Source: Denitrobaculum tricleocarpae (GTDB taxonomy: Bacteria; Pseudomonadota; Alphaproteobacteria; Kiloniellales; Kiloniellaceae). From it: a stretch of DNA of 36,026 nucleotides. A model generated the notes under the pieces. It saw nothing but the letters and a program-made list of their open reading frames with translations, had not been told where the DNA came from and did no database searches. Below, piece after piece: positions 1-36,026 of the stretch. The DNA lies in contig NZ_ML660072.1 of NCBI RefSeq assembly GCF_007004665.1, positions 1 through 36,026 on the forward strand. Reading direction: 5' to 3'. Both the position numbers and the translations under genes were made by a program. Position 1 is the first letter of the stretch. The number at the start of each line of letters is the position of its first letter.

Positions 1-48
1 GATCCGGGACCACTCTTCGTCGCTTAGATAAAATAACTTTCTGCCCAT
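1..48 (-). CDS. IS5-like transposase, N-terminal fragment cut by window edge
   Basis: Sixteen codons are visible, reading MGRKLFYLSDEEWSRI, with ATG at 48-46 and an AGGAGG ribosome binding site a few bases upstream. The Ser-Asp-Glu-Glu-Trp motif near the N-terminus is typical of IS5-family DDE transposases. The rest lies outside the window, so integrity and catalytic residues cannot be judged. An identical peptide start is found at the right end. Confidence 0.7.
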   Translation of the reverse strand, partial: MGRKLFYLSDEEWSRI

Positions 49-121
49 CCAAACCTCCTATCATCAGAAAGCTTGAATCACAGTTCCAATGTCACGAAAA
101 GCACCAATTGAGTACAGACCC
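1..121 (-). mobile_element. IS5-like insertion sequence, left copy (partial)
   Basis: This stretch is the reverse complement of the last 120 bases of the window, with one visible difference (a silent C/T in a Ser codon). It runs from the IS end (GGGTCTGTACTCAATTGG read on the minus strand, ending at 121) into the first codons of a transposase that leaves the window at base 1. A TA dinucleotide lies just outside (122-123), consistent with the 2-bp target duplication of some IS5-family groups. The family call rests on the transposase N-terminus only. Confidence 0.75.
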
Positions 122-212
122 TAAAGCAGACATAGAGTGTATAAACGAGCTCGGCCAATTGGTTTGCAATCAATACAGTTGATAGTGCAATTTCTGGATT
201 CGGAGTAATTTA

Positions 213-2087
213 TTAGTTGAACAGAGATATCTCGTCTGAAGTGAACCAACCTTTGCAAATTAGGAATTTCTTGATGGCTGTCGGATCGCCCGAGTAAACA
301 ACAAGTGCGAGGCTTTCTTCCGCCCTTGTACAGGTGACGTAAAGAAGCCGACGTGTACGTTCGATAGCAGTCTCCTTGCCTTCAGCCTCATTCTTCAAAT
401 CGGTTTTTGACTTCGGTTTCGCGCCCAAGAGCTTCTCGTATGCGGCCGCGCCTTTGAAACGGGCACTCTCGTCATCGGCCATCACCATCACACGTGGGAA
501 TTCCAACCCCTTAACTCCTTGGTGGGTCCCGAAAGCGCTCCGGTCTTCGACATATTCTTTGTACTTTGCAATCTCTGAAAATTTGGCCCCAAGGAATGAT
601 CGCAACGCAGACTGCTGTTCATCGGCCTTATCATCATCTTCGAGGCCTGCTCCGACCAGGGGTTGCAGTACATCCGGAACCTCGAAGAGCCCGGATTGGG
701 CAACAGAATCTAGGACTTCGCCACAGGTTGGATCCGCTGCACCCTCAAAAAGCGCTATCAACTCCTTTACAGCTGTGCGCACGGGGTCGAGGCGCGAGTC
801 CATGTCAGCAACCTCATTCTCTAGGTTTTTCTTAGCTACCAACGGCGAGTAGGCTCTGAGCAGCGCCATGAGCGTGAATTGGTCGCCCTCCTGGTCAGCT
901 TCAATCAATGGCAAAATGCGTTCGGTAAAGAGGCGAAGCGGTGCGAGCGTTCCATCGCGAAAGCTTGTTTTGAACGAGCTCACCTTGTCGATTGGTTCAA
1001 ACACCCCCGAAAAGCCGAGTCGATATGCGGCCATGTGGTGCTCAAGTGTCAAAGCCTTTACATTCTCCGGCACCAGCCATTTGTCATCACAGGTTGCAGT
1101 TGCCATATCCCGTCGAGCCCTTGCTTCTGCTGAAGCTCGATCCAGTTCGGAGTTCGGAAAAAGATAGACGCGCGCAAAACCACCCTCACGATCCTTCCGA
1201 GCCCGTTGCTTGCGACCATCATAATCGGCACGGATAGCATTCGCGAGATCGACAATACGTTGCCGACTTCGATGATTCATGATTTTGGCCGGTTGCCTCC
1301 AATGAGACGGAACACAATTCGCCAATTCTGGTAACCCGTGCGGATAAATCCGTTGCATTGTATCGCCGAACAACCCGAGAGATATGCGACCACGATAGGT
1401 TTCTTCAAATCGTAGCAGGGACGTCATGAAAGGCTTCAGCGTATCTTGACTCTCATCGATGAGAATAAAAGGAAACCGGCTCAATACAATCTTTTGCAAT
1501 GTTTCCTTTGACGTCAGAAACTCAGAGGTCATCGATATCACTTCTTCATGGCTGAGCGAGTCCATCCCAAAATTGTCGCCATTCGGATTGTAGGTGAAGG
1601 TTCTGATAGTTGGCAGATCCGTTAGGCGTCTGCCTTTGGAGTCGATTTTTCGGGCACGTTCGTCCGACTTTTTCCCGGGCTTGCCTTTTGCCTGTTCCTC
1701 ATGAAGCTTTGCAATTTCTGCTGGTAATCGCTCCAACACCCAACGTCGGATATCGTTGTTGCGCCCTTCGACAAGCGACCACGCAAAGCTGTGGATAGTC
1801 GCTACATGGAAGATGGGGTCATGATTGACACGTCGCAGAATTTCATCGCGCGCAGCTTTCGTATAGGTAATTACGGCAACTTGGCGCCCGCGCTGTCGAA
1901 GTTCAACTCCAAATGTCTGCGCCAAATACTCCAATGCATCTTTCAGCGATCGCGTTTTGCCCGATCCGGCTCCCGCAAAGAGAAAGAAACTCTTGGGCTC
2001 CTGAGGATTAAGAGCTTGCCTAATTTTCTCATCCGCTGGCGCGTCGCGCGTATCGTCTTCAAATAAGTCGGTCTGTTCTTCCGTCAC
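213..2087 (-). CDS. gajB: GajB-like UvrD/Rep superfamily 1 helicase (Gabija-type defence)
   Basis: This is a 624-aa superfamily 1 ATP-dependent DNA helicase, the likely partner of the OLD nuclease encoded just upstream. Visible motifs are Walker A AGAGSGKT (residues 38-45), TIHSF (97-101), the Walker B box DESQD (211-215), GDTMQRIY (241-248), NHRSRQRIVDLA (271-282), THQGVKGLEF (motif V) and RRLLYVTCTRAEE (motif VI, from 579). It starts at a GTG whose first four bases overlap the upstream gene's TGA (GTGA), indicating translational coupling. Class 2 OLD nucleases are typically followed by such a helicase, and Gabija is the defined anti-phage example. At 624 aa it is longer than the roughly 500-aa prototype GajB. 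GC content is visibly lower than in the rest of the window, suggesting horizontal acquisition. Confidence 0.8.
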   Translation of the reverse strand: MTEEQTDLFEDDTRDAPADEKIRQALNPQEPKSFFLFAGAGSGKTRSLKDALEYLAQTFGVELRQRGRQVAVITYTKAARDEILRRVNHDPIFHVATIHSFAWSLVEGRNNDIRRWVLERLPAEIAKLHEEQAKGKPGKKSDERARKIDSKGRRLTDLPTIRTFTYNPNGDNFGMDSLSHEEVISMTSEFLTSKETLQKIVLSRFPFILIDESQDTLKPFMTSLLRFEETYRGRISLGLFGDTMQRIYPHGLPELANCVPSHWRQPAKIMNHRSRQRIVDLANAIRADYDGRKQRARKDREGGFARVYLFPNSELDRASAEARARRDMATATCDDKWLVPENVKALTLEHHMAAYRLGFSGVFEPIDKVSSFKTSFRDGTLAPLRLFTERILPLIEADQEGDQFTLMALLRAYSPLVAKKNLENEVADMDSRLDPVRTAVKELIALFEGAADPTCGEVLDSVAQSGLFEVPDVLQPLVGAGLEDDDKADEQQSALRSFLGAKFSEIAKYKEYVEDRSAFGTHQGVKGLEFPRVMVMADDESARFKGAAAYEKLLGAKPKSKTDLKNEAEGKETAIERTRRLLYVTCTRAEESLALVVYSGDPTAIKKFLICKGWFTSDEISLFN

Positions 2088-4321
2088 TGGTCTTGTGCCT
2101 TCAACATCTGACTCTCTAGCCAGGTCAGGCCATCGGCAATGTACTTAGGCGCATGCAACAGTTTGAGGTCTTTGATGCTGAGAAGATCTAGGGCAAAGGC
2201 TGCTTTTTCTGGGCGTGTTTCTAACCGATCATACAACGCCTGCGCCAGCGCACTAGCATCTCCGCTTTCCTTAACTGCTGTGGCAAATGCATTGGTCATG
2301 GCAACGCCCTTCAGATTTCCAACGGCAGCGTGATTTGCCAGTACAAGGGCGTCCTCAAAAGTACTTGGAATGATGTCTGCCGCTTGCGCGCCGACCGGGA
2401 ATTCGACCGCTTGAGAGCGCTGGTAAACAACCCCAACTTCTCCGAATCCTTCACCCGTCGCGACCGATACATCGTTTTCGTCCAGAAGGACATCAACCGC
2501 GGCTTGTTTCGGTATCCATGTCTTGAGAACCGAGTTGCTGGTCGCATAGCCCTGACCCTTTTTCGGAGGAACCGATTTGCGGTTGTCGGCTGGATTGATC
2601 GCATCAAGATCGGTGATGATGAGCGTCGGAACACACAACAGCTCGATTAGCGGCTTCAGTCGATGCGCATGACTCCCACCAATCTCAAGAAGAGACAAGT
2701 ACCGCTCCGCGAGATTAGAGAACTGATTGCTGATGAAATGCGGAAGGAGAATGCGTTCGGCGGCACCTTCAACCAAGATGACACCGTCGGCAAAGAACAA
2801 GTCACAGTGGGTAGTCTGGAGATAACGTCGAGCAAACCGGGTGGTCTCGTCGTCTTTCCCAAATAGACCTCGCAAATTAGCCACTTTAGAGGTAGAAACC
2901 AGTGGCGGTTTAGGTGGCAAGCGCTTGAAATACCTAAGATCCGCAAATTCAACCTCGTGGGCGATGTGACTGGAGTGGGTGCTGACAATGAGCTGCGTAA
3001 CGAATAGCGGCTTCTTGCCAAGAGATGGGTGATTTCTCAGCACGTCATAGGCACGCCGCATGAAAACCTGTTGAACCTGGGCGTGAAGATGCGCCTCAGG
3101 TTCTTCAATCAGAATGAGCTGAAGTGGTGCTATCGCTCCTTGAGGTTCTGCTGTTTCGTCGCCAGAAAATTTACCTACGCGCATCCAATCGTCCCGAAAG
3201 CGCATCAGCAGAAAGACCATAGAAATGAGGTTCTGAAAACCGAGCCCGTTATAATTCTCAGGTAATCGGATCGGTCCGCCCTGGCCGCCAATATCGTATT
3301 GAACGGCTGAAGGATGGTTTAAACCGTCAGTCGGACGGATACGGGTTGAAATAGAAAGCTTAGGATTCGAAATGCCAGGATATCCTAGCGTTTCCAGTTC
3401 TCCGATCGCATCAGCAAACCCTTTTTTGAGGCGCTCGTCGAAAGTCCGTTGTGCTACGTGAAAGGCGCCCAGCGCGCTTACGTCTTCTTCAGTTGGATCT
3501 TTGTCAGGATCAAGGTGCCTCTTGTAGTAGGCCGCCAACTGGTCGGACAGCTTCCGTGAAGTTCTGCCGCTGATTTGCTCGCCATCATCGTCCAATGAAG
3601 CCTTACCGTCCGATGCGTCAGAAAATCCCCGTTGCGCCCTAATTTCCTTGATATGCAAGAGTCCTGAAAATGGGTTGCCCCTGATAGCTACTGCATTGTC
3701 TGGTAGAGATTGAGGCTTCAAACTGTCATTCGCACTCAGTTGCTTAGGATCTAACAGGTAGCCTTTTAGCTCAAACTTGGTCGACAACTGCCGCTCAAGA
3801 AAGTCCTGAAATGACTTCGGCCAAAGGGAAAAACCGGCTGGCGAATTCTTGTCTTTCTTGAGTGTTTTGAGGCGAGCTTCGGCTTTGGAACGCTCCTTAA
3901 AGTATTCTGAAACTAGTTCATCGAAAGTCTTCGCCTCCAGCCGGATGCGCACTCCAAGTAACCCATCCTCCCAATCGAGGCTAGGTATCAGATGAGCGAC
4001 ATGATGTAGCTCATTGTCCTTTACGGAGAGCCAGACATCCATCTGCGGCAATTGTGCGTATAGTTTTTCGGGATCGGGTTCCTGATCATCAGGTAACTGG
4101 CGCCAAATCTCTGTTTGCTTCTCAATGGCTATCCAATTCGAAGCAGTTACGTCTTTGACAGAAAACCCTCCACGCTCTTTCAGAAAGTAACGTAACGCGA
4201 CCATCGCGGAGGTTTTCCCGCTGTTATTTGCCCCAACCAACAGCGTCTGTTTCTCCGCAAATTCCAGTCGAACACTTTGAAGCTTCCGGAAATTGCAAAC
4301 CTCGACAAAATCTATTCGCAT
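2084..4321 (-). CDS. gajA: GajA-like OLD-family ATPase/TOPRIM nuclease (Gabija-type defence)
   Basis: This is a 745-aa OLD-family endonuclease: an ABC-like ATPase followed by a TOPRIM nuclease domain. Walker A is GANNSGKT (residues 30-37), a signature-like GLGFQNLI sits at 359-366, Walker B is LILIEEPEAHLH (402-413) and the switch histidine is in VSTHSSH (447-452). The TOPRIM acidic residues are in LVEGAAE (E518, E522), TDLD (D571, D573) and FEDAL (656-660). The ATG at 4321 begins MRIDFVEVCNFRKL, the usual OLD N-terminus, and has a GAGAG purine run upstream. The frame stays open to a TTG at 4429, but that extension looks non-native. It is longer than prototype GajA (about 580 aa), with extra sequence between the ATPase halves. 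In Gabija, GajA nicks DNA when nucleotide pools fall. Assignment as class 2 OLD is firm, and Gabija function is inferred. Confidence 0.82.
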   Translation of the reverse strand: MRIDFVEVCNFRKLQSVRLEFAEKQTLLVGANNSGKTSAMVALRYFLKERGGFSVKDVTASNWIAIEKQTEIWRQLPDDQEPDPEKLYAQLPQMDVWLSVKDNELHHVAHLIPSLDWEDGLLGVRIRLEAKTFDELVSEYFKERSKAEARLKTLKKDKNSPAGFSLWPKSFQDFLERQLSTKFELKGYLLDPKQLSANDSLKPQSLPDNAVAIRGNPFSGLLHIKEIRAQRGFSDASDGKASLDDDGEQISGRTSRKLSDQLAAYYKRHLDPDKDPTEEDVSALGAFHVAQRTFDERLKKGFADAIGELETLGYPGISNPKLSISTRIRPTDGLNHPSAVQYDIGGQGGPIRLPENYNGLGFQNLISMVFLLMRFRDDWMRVGKFSGDETAEPQGAIAPLQLILIEEPEAHLHAQVQQVFMRRAYDVLRNHPSLGKKPLFVTQLIVSTHSSHIAHEVEFADLRYFKRLPPKPPLVSTSKVANLRGLFGKDDETTRFARRYLQTTHCDLFFADGVILVEGAAERILLPHFISNQFSNLAERYLSLLEIGGSHAHRLKPLIELLCVPTLIITDLDAINPADNRKSVPPKKGQGYATSNSVLKTWIPKQAAVDVLLDENDVSVATGEGFGEVGVVYQRSQAVEFPVGAQAADIIPSTFEDALVLANHAAVGNLKGVAMTNAFATAVKESGDASALAQALYDRLETRPEKAAFALDLLSIKDLKLLHAPKYIADGLTWLESQMLKAQDQ

Positions 4322-4541
4322 AGCACTCTCAAACCTGAACAGACGAATTGCGTGGTTGCAGGGTCTGCGCCAAAGTGACGATGAAAAAATCTTCGCGTCA
4401 ATTGCCCGCTTAAACAGATATTCAACCAATCGTAGGGTATGATTGAAAAATTTACAACTTTAAGATTCGCTATCTAAGAGGTCCGCATGTCGCCTGCCGC
4501 GATGCAACTTTTGACACATGCTGAATAGCCGCTATTGATCG

Positions 4542-4615
4542 GTGATCGGGCTCAGGTCTTCGATTGTCCGTACCTTCAAGTTCGCCGACGCACAATTAAA
4601 AATCTGACCCTGGTC
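4542..4615. repeat. REP-like palindromic repeat (GGGGTCAG family), copy 1
   Basis: The outer arms are gatcgggctcaggtctt and aaaatctgaccctggtc, which pair imperfectly. Inside them, ATTGTcCGT pairs with ACGcACAAT. Related blocks occur at 7976-8030 and 17183-17247. The element sits between the convergent ends of neither gene: it lies upstream of the Gabija pair and downstream of the HNH gene, so it may also end HNH transcription. Confidence 0.55.
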
Positions 4616-4782
4616 GTTACAGAGCAGATTCGCTCTCACCGCAGTTCGCTCTGTGCCGTTAGAGCTTGAAGCTGTTTTCCCGATGCCAGGTCAAAAACTC
4701 AGCCCGCGGCCGATCTGCCAGGCGTTCAGGTGCCAGGAGTTTCCCTGAGACGTTGATCATCGATTTCACCGCGTCAGGATCG
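4611..4782 (+). repeat. 172-bp direct repeat, left copy (HNH gene 3' end)
   Basis: This segment is nearly repeated at 7795-7965 in the same orientation, with scattered substitutions and about one base deleted. It covers the region just 3' of the HNH gene plus its last 40 or so codons. The pair flanks the HNH, RsbQ-like and kinase genes, so recombination between the copies would remove about 3.2 kb. Confidence 0.8.
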
Positions 4783-5558
4783 TTGGTCTGTCTGGAAACC
4801 AGGATCGCAAGATCGTCCGCTATTCCAACCAGCCCCCTGTCGAACATCCAGTGCGCCGTGCCCGATAGCGCGATCCCGTTGCTCACGATGTCAGGGCCAT
4901 CATGTTCGACGGGTCTGATATGTGCGGCCTCAACCTCTGCCCGGCCACCGCCATTGATCAGCCGTAACCCGGTGATGGCGCAGCGTTCGCCATAGGCGCG
5001 GAGGACATTTTTCCGGAAGTTTCGGTCGCGCACGGCCCGGTTGGTCAATTGCCGGACACGCTCTCCCGCCGACAGGTGTTGAAAGGGGCTCTGCTCTTCC
5101 CTGAAGCCCTCCGCAGTTCCAGCCGAATCAATCCGGGGCAGGATATCATCGTCACGTCCAAGGCCGCGTTCGAGGATGCGAGCGAAGTCTGCCGGAGAAA
5201 GCGGTCGGACCGCCGCCTGAGCCCGTCCTGAGATTTTGCCCTGGTCGTTCAAAAGACCTTGCTCGACCACATCACCGGCATCACGGAACGGCACGGGATC
5301 ACCGAAGTCGAGATAGGTCCCGGGCGCGATGATCGCCAGGTACATGTCAGCATGTCTCGGGTCGGGAATGATCTCCTGAACCTTGGCCACGGCAAAGTAG
5401 CCTTTGGTGTTTTTGACCTTCTTGGGCTCGAGATAAACGATCCAGTCCCCCTCACAGTCTTGAGCCCGTGACAGATAATTTTTCGGGAACTGATATCGTT
5501 CCGACGGCACGTCGTCGTAGATCGAATCAGTTCTGTGGATGAAGACACCAAACGCCAT
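4659..5558 (-). CDS. HNH endonuclease (putative restriction endonuclease family)
   Basis: This is a 299-aa protein with a C-terminal HNH nuclease fold: RCAITGL (C193), AAHIRPVEHDG (H213), SNGIAL (N227) and HWMFDRGL (H236) give the His-Asn-His set. The first 120 residues (MAFGVFIHRTDSIYDD, YQFP, GDWIVYLEPKK, GYFAVAKV) form a beta-rich domain seen in many alphaproteobacterial HNH proteins. It may recognise DNA, but I cannot name it. The start is set at the ATG at 5558. A start four codons upstream (5570) is possible, and neither has a good ribosome binding site. The gene lies just upstream of the Gabija pair in the same orientation but is separated from it by a palindromic repeat. A restriction or defence role is likely, though a homing or housekeeping role is not excluded. 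Confidence 0.8.
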   Translation of the reverse strand: MAFGVFIHRTDSIYDDVPSERYQFPKNYLSRAQDCEGDWIVYLEPKKVKNTKGYFAVAKVQEIIPDPRHADMYLAIIAPGTYLDFGDPVPFRDAGDVVEQGLLNDQGKISGRAQAAVRPLSPADFARILERGLGRDDDILPRIDSAGTAEGFREEQSPFQHLSAGERVRQLTNRAVRDRNFRKNVLRAYGERCAITGLRLINGGGRAEVEAAHIRPVEHDGPDIVSNGIALSGTAHWMFDRGLVGIADDLAILVSRQTNDPDAVKSMINVSGKLLAPERLADRPRAEFLTWHRENSFKL

Positions 5559-5822
5559 GCTGCAAACCATGACCGAAAATCATTGCGCTGCCAATCCGTG
5601 GGGCACTTGAAACAGCCGCGTGCCCAGCAGGCAGGGTAAGTGGAGGGGCAGATCCCGGTTTATACGCGCGCTCGTCGCGAGACCTCCCAATTACAGATTT
5701 ACTGGATTTAAGAAAATAGGTAATATGGATAGAAGCGAAATGGCCGTAATCTCGCTCCAGTTGTAGTAAAACGAGTTCGATTGCGCGGAATTCCGTAAGC
5801 AAGACAATCGGAGGCTGGTAGC

Positions 5823-6641
5823 TTGAGAAACCTATCCTTGACCAAAGAAGCGATCATCAAGCGAAACAACGTCACGATCCACGGAACCGGAAGTAAAGTG
5901 ATGATGCTGGCCCATGGTTTTGGGTGTGATCAACGCATGTGGCGGTTTGTCCTTCCCGCATTGTCGGAGCGTTATACGCTTGTGCTGTTCGATTACGTCG
6001 GGTCGGGCAACTCCGATCTGTCCAGCTTTTCCGTCGATAAGTACGCCGACCTGAACGGATATGCGCAGGACGCTGTGGACATCATTGACGCCTTCGAACT
6101 TAAAGATGTGACGTTTGTCGGCCACTCGGTCAGTAGCATGATCGGACTGATTGCATCCATCGCCTCACCGGGCGCGATCGCAGAGCTGATAATGGTGTGC
6201 CCGTCGCCGTGTTTCCTGAACGATTTGCCGGAGTATGAAGGAGGGTTCAACCGGAGCGATCTGGAAGAGCTCTTGAGTCTTATGGACAAAAACTACATTG
6301 GCTGGGCCAATTACCTGGCGCCGCTCGTCATGGGGGCGAACTCGTCGGAGGCGCTTATCGGAGAGCTTTCAGGCAGCTTCTGCTCTACCGATCCTGTCGT
6401 GGCCAAGGCCTTTGCCAAAGCCACGTTTTTTTCGGACCATCGCAGCCTCTTACCTCAGTGCAGCGCGCGAACGCTCATACTGCAATCGGCGTCAGATTCT
6501 CTGGCTTCGGTGCACATAGGAGAATACATCCATCAGCATGTACCCGACAGCGAACTGAAAATTATTGAAGCCGAAGGGCACTGCCTGCATATGACCGATC
6601 CGGAGGTCGCGGCAAGGTCTGTCATCGATTTTGCAGGTTAA
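5823..6641 (+). CDS. rsbQ: RsbQ-like alpha/beta hydrolase
   Basis: This 272-aa alpha/beta hydrolase closely resembles Bacillus RsbQ, the hydrolase needed for energy-stress signalling through RsbP. It shares KRNNVTIHGTG, GFGCDQRMW, LFDYVGSGNSDL, NYIGWA, FCSTDPV and FFSDHR. The catalytic triad is intact: Ser102 (GHSVSS), Asp225 (QSASD) and His253 (EGHCLHM). The plant receptors KAI2 and D14 belong to the same family. The start is TTG at 5823, 8 bases after a CGGAGG ribosome binding site; a second in-frame TTG at 5838 would match the RsbQ start more exactly. The stop overlaps the possible upstream start of the kinase gene, so the two form one unit. RsbQ proteins are thought to act on or deliver a small hydrophobic ligand sensed by the partner's PAS domain. 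Confidence 0.88.
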   Translation: MRNLSLTKEAIIKRNNVTIHGTGSKVMMLAHGFGCDQRMWRFVLPALSERYTLVLFDYVGSGNSDLSSFSVDKYADLNGYAQDAVDIIDAFELKDVTFVGHSVSSMIGLIASIASPGAIAELIMVCPSPCFLNDLPEYEGGFNRSDLEELLSLMDKNYIGWANYLAPLVMGANSSEALIGELSGSFCSTDPVVAKAFAKATFFSDHRSLLPQCSARTLILQSASDSLASVHIGEYIHQHVPDSELKIIEAEGHCLHMTDPEVAARSVIDFAG

Positions 6642-6648
6642 CAACCTG

Positions 6649-7791
6649 ATGAGCCCGTGCGGGACCGAGACCGACCTCCTGCCTTGCGGCATCGCCAAGA
6701 TCGGCAAAGACAGAAATCTGCTCAACTGCAACCGATACGCTCTGGATCTATTGGCTTGTGGAAGTGTGGACGACATTGCCGGCCGCAAAATCAGCGAGCT
6801 GGTTTCGGTTGGAACACAGATTTTTTTGGACAGCTATGTCTACCCGATGCTTTTGAACGAGGGCAGGGCCGAGGAGGTGCAGCTGATCCTCAAATCATTG
6901 GCTGGCGAGACCAAGCCGATCGTTGCCAATATCAGGATGAACGCGGACCAGACGACTGACTGGGCGTTCATGACCTGTGTCAACCGCGATCAGCTCTACA
7001 CCGAACTGCTGGGGGCGAGGGATACGCTTCAGGCTCAAACGCGGGAGCTCGGTCGGCTTAACGCCCGCAGTCAGGAGCGTCAGTCAAACCTGCAGGCCTT
7101 TTGTCAAAGTCTGTCCCACGATTTCAGCGGCCCAATTCGGCGAATCCGTCAGCTTATTGAGTTGGCGTTGATGGATCTTCGCAAAGGCGGGATCGAAGCG
7201 CCGGAAGAGTTCGAAATGCTCGGTTACGCCCTGAAGAACTCTGAAGTACTGACAGATCTGACAACGGGTCTGGTCGGGTACCTTGTCGCCGACCTGGCGG
7301 TGTCGCACGACGAGACCGTGGACCTGGAGGAGATCATATCGACGGTACTTTCCATGCGTGAGCAGCAGGACCCCACGAAACCAAAGGTACAGCGGACGTC
7401 ATTACCGACCATCACAGGCAGCAAAGCGCAGCTTCTGGTGTTGTTTAAAAATCTCCTGGAAAACGCCATTAAATATAACGAGAACGATCCGGAGATTACC
7501 ATCAGCCACAGCGAGAATGTTGCCAAAAGCCGGATCGTGATTGCGATCAAGGACAACGGCATAGGAATGTCGGCAGAGTCTCTGGAAAAGGTGTTTGACC
7601 CCTTTACCCGATTAAATCTAGAGGGCGACTACAAAGGCAGCGGTCTGGGACTGAGTATCGTCAAAAAAATGGTGATGAACCATGATGGCGACATATGGGC
7701 CGAGAGCACGCCGGGCACTGGAAGCACGTTCTACGTCTCACTCCCCCTCAATCCGCGGGGCCATCCCACGAGACCTGACTCTGACCGCTGA
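6649..7791 (+). CDS. PAS-domain sensor histidine kinase (RsbQ partner)
   Basis: This is a soluble 380-aa histidine kinase with no membrane segment. Residues 8-115 form a PAS domain whose core, FLDSYVYPMLLNEGRAEEVQL, resembles the PAS domain of RsbP-type proteins. A short coiled coil follows (118-150), then the H box CQSLSHDFSGPIRR (His157), N box LFKNLLENAIKYN, G1 DNGIGM (302-307), F box VFDPFTRL and G2 GSGLGLSIV (330-338). The ATG at 6649 is chosen, 7 bases after the hydrolase stop; an in-frame TTG at 6631 would overlap the hydrolase by 11 bases. No response regulator is present nearby, so the output is unknown. In Bacillus the RsbQ partner is a PAS-PP2C phosphatase, so kinase output here is a rewired version. 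The 3' end abuts a duplicated repeat. Confidence 0.85.
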   Translation: MSPCGTETDLLPCGIAKIGKDRNLLNCNRYALDLLACGSVDDIAGRKISELVSVGTQIFLDSYVYPMLLNEGRAEEVQLILKSLAGETKPIVANIRMNADQTTDWAFMTCVNRDQLYTELLGARDTLQAQTRELGRLNARSQERQSNLQAFCQSLSHDFSGPIRRIRQLIELALMDLRKGGIEAPEEFEMLGYALKNSEVLTDLTTGLVGYLVADLAVSHDETVDLEEIISTVLSMREQQDPTKPKVQRTSLPTITGSKAQLLVLFKNLLENAIKYNENDPEITISHSENVAKSRIVIAIKDNGIGMSAESLEKVFDPFTRLNLEGDYKGSGLGLSIVKKMVMNHDGDIWAESTPGTGSTFYVSLPLNPRGHPTRPDSDR

Positions 7792-7794
7792 CCA

Positions 7795-7965
7795 TGGTCG
7801 TTACAGAGCAGGTCCGCTGTCATCGCAGTTGGCTTTGGGCCGTTAGAGTTGGAAGCTGTTTTCCGATGTCAGGTCAGAAATTCTGCCCGCGGCGGGTATG
7901 CCAGGCGTTCGGGTGCCAGGCTTTTCCCTGAGACGTTGATCATCGATTTCACGGCGTCAGGATCG
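7795..7965 (+). repeat. 172-bp direct repeat, right copy (truncated HNH tail)
   Basis: This matches 4611-4782 at most positions. The similarity stops abruptly after GCGTCAGGATCG, where the intact HNH gene would continue, and a second palindromic-repeat block follows within about ten bases. Confidence 0.8.
7843..7964 (-). pseudogene. HNH endonuclease C-terminal remnant
   Basis: Read on the minus strand it gives DPDAVKSMINVSGKSLAP and then ERLAYPPRAEFLT, which matches the last 40 residues of the intact HNH protein. The following Trp codon has become TGA, and a one-base deletion then shifts the frame. The first 260 residues are missing. It is a decayed partial copy of the gene at 4659-5558 and can be used to date the duplication. 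Confidence 0.85.
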
Positions 7966-7975
7966 ACGGGGAACG

Positions 7976-8030
7976 TCTTCGATTGTGCGCGCCCTCGAGA
8001 TTGCCGACGTGCAATCAAGGGCTTGACCCC
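7976..8030. repeat. REP-like palindromic repeat, partial copy 2
   Basis: The block gtcttcgattgtgcgc...ttgccgacgtgcaatcaa...tgacccc matches the body of the repeat at 4542-4615 but lacks its left outer arm. It directly follows the HNH remnant, whereas at the left locus the repeat precedes the HNH tail, so the order of the two blocks is permuted. Confidence 0.55.
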
Positions 8031-8486
8031 AGTCTACTTCCAAGACTGCCGCTCTGAGCGGGGATGCTCCATCTGACTCCGGTCACAACCTGGCCACCGG
8101 GGGAGGCAGGAATGGGGCAACGACTGTCGTTCTCTCACCCCAACAAAAGTCCGGTTTCAGGAAACCTGTGTGGGATCCTTCGCGCCCGGATTTCTGTGGG
8201 CGGTTTCTGGTGGCGGTTTCTGTGGCCGGGCTTCTCTGCCCAGGCCTCTGTCGTTGCGCCCTACTTCAGCGCCAAATCGACCACAGTTTTACCACTGGCA
8301 TGAGTAAAGAATAATTATTAACTCTTGTTTTCACGAAGGCGCCTAGTGATCGAAGTTGTCTAGGCAGTAGAAAAAGACTTCGCTTTTGAAATTCAGAAGT
8401 GAATATCGCAATTCGGGTGAAGTGCCGTTTTGTGGAAGGGGCGATTTTGCCCGATGAATACTGAAACTATACAAGGAAGATAAACT
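8031..8486. other. Intergenic region upstream of EF-hand gene
   Basis: No convincing gene was found here. The segment becomes AT-rich from about 8300 (taaagaataattattaact), which probably carries the promoter of the EF-hand gene. The open frames across it lack family-like composition. Confidence 0.4.
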
Positions 8487-8705
8487 ATGAAAAAAGTACT
8501 TGGAGTTGCTCTCATCTCTCTCTTCGCCTCGTCGGCTGCCTATGCGGCAACTTTCGCGGAAGCCGATGCCGATGCAAGCGGCGCCGTCAGCGCCGAAGAA
8601 GCTGCATCCATCATGCCGAACCTGACGGAAGACATTTTCAAGGCTGCCGATGCTGACGGCAGCGGTGACCTCAGCGAAGCCGAATTTTCGACGATCCCGC
8701 AGTAA
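8487..8705 (+). CDS. Small secreted EF-hand protein
   Basis: This 72-aa protein has a Sec signal peptide (MKKVLGVALISLFASSAAYA, cleavage after Ala20). The mature part holds two EF-hand-like calcium loops, DADASGAVSAEE (about 27-38) and DADGSGDLSEAE (about 55-66). Each has acidic residues at loop positions 1 and 3, Gly at 6 and Glu at 12. An AGGAAG ribosome binding site lies about 10 bases before the ATG. It is predicted to bind calcium in the periplasm or outside the cell. It is transcribed alone, with no obvious partner. The compact mature chain suggests a buffer or a sensor rather than an enzyme. Confidence 0.8.
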   Translation: MKKVLGVALISLFASSAAYAATFAEADADASGAVSAEEAASIMPNLTEDIFKAADADGSGDLSEAEFSTIPQ

Positions 8706-9093
8706 CGATCGGTAATGATCAGTCATCCTCTGTGATGATCCGTCGTAAATGACGCAAAGCTGATTGAATGGGCGGACATCCGGGTTCACTCTGGCTTCCC
8801 AACAGGGTCCCTCGGATGTTCGCTCATCGGTCCTTCGCGCGTTGATCTGGGGTCTGGGGTCTGCCGCAATATCCCGATCCCTACAGACCTTAAATCTCAT
8901 GGGTTCCGCTGACGGTAGGTCGGTGTCAGATCCTGTTTGCTGTCTGTCACCGCCGGACACCAGAGATGGCCCCGCGCGCAATCGCAACCTCCTGCATCAG
9001 GACTCCCGAATCAGGATGGCCGCATCAGGGCTCCCGAATCAGGATGGCCGCAACACCTCCCGCGCCATCTGTCACGACCCTGACGCCTCTGCG
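8706..9093. other. Intergenic region with a tandem 22-bp repeat
   Basis: No gene was recognised. The notable feature is a perfect 22-base direct repeat (starting CTCCCGAATCAGG and ending GGCCGCA) at 9003-9024 and 9031-9052, with a 28-base period. Open frames on both strands look like chance. Confidence 0.5.
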
Positions 9094-9198
9094 TCACTCG
9101 TCCCGCCACATGCCGTAGACCGCAAGCGTCGCGATGCCGACGACGATCAGCACAAGGCTTCCGATGACCACGCCGGTGACAAAACCAGACTCAAACAT
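9094..9198 (-). CDS. 34-aa single-pass membrane peptide
   Basis: This short frame begins MFESGFVTGVVIGSLVLIVV and ends YGMWRDE. One hydrophobic helix spans about residues 6-28, with a charged C-terminal tail. A GGGAGG ribosome binding site sits about 9-12 bases upstream of the ATG. The clean architecture, the ribosome binding site and the isolation between genes support a real small membrane protein, but I do not recognise a family. It may be a regulatory or assembly peptide. Confidence 0.5.
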   Translation of the reverse strand: MFESGFVTGVVIGSLVLIVVGIATLAVYGMWRDE

Positions 9199-9293
9199 GA
9201 CTCGCTGCCCTCCCAGGGCGTCGTTGCACAGCTTAATCCGGGGCGGACCACAAAGTCCGCGTCAGTCCCCAGCGGGACAGATCCCGGAGCCAA

Positions 9294-9399
9294 CTGCGTT
9301 TGATCAGCTTCAAACTTCACGGTCTCTCGCTCAGCAGGTTGCGGGCCCCGAACGCAGATTCCGACATAGCGCGATTTAGTAAAGCGCATCCCGCTCTAA
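9294..9399. repeat. Palindromic repeat family P, copy A (diverged)
   Basis: This block shares tgcgttt.atcagc.tcaaac, then ctctcg.tcagc, gaacgcagatt and a closing cgctcta with the copies at 23611, 33521 and 35781. It is the least similar of the four. Confidence 0.55.
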
Positions 9400-9681
9400 C
9401 CGCAAGTTGTACCCCCTTTTAAAGCTGTGATCCCGTTTAAAAGCGGTAAAGCCACTTAAAAGACACGCCTCTTCTCCGGCCCGCGCCGGCTCCAGCCGCC
9501 CTAACCGCCGCGGGGCCGGGGAGCGAAGGGGGGCAGGACGCGTGGCGCGCGATGGCTAGCTTGAGACGGCTGGAGTGCGAAGGCTGTGGCGGGCCGGGGC
9601 GGGGCCGGATGAGGTGGTGCGCGAGGGGTGGGGCGACGTGGTCGACGGTAGGGTCCGCATCCCTTCTTGCGTTTCGAAAAT

Positions 9682-9699
9682 GATACGTTATAACGTTGC
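9682..9699. promoter_or_regulatory. Zur box upstream of folE operon
   Basis: The sequence GATACGTTATAACGTTGC has a perfect 12-base palindromic core (ACGTTATAACGT) and matches the proteobacterial Zur operator pattern centred on GTTATAAC. It lies 69 bases before the folE ATG. The downstream genes (COG0523 GTPase, DUF1826) are classic Zur targets, so zinc-dependent repression is expected. Confidence 0.75.
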
Positions 9700-9767
9700 T
9701 TCTTTAGGAATCAAGATGGCCGGGAGCCCGCCAGAGCCGAGGCCCGGCCGCAGGAAAGAGTGTGAAA

Positions 9768-10496
9768 ATGGATACAGCCGTGGCCGGAAAGCGGCCCCCA
9801 GAACCTGTAACACCAGAATCTGAGTCAGCGGAGTCTGGATCCGCAGAGTCTGGATCCGCAGAGTCTGGCCGTCCACAGCCGGTCGAGCGGCGACGGCCCA
9901 GCCGGACGGACGCGGAGGCGGCGGTCCGCACCCTGATCGAATGGGCCGGCGACGACCCGGACCGGGAAGGGCTGGTCGGCACGCCGGGGCGGGTCGTGCG
10001 GGCCTATGAAGAGTTCTTCGCGGGCTACAGCGAAGACCCGGCCGCCCTGCTGGCCACCACCTTCGAGGAAGGGGTGACCTATGACGAGATGGTGGTGTTG
10101 CGGGACATTCGCCTGGAGTCTCACTGCGAGCACCATATCGTCCCCATTCTCGGCAAGGTGCACATCGGCTACCTGCCCGCCGGGCGGGTCGTCGGCATTT
10201 CCAAGCTCGCGCGCCTGGTCGAGGTCTTCGCCAAGCGCCTGCAGATCCAAGAGGCGCTGACCGCCCAGATCGCCGACAGCCTGCAGGAGGTGCTCAAGCC
10301 GCTGGGCGTCGGCGTCGTGATCGAGGCGGCGCACCAGTGCATGACCACGCGCGGCGTGCGCAAGCCGGGGGTCAGCATGGTGACCAGCCGCATGCTCGGG
10401 TCCTTCCGCGACGACCCGGCCACCCGCCGGGAATTCCTCTCCATGATCGGCGGGTCCATGATCAGCGGGCAGGGGAGCGCGTTGCATGAAGCCTGA
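9768..10496 (+). CDS. folE: GTP cyclohydrolase I (FolE, type IA)
   Basis: This 242-aa enzyme converts GTP to 7,8-dihydroneopterin triphosphate, the first step of folate synthesis. The catalytic core spans about 45-225: [15 protein letters not shown], the zinc ligands in SHCEHH (Cys120 and His123) and HQCMTTRG (Cys191), and [15 protein letters not shown]. The zinc site looks intact, so this is the zinc-dependent type. The ATG at 9768 follows AGGAAAG by 9 bases; an upstream GTG at 9762 is too close to the binding site. The first 40 residues are an atypical Ser/Glu/Gly tail encoded by a 15-base tandem repeat (ESGSA units at 9831-9869). It is the first gene of the Zur-box operon and overlaps hisI by 11 bases. 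Confidence 0.93.
9831..9869 (+). repeat. 15-bp tandem repeat inside folE
   Basis: The unit gagtctggatccgca is present 2.6 times with no mismatch and encodes ESGSA repeats in the FolE N-terminal tail. It stays in frame, so copy-number change would only alter tail length. Confidence 0.85.
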
Positions 10497-11082
10497 CCAG
10501 AACGGCCCTAAACCTTCGGGGGCGTCGGCGGTTTCGGGAGGCTCGGCGGTTCCGGGAGGCTCGGGGGCCTTCGCGGCGCGCCTCTCCGTCGAGCAGGTCG
10601 AGGAAGGCTTCGCCCTGGCCCCGAAGTTCGACGCGGAGGGACTGATCCCCTGCATCACGACCGACGCCGCTACGGGCGAGGTCCTGATGCTCGGCTACAT
10701 GAACGGCGCGGCCCTGGAGAAGACCATCGCGACCGGCGAGGCACACTACTGGAGCCGAAGCCGCCAGTGCCTCTGGCGCAAGGGCGCGACCAGCGGCCTC
10801 GCGCAGAAGGTCGAGGAGATGCGCGTCGACGACGATCAGGACGCCATCTGGCTGCGCGTCCGGGTCGCCGGTTCCGGGGCAAGCTGCCACGTCGGATACC
10901 GCTCCTGCTTTTACCGCTCGGTCGAGCTCGGCGGCCAATCCGGCAGTCTGGCGGGTGACTCGCCGGGCATCTCTTCGGGCATCTCCCCGGGCGGACCTGC
11001 GCGGCTCCGTCTGGAAGAGTCCCGGAAGACCTTCGATCCGAAGGCCGTCTATGGCGATGCGCCCAACCCCACCCAGCTTTGA
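10486..11082 (+). CDS. hisI: Phosphoribosyl-AMP cyclohydrolase (HisI)
   Basis: This 198-aa protein opens the purine ring of phosphoribosyl-AMP in histidine synthesis. Core motifs are [35 protein letters not shown] and [11 protein letters not shown] (Cys134, Cys141). In many HisI proteins the acidic motif reads D-C-D-x-D and its cysteine is a zinc ligand; here that position is Asp116. The last residues, [16 protein letters not shown], are a normal alphaproteobacterial HisI tail. A Gly/Ser-rich N-terminal extension (1-30) and an SGISPG insert (about 155-165) arise from short DNA repeats. The gene overlaps folE by 11 bases and is in the Zur-box operon. Whether it is the only HisI or a zinc-sparing paralogue cannot be told here. 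Confidence 0.92.
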
Positions 11083-11096
11083 GAGGAGCGCGCCCT

Positions 11097-11456
11097 ATGT
11101 CCGATCAATCAGGAGCGCCCGGCCAACCAGGAGCACCCGACCGCACGGGGGTCGAGAGCCTGCTCGAGCCCCTCGATGAGGTCTCCGACGACCACTTGCC
11201 GCCGCGCTTTTCGGATGCCCTGACGGAGCTGCGCGCGGCGATCGCACGCTGCCATACGGCGGGCATTCCCGAAGATACCACGCTCGCCGCCTTGCTGGTG
11301 GAGACCATGCCGCGTCTGGTCGAGGCCTATGGCGCGGACGGCGCGGCGGCCATGCTGGGCGAGCTTGCCCAGGAGATATCGGATGCGGACGGGGCGCCGC
11401 AGGCCCGTAAAGCCGAAACTCATGATGCCAAGAGGAAAGCCGCTGTCCATGACTGA
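11097..11456 (+). CDS. Small hypothetical protein in zinc operon
   Basis: This 119-aa protein is unrecognised. It has a disordered Gly/Pro/Ala N-terminus ([12 protein letters not shown]) and then a predicted helical domain (about 30-105: [38 protein letters not shown]). There is no signal peptide or metal-binding motif beyond one Cys-His pair. The ATG at 11097 follows a GAGAGGAG ribosome binding site. It overlaps the zigA start by 8 bases, so it is translationally coupled to the metallochaperone. Position suggests a role in zinc limitation, but that is context only. Confidence 0.75.
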
Positions 11457-12678
11457 AACTCTCGCTTCCGCCCAGCTTCCCGTGACGGTCCTCTCCGGCT
11501 TCCTCGGTGCCGGCAAGACCACCCTGATGAACCACATCCTCAACAACCGCGAAGGCAAGCGTGTCGCGGTCATCGTCAACGACATGAGCGAGGTGAACAT
11601 CGACGCCGATCTCATCCGTGACGGTGGCGCCGATCTGAGCCGTACCGAAGAGACGCTGGTTGAAATGACCAACGGCTGCATCTGCTGCACCCTGCGCGAC
11701 GACCTGCTCCAGGAGGTGCGCCGGCTGGCGCAAGACGGCCGGTTCGACTACCTCCTGATCGAATCGACCGGCATTTCCGAGCCATTGCCCGTGGCCGCCA
11801 CCTTCAACTTCCGCGATGAAGAGGGCGAAAGCCTGGAAGATGTCTCGCGCCTCGATACCATGGTGACCGTGGTGGATGCCGCCAACCTTCTGCGCGACTA
11901 TGCGTCGACGGATTTCCTCAAGGACCGGGGCGAGGCGCTGGGCGCGGAAGACGATCGCACGCTGGTCAACCTGCTGGTCGATCAGATCGAATTTGCCGAC
12001 GTCATCATCCTGAACAAGCTCGATGCGGCCTCGCCGGACCAGCTCGATGCCGCGCGCAAGATTATCCGCTCGCTCAATCCAGACGCGGAGCTGATCGAGA
12101 CGAATATGTCGCGCGTGCCGCTGGACAAGGTTCTGAACACCGGCCGTTTCGATCACGAGAAGGCGGAGGAGCATCCGCTCTGGTTCAAGGAGCTCTACGG
12201 CTTCGCGGACCACGCGCCCGAGACGGAGGAATACGGCGTGCGCAGCTTTGTGTACCGGACGCGGCGTCCGTTCCATCCGGAAAAGTTCTACTCTTTCCTC
12301 AACAGCGGCTGGCCGGGCGTCATCCGCGCCAAGGGACACTTCTGGCTCGCCACCCGTCCGGAATGGGTCGGCGAACTGAGCCAGGCCGGCGCGCTCGTAC
12401 GTCATGAAGCCATGGGCTTCTGGTGGGCAAATGTGCCCAAGGAACGCTGGCCCGATATTCCCGAGTGGCGCGAGCACATTGCAAACGCCTGGGACCCCGT
12501 CTACGGAGACCGGCGCCAGGAGATCGTCTTCATCGGGACCGATATGGACGAGGCCGCACTCCGCCGCCGCCTCGATGACTGCCTTGTCGGCGATGCTGAC
12601 GCCATGACGCTGGAGACCGCTGCCTGGAAAGATCTGAAAGATCCCTTCCCGGTCTGGAAGCGGGGAGTGCCGTCATGA
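11449..12678 (+). CDS. zigA: COG0523 zinc metallochaperone GTPase (ZigA-like)
   Basis: This 409-aa G3E-family GTPase of the CobW/COG0523 group is predicted to load zinc into client enzymes when zinc is scarce. Visible motifs are the P-loop [10 protein letters not shown] (17-26), the metal site GCICC (76-80), ESTGISEP (105-112) and NKLD, with a CobW C-terminal domain from about 250 to 375. The N-terminus ([20 protein letters not shown] and [20 protein letters not shown]) is characteristic of the ZigA subgroup. The ATG at 11449 has AGAGGAAA about 10 bases upstream, so the long upstream extension of the frame is rejected. It sits between two coupled genes and ends with an ATGA overlap into the DUF1826 gene. 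Confidence 0.92.
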
Positions 12679-13373
12679 GCGCGCCGGTGCCATCCCTCGA
12701 GAGTGAAGCAAGCGGGCAAGGCGCCTCGGCGGCCAAAACCGAGACAGGCATAGAGACCTGCGGCGGGCTGGCGGGCCTCGCGGCCATCAACAGGCCTGAT
12801 AGGGACCTGGTGATCTGGGCGCGCGCGCTTCCGCTGTGCCTGACGGCCTGGCTCGAAGGCCTGGAGGCGTCGTGTCTGCCCGACCTGCGTGTTCTTGTCC
12901 GCCCCGGTGATTTCCGGGCCGCCGTCGAGCCGCAACTGGACGGCTGCGGCATGCCGCCAGGCGACATGCGGGATCTGCTGATCGGGGATGCCGACGCGCT
13001 CGTCGCGGCCTTTTCCCAGGTGACCGGGAGCGACCTCGTCGATGTCCGGCTGGAGCGCGTCAGCCACGATGCCTGCTGGAAGTTTCACCGCGACAGCGTG
13101 GAGGCCCGCCTGGTGACGACCTACCGTGGGCCCGGGACCGAGTGGGTCCGGCCGGGCCAGGCGGAGCAGGCCTTGCAGGAACAGAAGCAATTCAAAGGAC
13201 CGCTGGAGCAGTTGCGCCTGCACGAGGTGGCAGTTTTCAAGGGCAGCCGCGCGGGGACGGGCAGGGGCATCGTTCACCGCTCGCCGCCGGTCGCAGGCAC
13301 CGGTCAGACACGCTTGCTGCTCTGCCTCAACAGGCCGTCCCACGTCTCGCCGGAGCCCTGGCCGCAGGCGTGA
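12675..13373 (+). CDS. DUF1826 family protein (zinc-limitation operon)
   Basis: This 232-aa protein carries the DUF1826 signature [13 protein letters not shown] followed by [13 protein letters not shown] (about 128-158), where Cys, His and Asp could bind metal. Its ATG overlaps the zigA stop as ATGA. DUF1826 genes repeatedly sit beside COG0523 chaperones in Zur regulons (for example in pseudomonads), so a part in zinc homeostasis is supported by neighbourhood. The biochemical activity is unknown. The first 35 residues are low-complexity and probably disordered. It is the last gene of the operon. Confidence 0.85.
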
Positions 13374-13760
13374 TTGAGGCCGGGTTGCGGTCATAAGGAC
13401 CGAACTGACCGGGGGCGCTCAATCGGATTCCGTCATGACGTCCAGCCTTGTAGCCGGCCGGTTTCCGGATCCGCCTTTCTCCGAGCTCCGGGCATCCGAG
13501 TTCCGGGCGGCTTGAGAGAGAACGGGCGGGACCAGGGAAAAGGCGCCACGCACCTGTGCATGGCGCGTTACATTGCAGTCTCCAGCCGACCCGAACGCGT
13601 TGTGCTCTGCAAACAATGCCTTGGGTCGGTTGGAGAAGACGTTTCTGTCATTGAATGCGACACGCAGGGGACCAACAGAGAGGGCCATCCCACTTTAAGT
13701 GAGACGGCCCTCTGTTCGGACGTGACAGGTCTGCAAATTCTAAGACCGCTCCGGGTCGCG
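13374..13760. other. Convergent intergenic region
   Basis: The region lies between the end of the zinc operon and the end of a PEP-CTERM gene read from the other strand. No gene is supported. Its main content is the hairpin at 13674-13716. Confidence 0.5.
13674..13716. terminator. Hairpin between convergent genes
   Basis: AACAGAG(AG)GGCC pairs with GGCCCTCTGTT around a loop that itself contains CACTT/AAGTG. It lies between two convergent genes and could stop transcription from both sides, but no strong T-run follows, so the terminator call is tentative. Confidence 0.5.
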
Positions 13761-14516
13761 TCAGGCCGCTTTGCGGCGCCGGAGCATGCCGAGACCCAGC
13801 AGCCCGAGGCCGAGGAGGGCGAGCGTGCCGGGTTCGGATACGGCGACGGGGTCGACGGCCAGGCCGCCCGCCGTGCGGATGTTATCGAAGCTGTAAAAGC
13901 TGTACCGCCTGCTGTTTCCGACCTGAGTTCCCTTATTCAGAAAAGAAACCGAGAGGATGCCGAGCGGATCGAAGAAACCGAGAAAATTGAGCTTGTCCAT
14001 AACCAGGCCGGTGATCTCCAGGGTTCCGCTTCCTCCGGTCACAGTAATGTCGAAGGGATTGTCCGTGCGGGACTCCATGGACAGCTCCGCAGCCCAGAAC
14101 TGAGTCCCCGCCGGCAGCGCGGAAATTGTCTTGGTCTCCTGCGGCCGCCCTGCATCGGCCAGGCACCAGAAACTGTTCGGACAGGATCTGCCCGACCCCA
14201 CGACGATGGGGGTGCGGCCCGTGAAGGTTCCGTTCGTAAAGCTGTAAGGGTTCGGCTTTTCGCCGCTCACGCCCGTGAAGTCCTCGGTCGTGACCGTGAG
14301 CCCCTGCGTCTGTGCCGTGAACTGCGCGGCGTCGAGCTGGATGGGCGTGGCCTGCGCCGTCTGGCCGAGGGTGAAAACGCCAAGGGCGAGGGTGAGCCCG
14401 AGAGCAAGACCGGTTTTGATCCCGGCCGCGCGGTGATTTCCCCTGCGCTGACCGCCGGCCAACGTGCGTGACCCGCATCCGCTGCCCCGCAGCGATGCGC
14501 CTAAAGTTCTGAACAT
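13761..14516 (-). CDS. PEP-CTERM sorting domain protein 1
   Basis: This 251-aa exported protein has an N-terminal signal segment (about 33-56: IKTGLALGLTLALGVFTLGQ, then AQA). A beta-rich middle follows, with Cys112 and Cys118 as a possible disulphide. It ends in a PEP-CTERM tail: VSEPGTLALLGLGLLGLGML followed by RRRKAA. Such proteins are processed by an exosortase (not in this window) and are linked to extracellular polysaccharide. ATG 14516 has GGGGAAA upstream. A consensus sigma-54 promoter lies 52 bases further up. The other PEP-CTERM protein at 32623-33348 has a similar layout and the same promoter type. Confidence 0.88.
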   Translation of the reverse strand: MFRTLGASLRGSGCGSRTLAGGQRRGNHRAAGIKTGLALGLTLALGVFTLGQTAQATPIQLDAAQFTAQTQGLTVTTEDFTGVSGEKPNPYSFTNGTFTGRTPIVVGSGRSCPNSFWCLADAGRPQETKTISALPAGTQFWAAELSMESRTDNPFDITVTGGSGTLEITGLVMDKLNFLGFFDPLGILSVSFLNKGTQVGNSRRYSFYSFDNIRTAGGLAVDPVAVSEPGTLALLGLGLLGLGMLRRRKAA

Positions 14517-14568
14517 TCAAATTTCCCCGAGAGTGGATTGTTTAACGCCGATTACGAGATCTGGGTTA

Positions 14569-14584
14569 AGCAACAGACGTGCCA
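14569..14584 (-). promoter_or_regulatory. Sigma-54 promoter of PEP-CTERM gene 1
   Basis: On the minus strand the sequence reads TGGCACGTCTGTTGCT, an exact match to the -24/-12 consensus (TGGCAC, N5, TTGC with correct spacing). Initiation is expected near 14558, giving a leader of about 40 bases. PEP-CTERM genes in other bacteria are often driven by RpoN with the PrsK/PrsR two-component system, which is not present here. Confidence 0.8.
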
Positions 14585-14909
14585 GTTTGTTAAGGATTTG
14601 ATTTATATCAATAGTTGTACGATCGAGAAAAGGATTGCGCTGAAACTGTAAAACTTTCTGACGGAAAATAATCAGAGTATTTGTATTACCGCATATATTT
14701 TGCTTTTATCTATTTGATTCTGATAAAGAAAATTTTTTGAAGTATTGTAAGGTTTTTCGACGCTGATTTTCATGTAACTGTAAGTATTGTATGTAGAATT
14801 ATATTTGTATGCAGATGTGTTTTTGTGTGTCTTTCTGTGTGTGGGGCGTCCGGCGGTTCCTCCGGCGCCGACGGGGAGGCTTCCAGACGGCGGGACAGGT
14901 TACGCCTTC
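14585..14909. other. AT-rich intergenic region upstream of sigma-54 promoter
   Basis: No gene is visible. The stretch 14585-14850 is strikingly AT- and TG-rich compared with the GC-rich surroundings, and includes the palindrome TTGATTTATATCAA at 14598-14611. It probably holds activator (enhancer) and DNA-bending sites for the sigma-54 promoter. A 16-base direct repeat (agactctgtttgaccc) at 14946-14980 lies inside the end of the next gene. Confidence 0.5.
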
Positions 14910-15911
14910 TCAGCTCCTGTGGCGGCGCCGCAATTCCGCTGGCCCCCAGACTCTGTTTGACCCCCTAGACTCTGTTTGACCCGCCGAATCCGCATGATCA
15001 GCTAACCGGCGTTCCCGGGTTGCGAGATGGGCGCCGCCGACCACCAGACACGCGCCGAACGCGGTCATGGCGAGGATGGGTTCGTCCCAGGCGATAAAGC
15101 CTATGATGGCCGCGAAGACGATGGTCATGTAGCTCCAGGTATTGACTTTATCCCCTGGAGCGGCGGCGAAGGCCTTGGCGTAGAAGTACTGACCGATGAT
15201 CGTGAAGGCTGCGATGCAGAGGATGGGGATCACCTGCGCGGCGTATGGCGGGTCCCAGTCCCAGGCCCGGTTCCAGATCCAGGCCCAATCCCAGATCCAG
15301 ACAAGAGGGATGGCCGAGAGCAGCAGGGCGAAGAGCGAGAAGTAGAACATCTGCCGGACCGGCGGCTCGGTGGTCGAGAGCGACCAGATGACCAGCGCCG
15401 CCGCCGCGCCGCCCAGGGCCGCGAGAACCGCGGCGGCGTCTCCGGGCGACATGCCGGCCTGACCGGGCTGCCCGGGCTGAACGATCATCGCGACCCCGAA
15501 AAAGCTGATCAGAACGCCGAGCCAGACGTAGCGGTCCGATAAGCGGCGAAAAACGATCAGCGCCAGAACGGGCACGAAGAGCGGGCCCATGGATTGCAGG
15601 ATCACCGCATTGGCAAAGGGAATCCGCGCCAGGGCGTAGAAGTAGGTCACCAGGGCGGCAGTGGTGAAGACCGACCTTAGAAAATGCTGCGGCAGGCGCT
15701 TCGTCCCGATGCCGCCGGCGGGCGGCCGGACAAAGACCCAGGCGCACATCAGAATGAACATCCCCAGGTTCGACCAGAAGACCAGCGTAAAGACATTCAT
15801 CCCGCCCGCCGCGAAGCGCGCCGAGGTCGCCCCCAGCGCCAGCAGCAGCGCCGCGAGGATCATGTAAAGCGTGCCGAGCGCGATGTTGGTTCCTGTTTGC
15901 GGGGCTGCCAT
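14910..15911 (-). CDS. EamA/DMT-family transporter
   Basis: This 333-aa inner-membrane protein has about ten hydrophobic helices in two EamA repeats (about 10-145 and 165-300), as in drug/metabolite exporters. Motifs such as ALARIPFANAVILQSMGPLF and FFGVAMIVQPG are typical. Substrate is unknown. Two oddities are visible. Between helices 7 and 8 is a Trp-rich run (WIWDWAWIWNRAWDWD, about 204-219) encoded by imperfect repeats. The C-terminal tail runs into a 16-base DNA repeat (agactctgtttgaccc twice at 14946-14980), so the last 15-20 residues may be a recent extension. An 18-base palindrome lies 50 bases upstream. Confidence 0.88.
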   Translation of the reverse strand: MAAPQTGTNIALGTLYMILAALLLALGATSARFAAGGMNVFTLVFWSNLGMFILMCAWVFVRPPAGGIGTKRLPQHFLRSVFTTAALVTYFYALARIPFANAVILQSMGPLFVPVLALIVFRRLSDRYVWLGVLISFFGVAMIVQPGQPGQAGMSPGDAAAVLAALGGAAAALVIWSLSTTEPPVRQMFYFSLFALLLSAIPLVWIWDWAWIWNRAWDWDPPYAAQVIPILCIAAFTIIGQYFYAKAFAAAPGDKVNTWSYMTIVFAAIIGFIAWDEPILAMTAFGACLVVGGAHLATRERRLADHADSAGQTESRGSNRVWGPAELRRRHRS

Positions 15912-15961
15912 GAGGGCCTGTCGTTGTTTCTCGGTGTTTGCGAGAAGCTACCGGAGGGGCG

Positions 15962-15979
15962 CTGACAGCGTGCTGTCAG
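15962..15979. promoter_or_regulatory. Palindrome upstream of EamA gene, candidate operator
   Basis: CTGACAGC-gt-GCTGTCAG is a perfect inverted repeat with 8-base arms, 51 bases upstream of the transporter ATG. The spacing and symmetry suit a dimeric repressor site; the regulator is unknown. The rest of 15912-16237 shows nothing clear beyond short REP-like pieces (gacctgaccccgg at 16033). Confidence 0.45.
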
Positions 15980-16237
15980 GAGTGTGGTGGGAGGTTTTGG
16001 GAGACCTTATCTTGCCGGACGCACAGTTTCCGACCTGACCCCGGACAGCAGACTCCGGACACTGTGTTTCGGTTGGGAGGAGTTGGAAAGCCAAGCGCTC
16101 CAGTCGCCAAGCGCCTGGCAAGTCTCACGTCTTCGTGATTGATGACGCCCTTCAACACTACAACCGAGAGGACCAGCTCTGTGCGAGTGGCAGGCGCTTG
16201 CGTCCGGATTCCAATTCACAGAATAGAGGCGAAGACC

Positions 16238-17146
16238 GTGATCTCAGACTCAGTTAGCATCAATAGGCGTCAACTCGTTTTGGGTGCCGCGGGCACAGTC
16301 GCGGCGGCGACATTGATGTCCCGCTCTACAAACGCCCAGGAGCAGGTGCGTGAAGTCTTACCAATCCGTGACGGTATCTGGCGGACCCGTGAAGATCGGC
16401 ATTTTGGACTGCTGATCGAGACCGATGAAGGCATGATCGTGTTTGATACTCTCAACCCGGATTTTGCCGGTTGGTTGAACGCCGAAATCAAAAACCGCTT
16501 CAACAAGCCCGTTTCTTGGGTTGTTTACTCTCATAACCACGCCGATCATGTGTCTGGCGGCCAGGCATTCGAAGAACATTCTCCCCGCTATCTATCTCAC
16601 GCTTTTGCGCGCGAAAGTATGGAGCGGATGGGCGTGAACACCCGCTTGCCGGATATGACCTTTGACAACGGCTTCGATTTGCGTCTGGGAAGCCGTCTGG
16701 TGGAACTGCGCTACCACGGTCCCAACGACGGGCGCGGCTCAATCAGCTTGCGCGTTCCAGATCAGCGGCTTTTATCCGCAGTGGACTGGCTGGTTATCAA
16801 CCGCATGCCTTATCGCGATTTGGCCCGCTATGACGTGGAGGGCACAATCCGTTCGCTCTACGCAATTGATGCCATGGACTGGGAAATTGCATCGCCAGGC
16901 CATGCGGATACTGGCGGGAAGGCCGAAGCGAGAATCGAGCGGCGTTATCTCGAGGCATTGCGCGATGGTGTGGCTGAGGGAATTGCCAGCAAACGCAACA
17001 TTGAAGAGGTTGTGCGGACACTGCGCGCCGGATTGGCCGCGGTCCCGGAATTTGCGGCACTGAGGCAGTTCGATGATTGGGTAGAACTCAATATCCGTGG
17101 AACCCATCATCAGATCGCACGGATCGAGGGCTTCATGGATGGCTAG
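16238..17146 (+). CDS. Tat-exported MBL-fold metallohydrolase-like protein
   Basis: This 302-aa protein has a twin-arginine signal (INRRQLVLGAAGTVAAATLM, Arg10-Arg11) and a metallo-beta-lactamase fold. The first metal motif is complete, SHNHADH (His99, His101, Asp103, His104); the bridging Asp is likely Asp183 (SAVDW) and the last His is His222 (PGHAD). The third His position, normally in a G-x-N-H-x-D motif, reads GPNDGRGS (Asp164), so one metal ligand looks replaced. His160, four residues earlier, might compensate. The GTG at 16238 is chosen, 9 bases after AGAGGC; an upstream TTG extension would bury the Tat signal. Substrate is unknown. Confidence 0.8.
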   Translation: MISDSVSINRRQLVLGAAGTVAAATLMSRSTNAQEQVREVLPIRDGIWRTREDRHFGLLIETDEGMIVFDTLNPDFAGWLNAEIKNRFNKPVSWVVYSHNHADHVSGGQAFEEHSPRYLSHAFARESMERMGVNTRLPDMTFDNGFDLRLGSRLVELRYHGPNDGRGSISLRVPDQRLLSAVDWLVINRMPYRDLARYDVEGTIRSLYAIDAMDWEIASPGHADTGGKAEARIERRYLEALRDGVAEGIASKRNIEEVVRTLRAGLAAVPEFAALRQFDDWVELNIRGTHHQIARIEGFMDG

Positions 17147-17155
17147 AGCATATCA

Positions 17156-17247
17156 TGTGATCGGGGTCAGATCTGTGTGATCGGGGTCAGATCTGAAATT
17201 GTGCGTTACCCAGTGATGTATCATTCATAACATCAGATCAGACCCCG
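17156..17247. repeat. REP-like palindromic repeat, copy 3, with 20-bp tandem duplication
   Basis: The unit tgtgatcggggtcagatctg is perfectly repeated at 17156-17175 and 17176-17195. The second copy forms a stem with cagatcagaccccg near 17232-17247. The element lies between convergent genes and may act as a terminator for both. Its core (aaattgtgcgt) matches the repeat at 4542. Confidence 0.65.
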
Positions 17248-17335
17248 GCTATTGCCGGATGCTTTTGGCAGCAGTTTTATGCTCGCACTGCGGACTTTCC
17301 CCCTTCGCAAAAACGTTTCCGGCGGCCGTTTTCGG

Positions 17336-18505
17336 TTATGCCTCTTTTACCGCGTCGACAAAGAGGGCGACCTCGTCGTGTGTGTTGAAGTAATGCACGG
17401 ACGCCCGTGTCAGAGCCTCGAGATTGCGCGGCTCGAGATCGAGGCGCGCGCAGGTGATGGGGGAGACGGAGACGTTGATGCGATCGGCCCGTAGGCTGTC
17501 CGCAATGGTCTTGGGGGCGATGCCGTCTTTCGTAAAGGTGACGATCCCGCATTTTTTCCGGCCCAGGTCATGGACGGAAACGCCTTCGATCGCCGAGAGC
17601 GCAGCGCGCAGGTCTTGCGCAAGTCCGGTCACGCGGGCCTCGATGTTCGCGAGTCCGACCTTTCGCGCATAGCGGACGGCTTCCATCAGACCGACGCGGC
17701 CGGCGACATAGCTTTCCCAGTTTTCGAAGCGCTTCGCACCTTTAGCAAACTCAAAGCTGTTCGCCCCGGTCCATTTCGCGGACAGGAGGTCGATAAAGGG
17801 CGGGTCTATCTTCTCGAGGGTACTTTTCCGGACATAGAGAAATCCCGTGCCTCTCGGACCGCGCAGAAACTTGCGCCCCGTGCCGGACAGAATATCGCAG
17901 CCGATCTCCGCGACATCCAAGTCAATCTGCCCGACGGATTGACAGGCATCCAGCAGGTAAAGAACGCCGTGTTTTCTCGCGATTTTCCCCACCTCGGCGG
18001 CAGGGTTCACCAGGCCGCCCTGTGTCGGCACATGTGTGATCGCGATCAGTTTCGTCCGTGGCGCGATCATATCGTCCAAGGCCTCGACATCGATCTGACC
18101 CGACTCGTCCGAAGGGACGAGATCGATTTCAAACCCAAGGCGGCGCGACTGCTGCAGGAGCGCGAGGTAATTGGACGCGTATTCGGACCCGTGGGTGATG
18201 ACCCTGTCACCGGGTTCCAAATGCAGACCGTAGAACGCCATGTCCCATGCGCGCGTTGCATTCTCGACGAATGCGATCTCATCGGGTTCGGCGTTCAGAA
18301 GAGCTGCAAACTCGCTGTAGAAAGCCTGGATATCGTCCTGCGCCCGCCTTTCGGCTTCGTATCCGCCAACCTCGTTCTCGTCGCGCAGCACACGTTGGAG
18401 CGCGTCGAAAACCGGCGCGGGCATGAGGGACGAACCGGCATTGTTGAAGTGCAGCACCTTCTCACAGCTCGGGGTGTCCAAACGGAGTTTCTCGATATCG
18501 ATCAC
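17336..18505 (-). CDS. PLP-dependent class V aminotransferase-fold enzyme
   Basis: This 389-aa fold-type I PLP enzyme belongs to the class V group that includes cysteine desulfurases, isopenicillin N epimerase and EgtE-type lyases. It has HFNNAGSSLMP (19-29), ENATRAWDMAF (81-91), DACQSVGQID (186-195; Asp186 contacts the PLP ring nitrogen) and the Schiff-base lysine in SGTGRKFLRGPRGTGFLYVR (Lys212). The start is a GTG at 18505 with AGGA upstream, 3 bases after the HAD gene stop, so it is the third gene of a three-gene operon. The substrate cannot be named. Epimerase, lyase or desulfurase chemistry are all possible. Confidence 0.87.
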   Translation of the reverse strand: MIDIEKLRLDTPSCEKVLHFNNAGSSLMPAPVFDALQRVLRDENEVGGYEAERRAQDDIQAFYSEFAALLNAEPDEIAFVENATRAWDMAFYGLHLEPGDRVITHGSEYASNYLALLQQSRRLGFEIDLVPSDESGQIDVEALDDMIAPRTKLIAITHVPTQGGLVNPAAEVGKIARKHGVLYLLDACQSVGQIDLDVAEIGCDILSGTGRKFLRGPRGTGFLYVRKSTLEKIDPPFIDLLSAKWTGANSFEFAKGAKRFENWESYVAGRVGLMEAVRYARKVGLANIEARVTGLAQDLRAALSAIEGVSVHDLGRKKCGIVTFTKDGIAPKTIADSLRADRINVSVSPITCARLDLEPRNLEALTRASVHYFNTHDEVALFVDAVKEA

Positions 18506-18508
18506 GAC

Positions 18509-19219
18509 TTAAATCCTTTTCACCCGGGGTAAAGACGCTTGAACCACCTCGGCCAAATTCCGGGCAGTTGCGCCAGGTCTCGCGCCGCTGCCGTCGTAAG
18601 AGCGATTGGAACGCCTGACCCAGACGCTGCGCATGCCAAGTTTTGTTGCCGGAACGGCTTCGCACAGTCCTTCCGCGACATGGACGATCTTGTCCGGTCT
18701 TTCATCGAGCCGGCGCAGCGCTTCCTTGAAAATCGATACGTCGGGCTTGTAGGACCGCACCTGCTCGGACGTTACAACGGCGTCGAACGGGACAGCTATT
18801 TTTTGGAGTGTCCGCGCCAAAAGACTGTCATCCACATTGGAAATGATTGCCAGGCGAAACCGCGTTGCAAGCTCTGCAAGCGCAGCGTTGGTTTCATCGA
18901 AAACCGGCCAGTCCGGTAAGGAACCGGCAAACTCGGTTCCACGCCCCGGCTGTGCCTGGCCCAGGAGTTTTTCGGAAATCCGGTCTGCGACATTTTCCAG
19001 AACCCTGCTGTAAGGAAAAAGATTTTTCCTGATTTCCCGAGCATCCAGGGCCAGGAACATCTGGATCAACTGATCCTGTGAAACGAGCGCGTTTGAATAG
19101 CCATAGATGCCCCGCAGTGCGGCAGCGGCGCCACCTTCCCAATCGACCAGCGTTCCATAGCAATCGAATGTGAGCGTCGTCGTCTCAGCGTCCTGAAAAA
19201 GGCTTTCCAAGGTCTTCAT
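18509..19219 (-). CDS. HAD-family hydrolase (haloacid dehalogenase type II-like)
   Basis: This 236-aa HAD hydrolase has motif I TFDCYGTLVDWEGG (nucleophile Asp19, with Tyr two residues on, as in L-2-haloacid dehalogenases rather than phosphatases). Motif II is IISNVDDSLL, and the lysine/acid region is SYKPDVSIFKEAL. The ATG at 19219 has AGGAAAA 8 bases upstream. It sits between the aldolase and aminotransferase genes with gaps of 10 and 3 bases. Activity may be removal of a halide or of another group from a small 2-substituted acid; this is inference from the family. Confidence 0.85.
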   Translation of the reverse strand: MKTLESLFQDAETTTLTFDCYGTLVDWEGGAAAALRGIYGYSNALVSQDQLIQMFLALDAREIRKNLFPYSRVLENVADRISEKLLGQAQPGRGTEFAGSLPDWPVFDETNAALAELATRFRLAIISNVDDSLLARTLQKIAVPFDAVVTSEQVRSYKPDVSIFKEALRRLDERPDKIVHVAEGLCEAVPATKLGMRSVWVRRSNRSYDGSGARPGATARNLAEVVQASLPRVKRI

Positions 19220-19229
19220 CAGTGTTTTC

Positions 19230-19943
19230 CTAAAGCCTGAAATCGGGTTGCTTGAGGTCCAGCAGGCGTTTCATGCCCGCGAAGTATCCAGGCTCGCCAT
19301 TGCAGTCTTCCGCCGCCAGAAACTCGACATATTTTTCGTCCATTTCTGCCATGTCCGCGCCGGTGGCCATCGCCAAAACCTGAAGCTGACAGGCTCTCTC
19401 AAGCTGATAGGCCGAGACCACTGCATCGGCCAGAGTGGAGGCCGCAACCAGGACGCCGTGGTTCTTCATGAAAAGCACCTTCTTCCGGCCAAGTGCACGT
19501 GCTATCTGCAGCCCCTCGTCCGCGTTGTTCCGTGGCACGGCATAGCTGTCTAGGTAAGATATTTTCCCATGGAAATAGGCTGCCGTCTGGCTAAGCCGCG
19601 TATCAAAAGCGCGTGCTTTCAGAAGCGTCAGGGCCGTCGCGTGCGGGGAATGGAAGTGCAGGATACATCCGATGTCCGGCCTCGCTTCATAGACCGGAAG
19701 ATGTATCGGCACGGCATCGTGATTTGCCTTGCCGTTTCCGCACAGCAATTGCCCGGCTCTGTCGTACAACAGCAGTGAACTGGCCTGCACCATCGAGAAA
19801 TGCGTGTCGCCGGGCGTGACCAGGTATCGGTCTTCCGCAGCAAGTTTGCAGCTGAGATGCGTCCAGGTGCCTTCGTTCAGAGCTTCGATCGCGAAAATGC
19901 GATGGGCCGCCGCGAGATCCTCCCGTAACTCTGTTGCATTCAT
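19230..19943 (-). CDS. Class II aldolase/adducin family protein
   Basis: This 237-aa protein has the class II aldolase fold. Zinc ligands are visible as HFHSPHA (His96, His98) and KNHGVLV (His162). The N-terminal THLSCKL matches the substrate-binding loop of fuculose-phosphate aldolase relatives. The usual catalytic Glu region reads NHDAVPIH, so the acid may differ and decarboxylase or aldolase activity cannot be distinguished. It is the first gene of the minus-strand operon, divergent from a LysR regulator 210 bases away. Together the three genes suggest breakdown of a small hydroxy- or amino-acid. Confidence 0.87.
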   Translation of the reverse strand: MNATELREDLAAAHRIFAIEALNEGTWTHLSCKLAAEDRYLVTPGDTHFSMVQASSLLLYDRAGQLLCGNGKANHDAVPIHLPVYEARPDIGCILHFHSPHATALTLLKARAFDTRLSQTAAYFHGKISYLDSYAVPRNNADEGLQIARALGRKKVLFMKNHGVLVAASTLADAVVSAYQLERACQLQVLAMATGADMAEMDEKYVEFLAAEDCNGEPGYFAGMKRLLDLKQPDFRL

Positions 19944-20051
19944 TTCATCCTAGCCTCTCGTGTGGCAAGGCCGACGGTCCTGGCCTGTCTTTCCGCCAAG
20001 CGAAGCCCATGGGGCCTGTGCCTGTGTCACCGGTTGTTCCAGACACAGCTG

Positions 20052-20073
20052 CCGGGATATCTCGCTATCCCGG
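20052..20073. promoter_or_regulatory. Palindrome in aldolase/LysR divergent promoter
   Basis: CCGGGATA and TATCCCGG form a perfect 8-base inverted repeat around TCTCGC, 109 bases upstream of the aldolase ATG. It may be an operator or an RNA hairpin in the leader. No T-run follows on either strand. Confidence 0.4.
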
Positions 20074-20093
20074 GGCGTAGCATTACGGACCTT

Positions 20094-20113
20094 CTCGTTA
20101 TTATCAAAACGAG
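20094..20113. promoter_or_regulatory. Candidate LysR-type binding site
   Basis: CTCGTT-N8-AACGAG is a perfect dyad with LysR-like spacing, 41 bases before the LysR start and in the AT-rich divergent promoter. LysR regulators usually bind such sites in the shared intergenic region of a divergent operon. Confidence 0.5.
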
Positions 20114-20153
20114 TTATAATCATTATTGTTATTAAGAATGGAAATAACGCGCG

Positions 20154-21041
20154 ATGAGACGTGATCTCGAAATCGATCTATTGAGATCGTTCTTGGCTGT
20201 TGCGGCCCACCTGAACTTTACCAGGGCCGCGGAATCGGTGTCGCGGACACAGTCTGCTGTCAGCCTGCAGATCAAACGGCTGGAGGAAATCGTCGGCAGG
20301 CCGCTGTTTGACAGGACCCGCCAATCCGTCTCGATCACGCCAACAGGCGAGGCCCTTAAGGTCTATGCGAACCGTATCCTCTTGGCGAACGACGCCGCAC
20401 TCTCTCAAATACGGCACCCCGAAGCCGAAGGGCGCATTCGCATTGGCGCTCCGGACGATTATGCGACTTTGGTGTTGCCGAAAATTCTGTCCGTCATCGA
20501 AGCGGAACACCCGCGGCTTCAGATTGAAGTCGTTTGCGAAAACACGCCCGATTTGCTGAGGATGCTTGACAGCAGAGACCTGGACATTGCCATCGCGGTT
20601 CACGCACCCGATGCGGTCTCGGGACAGATCCTGTGTTATGAACCCCTTCACTGGGTGGCATCGCCGGGCTACATCAACGACCCCGATGATGACTTGTCGC
20701 TGATCTTGTGGCCGCCGAAGTGTATCAGCCGGGAAATCGCGCTGGAATCCCTCAGGCAAACCGACAGAAAATGGCGCGTGGCCTATTCGACCCGGAGCAT
20801 CGGCCTGATCGAAAGCGCGCTGCTCAGTGGCTCAGCGGTGGGCGTCATGGAAGCATCCTGCATACCCGACAGTCTGCGCATCGTAGACGGGCAGGTTGGA
20901 TTGCCGCCGTTGACGGAGGTCGCAATTTCGCTTCACCGCTCAAACGAGGAAGCCCCCAACGCTTCTCATGTATCAGCAACCATTCACGCAGTCTTCGGGG
21001 AGAGCCTGCGCAGTGCGATGAGGGACAGACTTACCGGGTGA
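20154..21041 (+). CDS. LysR-family transcriptional regulator 1
   Basis: This 295-aa regulator has an N-terminal winged helix-turn-helix (about 5-64: LLRSFLAVAAHLNFTRAAES, then SRTQSAVSLQIKRLEE). The C-terminal effector-binding domain starts near 95 (GRIRIGAPDDYATLVLP). The ATG at 20154 has only a weak GGA upstream. It is divergent from the aldolase-HAD-aminotransferase operon, the usual arrangement for a regulator controlling a neighbouring catabolic operon. The inducer is unknown. Confidence 0.9.
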   Translation: MRRDLEIDLLRSFLAVAAHLNFTRAAESVSRTQSAVSLQIKRLEEIVGRPLFDRTRQSVSITPTGEALKVYANRILLANDAALSQIRHPEAEGRIRIGAPDDYATLVLPKILSVIEAEHPRLQIEVVCENTPDLLRMLDSRDLDIAIAVHAPDAVSGQILCYEPLHWVASPGYINDPDDDLSLILWPPKCISREIALESLRQTDRKWRVAYSTRSIGLIESALLSGSAVGVMEASCIPDSLRIVDGQVGLPPLTEVAISLHRSNEEAPNASHVSATIHAVFGESLRSAMRDRLTG

Positions 21042-21097
21042 GCTTGTTTCCGCAGATCTTAGGCTGCGATTCCGCCCCACTCGAATCCCCACCCACT

Positions 21098-21718
21098 TTA
21101 CTGAGCCTCCGCCGGATCTTCTTTTTTCCGTTCCTGCAAAACCCGGTCGATCAAACCCCACTCCAACGCTTCCCCGGCGGTCATGAAGCGGTCGCGGTCG
21201 AGGCTGCGTTCGACCTCTTCAATGCTGCGGCCGCAGTGTTCGGCGTAGAGGCGGATGATGCGGCGCTTGGATTTCTGCATCTCTTCGGCGTGGATCAACA
21301 CGTCGGAGGCCTGGCCCTGGAAGCCGCCCAGGGGCTGGTGGACGTGCAGGCTGGCGTTGGGCAGGGCCGCGCGTTGGCCCGGTTCGCCCGCCATCAGAAG
21401 GAAGGAGCCCATGGAGCGGGCGGTGCCCATGCAGAGCGTGTGCACCGGCGCACGGATATACTGCATGGTGTCGTACATAGCGAAGCCGCTGGTGACCACG
21501 CCGCCGGGCGAGTTGATGTAGAACTGGATCGGCTTCTTCGGGTTCTCGGCCTCCAGATAGAGCAGCTGCGCGCAGACCAGGGCGGAGACCGTGTCGTTGA
21601 CCTCGCCGTTCAGAAAGATGATCCGCTCGCGCAGCAGCCGGGAATAGATGTCGAAGGAGCGTTCGCCCCGGCTGGACTGCTCGACCACCATGGGGACGAG
21701 TTGCATCGCTTCGCGCAT
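21098..21718 (-). CDS. clpP: ClpP-family serine protease (paralogue without adjacent Clp ATPase)
   Basis: This 206-aa ClpP has the catalytic triad Ser102 (GTARSMGSF), His127 (LHVHQPLGG) and Asp176 (DRDRFM), with the same spacing as E. coli ClpP (25 and 49 residues). It differs from typical ClpP in CMGTARSMG, where most have GQAASMG. A ribosome binding site (AGGAG) lies about 9 bases before ATG 21718. No clpX or clpA gene or trigger factor is adjacent, so this may be a second ClpP. The main chromosomal clpP normally lies in a tig-clpP-clpX cluster. Confidence 0.92.
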
Positions 21719-21764
21719 GGGCGAACTCCTGTCTTCTGTTTGTCCTGTTAACCGGTGCGGCAGG

Positions 21765-22151
21765 TCAGGCGGCGCGCAGCATCGCCCGCATGAGCAGTGG
21801 CCGGTTGCTGTTCGCGGCCTCGAGAGGCTGCGGTGTCACGCGTTCGTCCGCCAGAACATGGAGGATTCTGAGGCGTGTCCTGCCGTCTGCATGGGGCGTG
21901 ATCCGAAAGGTGACGATACTCTCGAGGAAAGGCGGCGCGTCGTCCTTCATGCGGTAACTGATTTCCGCTTCTGCTTCGGACGAAACCGGTTCCGCATTGC
22001 GCAAATCCCGGCCGGGTAACCACTGCTCGCGGAACTCGGGACGGCTGATCGCGCGCCAGACCTTCTCGGGCGGCGCATCGAGCTCGGCGTCAAGCACGAT
22101 ATCCGCCGTCTCTTGATCAGCTGCCTCTTCTTCATGCTTGTCTTCGCTCAT
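21765..22151 (-). CDS. SRPBCC/AHSA1-domain protein
   Basis: This 128-aa protein carries an AHSA1-type START-like fold: [20 protein letters not shown], then WLPG, and later [15 protein letters not shown]. The fold forms a hydrophobic pocket. Such genes commonly pair with ArsR-type repressors, as here, where the ATG overlaps the regulator's stop (22148-22151). Ligand and function are unknown. The acidic N-terminus (about 1-18) looks disordered. Confidence 0.82.
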
Positions 22152-22462
22152 GGTTCCATGTCCTTCAGCAGTATCTTCAGGGCGTCGATCCGGGCGGGCC
22201 AGTAGGCCCGGTACTTTCCGAGCCAGCGGGCAATCAGCAGCAGGCCGTCGGGATCGACCTCGTAGTTCACGAACCGCCCCTGCCGTTCCTCGCGGACCAG
22301 CCCCGCCTTGCGCAGCACCGAGAGATGCTGGGACATGGCCGGCTGGCTGATCTCCATCCCGTCGCGCAAGCTGCTGGCGTTCATGCCGCCGGCCGCCAGC
22401 TTCTCGAAGATACTGCGGCGGGTGGGATCGGCCAGCGCCCGGAAGATCTCATTCTCCATCAT
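22148..22462 (-). CDS. ArsR-family (SmtB-type) transcriptional repressor
   Basis: This 104-aa winged-helix protein has the typical N-terminus EIFRALADPTRRSIFEKLA and the recognition helix region EISQPAMSQHLSVLRKAGLV, followed by the wing REERQGRFVNYEVDP. No ArsR/SmtB metal-binding cysteine pair is present, so it probably senses something other than metal, as is common in the ArsR-AHSA1 pairs. Starts at ATG 22462 or 22459 are possible. A perfect inverted repeat overlapping the upstream region suggests autoregulation. The gene is coupled to the SRPBCC gene by a 4-base overlap. Confidence 0.9.
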   Translation of the reverse strand: MMENEIFRALADPTRRSIFEKLAAGGMNASSLRDGMEISQPAMSQHLSVLRKAGLVREERQGRFVNYEVDPDGLLLIARWLGKYRAYWPARIDALKILLKDMEP

Positions 22463-22468
22463 GACAAT

Positions 22469-22488
22469 ACATAAGCATTGACTTATGT
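22469..22488. promoter_or_regulatory. Operator of ArsR gene
   Basis: ACATAAG-CATTGA-CTTATGT is a perfect dyad with 7-base arms, seven bases upstream of the ArsR ATG. Its position on top of the start region fits repression of the arsR-SRPBCC operon by its own product. Confidence 0.65.
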
Positions 22489-22871
22489 GATTGGCAAGCT
22501 GTTTTTGCGGGCGCGTTTCCTGTTGGCCGAAAGGGGGAAGCTGTGGTTGGTTTGCCCCCGCAGGTCACGGATAAGATATGGCAGCGTTTGCGCTGTCCGG
22601 TCGTTCAAGAAGGTCAAATCTGTGGGGGGCGGATCTGAATGTCTGCGTCAGTCTCCGTGCAGACGCGCAGAGTTTGAGATCTTGCCGCCCGCCTTCCTGG
22701 AGACGTCCCGTCATCTGAGGCTGTCGTCAATGCCTGGCGACGCTCGACCGTTACGCGGCACGTCAACACGCCGCCCCTCGACACGCCGTAGAGCAGGGGA
22801 CGACAAGGCGTCAGCCTTCATGCACCCGAGCCGGGCCCTGATGATCCAGACAGAATCATCTCCAGCGGAGG
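22489..22871. other. Intergenic region without recognised genes
   Basis: The stretch holds one 138-codon open frame on the plus strand, but its Arg/Ser/Pro-rich composition and lack of a ribosome binding site look like chance. Short REP-like remnants (ggtcaaatctgtgggggg) occur near 22610. Confidence 0.4.
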
Positions 22872-23102
22872 TCAGACCTCGGCGATGGACTTGATCCTGG
22901 CGCGGCGCTGGCCGGAGCGCTGGGCGATTTCGTTGTCCTGGTCCTCGATGGCTGTGCGCGCCAGGGCCTGCAGGGAGTCGCCGAAGGACTGGTCGAGCAG
23001 CTCGCTCGACACCCGCCGGTTCGAGGTCACCATGCCGTCTTCGTAGGTGACGTTGAACGTCGAAAATCCGGCGAGTTTGCCTTTGGGTTTTTTGCGCGCC
23101 AT
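22872..23102 (-). CDS. Small hypothetical protein (76 aa)
   Basis: The protein is basic at the N-terminus (MARKKPKGKLAG), then FSTFNVTYEDGMVTSNRRVS and a helical segment LDQSFGDSLQALARTAIEDQ. I do not recognise a named domain. It follows the 59-aa gene by 31 bases on the same strand, so the two probably share a transcript. Codon use is GC-rich like the chromosome, and a purine-rich AGAG stretch lies upstream of the ATG. Confidence 0.7.
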   Translation of the reverse strand: MARKKPKGKLAGFSTFNVTYEDGMVTSNRRVSSELLDQSFGDSLQALARTAIEDQDNEIAQRSGQRRARIKSIAEV

Positions 23103-23133
23103 TGCTCTGTTTCTCTTTCCGAATCTGTAAAGG

Positions 23134-23313
23134 TCAGGCCACTCGAATCCGGGCGGTATTGCCGTAGTGTCCCGCGATGAGTGACTTGGCGTGGCGGATC
23201 AGTTTCTGACTTTCCCGGCCGCTAATGGTGAAGATGTGCTTCCCCGCGCTTTGGGCGTGGGTCACAAAATGATGCAGGCCGTAGGTGATGAGGAAGTTGG
23301 TTTCGTTACTCAT
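23134..23313 (-). CDS. Small hypothetical protein (59 aa)
   Basis: It begins MSNETNFLITYGLHHFVTHA, ends GNTARIRVA, and has a central SAGKHIFTISGRESQKLIRH. A good AAGGAA ribosome binding site is 8 bases before the ATG. There is no signal peptide or membrane helix. The gene appears to be the first of a pair with the 76-aa gene. Several His residues (14, 15, 19, 26, 41, 49) are notable but do not form a known motif. Function is unknown. Confidence 0.65.
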   Translation of the reverse strand: MSNETNFLITYGLHHFVTHAQSAGKHIFTISGRESQKLIRHAKSLIAGHYGNTARIRVA

Positions 23314-23343
23314 GATATTTCCTTGGTATGAATTGTATTGTCC

Positions 23344-23391
23344 GGCCGGTCTGAACGCTGTCCGCAGTGCGAACGCTGTGCCGAACCGGCC
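23344..23391. repeat. Inverted repeat with internal direct repeat upstream of 59-aa gene
   Basis: GGCCGGT at 23344-23350 pairs with ACCGGCC at 23385-23391. The loop contains the direct repeat GAACGCTGT at 23353-23361 and 23371-23379. It lies in the leader of the minus-strand gene pair and might fold in the RNA. Confidence 0.4.
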
Positions 23392-23610
23392 TTCGAGCAG
23401 ATGTTTTGGATTGAACGCAGCGCGCGATCGGCCGGATCAGGTTTTAAAGGAAGAGCTTTAGGGTTTGGTTAATTTACGTAAATCCGCGCGCTCTCTTCTG
23501 GTGAGAGGTGAGGCGCCGGTTTTGCGGATCGTCAGGAGCGAAGCCGTCTGAACCCGTCATATTATGCAGCGCACCCCTGGCTGTGAGACAGCAAAACACA
23601 AAACGCGGTG

Positions 23611-23735
23611 GTGCATTTTGCGTTTAAGCCGGGCGTTTAAGTGGATTCAAAATCCGCTGCCTCTCGAACAGCTTGCTGCTGGTCTCGAACGCAGATTTTG
23701 AAGCTTTATGATTCAAGAAAACACAAAGCGCACTA
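23611..23735. repeat. Palindromic repeat family P, copy B
   Basis: The long stem pairs ttcaaaatc (23645) with gattttgaa (23694) and continues outward through gcgttt/aaacac stretches. The core, cgctgcctctcgaacagc, is shared with the copies at 33521 and 35781. It sits between two pairs of small genes. Confidence 0.75.
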
Positions 23736-23743
23736 AAGTACGG

Positions 23744-23917
23744 TCACTCGGTGGTGGGTGAGGGGAGATCCTGCGCGTCGCTTTGCGCGGCAGGCTCGGA
23801 TTGCGCGGCTTTTTTCTCCCTGGCTTCCTTCTTCGCAGCGGCGCGTTTGGCCTTCTTTTCCGCGTTCATCCGCTCGCGCTCTCTGCGTTCGAAATTGTAA
23901 TTGGGTGTTCTAGCCAT
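23744..23917 (-). CDS. Small charged protein (57 aa), MARTPNYNFERRERER type
   Basis: The protein begins MARTPNYNFERRERERMNAE and continues KKAKRAAAKKEAREKKAAQ, ending in a Ser/Asp/Pro tail. It is a highly charged, helical small protein of a kind often seen in Rhizobiales and Rhodospirillales, usually annotated hypothetical. Its ATG overlaps the stop of the upstream 59-aa gene by 8 bases, so they are coupled. The basic N-terminal half suggests nucleic-acid or ribosome contact, which is unproven. Confidence 0.75.
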   Translation of the reverse strand: MARTPNYNFERRERERMNAEKKAKRAAAKKEAREKKAAQSEPAAQSDAQDLPSPTTE

Positions 23918-24089
23918 TGTCTTTCTGTTCCTTATCGGCCGCCTCTTTGGCCAGGCGGAGGGCGCGCAGCTTGGCGGTGTGTTCCGCGCTCTTCTGCCGG
24001 GCCTGGTCTCTCTCGTGCAGGGCCTTCTGGTCTTTCTTCTGGGTCGCGGCGAACTGCTCTTCGGCCTTCGATTTTGCGGTCTTCAACAT
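23910..24089 (-). CDS. Small coiled-coil protein (59 aa)
   Basis: The protein begins MLKTAKSKAEEQFAATQKKD and ends KLRALRLAKEAADKEQKDNG. Almost the whole chain is a charged helix, likely a coiled coil. AGAGGAAT sits about 9 bases before the ATG, a strong ribosome binding site. It overlaps the 57-aa gene by 8 bases. This pair looks conserved in alphaproteobacteria from memory of similar sequences; function is unknown. Confidence 0.75.
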   Translation of the reverse strand: MLKTAKSKAEEQFAATQKKDQKALHERDQARQKSAEHTAKLRALRLAKEAADKEQKDNG

Positions 24090-24572
24090 TTCAGGATTCC
24101 TCTGCTTCGGATCGAAGATGCACAGACGGGCTTTTCATTCTCTGGCGCGCGCGGGCCCGGTGGAGGAGAGTCCCAATAGAGGTGCGCCAGGCATGCGGCT
24201 GATGAAAGAAAAGCCGGCCACGCAGCTGTTCCGCGCTTCACCAGACCCGGGTTCTCGCTGTCGAAGCCGGACCGCGGATCTCTCCTGCGGCCTCCACTGC
24301 TTCTTCCGGCGCTCTCTAAGAGGCCATGTCGCCGCCAGGCCGGAATGCGTCACGCTTGCGAGCGGGTGAGCGCTGATACGCGTTGCAGGATTGAGCGGCG
24401 CTTGGAGGGCTCATGACGTGTACTACGGACGTCATGATTAAGGCGTCCCGTGCCCGGTTTTAACCTGCCTCGCCAACGGTATTTGTGGATGGGGCCGGTC
24501 TCCGATTCAGCGCGCGATCGAGTTTGCCGGCAGGCAAAGGACATCCTGAAGCAGCATCCGGCATGAACCCGT
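24090..24572. other. Intergenic region upstream of small-gene pair
   Basis: No gene is supported. It contains the inverted repeat at 24411-24437 and otherwise unremarkable GC-rich sequence. It must carry the promoter for the two small minus-strand genes. Confidence 0.45.
24411..24437. promoter_or_regulatory. Perfect 9-bp dyad, candidate operator or hairpin
   Basis: TCATGACGT and ACGTCATGA flank a 9-base spacer. It lies 136 bases after the SDR stop and about 320 bases before the small-gene pair. No T-run follows, so an operator is as likely as a terminator. Confidence 0.4.
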
Positions 24573-25364
24573 CTAACCCTTCAAGCCCTCCAGCAGAGCT
24601 TCAATCGCTGTCATCACCTCCCGCGCCTTCGCCTCATCCAGTGCATCGTGATGCGGCGTTCCAAACCCGCCGCGGTCATTATCGAAATACTTTCCTGACG
24701 CCCCGGCAAATTCATCCGACAGGGCCGCGCGGCGGAGGATGTCCGCGCCGATGCCAAGATCACTTCCGGCGATGCCGAAGCCCTCCTGGACCATCTTGCT
24801 GGCGAGGAGCGAACCGGGGTTGACGGCGATGATGGCGGGGCCGTCGGGCAGGCTGGCGGCCAGTTCGCGGGTCCAGATGGTGATGGCGAGTTTGCTCTGG
24901 CTGTAGGCTTCCATCTCACCGAGTTGAACCTCTCCGGCGAGGGCGCGGATGTTCACCGGGGACTGGGCGGCGGAGGAGAGATTGATGACCCGGCCATCGG
25001 CGGGCATCAGCGGCAGCAGGTGCCGGGTCAGGGCGAAGGGGGCGAGGCTATTGACCAGGAAACGAACGTCCAGGCCCTCGGGTGTGACCGGGTTTGGGGT
25101 TTTGTATACGCCCGCGTTGTTGATCAGGACATCGAGGTGCGCGTGCTTTGCGCCGATCGCCTGGGCCAGGGCCTCGACATCGGCCAGGCGCGAGAGGTCG
25201 GCGACATAGGTCTCGCTGTCGCCCCCGGCGGCCTCTGCGGCGCGGGCCAGCTTCTCCGGGTTGCGACCGTGCAGCAGAAGTTTGTGCCCTTCGGCCGCCA
25301 GCAGCTTCGCGGTCTCCAGGCCGATGCCGTCGGTGGCGCCGGTGATCAGGATTGTCTTTGTCAT
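24573..25364 (-). CDS. Short-chain dehydrogenase/reductase
   Basis: This is a 263-aa classical SDR. The NAD(P)-binding motif is TGATDGIG (8-15), with NNAG at 82-85, the catalytic Ser in INLSSAAQ (130-131) and YxxxK at Tyr154-Lys158 (YSQSK). The Arg after beta-strand 2 (LLHGRNPEKL) suggests NADP. It resembles retinol-dehydrogenase-like SDRs. It is the last gene of a four-gene minus-strand operon beginning with an enoyl-CoA hydratase. Substrate is unknown. Confidence 0.9.
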   Translation of the reverse strand: MTKTILITGATDGIGLETAKLLAAEGHKLLLHGRNPEKLARAAEAAGGDSETYVADLSRLADVEALAQAIGAKHAHLDVLINNAGVYKTPNPVTPEGLDVRFLVNSLAPFALTRHLLPLMPADGRVINLSSAAQSPVNIRALAGEVQLGEMEAYSQSKLAITIWTRELAASLPDGPAIIAVNPGSLLASKMVQEGFGIAGSDLGIGADILRRAALSDEFAGASGKYFDNDRGGFGTPHHDALDEAKAREVMTAIEALLEGLKG

Positions 25365-25444
25365 CTCTCTTGTCCTTTGTCTGCAAAAGCGGACCGAACC
25401 TCTCCGCCGGGCGCCTGGGTACAGTCTCGTCAGAAAATGCCGGG

Positions 25445-26224
25445 TCAGTACCTCACCAGCGTGCGGCTCTCCAGGCTCATGCGGGTGACCTGAAGGGCGG
25501 GATTCTCGACCCGGTCCAGGGCGCTGTGGGCGATGGAGGACAGCCCGCGATTGTCGTAGATGTTAAAGCAAGCGACCTCATCGGGGGTCATTTTCGACTG
25601 ATAGATCCAGTCATGGCTGTCGTTCGCAACCAGGCCCATGATCTGACCGATGCGGTCGGGGTAAATCAGTCCGATCTCCACCCAGTCCCGGGGCTTCACC
25701 GAGGCCGGCCGGACGAAACCCAGTGGCGCGGTGTTGATCGCATTTCCGACCGGCCGCCAGATGTTGATGAAGCCGAAGTGACCGGCTTCCCATTCCATCG
25801 CTTGCTCCTTGCCGATCAGATCCCGGAGGCGCTGGTGCGCCCCGGCGGGGCTGTAATCGCTGTGGACGTTCCGCGCAGGTTTGCGGGCCGAGTCAGGATC
25901 GTCGATGCGCAGGGTGTGATCGAAGACGATGACCTCCCTTGCGCCGACCTGCCGTTCAAGGAGCACGCGCAGTTCCCGGTCATAGACCTCCCGCCAGCTT
26001 TCGTCCGCGCCGAAATCCCGGACCTGCGAGGGATAGCTGAGGATGGCCAGGCTGTCCTCGGAAAAGCTTGCGGAGACATCGCCGCCGCGCAGGTCGGAGA
26101 GACGCACCTGCGTTGGCGCCAGCGCCGGCGAAATCAGCCTGCCGTGCTCGCCGCCCGCGTCGATCTGGAAAGCCTGCGGCCCGTCGCTTCTGACGTGATA
26201 GTTCACAATGGCGGTCGTTTGCAT
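25445..26224 (-). CDS. CmcJ/NvfI-family oxidoreductase
   Basis: This 259-aa protein belongs to the family containing CmcJ (cephamycin 7-alpha-methoxylation) and the fungal oxygenase NvfI. Diagnostic stretches are VIVFDHTLRIDD, NVHSDYSPAGAHQRL, GHFGFINIWRPVG, DWVEIGLIYPDR and MTPDEVACFNIYDN. The His-x-Asp in VHSDYS and a later His (IAHSALD) are plausible Fe(II) ligands, as in 2-oxoglutarate oxygenases. It lies between the SDR and DUF1330 genes. A hydroxylation or desaturation step on a carboxylic or CoA-linked substrate is possible. Confidence 0.8.
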   Translation of the reverse strand: MQTTAIVNYHVRSDGPQAFQIDAGGEHGRLISPALAPTQVRLSDLRGGDVSASFSEDSLAILSYPSQVRDFGADESWREVYDRELRVLLERQVGAREVIVFDHTLRIDDPDSARKPARNVHSDYSPAGAHQRLRDLIGKEQAMEWEAGHFGFINIWRPVGNAINTAPLGFVRPASVKPRDWVEIGLIYPDRIGQIMGLVANDSHDWIYQSKMTPDEVACFNIYDNRGLSSIAHSALDRVENPALQVTRMSLESRTLVRY

Positions 26225-26294
26225 CGGGGCATCCTTGCGAAGATTGAGGTTTGCTGCCGGGCCGGTTTCGAACAGGACCGGCAGCGCTGTCTGC

Positions 26295-26600
26295 TTATGG
26301 GGCGAGGTCGTCTTTACCTTCGACCAGGAAGTGCTGGCTGTTCGAGCCGGCGGTGCGGGCCTCCAGGTGCGGCAGGTATTCAGGGTCGGACATGAAGGCC
26401 TTTGCCGCTTCGGCGGAGGGCCACTGGATCACGATCCGCAGGGCGGCCTCGCTGGCCTCGCCTTCGAGCTGTTCATGGCTTGCGGTGCGCGCCAGGTACT
26501 GGCCGCCGTGCTTGGCCACGAGCCGGTTTGCCGGACCGATGTATCCGGGCACCCAGTCATCGCGGGTGGGGGTAACGGCCAGAACGGAATAGTAGGTCAT
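26295..26600 (-). CDS. DUF1330 family protein
   Basis: This 101-aa protein has the ferredoxin-like alpha/beta barrel sequence of DUF1330 (HGGQYLARTASHEQLEG, then RIVIQWPSAEAAKAFMSDPEY). Such proteins are often small stand-alone dimers in catabolic operons and may be isomerases, lyases or ligand binders. It lies 70 bases upstream of the CmcJ-like gene in the same orientation. Confidence 0.85.
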   Translation of the reverse strand: MTYYSVLAVTPTRDDWVPGYIGPANRLVAKHGGQYLARTASHEQLEGEASEAALRIVIQWPSAEAAKAFMSDPEYLPHLEARTAGSNSQHFLVEGKDDLAP

Positions 26601-26711
26601 CGGGTTTTCCTTTTATTTGGAATGAGGGGAAGGGCAGCGCCAGTCGGGTGGCGCTGCGGGCTGTCCCCCTGTCATTTCTGCGCGCGTTCGAAAGGTCCGG
26701 GCGGTGCCCGG

Positions 26712-27557
26712 TTACGTCACGTCCTGAATGGAGATCACCAGGTCGTTCCAGGCCCGCTGGTTATCCATGTCGAACTGCGCCCCGTTGTCATCCGCGTATT
26801 GGAAACGCTTTTGCGCCGGTGTTTTGCTCATGGCCTGATAGAGCCAGTAGGCCTCTTCCTTCAGGGCGTCGGCGATGGGCAGGTCGATCGAGGCATAGAC
26901 AGTCTCCTTGCAGGCCTGGATCGAATCCGCCGGGAATCGGGCGATGCGTTCGGCGAGCGCGGCCACATGCGCCGCGATCCTGTCGGCGTCGAGCGCCTTG
27001 TTGATCGTGCCGTAGGCTTCGGCCTGGTCCGCGTCGAAATCCTCCGCGCTCAGAATGATCTCCAACGCGCGGCCCAGCCCGATTTGTCTGGCCATGCGCG
27101 AGGCGCCGCCGCCGCAGGGCAGAATCCCCATGCCGACTTCCATCTGCATGAAGCGCGCCTTGCCGCGGGCGGCGAACCGCATATCGCAGGCCAGGGCGAA
27201 TTCATGGCCGCCGCCTCGGGCGAAGCCTTCGATCTGGGCGATGGTCGCCTGCGGCAGCCGGCTGACCCGCTCGAGGGTCGTCTGCAGGTCGAGCAGTTCT
27301 ACCCGATCTCGTGAAACCGCGGTGGTCGACATGTCTTTCAGGAAATTGGTGTCCGCGTGCGCTACGAAGATTTCCGGATGGGCGGATTTGAAGACGACGA
27401 CCTTGATGTCGCGGTCCGGCTCCAGGCGGTCAGCCAGTTTGTTGAGGTCCGCCAGCATGGGCAGGCCCTGAATATTGACGGGGGGATAATCGAAGGTCAC
27501 CCAGGCGATCGCGTTTTCGATCGATAGCGTGAAGGTGGCGAAGCTGTCGTCAGCCAT
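26712..27557 (-). CDS. Enoyl-CoA hydratase/isomerase family protein
   Basis: This is a 281-aa crotonase-fold protein. Oxyanion-hole segments are HPEIFVAHADTNFL and GFARGGGHEFALACDMRFA, and the region of the catalytic acid is MQMEVGMGILPCGGG. The ATG at 27557 has AGAGGAG about 9 bases upstream, so the longer open frame reaching into the LysR gene on the other strand is rejected. It is the first gene of the operon, divergent from LysR 2. Hydration or isomerisation of an acyl-CoA is expected. The GGGH motif departs from the usual GGGxE and may alter chemistry. Confidence 0.88.
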   Translation of the reverse strand: MADDSFATFTLSIENAIAWVTFDYPPVNIQGLPMLADLNKLADRLEPDRDIKVVVFKSAHPEIFVAHADTNFLKDMSTTAVSRDRVELLDLQTTLERVSRLPQATIAQIEGFARGGGHEFALACDMRFAARGKARFMQMEVGMGILPCGGGASRMARQIGLGRALEIILSAEDFDADQAEAYGTINKALDADRIAAHVAALAERIARFPADSIQACKETVYASIDLPIADALKEEAYWLYQAMSKTPAQKRFQYADDNGAQFDMDNQRAWNDLVISIQDVT

Positions 27558-27627
27558 GAAATGTGCTCCTCTCTGTGATTGAAGCTTAAGATATTTTATT
27601 GATTTCGAAATTAAACTGGCAATATTT

Positions 27628-27640
27628 GAATTGATAATTC
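27628..27640. promoter_or_regulatory. Candidate LysR site in divergent promoter
   Basis: GAATT-GAT-AATTC is a perfect dyad in the AT-rich 100-base gap between the hydratase gene and LysR 2, 18 bases before the LysR ATG. Autoregulatory LysR sites often lie here. Confidence 0.4.
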
Positions 27641-27657
27641 GCATTTTGGATAAAATA

Positions 27658-28584
27658 ATGAATCTCGAAAGCGTACGCCTCTTTGTCCTGGCTGCCGAAA
27701 GGCTGAACATCAGCGAAGCAGGCCGCAGGCTGGGACTGGCGCCCGCCGTCGCCAGCACGCGCCTGGCAAAGCTCGAGAAAAGCCTCGGGGCGGACCTGCT
27801 GCACCGCTCGACCCGCAAGGTCAGTCTCTCGACGGAAGGGGCCGAATTTCTGCCTTTCGCCCGGGAACTGTTGGCGCAGGAAAAGGCCGCGCGGACCGCT
27901 CTGGGTTTGGAAACACCTGAGGCCAGCGGAACCTTGCGCTTTACGGCGCCGAGCAGTTTCACGCAGATGTACATCGCGCCGCTGCTGAAGGGCTTCATGG
28001 CGGCGCACCCGAAGATCAGGCTGGACCTGCAACTCTCCGACAACATGTACGGCCTGATCGACGGCAGCTTCGATCTGGCGCTGCGCAACGCGGCGCTGGC
28101 GGATTCGAGCCTCAAGGCCCGGAAACTGGCGGACGACATCCGGATCCTCTGTGCCTCGCCCGCATACCTCGAGCGTCATGGAGTGCCGCGCGATCCGGGA
28201 GAGCTGCACCGTCACCAGCTGATCGGGTTCCGGAACCAGACTGCGCGCCGCCTCAAGGCGGCCGACGGTCGGACCGGCCTCTTCGATCCGCAATCCGCCG
28301 ACTGCCGCCTGGTTCTCAATGACGGCCTGAGCCAGAAAATCGCGACGGTCGAAGGGGCGGGCATTTCCATGAACTCGATCTGGAGCGTTCACAAAGAGCT
28401 CGAGGCCGGCGCGCTTCGGCGGGTGCTGCCGGATTTCGTCCTGGACGATCAAACGGCGCTCTGGCTCGTCTATCCGAAGTCCAACGTGCTGACCGCGAAG
28501 GTGCGTGTCTTCATGGATTTTCTGCTGGAAGAGGTCGGCAAACCGCTCGCGCGGGAACAGGAATTCCTCGGTAACACGAAGTAG
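27658..28584 (+). CDS. LysR-family transcriptional regulator 2
   Basis: This 308-aa LysR protein starts MNLESVRLFVLAAERLNISE and has a helix-turn-helix in ISEAGRRLGLAPAVASTRLA, with LHRSTRKVSLSTEG. The effector domain begins near 90 (GTLRFTAPSSFTQMYIAP) and resembles the CrgA/DhcR-like subgroup. The ATG at 27658 is chosen; the upstream frame extension is only nine codons long. It is divergent from the hydratase operon and probably controls it. Confidence 0.9.
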   Translation: MNLESVRLFVLAAERLNISEAGRRLGLAPAVASTRLAKLEKSLGADLLHRSTRKVSLSTEGAEFLPFARELLAQEKAARTALGLETPEASGTLRFTAPSSFTQMYIAPLLKGFMAAHPKIRLDLQLSDNMYGLIDGSFDLALRNAALADSSLKARKLADDIRILCASPAYLERHGVPRDPGELHRHQLIGFRNQTARRLKAADGRTGLFDPQSADCRLVLNDGLSQKIATVEGAGISMNSIWSVHKELEAGALRRVLPDFVLDDQTALWLVYPKSNVLTAKVRVFMDFLLEEVGKPLAREQEFLGNTK

Positions 28585-28817
28585 TGATGGGGTGGGGGCC
28601 ATGCTCCTGCGCCGGCGGATAAGTTATGCCGTTGCCAAATTCAGCGCTTGTCGAACACTACAAGTTTAAAACAAGATTTTCTAAACCCGTCAGTTTAACT
28701 TCTGTTCACCGCAACCGAATTACAGCGGCCTGAGCGTCATTTTCTTTTCGACTGTGATTATGGTTAATATTCAATTACAATAAAGACTTGAGGGTATGAG
28801 ATAAGGGGGAGAGTACT

Positions 28818-30494
28818 GTGGCACAGATAGCTGATGCGGTTGCGCCCGGAACAGGTCATCACCGCGATCTGGCCGAATTTATACTTCCGGCCATCGTTGC
28901 GGGGACGGGCGGGATGCTGCCGACACTCTCTCGGCTGGCGGCGACCTATGTCGATAATCCCTACACGCCCGAACCGGCCTACGGGATCTACCTGGGGCTG
29001 GCGATCTTTTTCGTGATCGGGGCGATCCTGGCCTTTGCCTTCGGGGAAAAGTCCCTGCGCCAGGCCCTGATCATCGGGATCAGCGCGCCGGCCCTGATCA
29101 ACTCCATCGCCTCGGGCCTCAAGGACGCGGACAACGCGCCCCGCCCTGCGCCGGTCTCGCCGGCGGGAGAGGAGCGGCTGGTCGATCCGGAGACCTTCGC
29201 GCCCATCGAGCGCAGCAGCTGGAATTTCTCCTTCGGCGGCACGGCCTATGCCCAGACGACAGAGACTCCCGGCGCTGAACCCGGTAGAGAAACGGTTGTC
29301 ACGCCGGATATGGTTCCCAGCCCCAGTCTGATACCAAGTCCGAGTATCGTGCCAGGTGCCGCTGTCCGGGAGCTGCCCTCCAGCGTCACGCTCAGGGCCG
29401 TTCCGCTGCCGGGCGCCGACCCGGTGGCACCGATCAGCCGCGAAAGCCTCTACGGCGAGCGCAGGGTGTCGCTCCGGCTGCGCTTTGCCGGCATCACGGA
29501 GAAGAACCCGGTGCCGATCAAGGTGAGCTTTTTCGATGAAGGCGGCTACCGGGTGGGGCAGAGCATGAGCCTGCGGCCCAGCGCCAGCCGGATCGTGACC
29601 CGCAAGGCGCCGGTCAGCGCGCAGGGGCTGTTCTTTGAACTCGACGGCATCAAGAAATCGGTGCGGCTGCCCCAGGGCGGGTTCCAGCAGGCGCGCTTCG
29701 AGGTGACCGGCGCGCTGAAGAAGGGCAACGACCTGACCTGGTCGCTGGGCTACAGCCGTGCCCTGGTCAGGGTCAGCGGGTTCGACGTGACGCCGGGGAA
29801 GGTGGTGCCGGTCAAGCCCATCGCCGAACAGGTGCGCGCGAGCGGCAATACACGGATCTTCGGCATCGACGCCTCGCACTTCCAGAAGTCGATCGACTGG
29901 GCGGATCTGCATCAGGGCAATCTGCGCTTCGCGATCCTGCGCGCGACCTACGGCAGAACGCCGGACCGTCTGATCGAGAGCTACTGGAGCGACTACAGCG
30001 CCTTCGAAAAGAAGGACGATATCGCGCTGGGCTTCTATCACTTTTTCCGCTTCGGCCAGCCGCCGGAAGAACAGGCGGAGAGTTTCCTGGCGGCGCTCCG
30101 GGATAAGAAAACCGCGCGGGCCTTGCCGCCGGCGGTGGGGCTGGCGCGCAACACTTACGATACCGCGATCACCGATGAGAACCAGAAAGACTACTTCGCC
30201 CAGGTGAGCCGGTTCCTCTCAATCCTGGAAGAAAAGACCGGGCGGGAGACAATGCTTTTCATCAATCGGGAGATCATCGAAGAGCTGGATATGCCCGCCG
30301 AGCTGGCCGCCAAGCCGCTCTGGATCAAGGACTTCGAAAACTCGATACCGGCTCTGCCGGAGGGCGCGGAGGGTTACCGCCTGTGGCTGCTGGGCACGGC
30401 GAAGCTGCCGGGCGTCGAATCGGTGGTGGACCTGAACATCTATAACGGATCCGCCGAGAGCTTCGCGGCCTTTACGACCGCGCCGCAGATGTAG
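28818..30494 (+). CDS. Membrane protein with degenerate GH25 (lysozyme-like) domain
   Basis: This is a 558-aa protein. Residues 20-100 have three hydrophobic segments (ILPAIVAGTGGML; YGIYLGLAIFFVIGAILAFA; ALIIGISAPALINSIA). A Pro-rich linker (about 150-180) and a beta-rich domain (195-340) follow, then a GH25-like domain from about 348 (FGIDASHFQKSIDWADLH; FAILRATYG; ALGFYHFFRFG). Asp351 is kept. However, the strand that normally carries the catalytic Asp-x-Glu (LPPVLDIE type) reads LPPAVGLARN (437-446), so the catalytic acids appear lost. Probable role is binding of peptidoglycan or another glycan, not cleavage. The GTG start at 28818 follows a strong GGGGGAG site. Confidence 0.8.
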   Translation: MAQIADAVAPGTGHHRDLAEFILPAIVAGTGGMLPTLSRLAATYVDNPYTPEPAYGIYLGLAIFFVIGAILAFAFGEKSLRQALIIGISAPALINSIASGLKDADNAPRPAPVSPAGEERLVDPETFAPIERSSWNFSFGGTAYAQTTETPGAEPGRETVVTPDMVPSPSLIPSPSIVPGAAVRELPSSVTLRAVPLPGADPVAPISRESLYGERRVSLRLRFAGITEKNPVPIKVSFFDEGGYRVGQSMSLRPSASRIVTRKAPVSAQGLFFELDGIKKSVRLPQGGFQQARFEVTGALKKGNDLTWSLGYSRALVRVSGFDVTPGKVVPVKPIAEQVRASGNTRIFGIDASHFQKSIDWADLHQGNLRFAILRATYGRTPDRLIESYWSDYSAFEKKDDIALGFYHFFRFGQPPEEQAESFLAALRDKKTARALPPAVGLARNTYDTAITDENQKDYFAQVSRFLSILEEKTGRETMLFINREIIEELDMPAELAAKPLWIKDFENSIPALPEGAEGYRLWLLGTAKLPGVESVVDLNIYNGSAESFAAFTTAPQM

Positions 30495-30579
30495 GTTTTG
30501 GCCGACAGACTTCGGGTTCAGGCTCTCAGAGCGGAGCGCCGACTTTAAAACTTCACGCTTCCGTCAAACGGGCTTCATG

Positions 30580-30610
30580 CTGCGGGCGCATCAAGACCGC
30601 TCGCCCGCAG
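30580..30610 (+). terminator. Hairpin between GH25-like and phoD genes
   Basis: CTGCGGGCG pairs perfectly with CGCCCGCAG around a 13-base spacer, 86 bases after the GH25-like gene and 38 bases before the phoD ATG. No T-run follows, so it may be a leader hairpin rather than a terminator. Confidence 0.4.
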
Positions 30611-30647
30611 AGCACTCATCCTGAGACAAACCAGGGAGCGTCGATCC

Positions 30648-32228
30648 ATGAAAAAATCCAAATCCTCCGCGCGCAGCGTCAGCCGCCGTTCGGTGCTGGT
30701 CGGCGGCACCGCCGCCGCCGGTCTTCTGGCCGTCAAGTCTTTCCCGGCACCGGCCATCGCGCAGCTGAACCGGCCGCTCTTCACCCACGGTATCCAAAGC
30801 GGCGATATCTCCGCCGACGGCGGGGTGATCTGGGCGCGTGCCGACCGGCCCTCGCGACTGATGGTCGAGGTCTCCACGACGGAATCCTTCAAGAACGGTC
30901 ATCTGCTGCGCGGTCCCGCGGCGCTGGAGGACAGCGACTTCACCGCCAAGATGACGCTGAAGGACCTGCCTGCCGGCCAGGACGTCTTCTACCGGGCCCA
31001 GTGGCAGGATCTGGATAACGTCAACAGCAGCAGCGAGCCCATGACCGGCCGCCTGCGCACATCGCCCGCCGCCAAGCGCGACATCAGCTTCGTCTGGTCG
31101 GGCGATACCGCCGGGCAGGGCTGGGGCATCAACGAAGACTGGGGCGGCATGCGCGGATACAAGACCATGCAGGACAACAACCCGGACTTCTTTATCCATT
31201 CCGGGGACACGATATACGCGGATAATCCGATCGAGGCGCAGAAGGAACTGCCCGACGGGACCCTGTGGAAGAACCTGGTGACCGAGGAGAAGTCGAAGGT
31301 CGCCGAGACGCTCAATGAATTCCGGGGCAACTACAAATACAATCTGCTCGATGAGAACGTCCGCAACTTCAATGCACAGGTGCCCATGCTGGCCCAGTGG
31401 GACGATCACGAGGTGGTCAACAACTGGTATCCGGGCGAGATGCTGATCTCCGACGACCGCTACAAGGTCAAGAGCGCGTCTTTGCTCTTCGCCCGCGGCG
31501 CGCAGGCTTTTCACGAGTACATGCCGCTGCGCAGCAACCCCTACGAGCCCGAGCGGGTCTACCGCAAGATCAGCTACGGCCCCTCGCTGGATATCTTCTT
31601 CCTGGACCTGCGCAGTTACCGCGGCCCGAACGGCGCCAACAACCAGCCGGAGCCTTCGGCGGAGACCGCCTTCCTCGGCGCGCAGCAGCTGCGCTGGCTG
31701 AAGCGGGAGATGCTGGCCTCCAACGCCACCTGGAAAGTGATCGCCAGCGACATGCCGCTGGGCCTGATCGTCTACGACAACTGGCGGGAGAAGAACACCT
31801 TCGAGAACGGGGCGAACGGCGACGGCCCGGTGCTGGGCCGCGAGCACGACATCGCCGAGCTGCTGCGTTTCATCAAGAACGCCAGGATCGACAACACGGT
31901 CTGGCTGACCGCCGACGTGCACTACACCGCCGCGCACTACTACGACCCGAACAAGGCGCAGTTCCAGGACTTCATGCCTTTCTGGGAATTCGTCTCCGGC
32001 CCGATCCACGCCGGCTCCTTCGGTCCGGGCGAGATGGACAACACCTTCGGCCCGGAAGTGATCTTCACCAAAAACCCGGGCGGCAAACCCAATCTGCCGC
32101 CGAGCGAAAAGCTGCAGTTCTTCGGCCGGGTCGATATCAACGGCGAGAGCGAAGAGATGACCGTCACCCTGAAGGACATCGACGACCAGGACCTCTACAG
32201 CGTTGTGCTCCAGCCCAGGCGCGCCTGA
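30648..32228 (+). CDS. PhoD-like alkaline phosphatase/phosphodiesterase, Tat-exported
   Basis: This 526-aa protein has a twin-arginine signal (VSRRSVLVGGTAAAGLLAV, Arg13-Arg14; cleavage near AIA-Q39). An N-terminal PhoD domain begins FTHGIQSGDISADGGVIWAR. The metallophosphatase core shows WSGDTAGQ, HSGDTIYAD, WDDHEVVNNW and TADVHYTAAHYY, which supply the Asp, Asn and His ligands of the Fe/Ca site. It is expected to release phosphate from phosphodiesters in the periplasm. A GGGAG site lies about 11 bases upstream. No Pho box was noticed. The gene is alone and ends at a strong terminator. Confidence 0.9.
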   Translation: MKKSKSSARSVSRRSVLVGGTAAAGLLAVKSFPAPAIAQLNRPLFTHGIQSGDISADGGVIWARADRPSRLMVEVSTTESFKNGHLLRGPAALEDSDFTAKMTLKDLPAGQDVFYRAQWQDLDNVNSSSEPMTGRLRTSPAAKRDISFVWSGDTAGQGWGINEDWGGMRGYKTMQDNNPDFFIHSGDTIYADNPIEAQKELPDGTLWKNLVTEEKSKVAETLNEFRGNYKYNLLDENVRNFNAQVPMLAQWDDHEVVNNWYPGEMLISDDRYKVKSASLLFARGAQAFHEYMPLRSNPYEPERVYRKISYGPSLDIFFLDLRSYRGPNGANNQPEPSAETAFLGAQQLRWLKREMLASNATWKVIASDMPLGLIVYDNWREKNTFENGANGDGPVLGREHDIAELLRFIKNARIDNTVWLTADVHYTAAHYYDPNKAQFQDFMPFWEFVSGPIHAGSFGPGEMDNTFGPEVIFTKNPGGKPNLPPSEKLQFFGRVDINGESEEMTVTLKDIDDQDLYSVVLQPRRA

Positions 32229-32260
32229 CAGAAACCAACAGTACTCCCTGTAAACTTCCC

Positions 32261-32290
32261 GGAGGGCCCGCTTGGGCCCTCCATTTTTTT
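32261..32290 (+). terminator. Rho-independent terminator after phoD
   Basis: GGAGGGCCC-gctt-GGGCCCTCC is a perfect 9-bp stem with a 4-base loop, followed by A and seven Ts, 32 bases after the PhoD stop. This is the clearest terminator in the window. Confidence 0.95.
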
Positions 32291-32512
32291 GAAGCTGGGA
32301 CGGTGTTAAAGACGCCGCTTGTCCATGCCGTCTGTCGTGTAGCTTTACATTTTTACACGGTCAAGCGCGGCGGGTTTTCGGGCGCTTCAGGCCGACTTAA
32401 GGTAAATCTCTGTCGGAGGTTTTTACAGTTTTAAGACAGTGGCGTGCGAAAGCGTCGCTTTCCTTTACAGACCGCCTTCGCGCTCATCGCTCAGCAGGGT
32501 CAAATTCCCCGA

Positions 32513-32531
32513 AAACCACCATTGGTGGTTT
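32513..32531. promoter_or_regulatory. Palindrome touching sigma-54 promoter
   Basis: AAACCACCA-t-TGGTGGTTT is a perfect dyad that ends one base before the -24 element of the PEP-CTERM gene 2 promoter. It could bind an activator or repressor. No equivalent palindrome sits at the same place beside the gene 1 promoter. Confidence 0.55.
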
Positions 32532-32532
32532 C

Positions 32533-32548
32533 TGGCACGCAACTTGCT
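32533..32548 (+). promoter_or_regulatory. Sigma-54 promoter of PEP-CTERM gene 2
   Basis: TGGCACGCAACTTGCT is an exact -24/-12 sigma-54 promoter. Initiation near 32560 gives a leader of about 60 bases and supports the ATG at 32623 over the longer open frame, whose start (32563) would be at the RNA 5' end. Confidence 0.82.
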
Positions 32549-32622
32549 GATGTGTCGTCGACGTGATCGTACGAAGCGGGGAATCGGTCCGGGGAAGTCT
32601 CAAAACAGAAAATCGGCGGAAA

Positions 32623-33348
32623 ATGAACGTGTTAAATCTAAATCTCTGGTACAGGCGCGAGACGAAACTGCACAACAAGGGCCGCGCGGCGCTTCTGGGC
32701 GCGATGGCATTTGTCGCGGCGCTGGCCGTCGTAGAGACGGCGCCGGTGAGCGCGGGACCCATGGTCCACACTGACGAAACGGCCTTCAATGCAGCCGTCA
32801 ACGGCGGCTCCATGACCATGGAGGGCTTCGAGTCTCTGAACATCCTGCAGCCTGACCCGGTCACCACGGGCGGCGTCACGATCAACGGGCCGGGCCCCGG
32901 CATCCTGATAACACACAACCAGCGGTTCATCACCGAGGGCGATCACGCCGTCCATTGGAACGCCAATCGCTACAGTGTCTTCAACTTTACCTTCGACACG
33001 GCAATCAATGCCTTCGGGATCGACATCGCCGATTTCGGTTCTTTCAAGTTCTTCAGCAATACGCTCCGGGTCAGCATCGATGGCGACGAATTCTTCGATG
33101 TTTTCAAAAACTTCAGAGGGGCGGATGGAAATGAACTCTTTCTCGGCCTCTTCGACGAGGACTCAAGCTTTACCAGCGTGACTTTCGCCGCGACGACGCG
33201 CCTGCCGGACTTTATCGGTTTCGACCGGCTGCAGTATGGGCTGATCGAGGCGACCCCGGTTTCCGAACCGGCGACCCTGGCGCTCTTCGGCCTGGGCCTG
33301 GCTGGTTTGGGTGTTTTACGGCGCCGCAAGAGCCGCGCCAGAGCCTGA
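32623..33348 (+). CDS. PEP-CTERM sorting domain protein 2
   Basis: This 241-aa exported protein has a signal segment (about 20-45: RAALLGAMAFVAALAVVETA, then SAG) and a beta-rich body with FNAAVNGGSMTMEGFESLNI. This body resembles in style the FTAQTQGLTVTTEDFTG of the other PEP-CTERM protein. Its tail, VSEPATLALFGLGLAGLGVL followed by RRRKSRARA, is a standard PEP-CTERM anchor for exosortase processing. ATG 32623 lies after GGCGGAAA. Expression should need RpoN and probably a PrsR-type activator. It is followed by a terminator at 33376. Confidence 0.87.
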   Translation: MNVLNLNLWYRRETKLHNKGRAALLGAMAFVAALAVVETAPVSAGPMVHTDETAFNAAVNGGSMTMEGFESLNILQPDPVTTGGVTINGPGPGILITHNQRFITEGDHAVHWNANRYSVFNFTFDTAINAFGIDIADFGSFKFFSNTLRVSIDGDEFFDVFKNFRGADGNELFLGLFDEDSSFTSVTFAATTRLPDFIGFDRLQYGLIEATPVSEPATLALFGLGLAGLGVLRRRKSRARA

Positions 33349-33375
33349 CACCGATAACCCTTTCGAACGCATCGC

Positions 33376-33407
33376 AAACCCCGCTTTTCCTGCGGGGTTT
33401 GTTGTTT
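33376..33407 (+). terminator. Rho-independent terminator after PEP-CTERM gene 2
   Basis: AAACCCCGC pairs with GCGGGGTTT around ttttcct, followed by the T-rich GTTGTTT, 28 bases after the stop codon. Confidence 0.85.
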
Positions 33408-33872
33408 CAGGGGCGGTCTTCGAGATGCGCCATCCATTTCATGACCACAATAATGCCTCTGATTACGGGCATTTGGGGACTCGACTTACCCGCCAGGATC
33501 GTATAGTTTTTGTTGCCCACAGAGCAATTCGCATTTGAGCGGACTCATAATTCACTGCCTCTCAATCAGCATAGTGCCGATTTCGAACGCAAATTATGAG
33601 GTTTTTCGTTTCAGGAAAAACGCGAACCGCCTTTAATTGGAGCATGAAGATGAAAATGTATCGCGACCTCTCACCGACCTGGTGATCTCGCCCTTCGGGG
33701 GCGGATCCGCCTTCGAACCGGCCCCGACTTAGATCGGATTCCGACATAGATCGGGCTCTGATTTAGATCAGACGGCGCCGGATTTTCATCCCTCTCAACC
33801 TCATCATCATTCGAACATGGCGGCAGGCTGCAGTGTGCAGCGCTTCGCCATCGCGATGCAGGATACGAGATC
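33408..33872. other. Intergenic region with repeat copy C and exporter promoter
   Basis: No gene is supported. It holds palindromic repeat copy C (33521-33635) and a run of short gat/atc-rich repeats (agatcggattccgacatagatcgg near 33730) before the ABC transporter start. Confidence 0.45.
33521..33635. repeat. Palindromic repeat family P, copy C
   Basis: The stem ctcataatt (33544) pairs with aattatgag (33592). The core cactgcctctcaatcagc matches the other copies, and flanks agagcaattcgcattt and cgcgaaccgc extend the symmetry. Confidence 0.7.
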
Positions 33873-35777
33873 ATGTTCCGTTTTTTAGAGTCCTTTATCG
33901 ATCCCTTCAGATCCGTCGACGGCACGCCGCCCGACCGGCTGTGGCCCTACCTGCTGCACAATCTGAAACCTTTCCGGGGTGTGCTGGCCACGGTTTCCGT
34001 CATGAGCCTTTCAGTGGCGCTGATCGAAACCGGCCTGATTTACTATGCGGGCCGTCTGGTGGACCTGATGGCGGCGGCCGGACCGGAGAATTTCTCGGCG
34101 CGTCACGGCATCGAGCTGGCGGTCGTGGTGCTGCTGATCCTGATCGCACGGCCCATCGTGATCGTCGGCAGCATCGCCCTGCTGAACCACGGCATGTCCG
34201 TGAACCTGCTGGACCAGGTGCGCTGGCGCGCGCACAAGCATCTGCTGGGACAGTCGGTCGGCTTCTTTCAGAACGACTTCGCCGGGCGGATCGCCAACCG
34301 GGTGATGCAGACCGGTCCAGCCGTCGAAGACTCGACCTATATGTTCTTCGAGGCGATCTGGTACGCGGCGGCCTATGTGCTGGGCGCAATCCTGATCCTG
34401 GTCAACGCGGACGAGCGGCTGATCCTGCCGCTGGTTATCTGGCTGGCGGCCTATCTGACGCTGCTCTACCTGCTGATCCCGAAGATCGGAGATGCCTCCA
34501 AGCGCATGTCCGACGCCCGCTCGCTGGTGACCGGCCGGATCGTTGATTCCTACACCAACATGCAGACGGTCAAGCTCTTCGCCCACTCCGCGCGGGAGGA
34601 GGCCTATGCCCGCACGGCCATGGCCATGCATCGGCTGCGCTTCGCCCGCCTGCTGCAGCGCATGACCGCCATGACGGCGGGACTGGCGAGCCTGAACGGT
34701 GTGCTGATCGTCACCACGGTCGGGGCGGCGGTCTGGTTCTGGCAGCAGGGCGAGACCACGCTGGGCACGGTGGCCGCGGCGGCGGCCCTGACCCTGCGGC
34801 TGAACGCCATGACCGGCTGGATCATGTGGGTGACCTCGCAGCTCTTCCAGAATGCCGGGATCATCAAGGAAGGCATGGAGACCATCTCCCAGCCGCATGG
34901 TGTGGTCGACATCCCGCAGGCGCCGGATCTTGCGCTGAGCGGCGGCAGGATCCGTTTCCGGCAGGTCGTGCATCTCTATGGCCGGGACCCGGCGCATCAG
35001 GCTGAGGGCGCACCTGGCGGCAAGAGGCCGGTCGCGGGCGGACTTCATGGCATCGAACTGGAGATCCGGCCCGGTGAGCGGGTCGGTCTGGTGGGACGCT
35101 CGGGCGCGGGCAAGTCCACCCTGATCAACCTGCTGCTGCGTTTCTATGACGTGGAGGGCGGGGCGATCGAGATCGACGGCCAGGACATCAGCCGTGTGAC
35201 GCAGGAGTCCCTGCGCCGCTCGATCTCGGTGGTGACCCAGGACACGGCGCTGCTGCACCGCTCCGTGCGCGACAACATCCTCTACGGCAAGCCTGACGCC
35301 AGTGAGGCCGAGATGCGCCGGGCGGCCCGGCTGGTCTATGCGGACGACTTCATCGCCGGTCTCTCCGACCCCAAGGGCCGGAGGGGCTATGATGCCCATG
35401 TGGGCGAGCGGGGCGTGAAGCTCTCCGGCGGTCAGCGGCAGCGGATCGCGCTGGCCCGGGCCGTTCTGAAGGACGCGCCGATCCTGGTGCTGGATGAAGC
35501 CACCTCGGCTTTGGATTCCGAGGCCGAGGCGCTGATCCAGTCGGCCCTGGGCGGCCTGATGGCGGAAAAGACGGTGATCGCGATTGCCCACCGTCTCTCC
35601 ACGATCCAGCGCATGGACCGGATCATCGTGCTCGATGACGGCCAGATCGCGGAGCAGGGCACCCACGCCGAATTGCTTGCGCTGGGCGGCCTCTACGCCG
35701 GCTTCTGGTCCCGCCAGTCGGGCGGGTTCATCGGCACGGAGGCCGATGAGGAGGCTGAGCAGGAGAGGTCAGCTTAA
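33873..35777 (+). CDS. ABC exporter, fused permease and ATPase (MsbA/ABCB-like)
   Basis: This 634-aa half-transporter has an N-terminal six-helix ABC exporter domain (about 35-330; for example LATVSVMSLSVALIETGLIY and IELAVVVLLILIARPIVIVG). The ATPase has Walker A GRSGAGKST (about 408-416), LSGGQRQRIALARA (about 516-529), Walker B ILVLDEATSALDSE (about 537) and the switch His in IAIAHRLSTIQ. It would work as a homodimer in the inner membrane, exporting lipid, peptide or drug. An insert (DPAHQAEGAPGGKRPVAGG) between the first NBD strands is unusual. The acidic tail ends just before repeat copy D. Confidence 0.92.
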   Translation: MFRFLESFIDPFRSVDGTPPDRLWPYLLHNLKPFRGVLATVSVMSLSVALIETGLIYYAGRLVDLMAAAGPENFSARHGIELAVVVLLILIARPIVIVGSIALLNHGMSVNLLDQVRWRAHKHLLGQSVGFFQNDFAGRIANRVMQTGPAVEDSTYMFFEAIWYAAAYVLGAILILVNADERLILPLVIWLAAYLTLLYLLIPKIGDASKRMSDARSLVTGRIVDSYTNMQTVKLFAHSAREEAYARTAMAMHRLRFARLLQRMTAMTAGLASLNGVLIVTTVGAAVWFWQQGETTLGTVAAAAALTLRLNAMTGWIMWVTSQLFQNAGIIKEGMETISQPHGVVDIPQAPDLALSGGRIRFRQVVHLYGRDPAHQAEGAPGGKRPVAGGLHGIELEIRPGERVGLVGRSGAGKSTLINLLLRFYDVEGGAIEIDGQDISRVTQESLRRSISVVTQDTALLHRSVRDNILYGKPDASEAEMRRAARLVYADDFIAGLSDPKGRRGYDAHVGERGVKLSGGQRQRIALARAVLKDAPILVLDEATSALDSEAEALIQSALGGLMAEKTVIAIAHRLSTIQRMDRIIVLDDGQIAEQGTHAELLALGGLYAGFWSRQSGGFIGTEADEEAEQERSA

Positions 35778-35780
35778 ATG

Positions 35781-35906
35781 AGAGCAAAATGCGTTTAATC
35801 AGCCTCAAAACTCGCTGCCTCTCGATCAGCGATCTGCTGATCTCGCCAACTGCTCTTTGGCGCAAGTTTTGAGATGATCCGATTCAACGAAACACATTTC
35901 GCTCTA
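35781..35906. repeat. Palindromic repeat family P, copy D, at IS insertion point
   Basis: This is the most complete copy. agagcaaaatgcgttt pairs with aaacacatttcgctct, ctcaaaact with agttttgag, and the inner GATCAGC with GCTGATC. It starts four bases after the exporter stop codon and could end its transcription. The IS begins right at the element's outer edge, after TA (35905-35906). Confidence 0.8.
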
Positions 35907-36026
35907 GGGTCTGTACTCAATTGGTGCTTTTCGTGACATTGGAACTGTGATTCAAGCTTTCTGATGATAGGAGGTTTGGATGGGCAGAAAGTTATTTTAT
36001 CTAAGCGACGAAGAGTGGTCTCGGAT
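35907..36026 (+). mobile_element. IS5-like insertion sequence, right copy (partial)
   Basis: The inverted repeat GGGTCTGTACTCAATTGG starts at 35907 after a TA. The sequence is the reverse complement of 1-121 with one silent base difference. The element runs out of the window to the right, so the two copies face away from each other. Confidence 0.78.
35980..36026 (+). CDS. IS5-like transposase, N-terminal fragment cut by window edge
   Basis: The reading frame starts at ATG 35980 after AGGAGG and encodes the same N-terminus as the left copy (MGRKLFYLSDEEWSR). It is cut off after about 15 codons by the window end, so its integrity is unknown. Confidence 0.7.
   Translation, partial: MGRKLFYLSDEEWSR

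Follow-up and report, generated by a model that had tools for sequence, protein, structure and literature searches.

What kind of sensing system is formed where an RsbQ-type hydrolase is encoded beside a soluble PAS histidine kinase, and from which lineage do its two halves come? RsbQ is a bacterial relative of the plant strigolactone and karrikin receptors. Plant KAI2/D14 proteins, which by sequence fall in the same hydrolase subfamily, signal via F-box and repressor proteins, not PAS domains. The pair considered here lies in the window, the whole stretch of DNA that was analysed, which is an entire contig of 36,026 bp within the 6.4-Mb genome of an alphaproteobacterium, and consists of two adjoining genes on the + strand, rsbQ and then a PAS-linker-kinase gene. 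We take this to be a bipartite RsbQ-PAS sensing module with a kinase output and a sensor half of diguanylate cyclase (DGC) type, for which the simplest reading is replacement of a cyclase by a kinase within the linker, and put the probability of this reading at roughly 0.68.

Pairs of this general kind have been described before. Nadezhdin, Brody and Price (2011, PMC3183031) reported 45 adjacent pairs of RsbQ and an RsbP-type PAS protein, whose output was a PPM phosphatase, a histidine kinase or a diguanylate cyclase, and a 2025 eLife paper (PMC12143880) restates the three outputs and puts forward coiled-coil linkers as what allows sensors and outputs to be exchanged. The original prediction had presented the change from phosphatase to kinase as a new wiring; the 2011 paper already has it in print, and among the 11 proteobacterial plasmid records examined, 10 have the kinase form. 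What that prediction missed is the ancestry of the sensor half. A search of titles and the starts of abstracts in an open-access library found neither a kinase output in the DGC-type lineage nor a single-chain RsbQ-PAS fusion. The parts of the module are as follows.

5665..5822, + strand: conserved leader 5' of rsbQ, probable promoter and ribosome-binding region (GGAGG at 5810-5814), 128 of 158 bases identical to the related locus L052
5823..6641, + strand: RsbQ-type alpha/beta hydrolase, 272 aa from a TTG start, identified by matches to solved RsbQ-type chains and by its triad
6126-6128, 6495-6497 and 6579-6581, + strand: codons of the intact hydrolase triad S102 (within GHS), D225 and H253
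6631..7791, + strand: histidine kinase with an RsbP-type PAS and a linker, 386 aa if started at TTG 6631 and 380 aa if started at ATG 6649
6673..7011, + strand: RsbP-type PAS, kinase residues 15-127, matching the RsbP-type profile at 8.6e-36, with Q63, F65, Y69 and P72 on the F-alpha helix
6967..7062, + strand: helical linker of DGC type, kinase residues 113-144, where DGC homology ends; proposed swap point
7081..7764, + strand: histidine kinase core, residues 151-378, with H163 (codon 7117-7119), N278, DNGIGM and GSGLGL

The gene pair is confirmed as it had been described, far beyond chance. The hydrolase is a full-length RsbQ orthologue with an intact triad: Bacillus subtilis RsbQ (1wom) aligns over residues 10-269 with no gaps at E 4e-86, Olei00960 (3qvm) scores above it at 1.3e-109, and plant KAI2/D14-type chains score below both (best 6.8e-58; range about 1e-58 to 1e-38). 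Its TTG is preceded by the GGAGG, which resembles a ribosome-binding site, and the leader holds no match to the sigma-70 consensus. For the kinase, ATG 6649 is the more likely start, lying 7 nt past the hydrolase stop, and the corresponding gap in the related locus L003 is likewise 7 nt; TTG 6631, if used, makes the kinase gene overlap that stop. Both genes fall in a gap-free block of 2138 bp, with the leader at its left edge, that is common to the window and L052. The latter is an uncultured Kiloniellaceae bacterium with an RsbQ 93% identical to that of the window, and its DNA is also that of G002, a genome from within the genus. Between the window and L052, rsbQ has a dN/dS of 0.10 and the kinase one of 0.17, so both genes are under purifying selection, and because of these values and the absence of gaps we rejected the idea of a decaying pair.

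Pfam recognises only ATPase-domain families in the kinase protein (HATPase_c, E 1.3e-27; HATPase_c_5, 7.8e-5), and neither PAS nor HisKA matched at E <= 0.01. The assignment of the PAS to the RsbP class holds all the same. When positions are mapped by spacing, six of the nine class residues are identical (C19, Q63, F65, Y69, E82 and P96, the equivalents of RsbP C10, Q53, F55, Y59, E72 and P86), two are replaced by hydrophobic residues (L48 and C56 of RsbP by V58 and L66), and the remaining one, L13, by A22, with alanine also present there in 9 of 35 kinase-type rows. The PAS ends in WAFMTCVNRDQLYTELL and lacks a terminal DIT motif. No RsbP-PAS chain was found among solved structures with the PAS profile, the best match (8e-5) being a PAS kinase. 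The kinase is indeed an adjoining soluble histidine kinase, with all four boxes intact, and bacteriophytochrome kinases are among its closest solved relatives. The system resembles B. subtilis RsbQ-RsbP in an RsbQ that aligns over nearly the whole length, in the triad and in the six PAS residues, and differs from it in output, which is a histidine kinase in the window and a PPM phosphatase in RsbP.

A genome survey of the rsbQ-PAS pair had been set as a test beforehand, and it shows wide co-occurrence; with the PAS in the RsbP class as well, neither of the two outcomes named in advance as refutations came about. We surveyed 126 loci, namely 80 from genome contigs (kept of 156 relatives found), 12 plasmid records (of 74 matching records), 33 other genome stretches and the window; one locus, L002, was dropped as the same DNA as L052, and the wider stretches L166-L198 took the place of the short loci L133-L165. 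An RsbP-type PAS lies beside RsbQ, or is fused to it, in 118 of the 126. In 113 it is in the next downstream gene, which encodes a GGDEF protein in 75 cases, a kinase in 27, a kinase with a receiver in 8 and something else in 3. The PAS gene is upstream of RsbQ in three loci (L015, L016 and L060), in an overlapping frame past the survey's distance limit and at 54 bits only in another (L198), and part of a natural single-chain RsbQ-PAS-GGDEF fusion in the last (L177). As for the loci lacking a partner, two (L038 and L080) are on contigs that end about 120 bp further on, four (L169-L172) have divergent hydrolases of 34-37% identity, and in two (L179 and L181) no PAS partner was found within the examined stretch.

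Since the profile behind this pairing was built from the same genes, we also ran the search in reverse, searching 397 genomes with a PAS profile of 30 rows and counting RsbQ at E <= 1e-45, a threshold at which weaker ones are invisible. All 26 of the PAS matches scoring at least 77.9 bits, out of 54 in total, have an RsbQ at most 115 bp away; 11 of these 26 are the window or sequences already in the profile, and the other 15 are neither, though several of them are near relatives of rows. Among the 28 weaker matches only that of genome G708 adjoins an RsbQ. Viewed from the other side, 27 of the 29 RsbQ places in these searches have a PAS.

The occurrence of RsbQ itself is sporadic. At E <= 1e-45 it is present in 8 of 387 alphaproteobacterial genomes and 26 of 397 genomes of the phylum, and a search of 98 relatives at E <= 1e-40 found it in two, which are among the four genomes of the genus itself. 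Relatives at E <= 1e-20 occur on 74 of 72,556 plasmid records. It has probably moved horizontally. Carriage by phages was considered and rejected, as 50,697 phage records gave no RsbQ match at E <= 1e-10 and a scan of viral contigs confirmed none.

To place the module we used trees of RsbQ (84 rows) and PAS (71 rows), both after identity thinning, and a joined RsbQ and PAS tree of 67 rows that leaves out L167, L168, L183 and L196 for their long branches. In all three the window groups with full support with L052, L003 (Granulosicoccaceae) and L004 (Bacteriovoracaceae), a clade of only four members of which L003 and L004 come from metagenome-assembled genomes. The same three trees place this window clade in a mainly gammaproteobacterial DGC-type lineage, which also includes a Paracoccus plasmid module (L121), and apart from the alpha- and betaproteobacterial (alpha/beta) kinase modules. 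Support for the window clade with DGC modules is 97/99 for RsbQ, 96/94 for PAS and 100/100 for the joined tree. In the joined tree a branch at 100/96 unites the four members with five DGC modules, and the 38-row clade around it is made up of 33 DGC modules, one other and these four. AU tests reject uniting the window clade and the alpha/beta kinase clade (p 0.006 for RsbQ, 0.0005 for PAS and 7e-6 for the joined alignment) and also a single group of all kinase modules (9e-5, 9e-6 and 2e-7, in the same order).

A similar picture emerges from profiles of the N-terminal region. Over the first 150 residues all four members of the window clade score 100-112 bits with a DGC profile versus 46-60 bits with an alpha/beta kinase profile. 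Among modules that contributed to neither profile, the alpha/beta kinase profile is the better fit for all 14 of the other kinase-type modules and for both HWE-type ones. For the 44 DGC modules outside both profiles, many of them close to profile rows, the better fit is the DGC profile in 38 cases and the alpha/beta kinase profile in six, clearly so for the cyanobacterial L067 and L069 and Paenibacillus L132 and narrowly for L183, L185 and L196. The linker alone gives 30.8 bits with the DGC profile versus 8.2 with the alpha/beta kinase profile. It is about 38 residues long (113-150), to be set beside a class criterion of a coiled-coil of at least 21 residues, and is homologous to DGC linkers up to residue 144. 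The DGC profile aligns residues 13-144 of the window protein and stops where the kinase begins, which is the pattern expected of an output exchange inside the linker. The closest RsbQ proteins outside the clade, with up to 66% identity, belong to mainly gammaproteobacterial RsbQ and PAS-GGDEF modules (such as L011, L035, L005 and L006); PAS and linker are shared with these modules to residue 144, past which they have a diguanylate cyclase and the window has a kinase. Judged from sequence, the sensor half (RsbQ, PAS and linker) is of the DGC-type lineage, which is distinct from that of the usual alpha/beta kinase modules.

We lean towards seeing the window clade as a natural chimaera, in which an RsbQ-PAS-linker unit with a history alongside a diguanylate cyclase came to be fused, at a point inside the coiled-coil, with a histidine kinase. 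Most simply, the cyclase would have been swapped for the kinase within the linker. The proposed direction, from DGC to kinase, needs the clade to lie within rather than beside the DGC modules, a placement that rests on branch support.

It is unlikely, though worth weighing, that the exchange ran the other way, with a kinase already present in the ancestor of the DGC-type lineage, kept in the window clade and replaced by cyclases once or more among its relatives. Retention of the kinase from an older ancestor is possible because AU tests fail to reject the window clade as sister of the proteobacterial DGC modules (p 0.25 for the joined alignment, 0.09 for PAS and 0.23 for RsbQ). Against this, three supported branches of the joined tree (100/96, 95/92 and 98/96) put the clade inside the DGC modules, and its linker is of DGC type to residue 144, while the N-terminal parts of other kinase modules fit the alpha/beta kinase profile.

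The kinase half bears on the same question. In a kinase-domain tree of 66 rows (36 module kinases and 30 others, from locus flanks, from the same genome and from three related or named genomes) the window clade, eight other kinases and the module kinases of L077 and L079 make up a set of 14 rows (97/93), and the alpha/beta module kinases form a separate set (100/99). A grouping of the window-clade kinases with the whole 19-row alpha/beta set is not rejected by the AU test (p 0.22), nor is one with L077 and L079, which are from other phyla (p 0.27). Since neither grouping is rejected, the window kinase could come from another RsbQ module or could be old, and the lack of rejection for a grouping with the module kinases of other lineages is a point in favour of retention. 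Two lower values, 3e-6 with the alpha/beta kinases and 6e-62 for all module kinases, were set aside as their constraints also expelled other kinases, the former having pushed two out of the alpha/beta set.

The simplest description, an ordinary member of the RsbQ-PAS-kinase class that descends as a whole module with the alpha/beta kinase modules and has nothing distinctive, we regard as very improbable. It has on its side that architecture, gene order and PAS class are those of the published class (PMC3183031), which shares with the window an adjacent rsbQ, an N-terminal RsbP-type PAS with its F-alpha helix and no DIT motif, a helical linker and a kinase output, and a common origin of the kinase domains is consistent with the p of 0.22 given above. 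A shared origin of the sensor halves is nevertheless what the RsbQ, PAS and joined tests reject, and the window departs from the alpha/beta kinase members of the class in having a sensor half and linker of the DGC-type lineage.

For the working of the module, from ligand and contact to direction of regulation, autophosphorylation and phosphotransfer, we infer the following course. RsbQ would bind, and may hydrolyse, a small-molecule ligand, and its state would pass to the PAS by direct contact at F65 and Y69 on the F-alpha helix, the equivalents of RsbP F55 and Y59. A change in the PAS dimer could then travel along the putative coiled-coil linker to the dimerisation helices and there set, in one direction or the other, autophosphorylation of H163, from which the phosphate would go to a response regulator encoded elsewhere in the genome. 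In RsbP, F55A and Y59A weaken RsbQ binding, and signalling is lost in F55A, Y59A, L48A and E72A (PMC3183031). The original prediction supposed a hydrolase that generates the ligand. This is only one of two models in the published account, delivery of a product versus contact driven by occupancy, and the data given there point to direct RsbQ-PAS contact, which is part of both; the F55A and Y59A results show that contact matters and do not choose between the two (PMC3183031). The natural RsbQ-PAS-GGDEF fusion fits direct contact. The cue was given as unknown in 2011 (PMC3183031), and we found no later paper naming it in the open-access literature.

That no response regulator is encoded nearby was correctly predicted, none of the 83 receiver-domain matches in the genome being on the 36-kb contig. 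Kinase-type modules number 36 (35 and L198), of which 8 have a fused receiver. Among the 28 others, five (L003, L077, L131, L191 and L198) have a single-domain receiver gene that overlaps the module or is at most 130 bp away, and at L167 a receiver protein of 446 aa is encoded 95 bp upstream. Comparison of the receivers of L003, L077, L131 and L191 reveals more than one receiver family. The receivers in the window's own genome that are most like that of L003 are C4:253221 and C3:344204, and as each adjoins a kinase of its own we adopted neither and name no partner.

If the preferred reading of a cyclase-to-kinase replacement is true, one and the same chemical input could lead to c-di-GMP in gammaproteobacteria and feed a phosphorelay in the window clade. 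The kinase version is near to the cyclase versions in its sensor half, so that one input would have two assay readouts, and the two would form a natural pair both for testing exchange at the level of the linker without further adaptation and for finding the ligand. The clade would also supply evolutionary evidence for the 2025 proposal that sensors and outputs are exchanged at coiled-coil linkers (PMC12143880). Interest is limited by the 2011 paper, which already covers the headline of a kinase output (PMC3183031).

The original prediction had also attached meaning to the defence genes next to the module, which are the following.

213-4429, opposite strand to the module: GajA and GajB, full-length Gabija matches
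4659-5570, opposite strand to the module: HNH protein

That the module regulates these anti-phage genes as a defence-linked sensor is hardly credible: a complete Gabija pair and the HNH protein do lie within 6 kb, and the flanks of L004 hold the PADLOC candidate families PDC-S06 and PDC-S01, but no GajA occurs anywhere in the genome of G002, which carries the module, five scanned flanking proteins of L003 and L052 have no PADLOC match at E <= 1e-5, the defence genes are on the opposite strand, and the phage and viral searches described above confirmed no RsbQ. Because GajA is missing from G002, where gene order around the module also differs from that in the window, the association looks incidental, and we see the defence genes as an accessory region with no functional link to the module. 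PADLOC itself gave no match for the hydrolase and weak ATPase-domain matches only for the kinase.

The window also holds a direct repeat, with copies at 4604-4782 and 7788-7965. It was considered as the signature of a mobile element, and the part searched occurs only twice in the genome, each time on the window. The second copy begins in the last codons of the kinase gene and, apart from its first 15 bp, lies outside the block shared with L052.

A variation on the two-gene arrangement is found in genome G638, where one locus (L177) carries all three parts in a single open reading frame, uninterrupted across RsbQ, the RsbP-type PAS and the GGDEF domain:

L177:3080-4828, minus strand, RsbQ, RsbP-type PAS and GGDEF in one ORF of 582 aa

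A natural fusion of this kind, read from sequence, would fit direct contact between RsbQ and the PAS domain. Comparison with the L177 fusion revealed an in-frame stop inside the matched stretch in G811, in G813 and in a second copy in G638. Since the fusion is known from this single case, it may instead be a sequencing error.

Gene order and output also vary. At three loci (L015, L016 and L060) the PAS gene is long, carries GGDEF/EAL-like motifs and precedes rsbQ, the reverse of the order published in 2011 (PMC3183031), where rsbQ lies immediately upstream of the PAS gene. Downstream of rsbQ at L168 and L195 lies a gene encoding the RsbP-type PAS, a second PAS and then an HWE-type histidine kinase (a Pfam-based assignment for L168), which by its predicted domains is an additional kinase class among RsbQ-PAS outputs. 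Though the abstract of the 2011 paper places histidine kinase outputs in Gram-negatives only (PMC3183031), L081, from Litchfieldia salsa, is a Bacillota RsbQ-PAS module whose output is a histidine kinase.

An alignment of module kinases shows that the DxGxG box has lost its customary Asp in a number of alpha- and betaproteobacterial RsbQ-PAS kinases (for instance L166, L182, L186, L188, L189, L191, L192 and L194), the box reading N-x-G-x-x-I-P or similar; these proteins may be atypical ATP binders. The clade containing the window kinase retains DNGIGM or DNGIGI.

The module's neighbours in the window are:

213-4429, minus strand, complete Gabija pair
213-2087, minus strand, GajB
2084-4429, minus strand, GajA
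4604-4782 and 7788-7965, 3′ end of the HNH gene as a direct repeat
9762-13373, genes for GTP cyclohydrolase I, phosphoribosyl-AMP cyclohydrolase, CobW and DUF1826

GajA is missing from the three other genomes of the genus searched. The repeat copies are 87-89% identical and flank the HNH gene plus the module; a search with part of the repeat found only these two copies genome-wide. The clustered cyclohydrolase, CobW and DUF1826 genes resemble a zinc-limitation back-up cluster.
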